NCBI GenBank assembly: GCA_025617745.1
Contig: CM046857.1
Span: 22,659,081 to 22,723,080 of the forward strand
From: Heliocidaris erythrogramma
Lineage: Eukaryota; Echinodermata; Echinoidea; Camarodonta; Echinometridae
Length of the DNA stretch: 64,000 nucleotides
Direction: 5' to 3'
The position numbers and the translations under genes are program-made. Positions 1 to 64,000 of the stretch are shown one piece after another (position 1 is the first letter of the stretch; each line of letters opens with the position of its first letter). A model generated the notes under the pieces. It saw nothing but the letters and a program-made list of their open reading frames with translations, made no database searches and had not been told where the DNA came from.

Positions 1-6
1 TTACAG

Positions 7-77
7 GTAACATCTTCTATGACTACATGATGGGTATCGAGTTCAACCCCCGCATCGGAAAGATGTTCGATTTCAAA
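7..77 (+). CDS. DHCR7: 7-dehydrocholesterol reductase, internal exon (gene enters from the left)
   Basis: This exon encodes about 24 residues with the ERG4/ERG24 sterol-reductase signature ([18 protein letters not shown]), followed by KMFDFK. DHCR7 is an ER membrane enzyme that reduces the C7-C8 double bond of 7-dehydrocholesterol with NADPH to give cholesterol. The exon ends in AAA before a clear donor (GTAAGT at 78-83), so the following intron is phase 0. The left edge is uncertain: TTACAG at 1-6 reads as a splice acceptor, giving an exon start at 7 inside the Gly codon, but the window may also simply begin within the exon, since codons stay open from base 3. The wording of the motif, and that of the two exons downstream, fits DHCR7 better than the related C14 reductases TM7SF2 or lamin B receptor. 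The N-terminal part of the protein, about 210 residues, lies outside the window. Confidence 0.9.
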
Positions 78-1269
78 GTAAGTCCTATAAAGTTTATACC
101 AGGATCATCAACATGATAATATGTTGAATGTGATGGAGGCATCGTTTCGAATTCGCCGACAAAGCCGTCTTACATTTTCGAAGAAGCAAGCGGAAGGGGG
201 GGGGGGGGGGGGGGGGGAACAGCTAGTCTAAACCTATTGGGTCATTACTACTTTTTTAATTAATGGCACTTACATTGTTAAATCTCTTTAGCGATTGAGT
301 ATACTAATCGTTTAGACTGCGCTGTAATAATCAAGGTGATAACGAGGTATGAGCCTTCATCTATTTCTCAATGGCCTGCAGTGCAGTCCTGTATGATGTC
401 TACAGCCTCGTCAAATCTGTCAATGAAACTGAACGACTTCGTTTCTTAATCATGTTGATAGCTTCTTTTTCTAAATTGTTTATCTTGTCAATCTATGTGC
501 AGTCATACAGACGGACCAATAAAGTCACCTGGACCAAGGAGGTTCAAACAGATGGAGTCTCAACTAACGATAATTAATGCAAACACCTGGCAGATTATAA
601 AGGATGTACAATTGAATTAATAAACTGCATTGAGTCTTTGAAGCGACGTCTGACGCCGCCAAAGTAAACGGGAAAGATTTAGAGATCTTTTGACATTTGA
701 ATATTTACGATGCGCAGTTAAATTCATAAATCGACAAACAGAGAAAGTGAATGTGCAGTTTCAATGTAAATAATTTCGATTTCATTCTGAAATTCCCCTC
801 CCTCAGGATGAACCATTTTTTTAGATATAGCCTTAAAAGTGTCACATGTGTGCCTCTTTAAGGGAAATTTTAACACCTTTCCGCTTAATTCCCATTATTA
901 AATTTGAATTCATACATTACCATCGTGAAAGATGGCTCTAGGAAATATAGCCAACCAAAGTAGTGGGCACAGTCAAGTCCAAAAATTGTCATCACAAATC
1001 TGGTATCTTTGGCACTAAATGTGTTCGCTTGAACCTTGTTATATCATTCATGTGCACTTTTTCGAAGTTACATTTGGGTCTGCGAAAACTAATTATCATT
1101 ACGACAGAATATCCTCCATTGTACTTAACCATGGTTATGCAATTAAACGGAATTTGATTTTTTTTCCTCTTTCGAAGAATGTTTTTGGAGAACGCATATA
1201 ATTATGTCATGTTTGTTGTGCATCAAAGCTGGCTTCAAAGGGAAGCTGTCTGCTATGACTTCATCTGTT

Positions 1270-1467
1270 TGAACCTGCTTGCCTGGACTAACATCGATTT
1301 CTCGATGGGCCTGGGCCCGTCAGCAGTAGGAACTGCATCCATCTCCTTCTCTACCTGAACATAGACCACATAATTGTACTTTGCAAGCAGTACTACCTTT
1401 ACGGTCACAGTGTTCTCACTTAGAGAATGACAAACGTCCACTATATCTGTAGTTGATGAAAACATTC
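1270..1467 (+). pseudogene. Most diverged copy of the DHCR7 exon start (unit 0)
   Basis: The segment TTGCCTGGACTAACATCGAT and TTCTCGATGG (about 1280-1308) resembles GCGTGGACCATCATCAAC / TTCTCGATGG of the real exon. Further on, CTTTACGGTCACAGTGTTCT (about 1398) resembles the TACGGTTACGTCACC stretch. The repeat then runs into AACATTCACCAACTGATTTC (1461-1480), the same intron sequence that precedes each later unit. About 70 extra bases relative to the other units suggest an insertion. It is the weakest of the copies. Confidence 0.45.
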
Positions 1468-1497
1468 ACCAACTGATTTCACCCTTTTTCTTCCCAG

Positions 1498-1590
1498 CAT
1501 TTCTTCAACAGGCGACCCGTTATCATCGCATGGACCATCATCAACTTCTTCGTGGCTTGCCAGTAGCACGATTTGTATGGTTACAGTCTA
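1498..1590 (+). pseudogene. Decayed duplicate of the DHCR7 exon start (unit 1)
   Basis: An acceptor-like tract (CCCTTTTTCTTCCCAG, ending at 1497) is followed by an in-frame copy of the next exon's first codons. It reads HFFNRRPVIIAWTIINFFVACQ and then a TAG stop, against [23 protein letters not shown] in the real exon. The copy keeps roughly 22 codons, lacks the rest of the 85-codon exon, and has no donor. It starts 175 bases upstream of unit 2. It could be included by mis-splicing, but that would truncate the protein. Confidence 0.8.
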
Positions 1591-1672
1591 CTCTGACTGA
1601 TTGTTGACAATATCCACAGTATCTGTAGTTCAAGTAAACATTCACCAGCTGATTTCACCTTCTTCTTTCTAG

Positions 1673-1770
1673 CATTTCTTCAACGGCCGACCTAGTATAG
1701 TCGCATGGACCAAAAGATCATCAACTTCTCCCTTGCTTGCAAGCAATATGAACTGAATGGTTACAGTATT
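1673..1770 (+). pseudogene. Decayed duplicate of the DHCR7 exon start (unit 2)
   Basis: A second acceptor-like tract (CACCTTCTTCTTTCTAG, ending at 1672) is followed by HFFNGRPSIVAWT. A short insertion (AAAAG after the ACC of the Thr codon) then breaks the frame, after which TCATCAACTTCTCCCTTGCT and TGCAAGCAATATGAACT still match the real exon. Its start is 176 bases upstream of the functional exon start at 1849, matching the 175-base step before it, so the units form a tandem array. Confidence 0.8.
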
Positions 1771-1848
1771 CTCTCCTTTAGCGTAGATGTGCCCAGTCTA
1801 TTTTGTTGACAGAAACATTCACCAACTAATTCCTCTTTCCCCTTCCAG

Positions 1849-2103
1849 CTTTTCTTCAACGGACGACCGGGTATCGTCGCGTGGACCATCATCAACTTCT
1901 CGATGGCTTGCAAGCAGTACGAGCTCTACGGTTACGTCACCAACTCCATGATCCTGGTCAATTTCCTGGAGGCCATCTATGTGGTAGATTACTTCTGGAA
2001 CGAGGCGTGGTACCTTCATACCATCGACATGCACCACGATCATTTTGGTTGGTACCTGGCCTGGGGTGACATGGTCTACCTGCCGTTCATGTATACCCTT
2101 CAG
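1849..2103 (+). CDS. DHCR7: 7-dehydrocholesterol reductase, internal exon
   Basis: This 255-base exon encodes 85 codons and is phase 0 at both ends (acceptor TTCCCCTTCCAG, donor CAG|GTGAAT). The translation begins [18 protein letters not shown], passes through a hydrophobic segment ([16 protein letters not shown], about residues 41-56 of the exon), then [20 protein letters not shown], and ends [11 protein letters not shown]. The [12 protein letters not shown] stretch is characteristic of DHCR7; the C14 reductases have a different sequence there. It lies in the multi-pass membrane core thought to form the sterol and NADPH pocket. The 5' end of this exon has been tandemly duplicated in the upstream intron. 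Confidence 0.95.
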
Positions 2104-2721
2104 GTGAATATCAATAGATCTTAATATTGTGTTTTAATTTTGTATGTAGTCCTTTCAAGGACTTAAAATACAAAATGAATAATGTATGCAAATTCTTGAG
2201 TATTGGCGAATGTGTATTTGTGTGAGTCAAAGATCTGCTTATTTCATGAGTAGGCGAGAGAGTGGCTGTGAATCTGTTTCCACAGACATGGCATCTTTTA
2301 ACCAAAAGATGGCGCTATGATTTCTTTGTGATTGCGAGAGATTGGTATGCAATATTATTATGTTAGGGAACATTTTCGACTGAGCTGAAGACTCAAGAGT
2401 AAGTTCATAGTAGTCTGACTCGTCTCATTATGTTTAGTCCTTGATTGCTTAATGATACGTAATATAAATAATATTTACTTGCATGGATCACGCTGAACTT
2501 TTTATTGTTTATATGAGCATTTCGCACACTCACACCTAGTACTTCAGGCACATTGTACGTCATCATCCCAATATAGCACCCAGAGTGAGCTGCAACAGAA
2601 CAAGATCACCGAGTGATATTGGTGTTTTTTAATATTTTATATTTCTTTCAACCTAAAATAATATTGCTATTGTCCATTTCTAATTACTAAACAATTATAC
2701 TCTCTCTATGGTCACCCACAG
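2104..2721 (+). other. DHCR7 last intron
   Basis: The intron runs from GTGAAT to an acceptor ending CACCCACAG at 2721. It is phase 0. From memory of the human gene, the known splice allele c.964-1G>C puts the last human intron just before codon 322 of 475, leaving a 154-codon last exon. The last exon here is also 154 codons, so this intron appears conserved in position and phase. No other feature is visible inside it. Confidence 0.85.
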
Positions 2722-3186
2722 TGCTTTTACTTGGTGTTCAACCCTGTCGAGCTCTCTTGGCCCATCTTTACCGCCATCTTCCTACTCGGAACCATCGGCT
2801 ACTACATCTTCCGGTCGGTCAACCGGCAGAAGGACTACTTCCGGCGCACGAACGGACAAGCCCCCATCTGGGGCGCCAAGCCCAAGTACATCGACGCCAC
2901 GTACACCAGCGGGGACGGCCAGGAGAGGAAGAGCAAGCTGTTACTCTCCGGCTGGTGGGGCATCACCCGGCACATGAACTACACCGGTGACCTGATGCAG
3001 GCAGCGGCCTGGTGCCTCTCCTGCGGGACAGGACACATCTTCCCGTACTACTACCTGGTTTTCATGACCATTCTGCTCATACACCGTTGCCGGCGGGACG
3101 AGGACCGCTGCTACGCCAAGTACGGCAAGTCCTGGGAGCTCTACATGAAGAAAGTGCCCTGCAGGCTTATACCTTACGTCTATTGA
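2722..3186 (+). CDS. DHCR7: 7-dehydrocholesterol reductase, terminal exon with stop codon
   Basis: The exon encodes 154 codons followed by TGA (3184-3186). It opens [16 protein letters not shown] and includes a membrane segment ([16 protein letters not shown]). The soluble NADPH-side loop follows ([20 protein letters not shown]), then [20 protein letters not shown] and a second hydrophobic stretch ([17 protein letters not shown]). The second ERG4/ERG24 family signature, [18 protein letters not shown], follows, and the protein ends near the usual PxRLIPYVY terminus. The GC content is clearly higher than in the flanking DNA, as expected for the only strongly selected coding sequence here. The reading frame is open and shows no damage, so the gene is probably functional. 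The symbol is assigned by protein wording, not by a database search. Confidence 0.96.
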
Positions 3187-3205
3187 AAATCTTGATAATT
3201 GTGTA

Positions 3206-3211
3206 AATAAA
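3206..3211 (+). terminator. Candidate poly(A) signal of DHCR7
   Basis: AATAAA lies only 20 bases after the stop codon, which would give a very short 3' untranslated region. Other A/T-rich signals lie further right, so a longer 3' end is possible; transcript data would decide. Confidence 0.5.
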
Positions 3212-3542
3212 AACCAACCCTATATCTAAACAAGTCCCAATTAATTTTTTCAGACTTGCTCCAGTAGGTAAGATCAGAAGCCTTAAACGGGCCAACGTTG
3301 TTGTTTTTTTGGTTGTTTCTTTTTTGAAGTAGCAGTCGAATACACTTCGGCCAAACGCACAACTTTCTTCACATAAGCCGATCGGGATCAAACTTTAAAT
3401 AAGTCACAGCTGAAACTCAGGACTCTGATTGGTTAACGCTAAAGGGGTCTGGATCAGATTATTCATTCAATCACCAAACATGCCCTACATTTTGTCAGCA
3501 AAACCTTCTATCCTGACCGAAAGGTTGGTCCACCAAACAAAT

Positions 3543-3676
3543 CGCTATATCATGGGCGATTGAGTTATGTTTCGTGAGATGGTTTTCACTTTATCATGGG
3601 CGATTGATTTATGTTGTGTTTAGATGGTTTTCGCTATATCATGGGCGATTGTGTTATGTTGCGTTTAGATGGTTAT
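3543..3676 (+). repeat. Three tandem copies of a 44-45 bp unit
   Basis: Each unit contains TATCATGGGCGATTG followed by a TTATGTT and a GAGATGGTTTT/TAGATGGTTTT segment. The three copies start near 3543, 3587 and 3632 and differ at several positions. No coding role is apparent. Confidence 0.8.
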
Positions 3677-4264
3677 GCCTGTTGCACACGAGGGCCCTTT
3701 CCTCCGCGCTGCGTCATGTTACTACACTATTTAATTCATTCAATTCAAAGTAATCAATACATGTACCACACTCAACAGCATTTTATAAAGATGATGGTTC
3801 CACACTACAATAAACCTAAGGAGTAGATAGAACGGCTGTCTACGCAAATGTTCCGTCGTAGCCAACTTTTTCTGAGAAATCCGAAACCTTGCGCTAGGCC
3901 CTTGTACCCAAGTGACAAAGAGTTGCGTTTGCGCCATAATGATAATAATAATAGCTACATTTATATTGCGCACGTATCCATCCCAGAGGATGCTCAAGGC
4001 GCCTACAAAGGAGTATTATTACCCTGGCTTTAACCCAGCTGCCCTAAGGCTCTAAAAGCATTAAAGGAATAAATTCCTACCAGGTACCCATTTACTACAC
4101 CTGGGTGGAGAGTTGCAAATGTAGATTAATGTCTTGCCAAAGGACAGTAGTGTCGCGGCGGGACTCGAACCACGAACCATGAGATCCACAGTCCGGTGAC
4201 GTATCCACTAGACTGCGTCTCGATCCGTCTTGTGCCTTTAGACGCCTGTGTGCAACGGGCATAA
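3673..4264. mobile_element. Element with short inverted ends enclosing a SINE
   Basis: TTATGCCTGTTGCACAC at 3673-3689 is matched in inverse orientation by GTGTGCAACGGGCATAA at 4248-4264. The ends are about 17 bases with one mismatch. The interior includes the tRNA-type SINE at 3941-4228, which probably inserted into the older element. No target duplication was identified. Confidence 0.5.
3941..4228 (-). mobile_element. tRNA-derived SINE (- strand)
   Basis: Read on the - strand, the head contains TCTAGTGGATACGTCAC (box-A-like) and a near-perfect RNA polymerase III B box, GGTTCGAGTCC (+ strand 4161-4171). A body with CTCTCCACCCAGGTG and AAATGGGTACCTGGTAGGA follows, ending in a short (ATT)n tail near 3941. 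A second copy with the same order of blocks is at 54548 on the other strand. This kind of tRNA-headed SINE is common in echinoderm genomes; the family name is not assigned. Confidence 0.85.
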
Positions 4265-4269
4265 CACAC

Positions 4270-6165
4270 AGTTTGCAGGCCTCAACATTTCTGTCGCATA
4301 CCTTATACCTAATAATGTGTATACTAGTTGTTCATTTAAAGAGACCTAGTAGAACAAAAACAAACAAACAAACAAAACCAAATCGAACGATACCAAAAAA
4401 AAAAAAAAAAAAATAAAAGATGAATAAATAAAATAAAAAGAAACGGTGGTGGATTATATATTACGCTCATATGCAATATAACTTACTATCATGACAAGAT
4501 CATCATTTGAAGATGGACAAGAATAGTTAGACTTCTTTGAAACAAGATGTCTTAAGTTGTTTTAAAGAGAGTTTTAACAATACTTTTGATGAGATTTTGA
4601 TATCACATCAGTATGATATCTTTCTTATGCAGTATTATCACGGAGTTCATACTTCCAGAGCCCCAAAGTCAAATCTGCCAGAAATCCGAAAACTGTTTTC
4701 TCTACGTTTGCCGGTTTTTGCAGGTGTCTGCATTATTATGGTGCTTTTGAGAATTCAACTCATTTTATGTCAAAACAACAGAATTTCAGTATTCTTGATG
4801 ATAGAGGCCATTACAGGATGGTGTTAACTGTGGTGCAGTAAAAAAATCAACTGTGAAACATGTTTGATAGCACAGTATTTGAGACATAACCCTTATCATG
4901 GCATTAGCTCAAACGAAGAAAGAATCGCTGTCGTAGAAAAATAACTGTGAGTCCTCTTCAAAACCATCATAATATCAACTAAGTCATTGTGTTTTTAGAC
5001 ATGTTTGAAAGACGATCCTTTGTCAACTCTCACGAAACGCTTTAGAGATTTTTGTATTGAGATCTTTGTAATTATTCCACGCGAGTGTCGTTTCAAATTT
5101 GCTGCAAAATTATCTGTACGGACTCAACAACAGCACTAATGAAAAAAGCTTAGCGCCACCTGTAGTTAGAAAAGAATCACACGCCAACTTGCAACTTGTT
5201 GTGTTGTGTTTTCGTTTCAGTCGGCGTAGTACGTGTGTTTGATTACCTGGTAACATATTTAAAAGTTATTGCCATGGTAAGGGTTAAGAAAAAAAAAGGC
5301 TTCTGTGTTTTTGTCCAACCCAGAGAGGTTGTGTTTCTTGCCAAGAACTTTTTACAATATTAGTCTAGGACTTGTAAAATGTCAGAAACCAGTTTGTTCG
5401 TAAAACACCGTCGATTGACGCTAACTATGTGTTACATTGTGTGAGAATACTATAATGCCAGTTGCTATACAGCCTCATAAAACTGTTGAGCAGTTTATAT
5501 GTGTAGGTCAATGAAATAGGCTGATTTTTTTTTCTTCAAACTGATGGAACATGGTGCTTCAATAGAAGAATTTTAGCGCTGAAATGCGATATATCATGTA
5601 CAAGGGTTTGGGAAAAATATACCTTTATGAATATTGATTGATTTTTCTATTATCTTTTTCTTTTTGACAAAATGTTCCAAAGCAGAAAGTGTCTAACGCT
5701 GAAACACAGTATTACATAACTGATACATTTCATCTTATTATGTTTTTATCCAACTTACGGAACAACATGTAGTTACGCACAATCAGGCTGATTTCGCACA
5801 AGACAACGTTTATTTTTTTACCTAATCATTGCTATGTCTGATGCTTTTCTGTAACATCTGCTGATAGAGAAAAATACCAGGGTCTTTTTTTTTTCTTTTC
5901 TTTTTTTCATTTTGGGGTCAGATTTCACTATCAATTTTCGCTTGGAGGGATGCTAAAGTTTGAGAACTTTTGGAAGAAAGAAAAGCGAAAGAAGAATAAT
6001 TATAATGAAATGTTAAGAAAGACAACAAGAGTTACTGTATGGCATGTTGCCTGAATTTATTGCATATGTTATGCACGTGCACACATTGAACTTGCAATAA
6101 CATTTACAATCTTCGACCCAGAACCTCTTTTGTGTCATTATAATGTTTATTCGTTCTAAACTTGC
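4270..6165. other. AT-rich intergenic DNA
   Basis: I see no gene, RNA gene or clear repeat apart from short A and T runs (for example 4396-4413 and 5887-5907). The 96-codon open frame at 4537-4827 has no recognisable domain. Confidence 0.6.
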
Positions 6166-6171
6166 AGAGCT

Positions 6172-6294
6172 GGGCTCCGTATTTGATATAAAGAATTGTG
6201 ATCGATTCGCATCCGTCGTAACTTAAAATCAGTCGCAACAGACAGTTGCGGTTAATTTAAATTTGCGATTTCAACTCTTTATACGACGGGGCCC
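6172..6294. mobile_element. Palindromic MITE, copy 1 of a GGGCYCCGT family
   Basis: The left end GGGCTCCGTATTTGATATAA and the right end TTTATACGACGGGGCCC are imperfect inverted repeats, and the interior carries TTGCGATTT / CAGTCGCAAC blocks. The segment at about 8535-8660 shares the motifs GATTCGCAT, GTTGCGAAT and TTTATAAGACGGGACCC, so this is a dispersed family. Confidence 0.6.
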
Positions 6295-6785
6295 TGAACT
6301 ACTGAAGAAAAAAAATGCAATCATATAACCTCAAAGTGAGTTCATGTTTGTGTTGAAAACTTCTTTATACTGATATGGAAGGATCACATTTTAAAGTTAT
6401 TGCAATATTGACCTAGCAAATTAAACTCACATATCTTACAGTTCAATGAGAAAAATGATGAGGTAAATCATAATAATTAGTAATCAACTCAATGTTTCAT
6501 TTTAACAATTGAAATGTGTCCAAGTTATTTGATTTAGATGTTGTTAATGGTAATGTTAAATTGCAATGTAGTGCTGCAGATTATGTAGCCGAAATGCAGC
6601 TGAAGTTGAACAAAACAGACATAATAACAGCCAAGATACATGGATTTCTATAAACTTTTTCAACTTCTTTCCCCTGGTGCACATATACCGAACATGTGTA
6701 AGAACTCATAGAGAGGCGTTGGGAGAAATTTTGAGGATTTTACTCCACCTGGAAAGAAATATTAAAATATGATGTGAAAAGCACT

Positions 6786-7320
6786 GTGATATGTGTGATG
6801 TATTCCCATTGCTAGCACTATGAAATTTGGTTGCACTATGTTGTGTACACTATACACATCGTTCTGTGTCCACAGTTTGTCACACAGTTTGAGGACAGTG
6901 TATACACACAGTATTTACACATGATATTAAACAGTGTGAATGTGTCTTGAAATTTAATCTGCGGTCTCTATGTGTCCATCCTGTGATATGAACACTCTAC
7001 TATTCACTTTATTAAAAAAACAAAAAAACATATATTCGCTCTGTTACAGTATGAGCACAGTTTGTACACAATGTTTTTCACGTTGTCCACACTATGAATG
7101 TATTTTCACATTCAATCTCTGGTTAAGCCTATACAGTCTGAAGTTCCTATCCTCTGTGATTCACTCTTGGAATGTGACCCAGTGCATTTTGTGTCTCTTA
7201 GTGTAAGGGCAGAGTGGTACACAATGCTGTACACCTGAACAAGACAAGTGTGGTCTCACTATACTAACACTGTGATTCTAGCTTGACACACAATATGTGT
7301 GCAGTTTGAACCAGTGTCGA
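6786..7320 (+). repeat. Degenerate CACAGTGT/ACACAGT-rich tract
   Basis: Words such as CACTGTG, CACAGTTTG, CAGTGTATACACACAGT and GTGTACACAATG recur every 10-40 bases for about 530 bases. They are too diverged for a regular period. A related tract lies at 41430-41770. The open frames 6970-7206 and 7299-7598 fall within or near it and are probably by-products. Confidence 0.6.
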
Positions 7321-7710
7321 ATGTATTGCAAATACTCGAGGGTTACTTTCATTGTGTCAACGCGTTTGTGACCCAGCGCCCTTTACGGCTAGGTCGAACA
7401 GGGAAATCAGTTTTGTTATTGCATTATGTCTTCTTCAATGATATACATGTACAATGTATTATATATGTGAGCTGTGTACGTGCACATATTCTTGATGTTA
7501 TCTTTCAAAACAGAAAATGTATTGGGTTAATGTTACAACTGTTCAGTGTGTGTTTGGTTGCAATCAAAGTGCTGTTCAGGTTTTTTTTTTTTGCATAACA
7601 TTTATGTGGTTAATTGTTAATTAAAAGTAAATTCTGATTAAAATCTCTTTTGCAGATTCGCCAAATTGTTTCTTTATCAATCTAGTCGCCAGAAGAAGTT
7701 TGGATACTCA

Positions 7711-7748
7711 GAGAGAGAGAGAGAGAGAGGGGGGGGGGGGGGGGGGGG
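7711..7748 (+). repeat. (GA)n joined to (G)n tract
   Basis: A run of GAGA (7711-7728) passes directly into a G homopolymer of about 20 bases. This is one of at least eight such junctions in the window, always with GA on the 5' side of the G run on the purine strand. Such tracts can form triplex or quadruplex DNA. Confidence 0.9.
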
Positions 7749-8095
7749 AGAAAGATATTTCTACTAAAATTTACAATTCCTTCATGCAAAAGTGAGAAAA
7801 AATGGAATTATGAAATTTCAATAAAGGTAAGAGAGAGAGAATGCCGCGAAAGAGAACACAGCATGGGGTTGAGTATAACACAGCTTCCTCGAACCTTGAA
7901 CAAACGACATCACACTTAGAAAAGATCAAAATATAAAGAACTCAAACATTCTATAAATATCGGTGAAACAAGAGAAGCCAAAGAATACAACTGAGAAGAA
8001 AGCAAATCACCCGGAGGCTTATTGCTCTTGTATGGTATCGACGTCACCCATCACGTGAACACCATTATTTCACAATGAGGCAGACCAAGAAGACT

Positions 8096-8330
8096 TAAAA
8101 TTCAATTCAATTCAATTCAATTTTATTTTCATTTCCAACAGAAAGGTACATATCAAAGTGCATTTTAACAAAATAACACGATAACCAATAATTATGACAA
8201 TTAAAAAAGAAGGAATAAACTATATTCCTGAGGTGAATGCCATTGAGGACCTGGGATTGTAATGGAAGACTTCATGTGATTATTATCGGCTCTTGACTGA
8301 TTTCTAGTAAAAAGGTCTTACTGATGGGAG
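8096..8330 (-). mobile_element. Possible 3' end of a non-LTR retrotransposon with pentamer tail
   Basis: Four ATTCA units (about 8099-8121) lead into TTTTATTTTCATTTCCAACA. Read on the - strand this is GGAAATGAAAATAAAA followed by a TTGAA-type tail, the usual layout of the 3' end of CR1/L2-like LINEs. No reverse-transcriptase frame remains next to it. The inner edge is a guess. Confidence 0.45.
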
Positions 8331-8534
8331 TCGACTCCTCAAAGTACCGCCCGAAATGAGGGATAGGGAAACGAAGAGCGAATGAGAGATGGATGACAGC
8401 AGTAAAAAGAAAGAGGAAAGAGGGGAAATAAGAGAGTTTAGATTACACCAAATAATCCACAAGATTCCGCTTTAGAACCCCATTTTTTAGATTATTATTC
8501 AATTCAGTTTTAACATGTGAATATTGTATCAAAG

Positions 8535-8660
8535 CGTTTGACTCGAATCGATGGCAAATTGAAATCAATCGCAACTCCTATCTTTTAAGTACACAGTTGC
8601 GAATAACTTTAAGTTGTGAACGATTCGCATCATTCGCAACACTTTATAAGACGGGACCCA
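8535..8660. mobile_element. Palindromic MITE, copy 2 of the GGGCYCCGT family
   Basis: The right end TTTATAAGACGGGACCC and the internal GATTCGCATCATTCGCAAC match the copy at 6172-6294. The left end is more diverged. Confidence 0.5.
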
Positions 8661-8661
8661 G

Positions 8662-9780
8662 ATCTACAATATCGGCTTCAGGTCACAGTGTTGTACACGA
8701 TTCCACCAGATTCGATCACAGTCATTATACCGTAGTTGTTCAGTTGTCTTTTAATGTTGTTCTCAAACTTACGGGTCTCCCTGTATCAATTATGGATAGC
8801 CTATAAGCGCAGATATTTATACAAAAAAATTGCCTGTCGACGTCTATTCCCTCGTTCGTCGTAAGTTGAACTTTATAGGATCTATCATAACAATAAAATA
8901 CTCACCAATTACACTCTCCAAACTTCTTTGACCTGCTCACAACTTGCCTGATCTCGATCACTCTTTCTTCCATTTTCCTCTTTCCATTTCACTTCACTGT
9001 TGATGTATGAAAGACCGGGGGAAAATATAGTCTTGTGTAAGTGTTTGATTTAATTTCATTCCATTATCATCCCTTTCCTTTCTTTCCATTTCTTTCATTT
9101 TTCCAAAATTTCCCTAGCTCTGAACGCTTCATAAGTGGGTTATTTTCGCGAAAGAATAATATAGTATATCAAAGCCTTTTCACAGAGGCTCCCACGTGAT
9201 GTTACCTGAATCCTTCAATGAAATATTCACTCACCATCATTACCATGGAAACCTGCCTATAGAGAACATATCTCATAACCAATTACGGTTGTTTACAATT
9301 TTGAAGAACTATGCCAACGCAAAAAGGGGGGTTAGAGCATGTATAGTGATTAAATCAAAGGTGGATTTGAATATTTCCAGGAAGACTTCCTCCGTATAGA
9401 AATGGCTCATGATAATGCCAGGCATCGGCTAAATTATAGTGGAGATGAGAGTCTTAAAAGGCCGATGAAGATCACACCCATCCTTTGTTATTTGGTATTT
9501 TGATAGGAAATAGCATAACAAAGTTTAAACCAGAAAGGAAGGGAAATTAGTAGACAGGTTTACAAAAATAATATACAGCCTATTTGCATCCCGATGGTCT
9601 TAAAATAAAATTGATGGTATTGTATGCAGTTTGCTGGTTTTCACCGTGCAACTATAGTATATAGTTATGGTGCAACCTCTTTAATAGCGGATGTCCATTA
9701 TTATCATTCTTTTTCTTGTTGTTGATGTTGTTGTTGTTGTTCTTCTTCTCCTTCGTCTTCCTCTTCCTCTTTTTCTTTTC
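8662..9780. other. Intergenic DNA without supported features
   Basis: The stretch is AT-rich with a few T/C-rich patches (8960-9110) and a CTT-rich patch at 9700-9780. The open frames (9196-9399, 9704-9886) have no recognisable content. Confidence 0.6.
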
Positions 9781-10107
9781 CACTTGGTGTAATACCTTCA
9801 CGCATGCACAGTCGTGCTAAAAAAATTGTTTGTTGCGCGCGCAAGCAGACAAACTTTTGACCAATCAACGCACGACCAATACGCATGCTCTGCGCCTTAG
9901 CATTGTGACGTCACACGCATTCACCGTCTTGTCGTATCTCCTAGTTACTTGGTTGCATTCTAACTGACCTTAGCTTCGGTTTTGTCGGCAGTATAATATC
10001 GAATAACTCCCTTTCCGGACTACAATTTTTTTTGCTATCTGAGTGGAAATCATTTTCTTTCTTTCAAAAATACATTTTTTCTTCAAAAGACTTTGTTTTT
10101 GTGTTCA
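9780..10107 (+). promoter_or_regulatory. Candidate CpG-rich promoter with a possible untranslated first exon
   Basis: Within about 130 bases there are two NRF-1-like words (ACGCATGCAC near 9800; ACGCATGCTCTGCGCC at 9881-9896), two CCAAT boxes (9861-9865 and 9876-9880), and one full cAMP-response palindrome (TGACGTCA, 9906-9913). CpG density is much higher than in the flanking DNA. About 195 bases further on, TTGTGTTCAG|GTGAGAAC is a strong donor with the exon end at about 10107. The layout suggests a TATA-less promoter with a non-coding first exon on the + strand. I found no downstream exon to attach to it, so the gene is unknown. The sites could also be chance matches. Confidence 0.35.
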
Positions 10108-10257
10108 GGTGAGAACAAAAATTGTGTCTTTGACACTTTTTTTCATTCTTTGAATCACATTTTGTATAATCCACATATATTGTGGTAATCAATGTATGCA
10201 CTAATTTTTTTGGGTCTATTTTATAAAATCTTATTAATGGTTTTTCTATATACAGTT

Positions 10258-10419
10258 GGGCGTAACTGGGCGTTGTGGCGTGAGCCTGTAACCCAGCTAA
10301 TAGTGGAAGTTATAAGCTGATTCAGCAGACTGAGTCACGTCTTTCGGATGGTGACGTTAAAGGTCGGTCCCCAGTCGTCAATAAACATATCTGATTGATA
10401 CACGTCTGTAAAAGCCCAA

Positions 10420-10425
<6 letters not shown>
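10258..10425 (+). mobile_element. SINE-like segment resembling the Alu domain of 7SL RNA
   Basis: GGGCGTTGTGGCGTGAGCC then TGTAACCCAGCTA, GTGGAAG and CTGA occur in the order and spacing of the 5' (Alu) domain of SRP/7SL RNA, where the matching blocks are GGGCGCGGTGGCGCGTGCC, TGTAGTCCCAGCTA, GGGAGGCTGA. The GTGGCG...GCC stretch overlaps the A-box-like promoter of 7SL. After this head come CTTTCGGATGGTGACGTTAA and AGGTCGGTCCC, a block typical of conserved SINE central domains, and then a (CA)n tract. It is either a 7SL-related SINE or a tRNA-type SINE with chance similarity. Confidence 0.45.

Positions 10426-10453
<28 letters not shown>
10419..10453 (+). repeat. (CA)n microsatellite
   Basis: About 16 CA units, followed by a long C run (10507-10526) 60 bases to the right. 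Confidence 0.95.
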
Positions 10454-10454
<1 letters not shown>

Positions 10455-10619
10455 AAACTTACATCAACACATGATATCCAAATTGTAGGTGACCTAATCC
10501 CCCCTGTGTATACCCCCCCCCCCCCCTTATATTGAATATCTTCTTTCGGATGAGGGCCATCGTGGTAATCATAATGTTTTAACAACACAAGACATCAATA
10601 TGATGAATAAATAACTAAG

Positions 10620-11280
10620 TAATGTCCATATTGCGAAAAGTATATAAGTCGTGTAAACCAACATTTTGGTTGAGGCTTCACTTGTTCGACTAAATTATAC
10701 ATTTATGTTAGCATTTTTTTCCTTTTTTTTTTTTACATGTGTCGTTTCTTTTCATTTATTTGTATCTCCCATAAAAATATGTCAGTTAAGTGTACATAAC
10801 TGACATACTTATGCAGACCTTAAAAATAATAATAGGCCTACACGAAAAGGAAGAGAAATAGAAAGGTCATAAAAGACTTAACAGACCACCTTAATTAAAG
10901 ATGGGAAATGAATGATAAATAACGAAACATACATGCCTTCGATAGATGGTGAGGGGAAGCGTAAGAGGATCATACAAATAAATTATTAGGGATTATAGGA
11001 CATTTCCTTTAAAATCCCGACTCCCTGCTTTTTGAACGATCCTTCACCATTGATAATCCTATTTTCATCAACGGTATAATGATAACCATAACGAAATAGA
11101 ACCTACCGGTGCCATCTCACGTTGAAACTATATTTCTAATTCTGAATTTTTGATGTGGCCAACGGATCGGAATTATGTTCCTTCGGAATAATGAACCCTG
11201 TTTCATTTTCGGAATTACGAACCTTTGGCCTTTTTTGGGGGGAAAAATGAGTGCTCCCGTTCAACCACGTGCATGACTAT
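10620..11280. other. Intergenic DNA without supported features
   Basis: I see no gene or strong repeat, only AT-rich unique-looking sequence. Confidence 0.55.
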
Positions 11281-11281
11281 G

Positions 11282-11755
11282 CACTGTAAAAAAAAATATT
11301 TGTATTTTTACAGGGGGGAAAAATACAGATTTGTTCTGTTTATTATAAATACAGCAGTTGTGATGTTATTTTTACATTTTCCCCGTTAAAAGTACTTCAT
11401 TTGTTATTGTGAAACTGAGTTACATCAGAAACTTGTGATTTTCAGGCAAAATACGGTTTTTATACAGTTTTTTGTGTAATTTTACAGTTTAATTTTTTTA
11501 CCTTAATATATAATTCCAGCTCATTCTTAAACAGAGCAGAGACAGCACAGCAGAGGTGTTGTTCAGATGGACGTCTACACTCTCTGTAACCAGTTTTTAA
11601 TGTGCAATCGGATTACATAAGAACCTGTTATCTGAATTACAGATCTGAAATGTATCCTAAAATTACATACAGCATGTATTTTTACAGCAAATTTCTGGCG
11701 ACTCTGCTGACATCAGATTTCTGTAATTTTACAGTACTTTTTTTTTTTACAGTGT
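11282..11755. mobile_element. MITE with TTTTACAG-type ends and internal subrepeats
   Basis: The left end CACTGTAAAAAAAAATATT and the right end TTTTTTTTTTACAGTG are inverted repeats. The interior is full of TTTTACAG / CTGTAAAA words in both orientations (for example ATTTTTACAG, TGTAATTTTACAGT). The total length is about 475 bases. No transposase is encoded, so it would depend on enzymes made elsewhere. Confidence 0.65.
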
Positions 11756-12059
11756 GGGCTTTACACCTGTTGTACAAAAATGGACTCAAATGACGAAAAC
11801 TGAATCTGCGCTTGTTCTTACGGTTACCGAACTCCAATCATAATTGCGCCTACAAATCAAATTAATTAGTATCAAATTCTCCCTGTAAGCTAAATGTTAG
11901 GATATTATATATTAGAATCCCCTGCTATCATGATTCAGAGAGCTATAGAGAAGAGCGTAATGTATATACCTGGGAAGCTCCGGGTACGATAGAAAATATT
12001 CTCAAGTATAGCACTGATCCTTCCTGACAGAAAAAAAAAAAAAAATCGCTAGCGGGTGT

Positions 12060-12083
12060 GGGGGGGGGGGGGGGGGGGGGGGG
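12060..12083 (+). repeat. G homopolymer
   Basis: A run of about 24 G, ending in GCGTGGGGCC. Just downstream, GGATACGCCATTG is the end motif of the poly-G MITE type described at 26657-26883. Confidence 0.9.
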
Positions 12084-12459
12084 CGTGGGGCCTATTTTGT
12101 CGCCAGCCTATGGAGGATACGCCATTGCTGTCATTTTATAGGCCTACCTATGAAATGACGGAGAAAACAGGCCACACTTAGCCACATTGTAGTGTTCAAT
12201 TCTTAGAAGAAGCAATTAGAAATTTGTGAATTAAAAGGATTCGATTGACCACTACTACCCAATTCATGGTACATGCACAAGTGGGTAGAATTCGGCGGAT
12301 TGTATGAAGACCGCTGATACACGTATACATGGTGATGGTGGTATTTGAATTTGAATATTCATTTAGCGTCATGGTTAGCTAGTCCATTTAGAATTGGAAA
12401 TAAGAGGATCGACTTACACATTTCTGCAAATGCATTTGCTATATTCTAATTCGATTTGA

Positions 12460-12860
12460 TTTTCCTCCTCCTTTGCTTCCAACTTTCTTATTTTCTCCCT
12501 TCTCGCCCTCTCTCTCTCCCTGTCGCTCTAATGTCTTATACGACGATATTTAACATTAATTTTAGCATATAATTATTATGATCAATACATCCAATCATTA
12601 TTTCGAGTTCCCCACGCAAAATTACTATCTTATAATTATATCTCTCTCCCTCCTCTCTTCGATTTTCTTTGTGTACACACTCTTTCTATCTCTCTCTCTC
12701 CTGATTCACATTTCTCCCTCACTCTCTTGCTCATTCTCATTCTATCTCTTCATTTTTACTCACCCCTTTCCCCCCTCTCTCTCCCTTCCCCCCTCTCTCT
12801 ATCTCTCCCCCCCCCCTCTCTATTTTCCCCTCTCTCCCTCTATCTTCTTCTCTTTTATTT
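12460..12860 (+). repeat. CT-rich low-complexity tract
   Basis: Long pyrimidine tract made of CTCT, TTCC and C runs. The apparent 94-codon frame of Ser/Leu/Pro is a translation of this tract and is not a gene. Confidence 0.85.
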
Positions 12861-13174
12861 AATCCCAACCACTCTGTAAAATCCGAGTGTTGTCGTGGTT
12901 GCAGTAAAATATTCCCGTTTGACGATTTAATCGGAGCTAGTAATTCGGGGCGCCGTGATCTCATGAAAGCAAAATCGGCATGAATAAAACATGCCTGTAA
13001 GCACTCGAGCCGTTTGAATCGTATATGGTGATACCTCTCGCGAGCACGCCTGCGTGTATTTCTATTGGGACTGGGGAGAATCTCATTCTGATGTTAAGGT
13101 CGCTGGTAAAAATTTGCACCGAGTAACCCATTTGTAACCCATTATGAAGCGAGTTAAAGATTTAGGGTGAAGAC

Positions 13175-13278
13175 GGGGGGGGGGGGGGGGGGGGGGGGGG
13201 GTGTTAGAGGTGCATGGGGGTAGTAAAGGTGGTGGTGGTGTGGTGGTGCCGTGGGGGTAGCGGGGGGGGGGGGGGGGG
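13175..13278 (+). repeat. Paired G homopolymers flanking a GTGG-rich stretch
   Basis: G runs at 13175-13201 and 13261-13278 enclose a GTGGTGGTGGTG-type tract. The whole 100 bases is almost C-free on this strand and could fold as a G-quadruplex. Confidence 0.9.
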
Positions 13279-13279
13279 A

Positions 13280-13985
13280 CTGGCGGTATGCAACACTACA
13301 TGATGCCTCTTCCGAGCATTATTATAGCGTTCGAGTGCATAATTATATAAAAGTATGTCGCCGGTTCCTGGCTCAAAAATTACGTTCATATGAACATGAT
13401 GAACAAAGTTAATAGATTACCCTCAATATTATGTTATAATATTATGCTGCCAGTTGTCGCTCTTTTGTGGTTTCAAACCGTAAAAGGCTATAAATCAGCT
13501 TCGTATTAATAAGCTGCGTCTGCATTATTTTGTCACAATTAACGTAACCAGGAGTTTAAAAAGTGGGACCCTGCATGAGCGCAAATTATTCAGGAACATG
13601 GTATAATTTTAGTCTGTGTAACGTGTTGCGTTTCATTTTCATTGACGTAACATTTTAATACCATATGTTATAGCTCTCAAGAATTTTGAAGCAGCCATTA
13701 AACGTACAGATGCCATTCTGACAGACAGTGTAACGTTAGCGTACTTTCTTGGATTAGATATTGAAATGAGATATTAAATTGAATCCCCTAAAGGTATAAT
13801 TTATTAATGTTTCCATTATTTCATTCTTGAACATGATGGTTTTGAGGCCGTATATCTTTTACAGACATGGTAGATAAATAATATATTAACACATGGCGTC
13901 GTTTATTGCAGAGAACTCATGCACGCGTATCGCATGGACATGATAATCAGTGGCTTACCGTGGGTCCTTGCACTGAGGCTGCACT
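13280..13985. other. Intergenic DNA without supported features
   Basis: AT-rich sequence without a gene or repeat that I can define. Confidence 0.55.
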
Positions 13986-13989
13986 TGTG

Positions 13990-14217
13990 CCAAAGTGCGG
14001 AGGATAAGGGGGGGGGGGGCGGTCGTATAGATTAATAGATAGATAAAATGCGAAATAAAATGGCAATCGATTGAAGGAAGGGTGTGGTAGAGGGACGTAT
14101 CTCATTCCACCTCTCCCTTACTCTCCTTCTCTCTCTCTTTCCACCAGTCGGAGGGGGGGGGGGGGGGGGGGGGGCAGAGTGCACGTGCCCCCATTACCCC
14201 GTAACTAAACCACTGTG
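13990..14217 (+). mobile_element. Poly-G MITE family, copy A
   Basis: A G run (14008-14019) is followed by AAAATGCGAAATAAAATGGC, ATCGATTGA, GGTGTGGTAGAGG, a CT-rich tract and a second G run (14153-14174), ending GTAACTAAACCACTGTG. The same order of blocks occurs at 20562, 23431 and 26657. These poly-G elements often end in a CAGTGGCGTA-like sequence. Confidence 0.6.
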
Positions 14218-14544
14218 CGCCGAGACTTGATGGTGTGATCATACATTGAAACTGTACGTGATGTATGAAATGGGGAGTTGGGAGTGGATTGTGAAACTGT
14301 ATTTTCACCAGGTTGCTACATTAATGTACAAAGGGAATTGATTTACCAACGAAATAAATATTTTATTTTTTAGCGAGTGATACACGGTTCAATCTTTTAA
14401 CGTTACGTTTCTAAACATAGACGGGCGAATCTCGCAACTATGCTCAACAAATTTTTCTTTTGTTATGACTTATTTTGAATATTTTTCTCTTTCATGATGT
14501 TCATTCCAGATTATTTTTTTTATATAAATTCTACATGACAACTT

Positions 14545-14570
14545 ATCAACTCCCCCCCCCCCCCCCTTAT
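14545..14570 (-). repeat. C homopolymer in a CCCCTTATATT context
   Basis: About 17 C followed by TTATATT. The C run at 10507-10526 is followed by the same TTATATT, so the two are likely copies of one repeat. Confidence 0.85.
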
Positions 14571-14884
14571 ATTAGGGCAGAATTATTGATTGGATGCTTA
14601 TTAGAGCACTATGGCTCATGATTGATGGGGGACAGTTTTGTCTAGGTTCTTACATGTTGCCTTGCATAATTCCCAAGACATATGCCGTATTTTGAGACGG
14701 GCGCACTAGAGAACGATGATTGGAGGGGGAGGGGGGGGGGGGGGGAGGGGTTACGTGTATTTCAAAAAAAGAAATTTGTTTTTTGGTGGTTTTTTTTTTT
14801 GTTTTACTTTTTTTTTAAGAACATACTTTTACACGGTTAGATAATGGTGGCAAAAGGTAAAGTCACGATAGTATTATGAATCAG

Positions 14885-15030
14885 GTGTGTTATTCTGAAA
14901 ATTGTAACTTTTATCTAAGTATTTCGATATTAATTGTCATAACAAATCAAAATTAGGACAAGTCATTGGTTAATATCTGCGCAGAGATATTTGCGTTCGC
15001 GTAAGGTTGGAAGAGGCCTCTGCCCAGGCA
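14885..15030 (+). mobile_element. Half copy of the TATTCTGAAAA element (an unfilled site)
   Basis: TTATTCTGAAAATTGTAACT, TTAATTGTCATAACAAAT, and AATTAGGACAAGTCATTGGT match the left part of the element at 15986-16750. Here the sequence runs straight from AAATTAG to GACAAGTC. In the other copy the same point is occupied by a 148-base palindrome. The right half is not recognised. Confidence 0.65.
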
Positions 15031-15410
15031 CAAAATAAGTGTTTACGTACTCCGCGCAATTTCAGCATACCAACCAATGTCTTTATTTTGTCAAAAAAGG
15101 AGCCATTTCTACGACACAAATTACTTTGCAAACATTGATGTGCTATATTTATTGCTTTTGCTATGGACCATTTTTCATCTTACCAATTTTTCATTCAGAG
15201 TCATATAAACTGTTTTTAAAAAGGGAATTCAAATGAATACGGAGTGTGATCTGGTTAGTATTGGAAAGTACATTGAGGGATGGATTTAAAGTTTATGAAA
15301 TATAATTTTCCCCCATATATATTCTTTGAACGAGGGAAACTGTAGAATAATTTAATTCACATCATAATGATAACTTTCAGTTTCAGTACTTATAAGATCT
15401 TCTTCACATG

Positions 15411-15448
15411 GGGGGGGGGGGGGGCGTACTTCAGCCCCCCCCCCCCGC
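15411..15448. repeat. G run and C run forming a near-perfect hairpin
   Basis: About 14 G (15411-15424), a 10-base spacer (CGTACTTCAG) and about 12 C (15437-15448) could pair as an all-GC stem. The open frame across it is an artefact. Confidence 0.9.
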
Positions 15449-15985
15449 CTCGTACTTCGCCACTGACTAGGATGCAACTACCCCAACCCCAACTCCTTCC
15501 CAGCCAGCCGCCTCCGAAAGATTGGAGCCCCTACGCAGACAGCACGCGAATGAACACTTCAACTTAAATCCATCGATCAGAAAGATCGATAATGGAAATG
15601 ACAAACAGGTGATGATTAATGTCTCTGGAAATTGAAGGGTGGGTTTATAGGCTTGGAGCGTCATCTGTACATGCTCATGTATAAACATATACAAGCGAGG
15701 AAAAGGTTGTTCCGATATTTGTTTTACAATCTTACAATCTTAAAAAACGAGGAAACCCAACTTTGAGAAAATTCCTGTAAATGAACTCTGTGTTTACTGA
15801 CATTGAAATCCATATACCATATGAAAGAGTAATTCATATTCTTTCCAATGGGAACTTGTTTAGGTTTCCAGGGACATGCATCACTGAACACCATTGTCTT
15901 CAACATTTTGCGCAAAAAATCTAGTTGGTTCACTTTCTTGTAAAACACAATAGGCATGATGTTAAGGAGATGCCTTTTGTGAAAT

Positions 15986-16750
15986 GGCCCTGGGGCCGTA
16001 TTCTGAAAACAATGTTATCTTTTATGTTAGTAAAACGATGTTAATTGTCATAACAAATAAAAATTAGGGCCCTGTTCCATAAAACGGTAACTTTGCCATC
16101 AATGGTAACTCCCATGGAAACCTTGATTTTGATTGGCTGTTGAGTGATGTTACCATGGTAGTTACCATTGATAGCAGAGTTACCATTAATGGTAAGTTTT
16201 ATGCAACGGGGCCCAAGACAAGTCATTGGTTAATGACTGCACAAAGATGGCTGTGCCCTATTGCTGTGCCCGCTTAAAGTTAACATAGACATTTGGGTAA
16301 GTTCCGACGTAGAGGGCAATATTATGCATGGAAATGGTCCGCATCTTCGTCAACTTCACTTCCGGTCCGTATTGAAATACTACGGCTTATGAATAAAATG
16401 AGTGCTAAAATGCTTAATTTTTGGATCGCATGACATAAACCACTCAATTTTGAAAATGCAACCAATTGTCTCAATAAATCATGGTATCTTTTCAAACATG
16501 TCGGTTAATTTATATTCAAACTCGAGGATTTTTGTAATACCTGTGTACATTTTCAATGTAAAAGACATACACTTGTCGACCCAATCGGGATATTGTCAGC
16601 ACTGCGCATGCGTGGTTTGCATGACAAACGCCATCTGTTGGTGAAATTGCGTATTTGGGGTAGCGAGAATTGCAGTTTGTTGTGACAATAATTAACAAAG
16701 TTTTCCTTAACATAAAAGATAACATAGTTTTCAGAATACCACCCCTGGCC
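15986..16750. mobile_element. Inverted-repeat element with GGTATTCTGAAAAC ends
   Basis: The left arm (15986-16066) reads GGCCCTGGGGCCGTATTCTG, ATGTTATCTTTTATGTTAG, TTAATTGTCATAACAA. The right arm (16676-16750) is its inverse: TTGTTGTGACAATAATTAAC, AACATAAAAGATAACAT, CAGAATACCACCCCTGGCC. Arms are about 75-80 bases at roughly 80% identity by eye. A separate palindrome (16067-16214) is inserted at the inner edge of the left arm. The interior has no coding sequence that I recognise. Confidence 0.75.
16067..16214. mobile_element. Palindromic MITE nested in the 15986-16750 element
   Basis: GGGCCCTGTTCCATAAAAC at the left and GTTTTATGCAACGGGGCCC at the right begin long inverted arms containing ATCAATGGTAACT and AGTTACCATTGAT. 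The length is 148 bases. The relative at 14885-15030 lacks it, which shows it is a later insertion. Confidence 0.8.
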
Positions 16751-16949
16751 TTTTGTAAAATAGACATCTGTCCTTTAATTTGTTTGGGCATTTGTTTCAC
16801 GACTTGCATTGTTTGGTCCGTTTGGAAGACATTGTACGTTTATTTTTCTTTAATTTGGTACAATAAAGGTGGCACTGGAAATGGGGATTATTGCCTGGCA
16901 CCTGGACATCTTTTCACGAAACCGTCATCTTCATGTTCGCCGCCATCTA

Positions 16950-17045
16950 CCGGTTTGATTTGATTTGATTTGATTTGATTTGATTCAGATTCTACATTTA
17001 CAATGAAATTACAACAATGTGTAGGCCTACAAATTACAAACACTG
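16950..17045 (-). mobile_element. (TTTGA)n tail, possible LINE 3' end
   Basis: Six TTTGA units (about 16953-16985) precede TTCAGATTCTACATTTACAA. On the - strand this is a retrotransposon-like 3' end with a pentamer tail. No coding part remains. Confidence 0.4.
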
Positions 17046-17406
17046 CGAAAACTGAGCATACATGGATATGACATAGAAAGATGACAAAGGATATGTGGAG
17101 GGATCTACTAAAAAGCTTAGCTTGTGTGATGTAGACCCCCTAATCGAATAATGATACAGTAATATATGTTATTAAAAAAATGGTTTTCGTTTAATTAATC
17201 AAAGTAACTGTCTGAGAGGGAGAAAACTACTAAACAACTACCGGTATATTGAAAAGCGTGTTAATTCTTATACACGCATTTCATTGGAGACAGCGAACTT
17301 GTACTTATGATGGTTTCGTCAAACGACGCTCTGGTATGGAATCAACGGTATTTAAAGGAGAATTACGCTTTGATGCATGACGAGATACATTAGCAGCTGC
17401 TTTCAC

Positions 17407-17407
<1 letters not shown>

Positions 17408-17452
<45 letters not shown>
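17408..17452 (+). repeat. (CA)n microsatellite
   Basis: About 21 CA units preceded by GCGCG. Confidence 0.95.
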
Positions 17453-17454
<2 letters not shown>

Positions 17455-17639
17455 AACATAGTAGAAGACGTGTGCCTGCCCACCATGCCATTCACTGTCT
17501 TCAACTTTAAAAGAATTTTCTGTAAACCGCCAAATTCTGCGCCAATATAATTGGGCACACGACCGGCTGCTCTCAGGCGCGATCAACTGACACAGTCTAT
17601 CAATCACAAAGAAGTCAAAAGAAGTTTCCATGATCTACT

Positions 17640-17990
17640 TTTGTGTGAATCTAAAATGATCTCTGGTTCTGGCAAGCGTCTTTTTTGAGAATTACACAAG
17701 TCATGCTGCGCTGTATCCGTGCAGTAACGAATCGATGAGATGCAATATTGAGGCCGGCCAAATTTACCAACTTGGATGTCCAGACCATAATTATGTGGTA
17801 AGTGTGTCGCCTGCTGCTGCAAGGACAAGGTGCGATTCATCATTTTCGATACGGCATTTTAATCAAGGAGGTATGTGTAAACGAGAAAGTTGAGTTCTGT
17901 AAAGCGGAACAATAATGTGTGAGCTTTTTCATTGCGTTTGTGTCAGTGTGAAAAGGAGGGCTTGACAAATACCCACTAGCATACCCAATT
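17640..17990. other. Intergenic DNA without supported features
   Basis: No gene, RNA or repeat recognised. Confidence 0.5.
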
Positions 17991-17995
17991 GGGTG

Positions 17996-18250
17996 GGGGG
18001 GGGGGGGGGGGGGCAAAGGGGCAGACTCCCCCCAAAATGTATATATCCCCCCTTTCTTTTAAAACTTTTTTTTGGTGCTCCTCAGAGAATTGGACACCTT
18101 AAAATCTTTTAACCCCCCCCCCCCTTTAGCGACTTTTTGAAGGGCTCGCGAGAAGAAAAAAATACGGATCTCCCTACAAGCAATTTCCGCTCATCATTTC
18201 TTCTCAAGTTTTGCTCCTCTTGACGCAAAAGTCCTGGTACGCCACTGCAA
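17996..18250 (+). repeat. Poly-G / poly-C repeat ending in TACGCCACTGC
   Basis: An 18-base G run (17996-18013), a C run (18113-18124) and the end AGTCCTGGTACGCCACTGC (to 18247) match the end style of the poly-G MITE family. It is probably a degraded member. Confidence 0.5.
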
Positions 18251-18449
18251 ATACCCTCATATTCAAATATCACAATAAAGAGCTTCTGACCATATTCATG
18301 CATGCTGCCCATACACCCACTTCTGTGTGCAGAACATTTTCACTTTATTTGAATTTGTGGCAATTTCTATATAATTTTGATGATTTCGCAGTACACAGTA
18401 ATGCTTGTGTCCTACATGATAACGAAGATTTCCCAATCACTTTTTAGAT

Positions 18450-18743
18450 TTAGTTTCTTTCACAATAATGATAATAATCACATGACCAGTACTCAACTTC
18501 ATTTTTAAAACCTGGGTCACGAGAGTCGCAAAAAAGAGGAGATGAAGTGTCGTTCGAGGCAATTCCCAGACCCATCAATCTTTGGGTGAGCGCTAGAAGG
18601 GACGAATCCGATAACAAGTCTTTGGTTGTTTCATAATAATTTATTAATCCTCCTCTGTCACTAATTTCCTTCATCGTATTTTGCCTATGTATACCATTAG
18701 CAGAGTTAGAACTGAAAATAAGTATGAAAAACAAAGACAACAT
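18450..18743 (-). CDS. Unrecognised 97-codon open frame, possibly an exon
   Basis: I do not recognise this product. The frame begins MLSLFFILIFSSNSANG, which looks like a short signal peptide. It continues with a mixed, non-repetitive sequence, including DLLSDSSLLALTQRLMGLGI, and ends with a Cys-containing tail (FCDSRDPGFKNEVEYWSCDY, then YHYC). Unlike most open frames here it is not a translation of a simple repeat or a palindrome. On the - strand, CATACTTATTTTCAG before TTCTAACTCTGC would serve as an acceptor and CCCAG|GTTTTA as a weak donor, so part of it could be an internal exon instead. No neighbouring gene supports it, and chance is a real possibility. Confidence 0.2.
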   Translation of the reverse strand: MLSLFFILIFSSNSANGIHRQNTMKEISDRGGLINYYETTKDLLSDSSLLALTQRLMGLGIASNDTSSPLFCDSRDPGFKNEVEYWSCDYYHYCERN

Positions 18744-18817
18744 AAATGTGCATCTTGTAGGCGCTTTCGGGATTGAAAAGGTGTGGAAAGTTGAGAGGAC
18801 GGATGTCAGGAGAGGGG

Positions 18818-18821
18818 GAGG

Positions 18822-18854
<33 letters not shown>

Positions 18855-18859
18855 GGGGG
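18818..18859 (+). repeat. (GA)n joined to (G)n tract
   Basis: About 12 GA units run into 17 G. Same polarity as the other junctions. Confidence 0.9.
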
Positions 18860-19080
18860 AGATGGCAAGGTAAGCTCACTCCCAACGTGCTAAAAACATG
18901 AAAAACAACACCATGACCTCCAACCCACCCCACTTTTTCAGCTCATCGTCACTGCAATGATATGATTAGGGATCATTCATGTCTGCACGAAATGTCTCCG
19001 ATCTTTATCAAAGACGAATTAAGCAGGTATTACGGGATTACGTGGGAAATTGCGGCAAACTGGAGCCACTGAGCTCTTAA

Positions 19081-19359
19081 CGGGATACGCCACTAGGCGG
19101 CCGTGGGGAATGTCGGGATTGTGTAAGCCCCATTCACTTATCACAAAGTTTGAACGTCGAACTACTGTGATTACATTTCGGACTGCACGAAGCCGACCGA
19201 ATCTCGCACGAGAGCTCGATCGCAGGCTGAGCGTGCATGTTGCGCGGCGACCAGTCTGTCCGAAGTTTGCGCCCCGCGGGGCAATGGCATGATCAGGTAA
19301 CGATCACGGGTGCGCTTTCGCGGCATAAAAACGTCCACAATCTGCGGTTGAGTATCCCT
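19081..19359 (-). mobile_element. TTAA-flanked MITE with GGGATAC ends, copy 1
   Basis: TTAA (19077-19080) is followed by CGGGATACGCCACTAGGCGG. The other end is GGTTGAGTATCCCT followed by TTCA, a decayed TTAA. The interior has GCGGCGACCAGTCTGTCCG and GCCCCGCGGGGCAATGGCA. It is 279 bases and is inverted relative to copy 2 at 19858-20148. TTAA target sites and short GGGATAC-type ends fit the piggyBac class, but no transposase is present. Confidence 0.75.
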
Positions 19360-19365
19360 TTCAAG

Positions 19366-19853
19366 GTTCTCTAAAAGCTACATAACCCAGCCTCCCAACG
19401 TTCCACCTGAGAGCTACATCTGCACTGTGATGTTTAGGATTGGACATGGGGACGGTCAAACTCCTCTTTTAGAAGAAAAAAAAAAAGATAATTCAAATTC
19501 TAATTATCTTTTAGAGCTAAAAGTCTTATATTTCAGGAAAATATAAAATATACCCCACTACTCCCCTCCCCCTCCCCTTCTTTCAGGCCCAGGAAAATTA
19601 TATTTTTTTTAATTAATTTTTTTTATTGTTTTATTGTTTTATGTATTTATTTATATATTTTTTTTTTTGGGGGGGGGGGGATTCAATGACGGTAAATATT
19701 CACCCCCCTTATGATTATCTGAGATCCGCCTCTGTTATTTAAAGCCCACCGCATCTATACGATCGACTGCGATCCGATTTGGGAAATAAATCGTAATAGC
19801 ATATTCACCAAATAAAATGACCCTGATTCTGGTTCTGAACAATGATAGGAATA
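19366..19853. other. Spacer between two inverted MITE copies
   Basis: About 490 bases of AT-rich DNA with a C/T-rich patch (19555-19590), a poly-T tract and a G run (19670-19680). No gene is seen. Confidence 0.6.
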
Positions 19854-19857
19854 TTAA

Positions 19858-20148
19858 AGGGATACTCAACCGCAGATTGTGGACATTTTTATGCCGCGAG
19901 AGGGCACCGTGATCGTTACCTGATCGTGCCGTTGCCCCGCGGGGCGCAGACTTCGGCCATACTGGTCGCCGCACAACATGCACGCTCCGCCTGAGCTCGA
20001 GCTCTCGCGCGAGATTCGTTCGGCTTCGTGCAATCCGAAATGTAATCCCAGCAGTCCGACGGACGCGTTCGACGCACAAACTTTGTGTACGAGTGAACGG
20101 GGCCTACGCAATCATGACTTTCCCCACGGCCAATAGTGGCGTATCCCT
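19858..20148 (+). mobile_element. TTAA-flanked MITE with AGGGATAC ends, copy 2
   Basis: TTAA (19854-19857) then AGGGATACTCAACCGCAGAT at the left, and AATAGTGGCGTATCCCT then TTAA (20149-20152) at the right. This copy has both perfect TTAA duplications and is 291 bases. It is GC-rich and has a palindromic GCCCCGCGGGGC core. The 114-codon open frame over it is a by-product, since the opposite copy yields a similar one. Confidence 0.85.
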
Positions 20149-20561
20149 TTAAATCATAGGATTTGCGTGCGGTGTCAGCCTCATACGCGGAATAAGGGCC
20201 AAATCAGTTTCAAATCGTAGACAATCCTAGGACTGCTCTGACGTCACTATGACTCGGCGCCGATTTGGCATTTCCTCCAATAAGAAAGCTCGCAGTAGGC
20301 GGTATTATCGATTTTACTATCTAGTATACGACTATTTCGAACCTTCATCAATAGTAGTTTACATTTTCGAATGTTTATACTAAATTCTAACCCATTTTCT
20401 CCCCAAATCTGATCACAGACCAATGGTATAGTGTGCAGTGAGCTTAATTTGTCTAGAATTTGTCTAATGCAATGGACTTATCATCAGTATCTGGATACGA
20501 CATTGGAAAGGTCAGGTGTATGGCGCACATGCATATATCATTAGCATAGAATGTGTCCAGC

Positions 20562-20765
20562 CATTGGTATTTTAAAGAAAAAATGGGGGGGGGGGGGGGG
20601 GGGAATTGGTCTGCCTCGGTAAATAAAATGCGAATTAACAAGGTCACCGATTAGGTGAGGGTGCAGGAGGGGTAATTAAAGTTTCTTCCTCTCCCTTTTC
20701 TTTTCTTTATTTTCCCTTCATTTTTGTTCGCCGTTCGCCGTATCCCCCTGTAGGTACGCCAATGG
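20562..20765 (+). mobile_element. Poly-G MITE family, copy B
   Basis: It starts with CCATTGGTATTTTAAAG, contains a 21-base G run (20583-20603), then AAATGCGAATTAACAAGGTC, ACCGATTAGG and a CT-rich tract, and ends TAGGTACGCCAATGG. The ends CCATTGGYRT are inverted. Confidence 0.75.
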
Positions 20766-20940
20766 AAGATATTGCATCTGGGTCTACTGCCAAACCTTGA
20801 TAGATAGCTCAGGTATCTGTCATGCCTGTGACTATCACGTCTGTTTGTACAGCTTTCGATACCAGCATAGAGTGAGCACGCTCGTTGGATGTTAACCAAT
20901 GTAGTTCTGTAATATGTAGATTTAAAGATAAAGTAGAGTT

Positions 20941-21083
20941 CTGGAGAGCGTTTCATCAAGTGTTTTATCAGTGATTTTTTACCGACAACTGTTATAAGCT
21001 ACTGAAATCCTTGCATCTGATTGGCTGAGAGCAAATTTGTCCGTAAAAATCACTGACAAAAAGCTTGATGAAACGCTCCCCAG
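20941..21083. mobile_element. Palindromic MITE (GGGAGCGTTTCATCAAG family), copy 1
   Basis: Ends GAGAGCGTTTCATCAAG and CTTGATGAAACGCTCCCC are inverted. Inside are ATCAGTGATTTTTTACCG, TGTTATAAGCTACTGAAATC and TCTGATTGGCTGAG. Two near-identical copies lie at 37588-37729 and 46437-46580. Confidence 0.9.
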
Positions 21084-21124
21084 GTCATGCAATTATAATG
21101 GAAGAAACTGTCTCAAAGGAATTT

Positions 21125-21480
21125 GGAAAGGTTTACCATGTCTACATAACAATTGTGTTATACTGTGTTGTTTTGGAATCATCAAAATAGATAAGAAATT
21201 GACACAATCTCGCTAAAAAAACCCCCACATGTACTGCACACAGACATGGGTATTTGGGACTACACACACACAAGTGGCATGAATGTTCGGCCCGAACATT
21301 AATTTTCAGCTATTTCTAGTCATATTTCGAATATAGGAGCATTTGAAGAGCAATCCTTTTCAAGGGATGTTTCTACTACTGTGATGTTCTTCCAAACTGA
21401 CATAAAGGGAATAAGAAAGCTCACAATTTTTTTTACACCTTTTCCAGAACTCAAGATTCCCTATAAATGCCATTCGAAAT
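21125..21480 (+). repeat. Dispersed repeat with CTTCCAAACTGACATAAAG, copy 1
   Basis: Blocks TTTTGGAATCATCAAAA, CTGCACACAGACATGGGTAT, TGTTCGGCCCGAACATT, AGAGCAATCCTTTTCA and TTCTTCCAAACTGACATAAA occur in this order, and again at 51727-51995 (+) and 36240-36620 (-). The three copies differ by many substitutions, so the family is old. The shared 'MMFFQTDIKG...' open frames come from it. Confidence 0.8.
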
Positions 21481-21634
21481 TAAATGCAAAGACAAAATGT
21501 CTGTGTACTGCATGCGCCGTTACATCTAAAGCCCGGCTCTCACTAGGGCTGGCGTCATTTGCTGACTTTGGGACTGCGTCAGTGACTTGTATAAAATTGT
21601 ATGCTGTGCTTTAATTATGGAAAGAGTAACGTCC

Positions 21635-22053
21635 TTTTACCCTTTTGAGACAATTGACCACATTTTGTGGTTTGGCTCAATAATTTTTGATTACGAGCTC
21701 TAAAAATTATACCAGATGCATGAGTAGAAAGAGCAAAAAAGCTATGTACAGACAGTGTCCATTTTGGTTGCATGACCATATTGCGTTTGATGCAAGGAAT
21801 TTTACAAAGGAGAATAAGCTTTAAAATCCTTAAATTGACAACACATTGAGAGATTCAAAATCATTGATTATTATCAAAATTGCCCATTTTTTCAACTTTT
21901 CTACAAAGTTTGTAACCATGTACTTGTTTTCAAAGACATTACATTTCATTAGAACCGTGTAGCACTAAAAGAAAATTATTATTGTTGCCAATTTGAGGAA
22001 CAAAATGTGATCAATTTAGCCTTTGAATAATTCCTGTCATGAAAGGGTTAAAA
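21635..22053. mobile_element. MITE with TTTTACCCTTT ends
   Basis: The left end TTTTACCCTTTTGAGACA and the inner GACCACATTTTGTGG match, in inverse, AAAATGTGATCAATTTAGCC and TGTCATGAAAGGGTTAAAA at the right. The length is about 419 bases. A relative lies at 51992-52323. Confidence 0.65.
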
Positions 22054-22059
22054 AGTGAT

Positions 22060-23240
22060 TACAAATTGAACAGTGCAAACAATATTTTTAATTTCTGCCG
22101 TATGAGTTAAAGGTTCGACGAACGCTGGTAATGACGCAATCGAAAAGTCGCCTCTTGTCAGCCAGGCATAAGATTTTCACTTGAAGGATGCAATTATCAC
22201 ACCTTCATAATCATGATAATTCTTAAGCCATACTAAGCACTTTAAATGCAAAATAATATCTGACGCATTAAAAATACATTGTTATATCGAACAAGTGCTT
22301 ATAAACGCGGAGTCATTTGCCTGCCGTATAGGACTCCGTCAGACAAAAGCCGCTCTCTTTCGGGAGGATATCATACAAAATGCACATGAAAACGTAACAC
22401 CGATTTTTACTGGCGCATGCACTAATTTCTTGTATATGCTTGATTAGCGTATAGGCAATAACGCAATCGAACAGACGTTTCGTGAGCAACAGACATTGGT
22501 CAAGGTCATTGAATTTGGGCATTGGTGATTTATGATAGTTAGTGATATACTGGATGACGTATGCTGCTCACTTCTTTATTAATTAAGGACTATGATTCGA
22601 AGTCATGGTCAACGTATTCTTTCATCTATTATTTATATTTATTTATACGGTTATTGGTTCATGTATCTTGTTAATTTGAATATCAACCTATAACTGCTCT
22701 GACTTTGTTTTACCGTGGGGTTCTCCCGAACAGTATTTTGCAAACCATTGATGTCATAAGACACTTACACCGTTAAGACTTCAACGTCAAGAATTGCTTT
22801 AAGCATGTTGAGTCGCTACCCCTTCAACCCACACTCCTTCGAAGATAGGATGACAGCCGTGGAGGTTCTCCAGAATTCAAGAAATCCATTACGCAAAGGT
22901 AAAACTGAAAGTATCGGTAAACGAACTCGGCATCGCGTGTCACTGGGGTTTTAACCACGACTGTTTTGAGGAAAATACGAATGGAGAAGGAAACGATAGA
23001 AGAGAAAACACACAAAAAGAGTCAAAGGGGGCAACGCACTAAGCTTAGCCTTCCGATCTAGGTGTGCCCCAATTAAAGCGGTAACACGACGATTGCGAGC
23101 CTCAAAAGGGAATATGTGAACCGAATGATGTAAAACTAACCCCATTTTAACGCCTGAAAGAAGTGACCTTTCGCTCGCTTGCCTGGCATTAATGCACCCT
23201 GACAGACTCACTGTTGCATCTTTACCTCAAGGGGCTAACA
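22060..23240. other. Intergenic DNA without supported features
   Basis: Several open frames of 60-90 codons occur on the - strand (22313-23211) with no recognisable domain. I see no RNA gene. Confidence 0.5.
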
Positions 23241-23430
23241 CAAATTATGATTGGCGTATCTAGGTTTTTTTTATTCAGAAGGGGCATGAGGCTATAACTT
23301 AAAACCATGCGTATGGAAGTTGTCCACACAATATAAAAAGGGAGGGGCGCATGAAATGGGAGTAGAATGTAGAAAAAGGAGGGGGCGCACATCTCCTTTG
23401 CCCCCTAGATCAATAGTGTAGTGTGGTCCA

Positions 23431-23454
23431 GACATGACTGAGAAGGCACCGGCA

Positions 23455-23485
<31 letters not shown>

Positions 23486-23660
23486 AGGCTGATATCGGTC
23501 TCGATCAATGGATGAAATGCAAATTAACACGGCCATCGAGTATGGGTGTGGGAGTGGTCGTAGAGCCTTCTAATCATGTTCCCTTTTCCCCTCTCCATTT
23601 CTCTCTCTTTAAAAGCTTGTGCCCTCGTGCTCCCACGGCCCAGTAGCCACCCCACTACCC
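23431..23660 (+). mobile_element. Poly-G MITE family, copy C
   Basis: A 26-base G run (23460-23485) is followed by ATGAAATGCAAATTAACACG, GCCATCGAGTATGGGTGTGG and a CT-rich tract, then GTGCTCCCACGGCC. The block order matches copies A, B and D. The ends are unclear. Confidence 0.6.
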
Positions 23661-23741
23661 CAGAAAACATCTGAGGTACACTCCAGTGTCCCCTTCACCC
23701 CTGCATGGGTCTGCCGCTGATGGAAAAGGGTAGGTGAAAGT

Positions 23742-24093
23742 GGTATTCGGAAGCAAGAATCTACAAGAGTGCGCCCACTCCGCCCATCCCTGAGCGAAAC
23801 TATCAATAATGTATCTGGACTATCTGTAGGGTATCATTGGAATCAGATGATATCTCAGTTAGAAGATGGATGAAAGAGGACTCCTCGATATACTCAACTG
23901 CTCAGAATTGTCCGTACCTCGCACGCTCACAACGCTTACTTCGGATAATTATGATGTACAGTATATTAAGTTGCTGCGCATGATTTCTTTTTTCATAAGA
24001 TGTATTTATGGAGAAAACAATGATAATAACGATGATGTTAACAAGCATTTATTTAATTCACGATTATTAAAACTCATGAAATATAACTAATGA
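23742..24093 (+). repeat. Segmental duplication, left copy
   Basis: Starts GGTATTCGGAAGCAAGAATC and runs to AACTCATGAAATATAACTAA. The same 350 bases recur at 24372-24719 with about 90-95% identity by eye. The right copy carries small indels (for example TATAGACGTGAAGTG added near 24611). Confidence 0.9.
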
Positions 24094-24371
24094 CAAATGG
24101 CGACAATTTTTTTTTTCCGCCAGACCTTCAAAATTCGCTCAGTGGAGGGGGGTGGGGTTGGTTGGGGTTATGGGAGTCCAGTTTCCCCGCATAATTCCCT
24201 GACAAGCAAAAACAAAAGTAAAAAGAAAAAAAGTCTTCATTCTAAAAGGAGGGGCACGATCGAGAAAATTCCGGATCGTCTATGGTCAATATGCATACTT
24301 CTCTTCCAAAGGGTGGGGGGGGGGGGGGCACGGGCCGGAAGTGCCCCCCTGGATCCGCCAATGGTTAAAAG

Positions 24372-24719
24372 GGTATTCGGAAGCAAGAATCTACAAGAGT
24401 GCGCCCACCCCGCCCATCCCTGAGCGAAACTATCAATAATGTATCTGGACTATCTGTAGGGTATCATTGGAATCACATGATATCTCAGTTGGAAGATGGA
24501 TGAAATATGGACTCCTCGATATACTCAACTGCTCAAAATTGCCTGTACCTCGCACGCTCACAACACTTGCTTAAGATAATTATGATGCACATTATTAAGA
24601 TGCTGCGCATGTATAGACGTGAAGTGTTTTTTTTTTCATAAGATGCATTTAAGGGGAAAGCAGTGAAAATGCATGTATGTGATTCATGATTTTTATAACT
24701 CATGAAATATAACTAATGA
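24372..24719 (+). repeat. Segmental duplication, right copy
   Basis: Direct repeat of 23742-24093, offset about 630 bases. The 278 bases between the copies contain a T run, a G run (24315-24328) and the poly-G MITE end GGATCCGCCAATGG, which suggests that a repeat insertion separates the two. Confidence 0.9.
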
Positions 24720-24724
24720 TTATT

Positions 24725-25445
24725 AAAGATAATTCATGAATCTGCTCTTCTCGTGAGGCATATATGTTCACTCTCTAACTTCACATTCTCCATGACCAGA
24801 TGACCTTATTCTGTGGTGTCAATGTACCAATTTCAGAGCCGATACCAACGTCGAAACTAAAGGCAGACAAAACAATACACTGAAATCCAGTCGTATTATT
24901 TGTGAGAACATTTTCACGTTTCATGGTGATTGCAAAATAAAGTTTCATGGTTTTCATGGTCGTAATACATCTACATGTAATATAACACACTGCAACCATA
25001 ACAAGAAGAATGATATATTACAAGCTAATGCAATAAACAAAGCGGAGTCGCTATGTGTCAAAAATCTATTTTAGTATAGCTACTCGAATCATCATAAATG
25101 ACATGTAAGCTCATGAATCTGTCAAGTAAAACATGATGGAATGTACTATAGCCATCGTAGCTCTGAACTTTAAACAGAATGCAAGGTAGCCAGGATGAAA
25201 ACAAATTTCGTTGCACTGGTAAAATAAACGATAATATATTATATAACTCTTATTATTATCATCTTCTTTATATGTGGGCTAAAACTTTCAGATTACAGAA
25301 AGATCTCGACAATAAACCACAAATATGTTATGTAACACATGATACAGGGGCCGATGAGCGTTTTCATTGAATGGGGTTGAAGACTGAGCATGCGAACGAT
25401 CATTGCACTACATTATCTGTCCAATAACAAGAATGGGAAAAGGGT
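24725..25445. other. Intergenic DNA without supported features
   Basis: AT-rich; nothing recognised. Confidence 0.5.
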
Positions 25446-25449
25446 GAGC

Positions 25450-25468
25450 GGGGGGGGGGGGGGGGGGG
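25450..25468 (+). repeat. G homopolymer
   Basis: About 19 G preceded by GGTGAGC. Confidence 0.9.
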
Positions 25469-26056
25469 TATAAACACAATTTTTAAGTTAGTGTATATTT
25501 ATGATATACATGAATTAGCCAAAAAATCAAGGACACGCACACAAAAATGTATTAGTGTTGCAAGGTAGACCCTCAAAATTACTGCCGATAAAAGTTCACC
25601 CAAAAAAGTGCACTTATTTATTCGATCAACGTGTGCATGGTTTACTCCAGAATGGGGAATATTTTTGTCCAATTACTTACAATTTTTACCCATCTAATAA
25701 ATAGAAATTGTACAAATTGTTAGCGAATTGGGCATAAATTTCCCATCGTCGGTCGGCTTACCAATGAGGGCAGTTGATAAATTCGCATTTTACCTATTTA
25801 ATTTTGACAGAACAAGCATAAAACATGCAAACTCCAATGAGCTATATTAGTAAACTCAACATGCTCGATAGGGCAATTCAATGACTGTATTGATACGTCT
25901 ACTTCCCTTAGTTCGAATTGAGAATGGGATATTATTTCATGATTAAATGCAGAAATAATTCTAGTTAAGCATTAAAGATGCCGCTTTCTAGTTTCATTTA
26001 CAGAACGAAGAAAGACGCATGTAGTACGTGGAATTAAATCTTTCGGTTCACTATTA

Positions 26057-26195
26057 AAACTTTTTTGTTTTTGTTTGTTTGTTTGTTGTTTTGTTTTGTT
26101 TTGTTTTGTTTGTTGTGGTTGTTTTTTGTTGTTTTTTTGTTTTGTTTTGTTTTGTTGGTTTTTTTTTTTTTTTTTTTGGGGGGGGGGGGGGGGGG
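26057..26195 (+). repeat. (TTTTG)n/(TTTG)n tract ending in T20-G19
   Basis: About 100 bases of T with single G, then a T run (about 26158-26177) joined directly to a G run (26177-26195). The apparent Lys/Gln/Pro-rich frames on the other strand are translations of this tract. Confidence 0.95.
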
Positions 26196-26293
26196 CTAGT
26201 CTTGGAAACCGTTTCAAGAAGAGATATGCTTCGTAGGTATTTACCATATCTTGTCACGTTAGTTTGCCAGCACAGCCTGTCTAATAAACTAAT

Positions 26294-26450
26294 GGGGTGT
26301 TGCAAGAAAGTTGCAATCAATTGCAAATCCCCCATTTGCAATCGATTGCAAATATGACACATGTATTCTAAATGGAACTTGCAATCAATTGCAAGACTTG
26401 CGACTGATTTTGGGTATTTGCAATTGATTGCAACTTTCTTGCAACACCCC
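26294..26450. mobile_element. Palindromic MITE with GGGGTGTTGCAAGAAAG ends
   Basis: GGGGTGTTGCAAGAAAGTTG is matched perfectly in inverse by CAACTTTCTTGCAACACCCC. The arms continue with repeated TTGCAATCAATTGCAA words. It is 157 bases and would form a stable hairpin. The perfect ends suggest a recent copy. Confidence 0.9.
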
Positions 26451-26656
26451 CTTAGTGCCATAAAATGTATTACCAGCGCCTACAATACTTGATAAGCAAT
26501 ACCCCAAACGACATGAACCTCAACACTATTTTGGGAGTCAAACTATCTATCAGTGTTGAAAATCTTGGCCATCTTTCAGAATGGTGCAGTTCTCATCTAT
26601 CATCGTGAACTCATCTCTGTACCCTCTCTCAGAACAATGGCAACAACATTGTAGGG

Positions 26657-26883
26657 GCACTGGCGTCATGCATGGGAGGAGGGGGTGGGGTGGGTGAGAC
26701 CAGTCCTACTCTTTACGAATTAGCAAGGTCATTGATTAGGGGTATGGTGCGGGAGACGGTAGTTCTTACTATTTCCTCGTCACTTTACTCCCCCCCCCTC
26801 TCTCTCTCTTCTTTATTTTTTTACTCGATATTCCATAGGGCGGGGCACGCGTCCCCGTATCCCTCCGTATAGCTACGCCTCTG
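26657..26883 (+). mobile_element. Poly-G MITE family, copy D
   Basis: Starts CACTGGCGTCATGCATGGG, then a G-rich run, ACGAATTAGCAAGGTCATTG, ATTAGGGGTATGGTGCGGGA, a CCCCCCCCTCTCTCTC tract, and ends TATAGCTACGCCTCTG. The ends resemble CAGTGGCGTAGCTA in inverse. This is the most complete member here. Confidence 0.75.
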
Positions 26884-27438
26884 TCTCCTAAGTCTAGAGG
26901 CTGGATCTCTGTTTATTAGTCTCATTCATCAATATGTAAAGCGAGTTATGGTCCGACGCTGTCGGCACTTTGTTAAATCCCACAACAAATTTGAGCGTTT
27001 GTTAGAATTGATTTCATTTTAATATTGCCCAGTTGTTTTTGTTGCATATCATCTCGGGGGAAAGAAAACGACGAGGTATATCTTTCCAAATGACGACACA
27101 TTGGATTTGACGTAAACTAGAACAGTAGTCACGAAATTGCTGTCATGAAAAGACAACCCTAATTGATTAAATCGAATGAAATTGAATGATGTCGTGAGTC
27201 CCATCTGCAATGTATTAAATGTGACAGGGAGGCAGGGTATATTAAAACAAAATGTCAACGTTTCTGTTTCCAAGTCACGTAATCTATTTCAAGAGTGTTT
27301 TGTTTTAATGAAAGTGTTTGTATTCCTCAGTAGGGTATAGGTAGTTCTATGAGAGAGTTTTGACGCGTTTCAGGCGTTGTGTGTTGTCCGTCATCATGAA
27401 ATAGCTAGCGGTCATGCATTTATGACCTTGAAGTTCAC

Positions 27439-27803
27439 TCTAAAACTACAGTCAAACCTGTCTTAGTGGCCACCTGTCTATAGCGGTCACCTGTCTATAG
27501 TGGTCACTTATATTGCCTCCCTGTAGCAAGAAATATGTGTCTTAGAACCTGTCTATAAAGGCCACCTGTCTACAGTGGCCACTTTTTCCGTTTCCCTTGG
27601 GTGGCCTTAATAGACAGGTTTGACTGTAAAGTGTTAAATCACCATTTAAAAGGGCCGAGGAGTGACCACTTTTTCAAAAAGGCAGATTAACACTTTTAAC
27701 ATGCTCGATCCAACACTATAAGGGGTGTATCTAGCAGGTTTAAGAGGTTGATCTGCCATTTTGAAAAGGTGGTCACTCCTGATTTAACATTTTAGTTTTT
27801 AGA
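27439..27803. mobile_element. MITE interrupted by a second MITE
   Basis: With 27447-27628 removed, the left end reads TCTAAAACTA then AAGTGTTAAATCA. The right end in inverse reads TCTAAAAACTAAAATGTTAA ATCA. Inner arms share GAGTGACCAC, TTTTTCAAAAAGGCAGAT and its inverse ATCTGCCATTTTGAAAA. The match across the gap shows that the host element was split by the insertion. Confidence 0.75.
27447..27628. mobile_element. TA-flanked palindromic MITE (CAGTCAAACCTGTCT ends)
   Basis: TACAGTCAAACCTGTCTTAG at the left and AATAGACAGGTTTGACTGTA at the right, with several GGCCACCTGTCTATAG repeats inside. The TA at each end is the target duplication, as in Tc1/mariner-type transposition. Inserted into the element at 27439-27803. 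Confidence 0.9.
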
Positions 27804-28228
27804 TTGTTCATAATTTCCTTGGGATAGACGGATAACATTCTGGCTGTTCTAACAACTTCCCACAATAAGTGTGGGAAGGTGCACATAAAGCATCAATCCC
27901 TTTCATAGCGAAGGATAAATCTTATTAATAGCGCTGAATATAGCAATGTTTGATAACAACATGAATATGTCTTGAAAATTATTCTACATTGACACGATAA
28001 CCCATATAATTTATTTTTAGACTTTTTCCAAAATGGGGTCGTTTAAGTTGATGTTATCATAGTGTTAGAACATCAATCATACTAGCGTGTCGGTTTATTT
28101 ATACCGTAAACTGCACGTACATAGTCAATCTTACCATGGATCTCCATGATCATACTCGCCCAGCAGGGATAATGCGCGAAACTGCTAATAAATCGTTTAA
28201 CTATGTGTGCGTGTGTGTGTGTGGGAAA

Positions 28229-28350
28229 GGGGGGGGGGGGGACAAACAATATGTTACATGATAATGTGCTTTATTTGTTATACACTTTCATTGAAATGTT
28301 GATATACGATCTATGTATAATTATCAAAATAAAGATCATTAAAAAAAAGT
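28229..28350 (+). repeat. Direct repeat after a G run, copy 1
   Basis: A G run (28229-28241) is followed by ATGTTACATGATAATGTGC, TTTCATTGAAAT and AAAATAAAGATCATTAAAAA. A second copy is at 28460-28653. Confidence 0.8.
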
Positions 28351-28365
28351 GAGTGAAGGAAGGTG

Positions 28366-28381
28366 GGGGGGGGGGGGGGGG
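28366..28381 (+). repeat. G homopolymer
   Basis: About 16 G between the two direct repeats. Confidence 0.9.
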
Positions 28382-28459
28382 GAGTGTAGGGGTTTGGGTC
28401 CAGGGAGGCCAGTAGAATGTACATGCAGTTATATGATATATTTGTATATTGTTTCCCAT

Positions 28460-28653
28460 GTTCGGGGGGGGGGGCTATTTTATGAAAAAGATTTCATTCA
28501 CTGCTTTCTTTATAGTTTTAAATTTCAGGTATTTATTTATAGAAGATGTTACATGATAACGTGCTTTATTTGTTATTTACTTTCATTGAAATATAGATTT
28601 ATGATATATGTATATTTATTGAGTGGATTCAAAATAAAGATCATTGAAAAAAA
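28460..28653 (+). repeat. Direct repeat after a G run, copy 2
   Basis: A G run near 28464-28475 precedes GATGTTACATGATAACGTGC and TTCAAAATAAAGATCATTG, about 295 bases from copy 1. Confidence 0.8.
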
Positions 28654-28860
28654 AATAACATATTTCGCCAATTAGCCTATAAGCATAAAATTTCCCGCCC
28701 AAGTGCTAAACTCCTCTGATTTTCAAATTTGCATCTGTAAAATTTAGGTCCTCAGATGTACAACCTTGCCACTGCCAAGAAGAAAACAAAGAAAAGGACA
28801 AACAAACAAGAAACAATGACAACAACAACCAAATATAATTTCCAAATGTCTTCCGACACC

Positions 28861-29229
28861 TGGCCATACCAGGTACAAAGTGACCCAACAAGATTAAAAA
28901 GAGGAACACTTCCCTTCAATCACCAAAAGATCCCAAGATTTTATTTTTCACGATAAAATTATCATGGTTAAACATTTACCATAACGATACATTTTTTCAA
29001 GGAATCCAAGGTCTGGATGATTGTGTTTGTCAAAAGTGGTTTAAACCAGTGTATAAAGTTTGTATGAATTAATTTTTGTCTTACATTTTTTATTTCATAT
29101 GTTGAGAACAGTTTTATCAATAAAATCGGTGAAGATATAAGCTTTATTTTGCCAAAAAATGACTCGTATTATTGTCAATAGTGTACGAAAGGTAGAAAAA
29201 AAATTATGCTACCATTATGACCAACAGTG
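28861..29229 (+). mobile_element. 5'-truncated copy of the Tc1-type element, 3' end only
   Basis: It matches 40819-41188 of the full element over 369 bases with only a few substitutions (for example CACTT region, ATAACG for AAAACG). It starts at TGGCCATACCAGGTAC, the last transposase codons, and ends at the terminal CATTATGACCAACAGTG, which abuts a (TA)n tract. Everything upstream, including the other inverted end, is missing, so it cannot transpose alone. Confidence 0.92.
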
Positions 29230-29260
<31 letters not shown>

Positions 29261-29263
29261 ATA
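29230..29263 (+). repeat. (TA)n tract between two transposon ends
   Basis: About 15 TA units with one ATACATG interruption. A Tc1 end lies on its left and a TA-targeting MITE on its right. Confidence 0.9.
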
Positions 29264-29386
29264 CAACCCTGGAAAAAAATTATTAGATCAAGCAATATGA
29301 TTTTGCTTTAATAATATTTTATTTCCTTCTAACCACAAAAATAACTCTGTCAGTAACCATTCTTGGTCTAATAATTTTTCCCATGG

Positions 29387-29389
<3 letters not shown>
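29264..29389. mobile_element. 126-bp MITE in the (TA)n tract (CAGCCMTGGAAAAATTATTAGA ends)
   Basis: The left end CAACCCTGGAAAAAAATTAT and the right end AATAATTTTTCCCATGGCTG are inverted repeats of about 26 bases, flanked by TA. A third end of the same type is at 61394. Confidence 0.85.

Positions 29390-29430
<41 letters not shown>
29390..29430 (+). repeat. (TA)n microsatellite
   Basis: About 19 TA units following the MITE. Confidence 0.95.
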
Positions 29431-29431
<1 letters not shown>

Positions 29432-29464
29432 GATATTTCATAACCGCGTGTTGGAAAAGCATGA

Positions 29465-29818
29465 AGAGAGATACAATTAATGAATTCCAGAGAAGACAAT
29501 GGTAATGCACCAAATTTTCGATCCTCACGGATCTTCCTCAGGGTAATGAACAAAGTGAAATATGTATGTGAAGCTCTGCTCAGAAAAAGTTGACAATATT
29601 ATACATTACATTGTCAACTTTTACATTGTCAACTTTACATTGTCAACTTTACATTGTCAACTTTTTCTGAGCAGAGCTTCACATACATATTTCACTTTGT
29701 TCATTACCCTGAGGAAGATCCGTGAGGATCGAAAATTTGGTGAAAATAAATATAAAAGTTGGAATTCAATGCATTACCAATGTCTTCTCTGGAATTCATT
29801 AATTGTATCTCTCTCTCT
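29465..29818. mobile_element. Foldback element with 130-160 bp arms and tandem core
   Basis: The left arm (29465-29597) runs AGAGAGATACAATTAATGAA to CTCAGAAAAAGTTGACAAT. The right arm (29653-29818) is its near-perfect inverse with a small insertion. The 55-base core carries three more copies of ACATTGTCAACTTT. The arms are almost identical, so the element is young or kept homogeneous. Confidence 0.9.
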
Positions 29819-30099
29819 ATGGAGGACATAATATGGATTATATAAAGTAAGTTCACTCAGAGACAAATAAGACACAGCAGTAAAAAGGTTTCTACAAGCT
29901 CTTTCGTTTATTTCTTCAGGTATATATATATATATATTACTCTTGTGCTACTGATCACAGTAGTAAACATGTTATGTCATCATGCGACGAGACAAAAGTA
30001 AGTATTCCGAATTATTGAAATACCCACAAATCCCGAGGGGGTCTTAAACTTTCGCAAATGATGGTATATATATAAAGGGTTGAATTGGTGTTTAGGTTA

Positions 30100-30126
30100 G
30101 GATTACCGTTAGGGTTAGGGTTAGGA
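30100..30126 (+). repeat. Short interstitial TTAGGG repeat
   Basis: GTTAGGGTTAGGGTTAGG gives about three vertebrate/echinoderm-type telomere units. It is too short to indicate a chromosome end. Confidence 0.7.
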
Positions 30127-30412
30127 ATACTGGTCCGGGGTTTGAAGTAAAGAATTCAGTTAATGTATCCCAAGGTGACCAATTAATCATGTTGATCTGA
30201 CAAAATATGCCCTGGCGACACTCTTGGTAAAGATGGTTAAGGATATGGTTGGTTAGATTTGTTTTAGTTATGTTTAGAGTAATCAATATGGTATTAAGAG
30301 GGTTAGGTAGAGTGTTAACTTGGTTAAATTTATGAATTACTGGGCAGCAATTGTTGCCGGGAGCATGTGTCGTTCAACCCTCATGAGCTATGTTTTGTAT
30401 TACCACGATATA

Positions 30413-30553
30413 AAGCAGGGCATCGTTCCATCAAACCGTCAAGTACAAGTTCGCCGACATCCCATTGAAACGCATTTGAATTTTAATACTCGAGTTTCAA
30501 TGGGATGTCGGCGAACTTGTATACTTACGATCATTTGATGAAATGCTGCCCAG
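30413..30553. mobile_element. Palindromic MITE with CAAGTTCGCCGACATCCC core
   Basis: ACAAGTTCGCCGACATCCCA (left) and TGGGATGTCGGCGAACTTGT (right) are perfect inverted copies around a 20-base loop. The outer parts (GGGCATCGTTCCATCAAACC and GATCATTTGATGAAATGCTG) are imperfect inverses. Confidence 0.85.
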
Positions 30554-30911
30554 ATCGATACATTGTTCCGATGCCCTACGTGTATACGCCATTTCAGATT
30601 CCCCGGGATTTTCCCGTTCTTGATGAAAATCTTAGATAGTCGATAGTAACCGTGGTAACGAACATGATACACATCTTATTCCCAGTGTGTGATTATGGGT
30701 GATATTGCAATAGAGGGGGAGGGGTGGAGTGTCGTTGTTTTGCACTTCCTGTTGTTCGTGAAAATTTTGCTATAGCTTTCTGGAGGTAAGAACTTTCCTG
30801 TTGTTGCTTGTTCGAACATTATTTTTGTTTAAACCTTCAAAATTGCTAAATACACATGGTGGGCCATGTGTTATCCTTGTAAGCGAATGTCAATATCTAA
30901 ACACCCTGTTT

Positions 30912-30939
30912 CTTTTGTTGTTGTTGTTGTTGTTGTTGT
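30912..30939 (+). repeat. (TTG)n microsatellite
   Basis: About 9 units. Confidence 0.9.
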
Positions 30940-31229
30940 ATTCTTTACTTGTGTGCCTGTATAGTAAGAAGTGTTATTGTTTGTTTGACATCCCTCCCCC
31001 TCCACCCCTCCCTGCAAAACATGCCATGCAGGACGCTATTACGCTCCCTAATCCTTGGAGTTGGAAGAACTCTATTACGGACTACCTACAGCCTGGTGAT
31101 CATCGCAAGAGTTTACGACCAGCGTCGTGGGCTATATATTCCTGATAACAGTTTCTTTTTATATTTACCGACAAAAGTAACAATTAGCCGACAGGCCTGT
31201 TTCAATTCTTTTTCTACCAAATAAGACAG

Positions 31230-32380
31230 GCAAAAAATAAAAAGGTCTTCAATTTTGTTGCAATTTGCCGACAAAACTCCAAAGATTCTGAAATTGTTGA
31301 CGGCAAAATTTGATAGGAGTCGTAACCCCCCTCTAGCAACACCCTTTATGGAAAGTAATCACCTCCTCGACAAAAGGAATTAAGACTTTGCATGATAGTA
31401 ATCTGATTAGTGTGTTTAATAAACATCAAATCACAGTTAAAAGCTGCCTATAGGTCAACAAATTTTAGGTGGGGATACCCGACTAAACGCCAACAAAATA
31501 CGAACAGGAAATTTCCACGAACATGACAAAATTAAGCACTAATACCCTCAATATTAGATTTAACAGTCGGAAGGAATTAAAAGCGAATTTGACAGAGCTA
31601 ATCATTTTTTTGGTTTGTTTTTACAACTTTAAAAAAAATTCTTTTCTCTCAAACAAAATTACAAATGAAGTTTAACATTTCATACAAAACTACAAATAAC
31701 TTTTAGACATAAACAACATTACAAGTAAGGTTTCACATAATCATGTCGGGCAAATTCGGGCACCGGTCAATACGAATGCCGAGAGGGCAAGTAAGCAATC
31801 GTCTTTTTTACATGTAATATACGTCCCTCTTCGTTATTTGAAATTGGAGCCGAAATATTACCCGATATCGCTCGCAGTCAATATGAAATAAAAGTAATTA
31901 CATGTCAAGTCTCAAGGATTAGTTTGTTGATCTTGAGCAGGCGAACGATATTTTATAGGCAGCATGGACTGAAGCTTTCGTATCGCGTGTCACATTCGAA
32001 TTATCGTCTGTTGAAGAGCGCCCAAAATCGGGCTATGTAAAATTTCGGTGCACGATTCTGAAGTGGGGCTTGTTTTCTGAAGATTTCGATATTAAATTGG
32101 AATTGGAATGGCAAAGCTGATACTTAAATAGATCATTTCCGTTTGGTGACGACTTAATTAACCTAACCAAACAAATTGACCTTTCGTCATCTAACTGTAT
32201 GGTCAGTTTTTCCGTCAACGACATTAATAACTTTCATTCAATTATACTGTGATCATGATGATGATGTAAATTTCTTTTTCAGTTGAAGAATTTGTCAACA
32301 GCTTCACCAAAGTCTTTATGTGAGGTTTAACACTTTATTGCAACTAATGATGTATATTGATTTGTTGCTAATTTTAGTAT
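31230..32380. other. Intergenic DNA without supported features
   Basis: I see no gene or defined repeat. Confidence 0.5.
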
Positions 32381-32400
32381 ATTTCGTTGTTTCCCCAATC

Positions 32401-32403
<3 letters not shown>

Positions 32404-32436
<33 letters not shown>
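32404..32436 (+). repeat. (CA)n microsatellite
   Basis: About 16 CA units next to the motif cluster at 32453-32612. Confidence 0.95.
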
Positions 32437-32439
<3 letters not shown>

Positions 32440-32452
32440 ACATGGCTTTACT

Positions 32453-32612
32453 TCCGAGGACAAGTATTGTTCCTCTATTGTTCCTCGTCCTCGGACAGTC
32501 GACGGAATAAAGCACAAATTCATTGTTCGACGTTCGAGGACTATTGTCCGGCTTCCGAGGACCATTGTTCTCATGATTTTTTTTTTGTTCTCTGTCCGAA
32601 AATGTCCTCGGA
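32453..32612 (+). repeat. Motif cluster A: TCCGAGGAC words in both orientations
   Basis: TCCGAGGAC occurs at 32453-32461 and 32554-32562, and TTCGAGGAC at 32533-32541. The inverse GTCCTCGGA is at 32487-32495 and 32604-32612. Most are followed by ATTGT. The last pair could form a 9-bp stem with a 41-base loop. It contains GACGGAATAAA and AAATTCATTG, which also occur in cluster B. No protein or known RNA is recognised. Confidence 0.75.
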
Positions 32613-32681
32613 CATACTGCTAAACAGACCCACACACCCACTCACACACACCCATCTATGTTTTCTATTGTTCGAATTTCA

Positions 32682-32812
32682 ACCGATGACTCCACTATTG
32701 TATTGCGTCACAAAATTCATTGACGGAATAAACCTCACCAATTATTGACAACCGATGACCTATTGAATTTACTACCGATGACCCATTGTTCTCTTTGTTC
32801 GATGTCATCGGT
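32682..32812 (+). repeat. Motif cluster B: ACCGATGAC words in both orientations
   Basis: ACCGATGAC occurs at 32682-32690, 32751-32759 and 32774-32782, and its inverse GTCATCGGT at 32804-32812. The layout follows cluster A, including GACGGAATAAA, AAATTCATTG and GACCCATTGTTCTC. The motif differs from A at two positions, and the inverse copy carries both matching changes. A CAC-rich tract separates A from B. Confidence 0.75.
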
Positions 32813-32959
32813 TTTAATGCGTAAACATGTACACACACACACATACAGACGTGTAAAACCATTGAGTATATTACACACATAGTGACACACAAGCTATCTC
32901 TGTGCGAAGCCCCAAGATTGCTGCGAGGGGAGCAGTCGGATGGATTCATGGTATTCATG

Positions 32960-33950
32960 GTATTAGGTATTAGCGTATTAGCGTATGGCAGTCATTATTG
33001 GCGTTCCTTGCAGATATTTACACTGAAATTCACCGGATACCATATAATCTCTTACAAACATACTTTGATACGAGGAGAACAAAATGAGACTATATTTCTT
33101 TCAAATTTCCTGTTTGCTACCAATACAGTACATGAGCTTTATCTTGACATTAGCCGATTTACATGTATAATCATTTTTATATTTGAAGTGCTCTGTTTGA
33201 ATCTGTCACCCCTCTTATCTCACTTTGTGCAAGTTGCAAAGACAAAAATACCCTTTGGTGAAAAGGTGCAAAACATAATTGCAATCGATATGGATAAATG
33301 TGTAGTCTCCTGCCTACTTATTAAACATTGGTAACAACCCCTGATTCGATTCTGAGAGGGCAAAATATCCATTACATATAATTGCCCGAATCCTCGTTTA
33401 CCGATCGTTTTATTCAAAGCGCGTTCATACGATTTGATCCGTGTTACTTTTGGAGGTTTGATTTGCCTCCACATTAATGTTCACAGAAAAAGATAATATC
33501 GAAATCATGAAAGCGAATATGAATACCGATACCAGGTAGGCCCACTCTTCATTTTCACGATTCTTTTTGACGTACAAAGGCTTAGGGGAACAATATTTTG
33601 CCAGGGGAGGGGCCGGATCGAGTGTTGAGGTTCGTTTAGACTATATAGTAACGTGCCCGATTATGTCGTTTCTCCAGTTTCACTACCACTGGCTAAAGCA
33701 CAGATAGATGCTGCTATACCGCTCCTCCTGGTCAGTTTATTTATATGATTTTTTTTTTTGGAATGAAAAGCAATTGTTATATTGCTGTCTATATTTTGGC
33801 GAGCGAATACAGCGACCAAGTAAAACTTGTGACACTTTTATTTTTATGGCATCGGACAACAATGGATGGTATAGGCAACACAGAAGAAAACTACTGCGAA
33901 ACAAAAATGACGTTATGGTTTCTTGAATATTTGAAGTTGCAAAATCCAGT
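32960..33950. other. Intergenic DNA without supported features
   Basis: The 150-codon open frame at 32882-33334 has no domain I recognise and no codon-like bias; nothing else is seen. Confidence 0.5.
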
Positions 33951-33954
33951 AAGG

Positions 33955-33958
<4 letters not shown>

Positions 33959-33992
<34 letters not shown>

Positions 33993-34005
33993 GGGGGGGG
34001 GGGGG
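33959..34005 (+). repeat. (GA)n joined to (G)n tract
   Basis: About 15 GA units followed by 15 G. Confidence 0.95.
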
Positions 34006-34139
34006 TCTGCGCGCCCCGCCTACCCCCTCCCTTTAGTCCAACCTACCACTATCTCCTTTCTATGGATATGCTTGCTAAATCTCAAGAAGCAACAGGATCT
34101 GATTTTTTTTTTCTTGGCCATGTAACGCATTTCCACTCT

Positions 34140-34470
34140 TTTTTTAGTCCTTACAAACGTTGGAACATTTTGCAGTTCCGCATCGAGCGATCCCACCTCG
34201 GGTAGCGCCGGGAAAGTCGTCCTACATTTTTGAGCATCGCCCCCAACGACGCGATAGCCAAAATGAGAGCCAACGTCTGAGGCCAAGTGCCTTTAACCGA
34301 TTAAGCGGCTGATGGCCTTTAATGACATCGCCTACCATCGATCGGTGCCTCCATCTATCCAGGTGTTGTCGATGTCGGGGAGGAAATCGATGGCGCTTGA
34401 GTGGTTCTCACGGAGAGACGGACGATCGAGGATCGAGGGAGGAAAGAACACAAGTCGCGCACGATTTGCA
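34140..34470. other. CpG-richer stretch of unknown nature
   Basis: GC and CpG content rise here relative to the flanks. On the - strand there is an open frame with SLRENHSSAIDFLPDIDNTW that ends before a GTAGGC donor-like word, but no convincing acceptor precedes it. It might be an exon or a GC-rich repeat; I cannot tell. Confidence 0.3.
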
Positions 34471-34502
34471 TGCTGATGTTTTGGTGGGGTTTTTTTTTTT
34501 TT

Positions 34503-34515
34503 GGGGGGGGGGGGG
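34503..34515 (+). repeat. T run joined to G run
   Basis: About 12 T followed by 13 G. Confidence 0.9.
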
Positions 34516-35179
34516 TGGTGTTGTTTAAGATATTGGGATCTAGTCATGCGATTGAGTTGTGAGAGAAACTGTCTAGAAGTTATTCGAAAAGGATGAATAT
34601 GTTGTACATGGGAATGATTGTGTAATGCGAGGTTTTGGAAATGCAAAATACACTTATAATTATAAGCAAAGAGTTGTTGAAAATCATATACCGTCACGGT
34701 GAGAAACACTGCACGCATAGGGTATATTGGAGTTGGAGTTAGTCCAAAGCATAATCCTTTTGATGTGAATATTCAGTATGATATTCTTCAACACTGACGT
34801 GAAAACTAAGAATGACAAATGTCACAGATTACTTTTCACCTTAACCAAACTTCCCATTAAACTACGCTCAGGTGGTCTGATCGGGATGATTTTTTTCCCA
34901 GACCAATAGTTCTGTAAAAAAACGTTGGAAGGCAAGAACATTATTCGACCAGATATCCTCTGTTATTTTCTTCTAAGAGAGTAAAATGGAGTGGAAAGCG
35001 ATATAAGATTAGTAAAGAAACAGGGAGATTGAGAAAGAAAAGAGCAAGAGACTTGGAGTCATAGAGAGGAATTAACTAACCGTGCTAAAAGAGAAAACCC
35101 AAGGGGAATTACAAAATGCGAAAGAATAAAGAAAAGGAAAAAGATAAGTGGGTACAAATGGGTAAGATGAGAAAAAAGT

Positions 35180-35570
35180 GGGTGCGGAGAAAGAGAGAGA
35201 GAGAGTGAGAGAGAGGGAGGGAATGTGAGAGAGGGGGAGGGAGAGGGGAGCGTTTGGGTAAAGAGGGGACATGGATACATGAAAAAGTGACGGCGAAAGA
35301 GAGAGAGAGGGAGTGAGAGAGAGAGAGAGAGATATGACGATGAAAGAGCGAGGGGAAAATAACTGCGGAGAGAGAAGTGATATCTAACATGTCCAAAGAA
35401 AGAGAGAAGACATGAAAAAGAGGAAGTGGATGGCGGAGAGGGAAATCGAATGCAGAGAGACGCTGATTGGGTAAAATCAAGAAAGATAAAGTTTTAAAGA
35501 TAGAGACAGAGAGAGAAAGTAACAGGTGGGGAGAGAAAGGGAGATAGTGAGAAAGACAGATGGAGCAGGG
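35180..35570 (+). repeat. GA-rich low-complexity tract
   Basis: Long purine tract of GAGA, GGGA and GAAA. The Ser/Leu/Pro frames on the - strand are its translation. Confidence 0.9.
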
Positions 35571-36239
35571 TGAAAAGGAGGAATAATACTATCATTTACT
35601 ACCCTCGGGATCTTGATAATTTTCAGAGTTCAAGAAGCGATGTTATCGAGGAAGTTACATTTAATTACTAACCATCGTTCACTGGCTCTCGTCTCAGACG
35701 ACTCATGTGAAATAATATTCTACCCACATTTATGCTTCGGGGGTTTCCCGCGTTTTGTTCAACCCTTTTTTGTTTGGTGTTTTTTTTTTTACATACATCT
35801 CTAGGTAAGTGATGCTTTCCATACAATACAATTACTGCAGCTTTAACTACCCTATAGTATGTCCTGTTATCAAGGTAAATCATCTTACAATGTCTTACGA
35901 GAGCCTGATTAAAGAAGAGGGGCATGACATCGATATTGGCTGAAAAAAATATATAATATTTCTATCATTCATCTGCCGTTCGATGGGGTGGGGGTGGGAG
36001 GGGAGGCACGAGTTGGCACTTAACACACCACTGTACTGTGTGAGTGATCACATTGTTATGGTACTCTCGTAGACCTACATCATATACATGTAAAATTCTA
36101 TATCATTTGACATATCTGCAGTCTTTATCAAAAAGTTTTCAATACATATCTTCGCTTTAAATAAACAAAGGAAAACAAATGGGTAAATCAAGCTCGAATA
36201 CTTGACGGGAATACTAAACAGACAAATTATTCAGTGTTA

Positions 36240-36620
36240 TTATTGATATTGATCACCTGCCTGAAGTAGGTAATGGGTCCTGTCAGAATTGCCAACGTGA
36301 GATTTTCATCACCAGCATCTCGTCCATTCTTAAACAGAAGGTTTCGGGAAAAGGTGAAAAATAAATTTAAGAGCTTTCTCATTCCTTTTATGTCAGTTTG
36401 GAAGAACATCATGCTTCATAGTAAGGTTGCACTTCGAATGTCCCCAAATTCGAAATATGACAAGAAATAGCTGAAGTGTTCGGGACGAACTTTCATGCCA
36501 CACGTGTGTGCAGTCCCGTGTACCCATTACTCTGTGCAGACAGGTTAGATTTTCTTTCTTGTCATTTTGATGATTCCAAAACCTCAAATTATACACCAAT
36601 TCTAATGTAGACACGATTAA
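36240..36620 (-). repeat. Dispersed repeat with CTTCCAAACTGACATAAAG, copy 2
   Basis: Read on the - strand it carries TTTTGGAATCATCAAAATG, AAGTTCGTCCCGAACA, and TTCTTCCAAACTGACATAAA in the order seen at 21125-21480 and 51727-51995. Confidence 0.8.
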
Positions 36621-36624
36621 CCTT

Positions 36625-37585
36625 TCCCAATAATTGCTTTGAGGCAGTTTCTGTCATAATATAATCATGGTAATAGCATGACTAGAACTCTACTTTATTT
36701 TTAAAGTAAGTACTGAGTTCTGGTTAGTCCGACAATTTTTTTTTTAATAGGTATGATCTTTGAAAAATTGTGCCATTAAACTGAGGGAAAATATTACGAG
36801 TCCCATCATCTCTTCAATCATACATGCACACAAGCAAACAAACAAGCAAACAAACAAACAAATTAACAAGAACAAAATACACCGAAAAAGTAAGTGGTCA
36901 TTGTAAGAGAAATACCCTTTTCGGTATTATTTTTTTTCGTTCACGTCCAACCGTATAAAAAAAACCTCTGCTGTGCATAATGTTGATATTGTTTTGTATA
37001 CATTCTCCACAAAATAAATGTCCAATTCTACTCTTTCGTAAATCCTAACAAAAGAAATAATTAAAAAAATTATTAGGCCATAAGCGCGCATTTTCCTACT
37101 TTTGAGGGTGTTCTCAATGGCCGGAAATCTGCTCCAGCCATATTTTTTTTTTTTCCTTCAAAATTTTCTACGATTGTGTATAATTTATTAAAAGCGGGGC
37201 ATATGGGGGTGCGTCTAATTTCTTATCCTGGAAAAGTTAAGAGTACCAAGTGTGAACCTTTAAGTCATGTGTTTATAGATATTACACTGATGCTGCTCCG
37301 GGGATTCAGGCTTGGTAAGATGAAATTTACCCACATCATCGATCAACCTGCTCCCTCGAGCCCAATTATTCTGACAAATATTAGACACCCCTTCTATATA
37401 CATGCAGCGCTTTTTTTCACTTCATAATTTCTACCTGGTATTAAAGTTATAGACCCCAATAACTAAATGGAAGGAAAATACATTCAAAGATTCTTCCTAT
37501 ACCATGCCTACGAGCATTCCAAGAAGCGATGCTTTTAACCCGTAGACTACTGAATTCTCTCTCATAGGTCTATAGTGCAGGGACC
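36625..37585. other. Intergenic DNA without supported features
   Basis: An (AAAC)n patch lies near 36832-36862; otherwise AT-rich and featureless. Confidence 0.5.
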
Positions 37586-37587
37586 AT

Positions 37588-37729
37588 CTGGGGAGCGTTT
37601 CATCAAGTGTTTTGCCAGTGATTTTTACCGACAACTGTTATAAGCTACTGAAATCCTTGCATCTGATTGGCTGTGAGCAAATTTGTCGGTAAAATGACTG
37701 ACAAAACGCTTGAGGAAACAGTCCCCTGG
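37588..37729. mobile_element. Palindromic MITE (GGGAGCGTTTCATCAAG family), copy 2
   Basis: CTGGGGAGCGTTTCATCAAG to AAAACGCTTGAGGAAAC / AGTCCCCTGG. The right end has a few changes relative to copies 1 and 3. Confidence 0.9.
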
Positions 37730-37734
37730 TTCCC

Positions 37735-39490
37735 GTTGGCAAAGGGTTGATGATTGCAAAATATATGAGGAAGAAGAACGAATGTTATGTGAAGAAAGAT
37801 TATGGTTCATGAATACTCACACGACTAATTTAATGATAATTGAAATATTCAGATTATTTACCATTGTGAAATTTAGGATAAGCTTGTCCATTTTGCAATT
37901 TCATTTTATTCAGTAATGAAACAAAATATAATAATGCTTCGTTGAAAAATCATGAAAACATAGTGACACATTGCGACCAAGACTTGAGCTTTGAAATAAA
38001 TATTTCGATGAAGGAATGATGCTGAATATTTTCTCTTCCTAATGTTTTGTTAAACATTGCTCTGGGGATTTAAGTAGTTACTGACTTATCGACATTGCTG
38101 TCTAAGGTAGATGTTGAAAGTCGAGGACATTATCTACGATGATGATAGCAGAGATGACGTTCATTAATTCGGTTGACGATGTCCCACATTTTGTTCATTC
38201 ACGTTGAAATTTAAATAAAGGGTATTGCTGTACGAGGGGCACGAGTTTCACTCGGCCTCAGTTTGCTGGTGGATTGACATGGGGGCTCAACCGGCCCTAG
38301 CCCATTCTGTTGCAACCCAAGTGGCATGTCTAGAGTATTAACCCATGAAATGTGACCCCACCTCCCCCCCCCCCCCTTACAATGAAATATGCATACATTT
38401 CAAAATTGACCCCATTGGTAAAATCAATATTTTTATATTCTTAATTTTCTTGTTTTGAAATCATTTCCACTTCCCTCTACATGCTCGATATAAATCAAAC
38501 AAATACTAGTAATGTACATTTTGAGTTCAGCTATATAGGGCTTTTTTTTCAAAATCGATATTAATATTCATAGGTAAAGGTATAGTGAATGGTGATATCA
38601 AGAAGGCAATATTGCGGGTGACACGAATTTATATCCTAGAAAATTTATTGTTTGACATACTCTTAACAGTATCGTCTTGTTTAGGAGGATGTGTAAAATA
38701 CACAATAGGCCTACTCCTGTGTTCTTTCACGAAACAAGACGATGACCGTTGAATGGTCTAACAACCATCGAGCGGTCCCAATGGAATTAGCAATGCCATT
38801 ACAGAACCTTTGCTGTCAGACGTTATGTTTTTGTCGCAGTGATTGCCTAATCATCTAATGCACGAATACGTGTTTTTTCACTTAGAGACACGTCTAAGTG
38901 CATTGTGTTTTCACGAGTGGATGCATAAATACTTTTATTTCACGCCGAGGTATGTTGGAATTGTTGCATGTTGATTAGCTTGTTGACGCGTACAGTCTTC
39001 GCTGTCCATAAGATGTTAAAATTCACATGTCTGAGATTTATCATACCGCACATTAACATGCGAAAATATTATTTTACTCTGACTGCGCTATCCATACTCT
39101 GTGAGATATGCCACCTAATTGCCTAAGAGGAACGAGGGCGAGGCGTAATGTATCACACACCGTATGGACAGCGAATATGATTCTAATAAAACTAAATTCA
39201 TAAGAGGTTATGGGTAATACAAACGTGAGAACACGACCAACGTTGTGGGTATTTCGTGGAGACGCAACAACATATTCAGGCTACCGACCACTACTACTAC
39301 AGTATACTATTGACCAGGACGAATTATACGCCGTAATGGGCAGCTGATGAAAACGTCAATTTTCCAAGAACTTTGTATCCAAAAATGGATCAAGCGATCG
39401 TTATTTCTCATGGGAAGTATGATGTACATGTAAGTGTAAGCCGTGTTCAGTGCCTGTAACAGTGATATAGCTGAAGATCGTTGATGTGTT
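37735..39490. other. Intergenic DNA without supported features
   Basis: A C run is present near 38365-38379. No gene or clear repeat is seen. Confidence 0.5.
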
Positions 39491-39494
39491 CCTA

Positions 39495-41188
39495 CACTGT
39501 TGGTCATAATGTTAGCATAATTCGTATTTTCATAGTCATCCGTTGATTTAATCATATTTAAAAGCCTAAATAGATAATATTGACCAGATTCATTGATTAC
39601 ATAATGATTTTGTATTGTCGAGGTAAAAGTCGGTCAAGTGAAACATTCCATAACGTGGCCTATCTTATTCTTTGGTGCTATGAAAGGCGGAGCCTCCTTT
39701 CTGCTGTTGTTTTGCTGTCCATTTCGTGCAGAAAGCCTACGTGTGTTAACAGCCCGTTTTCAGAGTTAGCTTGATCAATTCCTACCAAATTTGGTACATT
39801 GATTCCTTACACTATGCCTCGCCCAACGGCACTTGCAATTCGTCAGAGGGTCCTTGCACTCCGACGGAATGGACGGACACAGGCCCAGATTGCAGATATT
39901 CTTGGACTATCGCAGAGTTGTGTGTGTCGCATCCTCAGAAGACATCGAGAGGCGGGTACTTTGAGTCCAGAGAGATCTACAGGTCGACCACGAAGAACAT
40001 CCGCACGGGATGACCGTCAACTGCTGAACATGTGCCGTAGGAACCGAAGAATGCCAGCGAGTCGTCTTTGCCACTTGTGGAGGAGGCACTTCGGAGTGAA
40101 CGTTTCACGGGAAACCGTAAACAGGAGACTTGTCCAACATGGCTACAGAGCTTGGCGAATGACCAAGGTTCCACGTCTCACTGTTCGCCACCGGGTTGCT
40201 CGACTCCAGTGGGCTAGGAGGCACAGGAGATGGCAGCTTGGTCACTGGCGCCATGTAATCTTCACTGATGAAAGCCGGTACATCCTTGACCTCACCGATG
40301 GGAGGCAGAGGGTTCGACGATTGTGGGGCGAGAACCTCCGTAATGACTGTGTCCAGGAAACCAATCAAGCGGGTGGAGGCTCAGTGATGGTATGGGTCGG
40401 AATATGTTATGGCGGAAAAACGCCATTGGCTGCACCTGAAGGAAACGTCAACGCCGTCGTGTACCGCGATATCCTGGAACGCCATTGTCTTCCATACGCG
40501 AGAAGGGTATATGGCAATAACTTTCAGCTCCAAGACGACAACGCTCGATCACATAGGGCACGTCTGGTGAGGGAAATCCTTGACGCAGAGGACGTGCAGC
40601 AGATGCCTTGGCCTGCCTGTTCCCCCGACATGAACCCCCATTGAGCACGCCTGGGATGCATTGGGCCGTGCCATCAATGAGAGAAACAATCATCCTCAAA
40701 ATGTGCAGGAGTTAGCCCAGGCACTGACCGAAGAGTGGGATGCACTGCCCTTGAACACCATCAACAACCTTGTGGACAGTATGCCACGGCGTGTGGAGGC
40801 ACTGGTGCGTGCCAGAGGTGGCCATACCAGGTACTAAGTGACCCAACAAGATTAAAAAGAAGAACACTTCCCTTCAATCATCAAAAGATCCCAAGATTTT
40901 ATTTTTCACGATAAAATTATCATGGTTAAACATTTACCAAAAACGATACATTTTTCCAGGAATCCAAGGTCTGGATTATTGTGTTTGTCAAAAGTGGTTT
41001 AAACCAGTGTATAAAGTTTGTATGAATTAATTTTTGTCTTATATTTTTTATTTCATATGTTGAGAACAGATTTATCAATAAAATCGGTGAAGATATAAGC
41101 TTTATTTTGCAAAAAAATGACTCGTATTGTTGTCAATAGTGTACGAAAGGTAGGAAAAAAAATTATGCTACCATTATGACCAACAGTG
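39495..41188 (+). mobile_element. Tc1-type DNA transposon, nearly complete
   Basis: The left end CACTGTTGGTCATAATGTTA (39495) and the right end ACCATTATGACCAACAGTG (to 41188) are inverted repeats of about 28 bases (they differ at G/T in the middle) and are flanked by the TA target duplication (39493-39494 and 41189-41190). The total is 1694 bases, with one transposase gene inside, the normal size for Tc1 elements. A truncated close relative at 28861-29229 shows that the family has moved in this genome. The element is disabled by a frameshift in its transposase. Confidence 0.95.
39814..40837 (+). pseudogene. Tc1 family (DD34E) transposase, frameshifted
   Basis: The product would be a cut-and-paste transposase of about 340 residues, acting in the nucleus on the inverted ends of its own element. 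I start it at the ATG opening MPRPTALAIRQRV. The N-terminal half has two helix-turn-helix units (RTQAQIADILGLSQSCVCRI and the segment around VSRETVNRRL) joined by a GRPR-type hook (STGRPRR). The catalytic residues are D in VIFTDESRY, D in LQDDNARSH, and E in a downstream NPIEHAWD, with 34 residues between the last two. An extra C in a five-C run (40635-40639) shifts the frame just before that Glu, so the present frame stops at 40644 after SPDMNPH. Downstream the +1 frame continues with EHAWDALGRAINERN to a TAA at 40835-40837. All other coding sequence looks sound, so the break is likely recent, or an assembly error in a homopolymer. Confidence 0.93.
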
Positions 41189-41231
41189 TAGTTGAGCTTT
41201 CAGTGTGCATGTCCCAACTGTTAAGACCTAA

Positions 41232-41448
41232 GGCCCGAATTCACAAAGGAGGTTTGGTTTAAACCCCCTCCTGGGGTTTTTAAGTGTACGTGCGCACGGA
41301 ATCCGATCCAATCATATATTTTCTTTGAGCGCGCGCATGGGCAATGTGCGCTTATTTAAGCAAATTTCAGTACGCTTACGGAGGTTTAAACCATGGTTTA
41401 GGTTTAAACCTCCTTAGTGTCTCAGAGTGTGAAAAATAGGTTTGTGAA
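41232..41448. mobile_element. Palindromic MITE with GGAGGTTTAAACC arms
   Basis: GGCCCGAATTCACAAAGGAG, GGTTTAAACCCC at the left and GGTTTAAACC, AGGTTTAAACCTCC, TTTGTGAA at the right are imperfect inverses. It lies 44 bases from the end of the Tc1 element. Confidence 0.7.
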
Positions 41449-41770
41449 CAATGTAAGGATACAGTGTAGACACCGTGTGTTTACATTGTAAATAGTCTGT
41501 TCAGTTTCTACCTTTACTCTGCGGTCACACTGTGTTGCGTATAAATTATGCTCAGTGATTCTCCCCGTGAACATAGTGTGCCTACAGTGCTATCACGGTG
41601 ATACCACAGTGTTACCGCACTATGTCCCACCCTGGTTGCGCAGTGTTAGCAGCGTGTTTTCACAGTGTTACCATACTGCTTCCACAAGGCTACTACAGTA
41701 TTATCAGAGTTTTACCAAAGTAATACCTCCGTGTTACTACGGTGTTACCACAGTGTCAACACTGTTCCAT
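41430..41770 (+). repeat. Degenerate CAGTGTTACCA-rich tract
   Basis: CAGTGTTACC, GTGTTACTAC, GTGTTACCACAGTGT and similar words recur for over 300 bases. It is the same kind of sequence as at 6786-7320. Confidence 0.6.
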
Positions 41771-42332
41771 TTACAAAAAATAGGGGGAAATTATGTCTTT
41801 ATGCATTTAAAGTACATTTTTACCCAATCAGTACAAGACTCTTATAAAATACTGCTCAGTAAACCATTAGGGGAGTCACAAATATATTTTAAAAGACGAT
41901 ACAATCATATGAATAAAGTATTGCGATGAAATAAAGGAAGAATGCACTCTTTATATAAAACGACGCATTTTGGGGGTGTTTTTTGGACGAAATCAAAGAA
42001 GAAGGGGGTTTAAAAACCCTTCAGATTTACAGTATCCATTTGCCTAAGCGTGCTCGTACATTTGAATTTGCTTGTCTCGCAGTGTTCATTAATTAATTCT
42101 TTCTCTTGAAAATAAGTATGGTTTTATAAATGAATGTGACAGAGACTCTACCCCTAACAAATATAATGAAACTTCAATTTGTGCAAGCATTAATCAACCA
42201 CAAACAAACTAAAAATTATCCCTTAATCGAACCCATTAACTTCGATTCACGTGAATCGACTTGTCATGCTGTCAAGGCTATATATGGTCACAGCAGACCG
42301 TGCGTGTTTTTGCACGTGCGTGGCCGCAGCTG

Positions 42333-43138
42333 AAAGGTTAGTCACAACTGGTCGTGCACCTCCGTGCGTGTGGTCTGCGACGGACTTCGCAGAAAATCCT
42401 TGCGTCGCACGTAAGGATCTGCACTTTTCTTCCAAGCACGCGTAGGAGCACGCAGGACAGGCAAGGAGGCTGTTGGACATGTCCAACAAGCTCTGCTTGT
42501 GGCTACGTCTTCTGATGAACGCACGTGATACGCGCTGCCATCGTGCTTCCTGCATGTACTTCTTGCGACCATCGCTCGGGCACCTTGCGGAGGTCTCACA
42601 AAGCACATGGCTCCATATAGAGTCGTGACGTGTCGTGCGTCGGTTGCACGTAACTATACGGGACTGTACATTCGCCTCCAGAGTTCTTGCAGGTAAGAGG
42701 TAGTATGTTGATGAGGAGGGTGCAAGACGCCCAAGAGGAGGTGCAGAGAGGTGCGCGACTGGTTGTGACCATGACAAAATAAGGACGTACGAATCGCAGG
42801 AGTTTGTCTATATACAGTCGATCGCAGCTGCGGACACGCACGTGCAAAAACACGCACGGATTAGTTGTGGCCATAGCATGAGATCGGCTGTGAGCCAACT
42901 CCTGCGATTCGTACATGTACATGTACGTCCTTCGAAGCACGTGCAGGAAGTACAAATGCTGCGCGTGTCAGGTGCGTTCATCAGAACACGTAGCCACACC
43001 CAGAGATAGCTGGACATGTCCAACAGCCTCCTTACGAGTCCTGCGTGCTTCTACGTGCAGACCCGTGCGTGCAATCCAAGGATTGTCTGTCGCAGACCAC
43101 ACGCAAAGAAGTGCACGACCGGTTGTGACCAACCTTTA
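42333..43138. mobile_element. GC-rich foldback element
   Basis: The left arm (42333-42580) starts AAAGGTTAGTCACAACTGGT and includes GCGTGTGGTCTGCGAC, GAGGCTGTTGGACATGTCCA and TTCTGATGAACGCAC. The right arm (about 42925-43138) is its inverse, ending GGTTGTGACCAACCTTT. Arms are about 80% identical by eye. The 340-base middle has further copies of GCACGTGCAAAAACACGCAC-type sequence. The long open frames on both strands (for example 42247-42777 -) are by-products of the GC-rich arms and contain no domain. Confidence 0.85.
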
Positions 43139-43147
43139 AAAGATCGT

Positions 43148-44174
43148 CATATTTATTTATTTATTTATTTCTGATATTTATACAGGGTGGCTCATATCAC
43201 CAATTTGGTGGTCTTCCATGAGGCCCTGTTTGCTAACAATAAAACAAATAACATCAACAATAATCAATATATATAAATACACAAGCATAAACACGTATAA
43301 TACACATTAATCGGTATCCTCATTAGTTAAGTAATCATTCAGTAATATTCATTGACTATTTACAAGAATTTTCGAATCGAATTTTAAATTAAGGATTATT
43401 AGCATTGTAAACTGTGAAATAATCAAATTAAAATATGGATGATAACCACACATCAAAATGAGGGGAAAATAATTAATTAACAACACATATACCAAAGAAG
43501 TTGCTATGCATAATATCCCCATACAGTTCACAGCTTACATCTCCTCTGCAGATAACAGAGCTTTTAGAGTGTATTTGAAACTGTTTAAAGTAGGCAACAT
43601 TTTGATAGAAGTTTCAAGTTGGTTCCATACTGCAATTCCACATATTAGGGGACTATGTTTGTATGTGTCCGTCCTAAAAAGGTACACGCAATGTATCTCT
43701 TACAGCATGTCTTGTGCTGTGATCATGTAGAGAGCTGACATGTTGTAAATCTTTTTTTAAGTATTCTTGTGCCACGCCATGCATTGCTTTATACATCATC
43801 ACTGCACGTCCAAACTGGAAACGTGTCTGAATAGGCATCCAACCTAACCGACTAAACATATCTTTTGAGGATACATCGAATCCTTCTCCCAACACTATAC
43901 GGGCAGCCCGTTTCTGAACCTTTTGTAGTTTAATAGTTTGTCTTTGAAATCTTTCGGACCAAACAGAGGAACAATAATCAAAATGAGGAAGGACGATGGA
44001 ATTATATAGAAGTTTCAGAGACCTAGTTGGAACATAACTAATATGAACACGATTGCACGGGTAACGCCATGTGCTTTCGCGCATTGCATATCTCACTGTC
44101 GATAAATATAGTTCGCATACATCAATTTCCTTTCTAAAGATAATATGCCGGAAATGAGAGTTGAACACTCAATC
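43148..44174 (-). mobile_element. 5'-truncated non-LTR retrotransposon (LINE), 3' part
   Basis: On the - strand the end of a reverse-transcriptase frame (43535-44168) is followed by about 370 bases of 3' untranslated sequence. This includes GGTGATATGAGCCACCCTG and ends in (AAAT)n at about 43148-43168. 5' truncation and a short simple-repeat tail are typical of LINE insertion. It begins 10 bases from the foldback element, so one may have inserted beside the other. Confidence 0.85.
43535..44168 (-). pseudogene. Non-LTR reverse transcriptase, C-terminal fragment, frameshifted
   Basis: The frame contains SLKLLYNSIVLPHFDYCSSV followed by WSERFQRQTIKLQKVQKRAA and RIVLG. This is the thumb/post-RT region found near the C-terminus of CR1/L2/jockey-type LINE ORF2 proteins. 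It then shows FSRLGWMPIQTRFQ and MYKAMHGVAQEYL. After DTLRVPF a single extra T shifts the frame. The next frame continues RTDTYKHSPLICGIAVWNQL to a TAA at 43535-43537, the usual end of such proteins. The catalytic YADD part and the endonuclease domain are missing, so it is inactive. The exact clade cannot be set by eye. Confidence 0.85.
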
Positions 44175-44177
44175 TTC

Positions 44178-44206
44178 GTTTTTTTTTTTTTTTTTTTTTT
44201 TTTTTA
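44178..44206. repeat. T homopolymer
   Basis: About 28 T immediately beyond the 5' edge of the LINE fragment. It might be the A tail of another insertion, read from the other strand. Confidence 0.8.
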
Positions 44207-44214
44207 AGGGATCG

Positions 44215-45405
44215 TATAACTTGAATACATCGTTGCAAGAGACGTAGGAGGTAAAGGATAAGTGTGAAGCTTCCCATGAATAATTTAAAAACTTAGTTTG
44301 TATTTTATTTTTAGATTCAGTTCTAAGCTTTTTGCATGAATCTGCCATGCATTAGTTTTTAGTTTGTCAGATTAAGAATTCAGCTAACCATCACCGTAAA
44401 GGAAAGAACTTAATATCATCATTTATGGAATGTAAAAAAATCTTATTTCATCATTTCTTTCTCTTGAGCTGAGTATTTGACATATCCAAGAAGTTACAAT
44501 ACATTTAAACTTTAAAGGAATGAACTTGTTATCAATATTCTCTAAGCTATTTTTTAAAATTTCTTCATTAGATTTTTTGTTTTGTTTTCCATTTGTGATT
44601 TTATATGTTTACCATTTTACTATGCGAAATCAGCCTTTCCTTTTTTTCTTCCTCGTATATTTCGCTCTTCATGTTTTTAAACCAACATCTACTCGTCAGC
44701 TGTCACAAAAAGGAAATAAAGTGAATTAAATATAATAAATAAAAAGAAATAAAATAAAAATAAATTTTATCTCAAAGGGCTTTCATGCTGGCAAACCTTG
44801 ACTTGAAAACCCTCTTGCTTGACTTTTCTTTCTATAATCTTACTGTTAGCCCTATAGTTTAAGATATATTAATGTCATGATGTTCCATTGTATTGTATAT
44901 CGCATAATTTGTATAACGTATGCATTCCATTATTTGATGAATTGAGAAATCAAGCAGAAATAAATAAATCAAATCAAATAAATCAATCAAATAAATCAAA
45001 TAAATAAATATATGAATTAAAAAAAACATTACAGCAAATGAATCAACGAATTCCTTACAAAATATCCAAAAGGAAACATATGCCCACTACATAATTCGTT
45101 AAAAAAAATGACGTCTTGCATAATTAGCGAATTTGCATGTAATTTCGTAAGTCTATGACTGAAGCTATAACAGGTCACCTAATGTGAGTTTTTTATGCGC
45201 ATTAAAGTGCGGGGTAACATGATGCTTTCAACCTTTTCATCTGTTGATATTATCCTATTCCTATGTCGCCACTACAACTTGCAATATTAAACTATACTAC
45301 GTGACCAGTCATTCAGAATAACGTTTAAACAATGCGATTCGTAGTGCCTACCCCCGTGTCCCCTGCAATAGAATAGCGAGACAAAAAAAAAGGACAGATG
45401 GAAAA
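44215..45405. other. AT-rich intergenic DNA
   Basis: It includes an (AATA/AAATC)n patch at 44957-45011. No gene is recognised. Confidence 0.55.
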
Positions 45406-45409
45406 GGAA

Positions 45410-45448
45410 GAGAGAGAGAAGGGGGTGAGGAGAGAAGGGGGGGGGGGG
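45410..45448 (+). repeat. GA/G purine tract
   Basis: GAGAGAGAGAAGGGGG followed by GAGGAGAGAA and 12 G. Confidence 0.9.
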
Positions 45449-45449
45449 A

Positions 45450-46430
45450 CGTGAAAGATAAGATGACAGGACCCCTCCCGCACCCCCAATAATTCACATT
45501 TGGTCAACCTATATTAAGACCGGTACCACCCCCACCCCCTCCACCTCCGATGATGCCAGTGGACACCTCAATAGCTGGATCCACGCTCTACCATTGCCCC
45601 TTTATGATGCAGCTCATCTCAGGGGTTGACCCAGTTTTTCATCTTTCCAGGTGCCTTTTGGGATACAAAAAAATAAAGGGTGGCACATTTGTGTGGTTTT
45701 GTAATTACGGTAATATTTCTGCCACTTATTTATGCTTTGTATTATGGTAGATGGTGATGATAGGGATGTTTGTTCGATGCAGACAGGTTGCCTCTGGTTA
45801 CGCCTCCTCAACCCGATGATGAAATCAAGTGTTTGAATGAGATCATGCTGTTTTCCAGTGCTAAATGTCAGGCCACCCGAGATCTGGAGATTGTTTTCAA
45901 GGACCGTGCAGTTGGAAGGGATACAGGACCCGAGTGATTTTCAGAGCTATCGGCTACGTTATGCGAAGGGGGGTGTTTGGAAGAAAGGGGCATACTGGAT
46001 AAATCGTGCTGTGACGATTAACAAAAGCCAACAGAGTAGGAAGTTACACCAGAATTGGGAGAAAGATGAAGACTAGATTGTCGTGATAAGAAAGAATGAA
46101 AGTAACAGGACACTATCGTCTTTTCGACTGCTCCAGTTTTATCATCTTAGAAGTTTAAGAATAAAAGACGAGCCATTCTATGATTCTAATGTAGATATTG
46201 GGTCTGTTTACTAGTCTGACCTGGTTATATTGCCGCCTCTCTCCCCCATGGTCCCCAACCCTTTTGCTGTATCGAAAAACCAAACACAAACGAGTGCTCA
46301 CACGAGGCGTCTTTAGCTGACGTTATGCTCTCGTCAGTGACTGATGCGGTCTTTTGCGCGACATGAAAGAGTGACTGAGTGACATCGTTCAAAAAGTGAT
46401 TGTAAATTGAAACAATAGTTTTGCATCTGA
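45450..46430. other. Intergenic DNA without supported features
   Basis: Short open frames (45550-45750, 45837-46076) have no recognisable content. Confidence 0.5.
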
Positions 46431-46436
46431 TTGGCT

Positions 46437-46580
46437 GAGGGGAGCGTTTCATGAAGCGTTTTGTCAGTGATTTTTTACCGACAACTGTTATAAGCTACTG
46501 AAATCCTTGCATCTGATTGGCTGAGAGCAAATTTGTCAGTAAAAATCACTGACAAAACGCTTGATGAAACGCTCCCCTGG
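46437..46580. mobile_element. Palindromic MITE (GGGAGCGTTTCATCAAG family), copy 3
   Basis: GGGGAGCGTTTCATGAAGCG to AACGCTTGATGAAACGCTCC CC. Nearly identical to copies at 20941 and 37588. The sequence just left also contains GCATCTGATTGGCTGAGG, part of the same element, so a second partial copy may precede it. Confidence 0.92.
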
Positions 46581-46985
46581 AGTATTAACTTACAACCTCG
46601 ATTAGCGCAGTACTGACGCAATGGAAATGAAGCCTCGGATAAGCAGGGCTTTGGGGACACACGCTGAAGCTGAGAAGAAGGAAGAGAAAACTGGATGAAA
46701 ACTGGATGAAACTGAAATAAAAAAGAAATTGGCTCATGCTACTAATCAACTAACATGATAAAAACTACATGTAGTTTCGAAAAATTAACTCACGGGTAAT
46801 TTCAAACGGCTATATTGTAGTGCCCGTAGAAATCATTTTCAGATTTACGTAATACGCCATTAGAATATTCGCACATTTCTAAAGGTGATATGATAGGCAT
46901 GGCTATTAAAAGTGCCCTAGGTTGATTTTTCGTAAGTACTTTTCATCGTGTTAACGATACATTTGACAAAAGAACACTGCACTGT

Positions 46986-47018
46986 AAAAGGAAACGGGGG
47001 GGGGGGGGGGGGGGGGGG
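46986..47018 (+). repeat. Longest G homopolymer in the window
   Basis: About 33 G in a row. Confidence 0.95.
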
Positions 47019-47019
47019 T

Positions 47020-47900
47020 ATTGCACTTCGTCATGAATCCTATAATTAGACTATTATAGTCGATGGATCCGAGGGATCCGAGTGTGCTGATTTTGTTACA
47101 AACACATGATCCCCGGGCCCCTACATCACTTAGACATGCCGCCCATTTCGAACATGTCGAATGAATTCATTATGCATGCGAGATATTCTGTTTTTGTAGA
47201 AAACATGCAACTTAGCTTGGATAAACAGAGGTGTCAGATCCAGCCAAAGTGGAAAATATAATTCATTTTTTTTTTACTTTGATGGGAATTTCCTGTAATA
47301 TATTTCGAACTGTTGTTTTTTTGACAAAAAAAGGGTCATATCTTGCTTCAAAGAATCGGTGCGGCTTTACAGGTACCCATATTACTACAACTACAATGTA
47401 AGGCAGCGGAATTGGAGGCAAAAGGGTACAATGCCCCCCCCCCCCCCTCCCCCGCAAACGATTTCTTATTCCGCTTGCTCGAATGTACCAATGATTTACA
47501 CCAAGTAAGGGCAATATTTTCTGAAAATGTCCCCATAACTCGCTCGCTAAGCTCGCTAGCTCTTACATTATAATGAAATCATGCAGATTGCATAAAGTTT
47601 GTTATATATCGGTGTAATCCTAAAGAAAACGACAGGGTTAATGTACAAATTAAAAGATCATTCGACATTCCCCAAAATGAATTTGCTGTTGTCATTTTCA
47701 TTATATCGCTGTATTAATGTACGCCTCAAGATCTTCAGCATTTAGCAAAAGGTCCGATTTTTATTCTCGCTCGCTTCGCTCGCTCGCATATGAATCGTTA
47801 GACCATTACACACTAATCAGGGAAGCTGAAATAGTGACCAGAACCACACTAAAAAGGAAGAAGGTGATGCTCGGTGATAACTATATTAATTAGACTGTAG
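47020..47900. other. Intergenic DNA with CGCTCGCT words
   Basis: A C run (47434-47448) and the words ACTCGCTCGCTAAGCTCGCT (47529) and CTCGCTCGCTTCGCTCGCTC (47766) stand out; the latter type occurs in many dispersed invertebrate repeats. No gene is seen. Confidence 0.5.
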
Positions 47901-48037
47901 GGTAATACCAATATCACAAAATGGTCCCCCTTTTTCGCTTTATGTTCACCCTTTGTCGGTGCCCCTCCCCCCCCAAGTGCCCCTTTTTGCTGGTGCCCCC
48001 CCCCCCTTTGAAAGACGCTCCGCCACCGCTCAAGGTA

Positions 48038-48118
48038 GGGAGAGAGAGAGAGGGGGGGGGGGGAGGGGGAGAAAAGGGAGAGAGAGAGAGAGGGAGAGAC
48101 GGGGGAGGGGGAGGGGAG
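48038..48118 (+). repeat. (GA)n/(G)n purine tract
   Basis: GAGAGAGAGAGAG, a 12-G run, then more GA and GGGA blocks. Confidence 0.95.
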
Positions 48119-48589
48119 GTTGCAGAAAGAGAATGGAATATGACAGCATCCATTGAATGTTAGCCCATGTAGCTTACCGTGAGCAGTCCATTTTTCTTCT
48201 AGTAAAATGAGTAAGGTATCAGTTTGGTTTCATTAACCCCTGTTTCATTTTCATCCCCAACCCTTCTCCACCTTTCTCCACCATCCGCGCTTTTCATCAT
48301 CCAAATTATCCACATCATTTTACGGGAGGCCTCCTCTCTGCAGCTCTGATGTGGGCAATAGGTAGCCTGATTCACCCGAAGGCTAGTAATGAAGAATCAA
48401 GCGAACGAGCCAGGCGCGGCTTGGGTTTTCTTTGATGTTGTCATCCCTCCAGCGAGAAACCCGCCTTCAAAAGATCACCATAATGCATCATCATCATCAG
48501 CATCATCATCATCATCCCCTTCAACCTCATCATCTTCTTTTCTCATATTGCCTCCTCCTTCTTCTAACGCTCTTGTTTAGTCTTGTCAT

Positions 48590-49300
48590 GTACCTCTCTC
48601 TCTCTCTCTCCCTTTCTTTTTATTTTCATTCATTTTCTTTTCTTTTATCCCTTTTTCAACATCATTTTCGGTCGTTCAAGGGATAAAGTTATGAAGTAGA
48701 AAATGGTGGATGATTATTTAAAGTAAACCTCATGTTTAACACGGAGCGAAGTTCCTTGCAACACCCCTCCCTTTCTTTCTCTCTCTCTCTTTCTCTCTCT
48801 CTATCCAAAGACTTAATCCTTCCTTCTTTTGCCCCCTCATTCTTATTCTTGCTCTTCTTAACCTTTCATATATGTCTACCTTGATTTCACCCCTGTCTGT
48901 GTGTCTGTCTCTCTGTCTTCCTTCCCTTCCTGTGTTTGGCTTCTTCTTTATCCTTGTGCTCCATTTCACTTTCTGTACAATATAGACTTAGCCTTTTCCC
49001 TCTCCCTTCCGTCCTTCGCTCCTCCTCTCTCTCTCCCTTTCTCCCTCTCAGTCTATATCTCTCCCCCCTCTCTCTTTCTACCTTTATGACTGTCTCCCAT
49101 CTTTGTATTTGTATCATGCTGTCCATCCGTTTGTCTGTACGTGCACCTCCTTTTCCCAGTTCTCTATCTTTGATCTTCTTCAAGTCTCTCTCTATCTTTC
49201 TTTCTCTCCCCCCTCTCTCTCTCTGTCGCTATCCCATTTTCTCCCAATTTCCCTTTCTCTCCTTCCCCATCTCTCTCTCTCTCTCTCTCCGCGCCTTTTC
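48590..49300 (+). repeat. CT-rich low-complexity tract
   Basis: Several hundred bases of CTCT, TTTC and TCCC. The Ser/Leu-rich and Arg/Glu/Lys-rich open frames on either strand are its translations. Confidence 0.9.
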
Positions 49301-49572
49301 ATATCTCTATGCCCTTTTCCAACCTTACTCTTTACTCAAATTTCCCAAATGACGTTTGGTTTGGGATTATGAATGGTCATCCCGATCGTGCGGTATTGCG
49401 ACGTCTGTAAGGTGTCGGGCGGTATTTCATCAATATTTCACTCTACTATAGTTTATGTCCTCAATTGGAACTAAGTGATGAATTAATGGGAATTGATTAT
49501 ATAGATAATTAAGATGAAATGAATATGAGGACGATGATGAACATGAGGGGGATGATGATGAAGATGGTTTTG

Positions 49573-49611
49573 ACGATGATGATGATGATGATGATGATGA
49601 TGACTGTGACC

Positions 49612-49647
<36 letters not shown>
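49573..49647 (+). repeat. (GAT)n microsatellite
   Basis: Two runs of GAT units separated by GACTGTGACCAT. The poly-Met, poly-His, poly-Ile and poly-Ser frames here are artefacts. Confidence 0.95.
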
Positions 49648-49649
<2 letters not shown>

Positions 49650-49669
49650 TTGTAACAGTGCCCACTCCC

Positions 49670-49735
49670 CCCCCAAAAAAAAAAAAAAAAAAAGAAAAAA
49701 GAAAAAAAAAGAGAAGAACAAAAAGCAGCGAAACG
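49670..49735 (+). repeat. A-rich tract after a C run
   Basis: CCCCCCCC followed by about 20 A and further GAAAA blocks. Confidence 0.9.
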
Positions 49736-49874
49736 ATTTTGGCTTATGAAGAAGCGACTTGATTCCCCAGCTCGTTTTAGCAATCTGGAGAAGATGTTAA
49801 CGTAGCAGGCCATACGTAAATCAAAGGAGTCTAACAGGTTCACCGCCCCATAAGAACAATTCTGGGTGAAGAGA

Positions 49875-50561
49875 CAGAGAGAGAGAGAGACAGAGAGAGA
49901 GAGAGGAGATAGGAGGGAGAGAAACATTGAGAGACTCCAAACTTGGTTACAGTAGTCCTTGTTCGAAAATAAAAAAATGGCTTTAAGATTCTGATTTCTG
50001 AAAAAAAAAGAGTGGCAGAATTTGCCAATACACGTTTCACCAATTTACTGGAGCTGCCCTGGAGATGTTAACGTATCATCATGATCATGGTCGTGCTTAA
50101 ATGTTGGGACTTTTAAAAGACAGGTTCACTGCCCTGCAAGACTACAATCATCTAGGTGGAATCCAAAATGTCGGTGAGTTTAAACAAGAAACGAAAGATA
50201 AAGATTGCTGAAATATTGGATCAAAGTGCGAAGAGAATCGACTCGGTATACTCCAAGAAATAAATACAAATAGTAATGATACTGAATAAAATATAACATT
50301 TAGAGATAGTAAGAGAGACAACATAGATAGACATCTAGAAGGGAAAAGGGAAGTATGTAAATTGATACAGAATTACAGAGATAGAGAGAGAAAGAGAGAG
50401 AAAGAGAGAGAGAAGGGGCAAGGGGGATAACAAGACTGCGGGGGTAGAGCGGAGTCAGTATACAGTAAGATAGAAATAATGAGAGATGAATATGATTAAG
50501 TACAGAGAGAGAGAGAGAGAAAGTGCGAGAGCGCGAGAGCGAGAAGGGAGGAAATGGGGTG

Positions 50562-50594
<33 letters not shown>

Positions 50595-50598
50595 GGGG
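49875..50598 (+). repeat. GA-rich region ending in a (GA)n-(G)n junction
   Basis: Blocks of GAGA at 49875-49925, 50380-50415 and 50503-50530 precede the (GA)12-(G)15 junction at 50561-50598. Two weak direct repeats (CTGGAGATGTTAACGT / GGAGAAGATGTTAACGT and ACAGGTTCACTGCCC / ACAGGTTCACCGCCC) recur at 49795, 50065 and 50765, so the whole stretch is probably a three-fold, roughly 300-700 base duplication. Confidence 0.6.
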
Positions 50599-51058
50599 TT
50601 GAGAGACCGCAAATTAAGTATTTCTTGTTCGACATTTTCGACACTTAGCTTTTGAAAGACTCTGATTTGGGAATAAGTGGCCGGATTAGCTGACACGGGT
50701 CGTCAATCTACTGAAGATGTAAACACATCAAGCCATGCGTGAACCGAAGGATTCTTGTGTAACAGGTTCACTGCCCCGCAAAAAAATCTCCCTGTGAAAT
50801 CCAAATGTCGATAAGTTCTTTCGAGAATAGAATAGAAATGGAAGAAAGGTGAACTGTTTATCAACATAAAAAGGAAGAAAACAAAAACAAAAACAAAAAA
50901 CCAAAACGGGCAGGTATGAAGATTTCGCAGTGAGGAGAGGAGTTGAGGAAGGCCCGGTGATGGGAGAAAGATGATGCGAAGGTATTGACAGAATGGAAAA
51001 GAATAAAAGAGAAGGAATTGGATATAGGGATGGTAGATTTTTGTTAAATAAAGCTGGA

Positions 51059-51150
51059 GTGTGTGTGTGTGTGTGTGTGAGGAAGAGAGAGAGACAGAGA
51101 CAGAGAGATAGAGTGAAGACTAGACAGAGAGAGAGAGAGAGAGAGGGGGG
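51059..51150 (+). repeat. (GT)n then (GA)n-(G)n tract
   Basis: About 10 GT units, then GAGACAGA blocks, then about 12 GA units and 9 G. Confidence 0.95.
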
Positions 51151-51503
51151 GGTTTGGAATTTTAGGGATTTCACTACAACATCATTTCAGTATTCCTTTT
51201 TGGACAACTTTAGTTCCAAAAGAAAAAGCAAAGCCACTTGTACGTATTGGTTTTCTACATTAGATGTTAACTTAGTAAGCCATGCGCAATTGAAAGGGTA
51301 TGGTATATAAATATAAGTTAGGAAATGACAATTGTAAATGACCGTGAGAAAAAATAAATAAATATAATTTAATACGTGAAGCCGACTGCGGATATTCACA
51401 AACGCGAATACTAAATCAGGCAAACTATTAGCACTTGAATAGAGAAAGGCACTGGCCCTGTGTATGGTTACGGCCTTGGTTTACCCGAAAGGTATATTTA
51501 TTC

Positions 51504-51653
51504 CTGAAGATGAAACTCTAGCAGTTTTTCAGCTCCACACAGGTCATCGGGTTCCGTCGCGGCAGATAGTCCGGGCCTTAAAGATAAAATTGAGTTCTCA
51601 TCATGCGATAACTGAAGATGAAACTCTAGCAGTTTTTCAGCTCCACACAGGTC
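51504..51653 (+). repeat. Two 42-bp direct repeats, 108 bp apart
   Basis: CTGAAGATGAAACTCTAGCA continuing through CAGTTTTTCAGCTCCACAC occurs at 51504-51545 and 51612-51653 without mismatch. The 66 bases between contain GGGTTCCGTCGCGGCAGAT. Confidence 0.9.
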
Positions 51654-51726
51654 TGAAATGTCTGAAATCAATTCGGAAAGGTTGATTATACTTGTAAATG
51701 TATTTAGTATATACAAATTGGTGTAT

Positions 51727-51995
51727 GTTATAAGGTTTTGGAATCACCAAAACGAGAAGAAATTGACCCAATCCTCCTGAGAGTCACATGCACTGCGCAC
51801 AGACATGTGTATATGGGACTACATACTCGTGTTCGGTCCGAACATTTCAGCTGTTTCTCACTATAAGGGCATTTTTAAAGAGCAATCCTTTTCAGGGGAC
51901 ATTTCTACTATGACGTTCTTCCAAACTGACATAACAGGAATGAGAAAGCTCATAAATCTTTTTTTTTTTACTCTCCCAGAACTCAAACTTCCCTT
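51727..51995 (+). repeat. Dispersed repeat with CTTCCAAACTGACATAA, copy 3
   Basis: Shares TTTTGGAATCACCAAAACG, CTGCGCACAGACATGTGTAT, TTCGGTCCGAACATTTCAGC and TTCTTCCAAACTGACATAAC in order with 21125-21480 and 36240-36620. It is joined on its right to the MITE at 51992. Confidence 0.8.
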
Positions 51996-52323
51996 TAACT
52001 CTTTCAGTGCCGATGTGACAGTGGCAGTGACTTGTCATTTTCATCCACAAATTGCTCGACCACAGGAAAGGTATATATATATAGCAGTCAGAAAAAAAGA
52101 AACTCAAATGTAATTTTCAATAATAATTGCATTAAGTTGGGTAAAATAATAATGTTTGGTATCTTAAGAAATGGTAATAAAATTTCTACAAGTTTTGTAC
52201 ACAATATTTTTTGAAATAATATAATGGTTAATGAAGTGCAGACATTTGAAAAGAACGCATTTGATCACATTTTGGTAAAATTTTGAAGAGAGCTAAAACC
52301 CTTGGCACAGTAAGAGTTAAAGG
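51992..52323. mobile_element. MITE with CCTTTAACTCTT ends
   Basis: CCCTTTAACTCTTTCAGTGC at the left and GGCACAGTAAGAGTTAAAGG at the right are inverted. The inner TGATCACATTTTGG is shared with the element at 21635-22053. Confidence 0.65.
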
Positions 52324-52329
52324 ACCACC

Positions 52330-53210
52330 TTCGCCTACCGCAAACCTTCCCACGTAAACCACCGGTCGGATTGGATAACTGAAATTCAGCAGGATTGTTC
52401 GGATCACGTAAACATAACATACGCGTCCATACCAGTTTGCATTTCCCCCTGGTTTGATTAGGCTTTGCGCTATCTAGTTGTGATATATACATTGTCAGAT
52501 CTCACATTGCGTTTCTAAACGTCATGAACAGGAAGCCAGAGGAGATAGCTCGGATCACGTCTATGATGCGATTATATTAGCTTTATTTAATCTTGGTTCG
52601 AATCGGTTTTACACTTCCTATAACTTTCCACTACTGCATTATCGACGTGTAATTCGAGTCCGTACAGAGTGATTTTTTTTATTTATTTATTTTTTTTACC
52701 AAAGGAGCTTTCTCGGATCAAGTGTTGATGACTTGTTTATGTCAGTCAGCTTTTAATTACCTCATTAAAAAAAAGTGATCCGCCAAAGTTTACTCGATCA
52801 GGTTTATCTGTCCATTCACTGTGAGATCCTACGTTCAAACGTTTTTTGTTTGTTTGTTGTTGCTTCTGTTTGTTGGTATTGGCGTATCTCACATCACAAT
52901 GGACAACGAAACTTATAGTACACACTGGTGTAAGGCTGATCGAAATAATTATGGGAAATTAAGAACTTGCATGGACGGTGGCCTACCTATGATTGGTAGA
53001 AAAAGTATTAAAAGACCTTTGGTTAGCTGACAAAATCTCATTGTATGCTTGAGCTTCTAGAACAAAAAGAAATATTACTGTCTTTGCCTCTAGGGTTGAG
53101 GGAAAAGTGGGCTAAATGAATGGTGAATTATAGAGGTATATGGAATAGATCCTAGTTCATGCCGATTCTTCGCCATGCACTTAAAGGCAAAACCGACAAA
53201 GACATTGATG
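52330..53210. other. Intergenic DNA without supported features
   Basis: A 69-codon frame at 52821-53030 looks like a secreted peptide only because a T/G-rich tract encodes Leu and Val; nothing else supports it. Confidence 0.5.
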
Positions 53211-53276
53211 GAGAGAAAGAGGAGAGAGAGAGAGAGAGATAGTATTTGAAGATGATATAAAGATAGCGACATGGAC

Positions 53277-53288
<12 letters not shown>

Positions 53289-53326
<38 letters not shown>

Positions 53327-53334
53327 GGGGGGGG
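53289..53334 (+). repeat. (GA)n joined to (G)n tract
   Basis: About 13 GA units followed by 18 G. Confidence 0.95.
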
Positions 53335-53339
53335 AGAAA

Positions 53340-53975
53340 GAGAGGGAAATATAAAATATAAAACGTATTGCAGTAGTACTCATTTTATGATCCTCTATAC
53401 CCAGGCCCTGTGACTGTCAACTAATAAATGTTGCGTCATTTTTACAGCTCTATATCTTGATTTCGGTCTTGGGCTATGTCGGAAAAATGTATTACATGAC
53501 TTGTTTATATGATGTGGATTTTGTTCGTTACTTCTTGAGAGATCACGAATATGTGCACTTTGAAGGATTTAAGGTTTCACCACCGTTTAATCGGTTTGGT
53601 TTTATATAACGGGTGTTGATAACAAGGTCACGTGATTGTTTTGCGCGCTCTCTCTTTGCCTCTCTCTCTCGCTCTCTCTGAAGAGTAGCAGCAGACGATG
53701 CCAGATTAAGGACGAGGGAATTCACGGAAAAATGGCGCCAGTATAAATAATAAGATCGGATTCCTACAACAGAAGACCCTCATAAATCTGCACAAAAAGC
53801 AGTGTAAGTTTCGATACCTGCCATTTGTAAAGTTATAATGTGTACAAAGCTTTGTCTTGTGTATTAGACTGAAAGTGCCGATATCGAAGTCATTTATTTT
53901 CTTAAAATCCGGAGTCTTCGATTTTAAATCTATAATGGTAATGAAGTAAACACGATGGACTTTCCTTAATTATGT
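53340..53975. other. Intergenic DNA without supported features
   Basis: A CTCTCT patch at 53647-53680 only. Confidence 0.5.
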
Positions 53976-53987
53976 TTTCACCATCGC

Positions 53988-54062
53988 CGCCACCACCGCC
54001 ACCACCACCTTCGTCATCATTACCATTATCATTATCATATCATCATCATCATCATCATTATT
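53988..54062 (+). repeat. (CCACCG)n and (CAT)n microsatellites
   Basis: GCCGCCACCACCGCCACCAC followed by ATCATTACC and CATCATCAT runs. Confidence 0.9.
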
Positions 54063-54158
54063 GTCATTATCATATCCCTCAGAACAAGACATGGACAGCA
54101 GCGGATCCTTGTATTTGGGAGGGGGTGGGGCGGCATTATGGCCAATCCTAGTACCATT

Positions 54159-54290
54159 CCCTTGTAAAAAAAAGTACCATGGTACCCATGGTAATATCAC
54201 GGTAATTCAACAAAATTACCATCAAATCATGGTAATTTGGTTGAATTACTGTCATATTACGATGGGTACCATGGTACTTTTTTACAAGGG
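54159..54290. mobile_element. Palindromic MITE with CCCTTGTAAAAAA ends
   Basis: CCCTTGTAAAAAAAAGTACC and GGTACTTTTTTACAAGGG are inverted, and the arms continue with ATGGTACCCATGGTAAT and its inverse. It is 132 bases and could form an almost complete hairpin. Confidence 0.92.
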
Positions 54291-54487
54291 ATAACCAATC
54301 AACTGGTATATATCCCAACGTATAGACTGAGGCGAATATGCCATTCCGAGTTGAATGTAGTTAAGTGATCTGCATGAGTTTCCGTTACCTATTCCACGAG
54401 TACGTTGTTGAACCTGCGTTTTATATCCCGAGGCGAATTCATCTGAAGCATTGCGATGGCACACGGTTGGCACCTCTGTTTCAGCGC

Positions 54488-54489
<2 letters not shown>

Positions 54490-54529
<40 letters not shown>

Positions 54530-54542
54530 GGGGGGGGGGGGG
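54490..54542 (+). repeat. (GA)n joined to (G)n tract
   Basis: About 14 GA units followed by 24 G. Confidence 0.95.
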
Positions 54543-54547
54543 AGGTG

Positions 54548-54790
54548 ATAGAGAGAGCGAGGTCTAGTGGATACGTCACTGGACTGTGGATCACATGGTT
54601 CGCAGTTCGAATCCTTTCGAGGCACTAATGTCCTTTGCCACTCTCCACCCAGGTGAAGTAAATGGGTACCCGGTAGGAAGAAATTACTCGAATGCCTTAG
54701 CGTCTACATGGCGGGTATATATATGATACTTTGTATTAAGCGCAATAGAGTATATTTGTACATGCAGTAGCTGCACGGAAGAAAATGAAA
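54548..54790 (+). mobile_element. tRNA-derived SINE (+ strand)
   Basis: GGTCTAGTGGATACGTCACT (box-A-like, 54561-54580), a B box AGTTCGAATCC (54604-54614), CACTAATGTCCTTTG, CCACTCTCCACCCAGGTG and AAATGGGTACCCGGTAGGA. It follows the copy at 3941-4228 but lacks the 22 bases between two TTTG words in that copy, an obvious small deletion. An ATT-rich stretch follows at 54795, as at the tail of the other copy. Confidence 0.88.
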
Positions 54791-54794
54791 TATT

Positions 54795-54930
54795 TTATTA
54801 TTATTGTTCTTCTTATTATTTTTTTAAATTATCTTTATCATTATTATTATTATTATTATTATTATCATTATTATTGTTATTATTATTATTTTCATTGTTA
54901 TTATTATTATTATCATTGTTATTATTATAA
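54795..54930 (+). repeat. (ATT)n microsatellite
   Basis: Interrupted ATT/ATC units, especially 54838-54925. Probably grown from the SINE tail. Confidence 0.9.
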
Positions 54931-55438
54931 CAAACGCGAACACACCCACATTTAATTATTTGACAAATTTTGAATGAAAGAAACACCCCTCCATTTGTTT
55001 AAGTATTTTGTTTGGAAACCTTTTTAAAGTAAAAGTCGGCCCTAGTATTTAGTTGATTAGAATAAGCGATTTCGTAATTGGCCCATGAGCAACTTTTGGC
55101 AAATGACCTTTTCCCTTTTTTCATTAGGATAGGCATCTTTTCAAAGAAAGATAATACGTAAGCTTGCTCGACATAGAAACCTACAGAATTCAAACTCTAT
55201 GAAAGAAAGACATCGTAGACCAGGTGACTAGAATAGCACGTCAATGAACACTTGGGAAAGCGCTTTGTTTGCAAGTTGGCTATCATTTGGCAGACTGTCA
55301 AATACCAACCATCTATGAACACTTTGTTGCTTCTTAGTGGATTTAATGAAAAGTATAATTAAATGAATATATGAATAATCATTACATCACAGTCGATGCT
55401 TATCTCAGTGAATTTTAAACGAACATGTCAGTTTATGT

Positions 55439-55488
55439 CAAATGACCTTTATCTGCTCATGCGCAAATGACCTTTATCTGCTCAAATC
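55439..55488 (+). repeat. Tandem pair of 24-26 bp repeats
   Basis: CAAATGACCTTTATCTGCTC occurs at 55439 and again at 55465, separated by ATGCG. Confidence 0.9.
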
Positions 55489-55517
55489 AAATCAAATTGT
55501 AATTACGAAATCGCTTA

Positions 55518-55992
55518 TAAAAGCAGAAAAATAGAGAAACAGATTAGTGCAACTTTGAGTTAAAAACCGATAAGAAATAAGAAAGTTATGATTTTTGGAA
55601 ATTGTAATCAAACACAAATAGGCAATTTTGTGACGTACATGTATATTGCGAGCTACTCTCCCATTTGTTATTTACAGAAAATTTTATAAATTTTCATATT
55701 TAATTAGTATTTGTTTAAAGTAATACATTTGTTTCTCACAGGCTTTGCGTACAACCACATGTGCAATGGTTTTATCTATAGGGTGCATGTACAATTCGAT
55801 AGTTTCTTTAGAAAAAAAAATGGAAATATGTGATTGTTTAAGTTCAGGGTTACGGGATAGGACCTCGTAAAATACGTCATAGAGATGATAATTTGCGTTT
55901 GATTAATAAATAATTCATAACTCTCTTATTTCTTATCGAATTTTGCTCAAACTTTCATTAATCTGTTTATTTGAATTTTCTGCTACTTTTTG
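55518..55992. mobile_element. Inverted-repeat element with about 80 bp arms
   Basis: The left arm has AAAAGCAGAAAAATAGAGAA, ACAGATTAGTGCAACTTTGAG, CGATAAGAAATAAGAAAGTT. The right arm has the inverses AACTCTCTTATTTCTTATCG, CTCAAACTTTCATTAATCTG and TTTTCTGCTACTTTT. A further short inverted pair (TAAGCGATTTCGTAATT at 55063 and its inverse at 55500) suggests an older outer element. Confidence 0.7.
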
Positions 55993-56289
55993 AAACCAAC
56001 TTGATATAAAGATAGACCTTCTATAGCGACGCCCATATCTGTATATGGAAAGGTGCAGGTAAGGACGCTGCGGAAACAGTTCGAATTGGGGATGGTGGAG
56101 TGATGCTTCCATGAAGGACACGTCAACACACGACGCATAATTCAGTCATCCGCCATCAGTGGATTCGAATCCATGATTTTCGGTTCGAAAAGCAGATTCT
56201 CTATGTTAAAGAAAAGAAAAAGCAAAAAAAGGAGGGGTCCTCAAACGAATGATAGGTCTGGGGACATCGATAAAAAAAAAAAAAAAAAA

Positions 56290-57612
56290 AAAAAACACTT
56301 TGAAATCATAATTTCACAATATCAATATGGTTTTTGCTTGTACGATTATGGGTGAGGATCTGTTCCATCGGATGGCACTATGAGTATTGACAATATTTTA
56401 CGCCTGAGTGAGTACTGGCTGCTTTAGTAAAACTTGCAAAAATTTGTTTGCGCAAAAATGCCTCAAAAGTGAGTATCAAGCAGTAACTGCATGTTCTCGC
56501 TTAACATGCTTAAGTATCAATAATTGAATTGAACAATCATTTAATCCTTATCATATACCTATCCGCACACCCCCCCCCCCCACACACACACATACGCCAT
56601 GTCCAAAACATCGCAGATTATGTCTTTCTGCACACAATTCCACTTTTGACTGGAGTATGTCAAAAGGATGCAAATTGCATTGCATTACAGTAAGATGGAC
56701 CAAAAAATGTTCCAGTTTCAAGAAGGGAGGCAGAAACAAATATGATTTTGAACAGTTTATTTGGTTCCTTTCTTTACCCTATCTCTTCCAACCAGTTGAA
56801 GATACGTCACTGTCTGGAGGATGCACTGTACTGTATGATAATATCGTTTACATGTGCATGTTTAATTGATTAAATGTTAAAACATTATTTTAATCAATAA
56901 ATTTGCTTCTCTTTTAATTTTGTATAAGTCATACAAGACGTTGTTTAGGGGGCCTTGTAACTTTTAACTGTTTAAGAGGAATAAGAAATTTGCATAAGAA
57001 AATATGTAAATATTAAGGTTCGCCTTCAGTTATTGCATTGAATCTTTCCAACATTCTTCAGGCAAAAATGGGTATTGATGCAGATGATTTATGCTGAAAA
57101 TGTACCGCCTGCAATGGTGATGGTAGTTGGGGGGGGGGGGGGGGGGGGGCTAAGGGCTGAAGGCCCTGGAAAAGAAATCAGTTCAACTTGTTATGCTCTG
57201 ATGCTTGTACAAGAACGGAGCTGTCTAGATAGGCCGACATTTAACTCCTGTCTTGGGAGCCACCCGCCCCGCCCCTTTGTCAATTTCTGGATACGCCACT
57301 GTGGATATGCACTGCTAGGCATAGGGTTATAGGATTGAATGACTGTTCAAATCAATTATTGATACTTAAGCGAGAACATGCAGTTACTGCTTGATATTCA
57401 CTCTGATCAAGATTCAAGACCAAGGCATTTTCGCGCAAACCAATTTTTGGAGTTTTCACAAAAGTAGCCAGTACTCACTCAATAGTACACTATTGTCAGT
57501 ATTAATAGTGTCATTCGATGAAACACTCACTCATATTTGTAGAAGACCAAAAACATATCTCTAATGTGAAATTATGATTTTGGAGGATATTTTCAAAGTG
57601 TGTACTTTTTTG
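56290..57612. mobile_element. Large foldback element with about 260-280 bp arms
   Basis: The left arm (56290-56547) contains AAATCATAATTTCAC, GAGTGAGTACTGGCT, GTTTGCGCAAAAATGCCT, TATCAAGCAGTAACTGCATG and ends TCATTTAATCC. The right arm (57334-57612) is the inverse: GGATTGAATGACTGTTCAAA, CATGCAGTTACTGCTTGATA, AGCCAGTACTCACTC, GTGAAATTATGATTT. The left arm has a nine-base tandem slip (ACATGCTTA). The 786-base middle holds a poly-G MITE (about 57120-57300) and no recognisable gene. Confidence 0.88.
57110..57302 (+). mobile_element. Poly-G MITE family member inside the foldback element
   Basis: A 21-base G run (57129-57149) and the end ATTTCTGGATACGCCACTGT (to 57302) match the family end style. 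The left end is unclear. Confidence 0.55.
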
Positions 57613-57619
57613 TTAAGCA

Positions 57620-57960
57620 CTATAGTGACACTCCAAGCTGTTGATGGTAGAATGTTTTTCTTTCTTAATTTTTATACAAACAAAAATCACGAAAGGAATC
57701 CAAAGGCTTAACGTAATATGCTAAGTTTTCCACCTTTTGGTTGTTTCAGGTTTATTGTAATGGATCTTCCACAGACTTAGAAGAGGGTATTAAAGATAAA
57801 CTTCAAAAGGCAAATGATGGAAATTAACCTAGCAAAAAGGGTGCATCTACTCCCATTTAACTCAACCCAAAACGACGCATTGAAACGAAAACTTGAATGC
57901 AACACTAAAACGTGCAATTAATGAATTTCGAACAACATTCCTAGAAGAGAAAGAAGTAAA
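57620..57960. other. Intergenic DNA without supported features
   Basis: AT-rich; nothing recognised. Confidence 0.5.
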
Positions 57961-57962
57961 AG

Positions 57963-58018
57963 GAGTAGTAGAAGAAGAAGAAGAAGAAGAAGAAGAAGAA
58001 GAAGAAGAAGAAGAAGAA
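57963..58018 (+). repeat. (GAA)n microsatellite
   Basis: About 16 GAA units. The poly-Phe/poly-Ser frames on the - strand are artefacts. Confidence 0.98.
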
Positions 58019-58176
58019 AATGAGGACGAGGAAGAAATAGACGGCGACGAAGAAGAAGAATGAAGAGAAATGAATGTAAGGAAACAAATCGAAAAAAAAA
58101 ATATTATAATGAAACCAAATGATCGAGTGACAAGTAAATAACATAAAGGGAAAGTCACACTTCCCTGGCTAGAACC

Positions 58177-58177
<1 letters not shown>

Positions 58178-58201
<24 letters not shown>
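58178..58201 (+). repeat. (GA)n microsatellite
   Basis: About 12 GA units, without a following G run. Confidence 0.95.
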
Positions 58202-58207
<6 letters not shown>

Positions 58208-58314
58208 AACCCCATACTTATGATTACGAGACATTATACGTCGTATTATCGAGTACATGGTGATTGACATGACTAATGATATACATTAACTTGTTTACGA
58301 GCAGACACACAAGA

Positions 58315-58438
58315 AGTAGTAGAAGAAGAAGAAGAAGAAGCAGAAGAAGAAGAAGAAGAAGAAGAAGAAGAAGAAGAAGAAGAAGAAGAAGAAGAAGAAG
58401 AAGAAGAAGAAGAAGAAGAAGAAGAATGAAGAAGAAGA
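58315..58438 (+). repeat. Long (GAA)n microsatellite
   Basis: About 38 GAA units with one CAG interruption (58340-58342). On the same purine strand, as in the tract at 57963. Poly-Arg, poly-Leu and poly-Ser frames over it are not genes. Confidence 0.98.
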
Positions 58439-58555
58439 AAAAAGAACCAACACGATTTCGCAAACTTTTCCGATACACCATCCCTTTGCTCCACACCGAT
58501 ATGAGATATTTTTTTATAATTCTTTCATGGGCTCCAAGAGGGCGGGCCGGTGGGC

Positions 58556-58573
58556 GGGGGGGGGGGGGGGGGG
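58556..58573 (+). repeat. G homopolymer
   Basis: About 18 G; another of about 16 G is at 58845-58860 after a GAGG-rich stretch. Confidence 0.95.
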
Positions 58574-59429
58574 TATTTTCTTCATTCGCTTCCTTTGAAG
58601 ATTGATCAGTGGAGTTTAATGGATTTCAAAGATGACGTAGAGCTTGCTAAATTTGACACAAATTGCCTTCCTTCGGGCCAAGCACCTGCCGTGTCTGGTG
58701 GGCCGCAAACCCGTGAAGTAAACAGGAAACGAAACCCGTTACACACGCTCACCACCACGGGCTACATGAAACATATTTCATTTGCAAATATTACTCGAGA
58801 GAAGGAGGGGCGAGGTGGAGAAGAGGAGGAGAGAAAGGAGGGAGTGGGGGGGGGGGGGGGTAGTGGGAAGACGACATATCTTGGAGCTGTTAGATTTAAC
58901 AAAAATGTACAGAGACGAAAAGTGAATAACCACCATGATGTGCATAAAATACGTATTTTTCTCCGTTATGACAGTGATAAATTGCATGCATGAATGCTTC
59001 CAGGATATCATGAATAGCGAGCGCCCCCTATCAGGCCCGTGTATTGTAAAAATGTCTCATGTTAAGATTAATATTTCCTTGGACCCCCTAAAGCCTGCGG
59101 CGATGTGGAAGTATATAGCTATAACCATTCAAGCACAAATAACGGGCTATGCTACTTTTCATCATTTCTTTTTATACCACTTTATCCTTTAACCGCCATG
59201 ATCGATCGTCAGGTTTACCAAGATGAATAATTTAACCATTTCCTCTGAATCCGGCACAGCCTACGCTGCACCAACCACAAAAAAATGTTCCTGGGGGATA
59301 CATTGATGATAAACCATGCAGGAAACTCATTCTTTATCGGAGAATTATGATTTATCATTTCTATGGTGTCACTGAGTTGGCCCAAGTAACCTTCTTGTAT
59401 ACCCATAACTGAGTTATTCGACATGTTCA

Positions 59430-59627
59430 ATATCACTGGCGGATTTAGGGACGGGGGGGGGGGGGGGGGCACAACCAGCCAGTTCCCCCTTTTGGACACC
59501 CAAATCTCCCATGCACTGTGTCAAATGTCTAACTTAAAATGTTTAAATTTTTGGCTTGTGTGATATCTATCAGAATTGTGTCCCCCTTTTTTAATACAAT
59601 ATCCTAGATCCACCCCTGTTATGTAAA
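59430..59627. mobile_element. MITE with CACTGGCGGATTTAGG ends and a G run
   Basis: CACTGGCGGATTTAGGGACG at the left is followed by a 16-base G run (59454-59469). The right end CCTAGATCCACCCCTG is its imperfect inverse. CAGGGGCGGATCTAGG-type ends with an internal G run are found in many animal MITEs. Confidence 0.75.
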
Positions 59628-59629
59628 GA

Positions 59630-60210
59630 ACATTCGCGTTAACATCCTTGCAACCATGAAAGCATTATCCAATGGGTCGGAATAAGTGCAATACAGGACA
59701 CTGCATTTTGAATTATGCCAATATTGCAATGGCGTATACTATATCAAATCAAAAATATTTTCTTGCATCGTTTGACCCCCACATGGTTACTCATTGCCAA
59801 ATAAATCTTCGACATTGTGTCATTGATAGGGATGAATTGTTATATGGGTCCATACGTAACATACCTGTATTTAAAAAAAAATGAAAACAACTCGTTTATT
59901 CTATTCGTTTTCTTCAAAGAAAGGAAATAAAAAGATCTTATCAGAAAAAATATTAATCAATCTCTCTTTTCATCATGTTATATACAGTAATCACGTGCTG
60001 GTTTTTAAATGTTCATATTTATAGTATATATGCAATTATAGTGACCAAATAATTACCCCTCCCCCTATTTTTCTAGATACGGAAAAAGACAATACGTGGG
60101 GTCGGTTTGCCAAAAAGATTGGCCACTAATCGTCCCACAAGCAAATGAAAAACAAAAGTAAAAACAGGTTTTTCCAATTTTTAACTTTACTAACAGGAAT
60201 TAAGTTTTGT
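59630..60210. other. Intergenic DNA without supported features
   Basis: AT-rich; nothing recognised. Confidence 0.5.
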
Positions 60211-60215
60211 TCCTT

Positions 60216-60915
60216 AAGGCCCGGTCACACCACCAGAACTTTGTTGGAGCGTTCCTTGAACGGTAGGGAGAGGGGGCCGAATTTCGACAACGCTCGTCAC
60301 CGCGCACAAAAAGGGGAAAAAATCGAAAACACGGGCGTTGCCTTAGCGGTGCACCGCTGAAGCCGGCGTTGCTTTAGCGTTGGTTTAACGGTAGCGAGCG
60401 GTAGCGAGCGTTGGTCCCGCTTCGACACCTCCATACCAACGCCAAACCAAAGTGCATCACCGCAATGGATCGCTGCTTCAACGCCCGACACCGTTCCAGC
60501 AATCCCGTGTCCGCTCGTAAAACGCTTACAACCGCTCCACCAAAGTTTGTGCAACGTTTAATCACCGCCCGGGCAAAGCTGGCGAAGCAGCGGTGGTCCA
60601 GCGTTCAAGGTTTCTGCGTTGGCCTAGCGGACCCAAGCGTCCACGAACTTGCGTCTAGCGGTGCCAAACTTTGACTGGGCGTTGTTGGAGCGGTGGTGAA
60701 CTTTGCCGGAGCGGAAAATTTCCCGCTCCTCACCGCTCGCAATATTTTGTGGAGCTCAAAACTTTCGGAGCGGTAGGAGGGACCAGCGTATACGACGTTG
60801 CCTTAACCGGGGCCAACTTCTGTTAAACGGTGGTGAACGGTTACGAGCGGTGATGAATTTTTTTCACCGCTCCAAGAACGCTCCAGCAAAGTTCTGGCGG
60901 TGTGACCGGGCCTTT
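60216..60915. mobile_element. GC-rich foldback element (AAGGCCCGGTCACACC ends)
   Basis: AAGGCCCGGTCACACCACCA and the inverse GGCGGTGTGACCGGGCCTT close a 700-base element. GCGTTGGTTTAACGGTAGCG, GCGAGCGGTAGCGAGCGTTG and inverse ACCGCTCC words are repeated throughout, so the interior is a mosaic of short GC-rich subrepeats in both directions. The open frames inside (60297-60674, 60703-61035) have no domain. Confidence 0.9.
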
Positions 60916-60919
60916 AAAT

Positions 60920-61355
60920 CCATAAACCACCCTCCAATGTTTGAATTATCCAACAAGGCTTACAAAAAGTCAATAATATGCCGAAAGAAACTTCAAATTG
61001 GGGCGCCAAACAAGTATATATGCTTAAAATATTGAGTCTGAGAACGACGAAATAAGTTTGAAAACAAATACATCAATATCTACCCCTTTGACAAGACAAC
61101 ATTAAACCAATTGAAATGAATTCATCGTACTAGGACGGTAAACAAACTAGCTAAACGTGAACTAATATTCCTAATCAGTCATATCGTTCAATCAATCAAG
61201 TAATATTTCAATTTAGTCTTTTGTTTGTTTGTTTGTTAAAGAGTTCGAAAGGTAAACAGAGAAATCTATATTCCGCTGTCGTGAAATGTGAAGGACGATA
61301 CGCAGTCGATCAGTAAAACGAGGCCGGTGTATATTGAACTAGTAGAGAGAAAGGA
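60920..61355. other. Intergenic DNA without supported features
   Basis: AT-rich; nothing recognised. Confidence 0.5.
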
Positions 61356-61393
61356 ATGGGGGGGGGGGGGGGGGGGTCGACGGTCCCCACATA

Positions 61394-61424
61394 CAGCCCT
61401 GGAAAAAAAATTCTTAGACCAGCT
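61394..61424 (+). mobile_element. Single end of the CAGCCCTGGAAAAA MITE family
   Basis: TA then CAGCCCTGGAAAAAAAATTC TTAGACCAG matches both ends of the 29264-29389 element. No partner end was found in the following kilobase, so this is a fragment or the end of a larger element. An 18-base G run (61359-61376) lies just left. Confidence 0.65.
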
Positions 61425-61442
61425 CCATTTTGGGGTATATGA

Positions 61443-61446
<4 letters not shown>

Positions 61447-61480
<34 letters not shown>

Positions 61481-61481
61481 T
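61447..61481 (+). repeat. (TAA)n microsatellite
   Basis: About 11 TAA units. Confidence 0.95.
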
Positions 61482-61674
61482 AGATTTTAATTCGTCATGG
61501 CGACGAATTAGGTGGTCTGTCTTTCAATTTGTATGATCATGATCGTAATCAGGATGATCATAATAATAAGGAAATACTAAACAGAAGATAGGAAGTCAAG
61601 AATGCCATGAATGGAGATGCTTCTTGACGACAGGAATGTAGAAAAATGTGTGAAACGGTCATTGTAAAATGATT

Positions 61675-62231
61675 ATGGTGATGATGATAATGGTGATGAT
61701 AAAGATGATATAATGATGATGGTTATAATGAGTACGATGATAACTATAATGGTGATGGTGATGATATAATAATAATAGCGATGATGATCATGACAGTGAT
61801 GATAATAATGATGATGATGATGATGTAATGATGATTATGATGGTGATGATAATCATGATAATGAAGGGGATAATGATGAAGATTGATGATGTGATAATGA
61901 TGATGATAATGGTGATGGTGATTATGAAGATGATTGATGATATAATGATGATGATGGTGATAATGATGGGGATAATGGTGATGACCATGACTGCAATGAC
62001 AGTGACCTTAACCATGCCAAATATGAAAGAGAAATCACATTTCGTTATGAAGATACGACCATAAGTTGATTTGTACAAAATGGCGCCTAGATGACGTCAC
62101 GATAACCTGATGACCTTGACAAATATGTGGGAACTTGACCTTCTTAGGACCGATGACTGACGAAAATTTGAAGATAATTGAGTAAGCCAATTTTGAGAAA
62201 TTGTGATATCAATAGGACTAATGATATTGCA
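61675..62231 (+). repeat. GAT-rich tandem duplication, unit 1
   Basis: A (GAT)n-like tract (61675-61980) and a unique part (ACTGCAATGACAGTGACCTT, CAAAATGGCGCCTAGATGAC, GATATTGCAG) repeat at 62232-62759 with an offset of 526 bases. Confidence 0.92.
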
Positions 62232-62759
62232 GGATGATGATAATGGTGATAATGATAAAGATGATATAATGATGATGGTGATGATATAATAATAATAGCG
62301 ATGATGATCATGACAGTGATGATAATAATGATGATGATGATGTAATGATGATTATGATGGTGATGATAATCATGATAATGAAGGGGATAATGATGAAGAT
62401 TAATGATGTGATAATGATGATGATTATGGTGATGGTGATTATGAAGATGATTGATGATATAATGATGATGATGGTGATAATGATGATAATGATGGGGATA
62501 ATGGTGATGACCATGACTGCACTGACAGTGACCTTAACCATGCCAAATATGAAAGAGAAATCACATTTCGTTATGAAGATACGACTATAAGTTGATTTGT
62601 ACAAAATGGCGCCTAGATGACGTCATGATAACCTGATGACCCTGAAAAAGATGTGGAAACTTGACCTTATTAGGACCGATGACTGACGAAAATTTGAAGA
62701 TAATTGAGTAGGCCAATTTTGAGAAGTTGTGATATTAAATAGGACTAATGATATTGCAG
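62232..62759 (+). repeat. GAT-rich tandem duplication, unit 2
   Basis: Second copy, with only a few substitutions in the unique part and a shorter GAT tract. The paired poly-Met/Ile frames (61828-62064 and 62345-62590) arise from the GAT tracts and share an ending because of the duplication. Confidence 0.92.
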
Positions 62760-62879
62760 CATAGCTTTAATACACTTCAGGGAATCAGATTTTCCATAGG
62801 GTTATACATAAACTACTGCACACTACTTTCCAATAGACATAACACGCAAAATAAGGCAGTATATTACTTGGTTTGTGAT

Positions 62880-63480
62880 TGCTTATGTTATAATAGTCGA
62901 ACAAGATGGTAAAATGAAAGGCAAAAAGAAGCAAATCGAACCTGGGTCACCGGAGTGAGAGGCAAGTGCTTTGACCAATATACCAAAATGTTTTCCATAG
63001 AGATAACACGTAAACGACAAACGAGATTCTCAAATCCCTTTTTGTAGTGAAAAATTGAGCATGATCCCGACATCTGATCAAAAATTGGAGACCACATCCA
63101 TAAAAGCTTATAGTCTCAGCTATAACATACTAAAATCTGGAAGAAAAAAGACCAAAAACAACTGAGATACAGCTCAGAGAACAATGTCATGTAGATTCAT
63201 GATTCGAAAAATAGACATAGACATAACACGCAAATAGGGAAAATTCTGACATGGCATCTTTAATTGAAATTTTCACTGTGATGACGTCATCAAAATGAAA
63301 AATGGTGGGAACTGATTTTGTAGGAAATTGCCTCAGCTACCACATATTAAAATCTCGGCAAAAAACGACCAATAATTACGAATCTAAAGCCAAATTTGCA
63401 TAAATGTGATGACGTCAAAACATGAAAAATGGAAATTTTGACTTCTGGCGCCATTTTGATGACGTCATAATGTTTATAAG
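62880..63480 (+). repeat. Repeat region with TGACGTCA octamers
   Basis: AAATGGAAATTT-type words, GGCGCCATTTTGATGACGTC, GATGACGTCATCAAAATG and AACACGCAAAT/AACACGTAAAC words recur. It looks like a diverged repeat with duplicated sub-blocks, related to the unique part of the units at 61675-62759, which also carries GGCGCC and TGACGTCA. Confidence 0.5.
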
Positions 63481-63523
63481 GGTCAAATGATACATGAAAT
63501 GCCATCTATGATTTATACCCTAC

Positions 63524-63700
63524 CTGGGGGGTGTTTCATAAAGCTGTTCGTAGAGTTACGAATGACTTTACGAACGACTGGAACATGTTCTTGGGTGCTA
63601 TATACTAATCAAAATCTCAATCATTTAGCACAAGAACAGATCACCAGTCGTGCGTAAAGTTGTGCGTAACTTACGAACAGCTTTATGAAACACCCCCCTG
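63524..63700. mobile_element. Palindromic MITE with GGGGGTGTTTCATAAAGCTG ends
   Basis: CCTGGGGGGTGTTTCATAAA, GCTGTTCGTAGAGTTACG at the left; GTTACGAACAGCTTTATGAA, CACCCCCCTG at the right. The loop holds ATACTAATCAAAATCTCAA. From memory, this end sequence is widespread in sea urchin DNA. Confidence 0.92.
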
Positions 63701-64000
63701 ATGATGACAAAAAAAAAATTTGGGGTCAACGGACTATCTAACGAGCTACAGTGAATTTTGCATAGGCATGTTTTTGCCCTTATATGGCCTACAGTGAGGG
63801 ATCGCGCCCGCGCGTGCTGCAAACTTTGACGGACGATAATTTTCTTATTAATGGTCGCAGAAAGATAAAAAAAAGGTATCAAATTGCTCAGAATTTTATG
63901 TTCTATGAGAGTACACAAGAAAAAACGGCGAGATTAGGTTCCGTCATGGTGGAATACCGGAAAACGCGCCCGCACCCGTGTGCGCGCGCAAATTTTTGAA

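Follow-up and report, generated by a model that had tools for sequence, protein, structure and literature searches.

Intragenic duplication is reportedly a source of altered intron–exon structure. A tandem genomic duplication across an intron–exon boundary has been described in the potato RdRp gene, where the duplicated segment joins the last stretch of an intron to the 5′ portion of the exon that follows, and the acceptor, the pyrimidine tract and the branch site were copied with it (PMC4974935). A second known system, that of tandemly duplicated and mutually exclusive exons, likewise places exon copies one after the other within the parent gene (PMC9013439). The array described here, in a sterol reductase gene of Heliocidaris erythrogramma, shares these features with the two systems. 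No report of the array itself was found among the matches listed from the open-licence literature. The stretch of DNA that was analysed spans 64,000 nucleotides and is called the window throughout. The best explanation of the array, which we regard as very probable, is that a 3′ splice-site region was duplicated in tandem more than once and the copies then decayed, with the last one alone still working.

The sterol reductase gene and its working exons

The last three exons of the gene lie at the start of the window, within 3.2 kb and all on the + strand. The upstream exon is represented by its 3′ part (1–77), which ends in ..MFDFK and is followed by a gtaagt donor at 78 (rank 52 of 3475 GTs); its start was placed ~46 bases outside the window by tblastn with bacterial relatives. 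The 25-residue piece encoded by bases 3–77 matched the Pfam family ERG4_ERG24 at 3e-05 with 23.4 bits, which is under the 27-bit curated cut-off. The middle exon (1849–2103, 85 codons), hereafter the true exon, is intact and DHCR7-type, and its donor at 2104 ranked 26th of 3475 GTs. It matched ERG4_ERG24 at 4.6e-23 and PDB entry 4quv_A at 1.5e-24, and its 85 residues are 71–75% identical to those of seven bacterial relatives. The final coding exon, which includes the stop (2722–3186), matched the same family at 9.7e-49 and 4quv_A at 1e-37. The two larger encoded pieces thus both match 4quv, a solved delta(14)-sterol reductase, and the encoded protein belongs to the ERG4-ERG24 sterol reductase family. 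In keeping with the label used in an initial annotation of this DNA, we take the gene to be DHCR7 rather than another member of the family. Close downstream of the gene, a 45-base unit is repeated three times in tandem (3542–3674).

Splice sites on the + strand of the window were ranked with a simple generic frequency matrix, which is crude, since it places the last exon's acceptor no higher than 66th of 3535 AGs. On this scale, the acceptor of the true exon, before 1849, ranked fourth. Two further acceptors in the same intron, before 1498 and 1673, ranked 6th and 16th, and these belong to the array.

Tandem units across the intron–exon border

Three units of ~176 bases, each made up of the end of the intron and 87 bases from the start of the exon, lie head to tail on the + strand and are here called U1, U2 and U3, the last of which contains the true exon. 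The intron tail of U1 (1437–1497) holds a CTGAT, which we take to be a branch-like motif, together with a pyrimidine tract and an AG, while the intron tails and acceptors of U2 and U3 span 1613–1672 and 1790–1848. The exon heads that follow occupy 1498–1584 in U1 (29 codons), 1673–1764 in U2, which carries a 5-base insertion, and 1849–1935 in the true exon; the predicted residues at the head start are HFFNRRPVIIAWT in U1 and HFFNGRPSIVAWT in U2. The initial annotation had named acceptors at 1497, 1672 and 1848, these being the last G of each AG, and this agrees with first exon bases at 1498, 1673 and 1849 and a spacing of 175 and 176 bases. The region from 1259 to 1848 makes up about one third of the 1771-base intron.

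Alignment of the three units, which the initial annotation had proposed as a way to check its claim of a tandem duplication in a DHCR7-type gene, gave similarity far above chance level. Local alignment scores were 184 for U1–U2, 152 for U1–U3 and 146 for U2–U3, and the top scores among 500 dinucleotide shuffles per pair were 35, 38 and 36, respectively. Identity in the exon heads was 79.3% (U1–U2), 80.5% (U1–U3) and 82.8% (U2–U3), with the 5-base insertion of U2 excluded, and identity over aligned bases of the intron tails was 80.0%, 70.0% and 65.9% in the same order. A 58-base repeat family within the array has starts spaced 176, 180 and 171 bases apart. In a tblastn search at E up to 0.01, in which five of the seven bacterial relatives served as queries, all five matched U1 and two matched U2. 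An assembly error or a chance similarity is extremely improbable as an explanation: the copies differ by 17–34%, unlike an assembly duplicate, the similarity among U1–U3 lies far above the shuffles, and the older pieces described below are supported by a profile search. A genome-wide DNA search (1.06 Gb, 26 contigs), which was a single search that scores the best candidates only and skips very common words, gave a match at this locus only.

The units also share a breakpoint. Past the base equivalent to 1935, the upstream copies (U1, U2 and an older remnant, U0) enter intron sequence through a junction that they share; the true exon fits a junction model built from U0, U1 and U2 only up to 1935. 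Intron end and exon start are thus repeated head to tail with one junction, which is a tandem duplication spanning the intron–exon border. As the repeated part stops at 1935, the upstream copies lack the remainder of the exon and its donor. No GT among the top 10% of the 3475 ranked with the generic matrix lies from 849 to 2065, so the copies are unlikely to be internal exons, and the statement in the initial annotation that they have no donor is supported as regards a good donor. By the same ranking, with its generic matrix, an intron gain of the potato type, in which the upstream exonic copy supplies the donor, finds no support at this locus.

Both upstream copies are broken in their reading frames, as had been noticed from the sequence at the outset. 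The reading frame of U1 is interrupted by a TAG at 1564, and in U2 the 5-base insertion follows ..AWT, after which the reading runs to a TGA at 1754. Among the true exon and the seven bacterial relatives, 16 of the 29 head residues are invariant across the eight sequences; U1 differs at five of these 16 (L1H, G5R, G8V, S18F and a stop at Q23) and U2 at two (L1H and G8S). Changes unique to one unit fell at codon positions 1, 2 and 3 in the numbers 6, 2 and 0 for U1 (n = 8), 2, 0 and 4 for U2 (n = 6) and 0, 1 and 4 for U3, and four exon-head sites are three-state among the units. The initial annotation had described the changes as falling at coding positions. The codon pattern clearly points to such decay in U1; in U2 decay is less clear and would rest mainly on the 5-base insertion and the two changes at invariant residues.

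The descent of the copies was considered from the same sites. Residue 1 is H in both U1 and U2, where the true exon and all seven bacterial relatives have L. This derived change and the closer intron tails of the two copies suggest that U1 and U2 probably stem from one upstream unit that was already decayed or free of constraint. In contrast to the intron tails, the exon heads, taken by themselves, place U2 a little closer to U3 than to U1.

These patterns bear on the reading that the copies were formerly coding, as mutually exclusive or alternative-acceptor exon starts, and died later. Third positions account for 11 of the 15 differences between U2 and U3 (p 0.0018 against one third), and nine of the 13 changed codons are synonymous. 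The distance of 351 bases between U1 and U3 is a multiple of 3, and use of the site at 1498 would preserve the frame were it not for the stop. However, neither of the single steps (175 and 176) is divisible by 3, none of the copies is a complete exon, since each ends at the equivalent of 1935 with no good donor, and the H at residue 1 in both U1 and U2 suggests that constraint was lost before they split. The third-position excess between U2 and U3 is expected in any case since U3 evolves under constraint; of the six changes unique to U2, four are at third positions. We consider a coding past of this kind very unlikely. Full alternative or mutually exclusive exons were rejected as a separate candidate, given the missing good donor, the cut at 1935, the stop at 1564 and the frameshift in U2.

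Under repeated duplication and decay, the explanation we prefer, a segment of ~176 bases, which begins ~90 bases inside the intron and ends at base 87 of the exon (1935), would have been duplicated in place more than once, presumably by unequal exchange or slippage. The upstream copies would then have turned into intron and decayed, the older ones presumably lying further upstream. The downstream copy alone would have stayed functional because it alone is joined to the exon remainder and the donor.

Older remains upstream and the rest of the window

A profile of the unit, built from U1–U3, was searched on both strands of the window with nhmmer. The first three matches after U1–U3 themselves all lie in this intron on the + strand, and the best match elsewhere in the 64 kb reached only E 3.2. 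The nearest of the three (1381–1421, 12.4 bits, E 0.00045), here called U0, comprises the end of an exon head and the unit junction and sits in the 176-base register; with the true exon alone as the query, 1380–1409 was found at E 0.41. The next (1279–1366, 15.3 bits, E 6.1e-05) is an old exon-head fossil. Its profile alignment continues across the unit junction, but the junction model by itself yielded nothing significant there (E 8.1 at 1321–1338); the true exon alone as query found 1279–1335 at E 0.034. This piece is ~71 bases out of the 176-base register, such a shift as a deletion between it and the 1381 piece would give. The initial annotation had proposed a fourth, more diverged unit at around 1270–1467; diverged remains do exist there, although they are better described as these two pieces.

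The third match is an addition to the units named initially. It is a probable oldest fossil copy at 339–439 (+ strand), equivalent to exon positions 23–116, found with the exon query at E 0.0045 over 64 kb. The unit profile matched 343–406 at 6.3 bits, with E 0.034 across the 64 kb, a score reached by none of 1000 shuffles of 79–1436, the best + strand shuffle giving 3.6. Since this piece runs beyond the 1935 breakpoint, it is probably a separate event, if real. A 74-residue open frame (353–574) starts in this oldest exon-like piece (region 339–577); it is accompanied by an acceptor-like AG before 503, which ranks 170th of 3535, and by an AATAAA at 619. As a real exon this frame found no support, its best Pfam match (E 0.15) falling short of significance.

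The older pieces are weaker by pairwise alignment than the profile suggests. For 1260–1436, the scores against U1, U2 and U3 were 36, 40 and 40, which were equalled or exceeded 4, 0 and 0 times in 500 shuffles; for 1230–1345, they were 26, 30 and 39, equalled or exceeded 10, 5 and 0 times in 500. A model of the intron tail and exon start recovered U1–U3 in the window, with the next best match at E 1.1 on the opposite strand (32224), and no acceptor region was recognisable with it for the older copies. A good acceptor-like site before 1178, upstream of the 1279 fossil, ranks 18th of 3535 AGs with a predicted stop seven codons on, and is at most a candidate fossil acceptor. Another acceptor-like site, before 807, ranks 28th of 3535.

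Other parts of the locus did not yield further copies. The unit profile matched the stretch 507–536 at no better than E 28, and no fossils were found in the 20 kb upstream (best E 3.1). No second copies of 3–77, 1936–2103 or 2722–3186 were present in the window (lowest second-match E 3.9, 7.2 and 7.2, respectively), nor was there a second copy of the exon stretches 13965–14200, 19262–19570, 19955–20077 and 22722–23186 of the 24 kb context (lowest E 0.4). Among viral contigs, none of five pattern matches was confirmed as a relative of the exon.

Elsewhere in the window, a Tc1/mariner-type transposase open frame lies at 39775–40644, with HTH_Tnp_Tc3_2 (2.1e-16) and DDE_3 (8.2e-09) matches within 39802–40641. 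An open frame of 164 residues on the − strand (43674–44168) is, we presume, reverse-transcriptase-like in appearance; no Pfam family matched bases 43677–44168 at E 0.01. An ATG/GAT-repeat-rich stretch is present twice at 61753–62738, with the copies 517–526 bases apart and identities of 86% over 248 bases and 94% over 271. The tandem-repeat list holds nine + strand runs of at least 20 G, such as 196–217, 12060–12083, 13175–13201 and 23460–23485. A scan of the window for Rfam families (gathering score) and tRNAs returned no matches.

Upstream acceptors and comparison with known systems

The well-scoring upstream acceptors raise the possibility that they are kept as an unproductive-splicing switch, in which use of 1498 or 1673 would lead to an early stop and nonsense-mediated decay (NMD) and so tune sterol reductase output. 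Splicing to these sites is predicted to give exons of 606 and 431 bases, with the stops (1564 and 1754) well upstream of the last exon junction, at distances of 537 and 347 bases. A stop 50–55 bases or more before the last exon junction marks a transcript for NMD, and by this rule transcripts from both acceptors would likely be NMD targets. Along with the stop positions, the ranks of 6 and 16 among 3535 AGs favor such a switch.

Substitutions in the acceptor module were compared with those in the flanks. Changes in the module were transitions only, with p 0.027 for U1–U3, 0.0007 for U2–U3 and 0.23 for U1–U2. Pyrimidine–pyrimidine against pyrimidine–purine changes numbered 6:0 in the module and 6:14 in the flanks for U1–U3 (p 0.004) and 7:0 against 2:18 for U2–U3 (p 4e-05), both being comparisons that carry the constraint of the true acceptor itself. 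For U1–U2, the changes were likewise pyrimidine-only in the module (3:0 against 6:12 in the flanks), which favors a switch marginally (p 0.063). Constraint on the copies' pyrimidine tracts, first suggested by these pairwise changes, was not borne out by a lineage-aware count of pyrimidine-to-purine changes on the U1 and U2 branches (module 0/18, flanks 3/67, p 0.49; a small sample). Total change was also alike, at 3/20 in the module and 24/124 in the flanks, and the older copies have no recognised acceptor region, both of which argue against a switch.

In simulations, a neutral copy that started U3-like and took 0.2 changes per site matched or exceeded the acceptor score of U2 in 0.325 of the runs and that of U1 in 0.098. 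The survival of good scores in both upstream acceptors is somewhat unusual under neutrality, and neutral decay may be enough to explain them. The initial annotation had held that at least two competing acceptors were kept: the sequences are indeed present, although selection on them lacks support in the lineage-aware count. Aberrant splicing or a decoy role, which it had also raised, is no more than a possibility, as the good scores come from a crude matrix. We consider a selected switch unlikely. A related and slightly less likely proposal is that the array is a self-made unproductive-splicing device, in which the number of units and their decay tune sterol reductase output. If so, serial duplication would have supplied extra acceptors in competition with the true one, each use leading to an early stop and NMD.

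Repeated duplication followed by decay remains our preferred explanation, and the points that weigh against it are the acceptor ranks of 6 and 16, the transitions-only changes in the module, the third-position bias between U2 and U3 and the U2 head lying nearer to U3. Under it, the acceptor before 1849 would be the one in use and the upstream acceptors would be latent, with rare use at most presumed. The upstream copies are most likely without function, as harmless leftovers.

The array offers a readable fossil series at one splice site, with five repeats, perhaps a sixth, counting the true exon, of apparently different ages. It illustrates how copies of its own 3′ end can lengthen an intron next to an exon that is left intact, and it serves as a natural test case for the way in which a row of several good acceptors is used or passed over. 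Compared with mutually exclusive exons, the copies here cover no more than the initial 87 of the 255 exon bases, have no donor and contain a stop or a frameshift. In potato RdRp, a cryptic donor in the upstream copy gave rise to a new spliced intron (PMC4974935), whereas the sterol reductase array has no good donor and several diverged, broken copies, and only the intron grew. The type of event is already known from potato, and this array is an unusually clear example of it, in the form of a decayed series.
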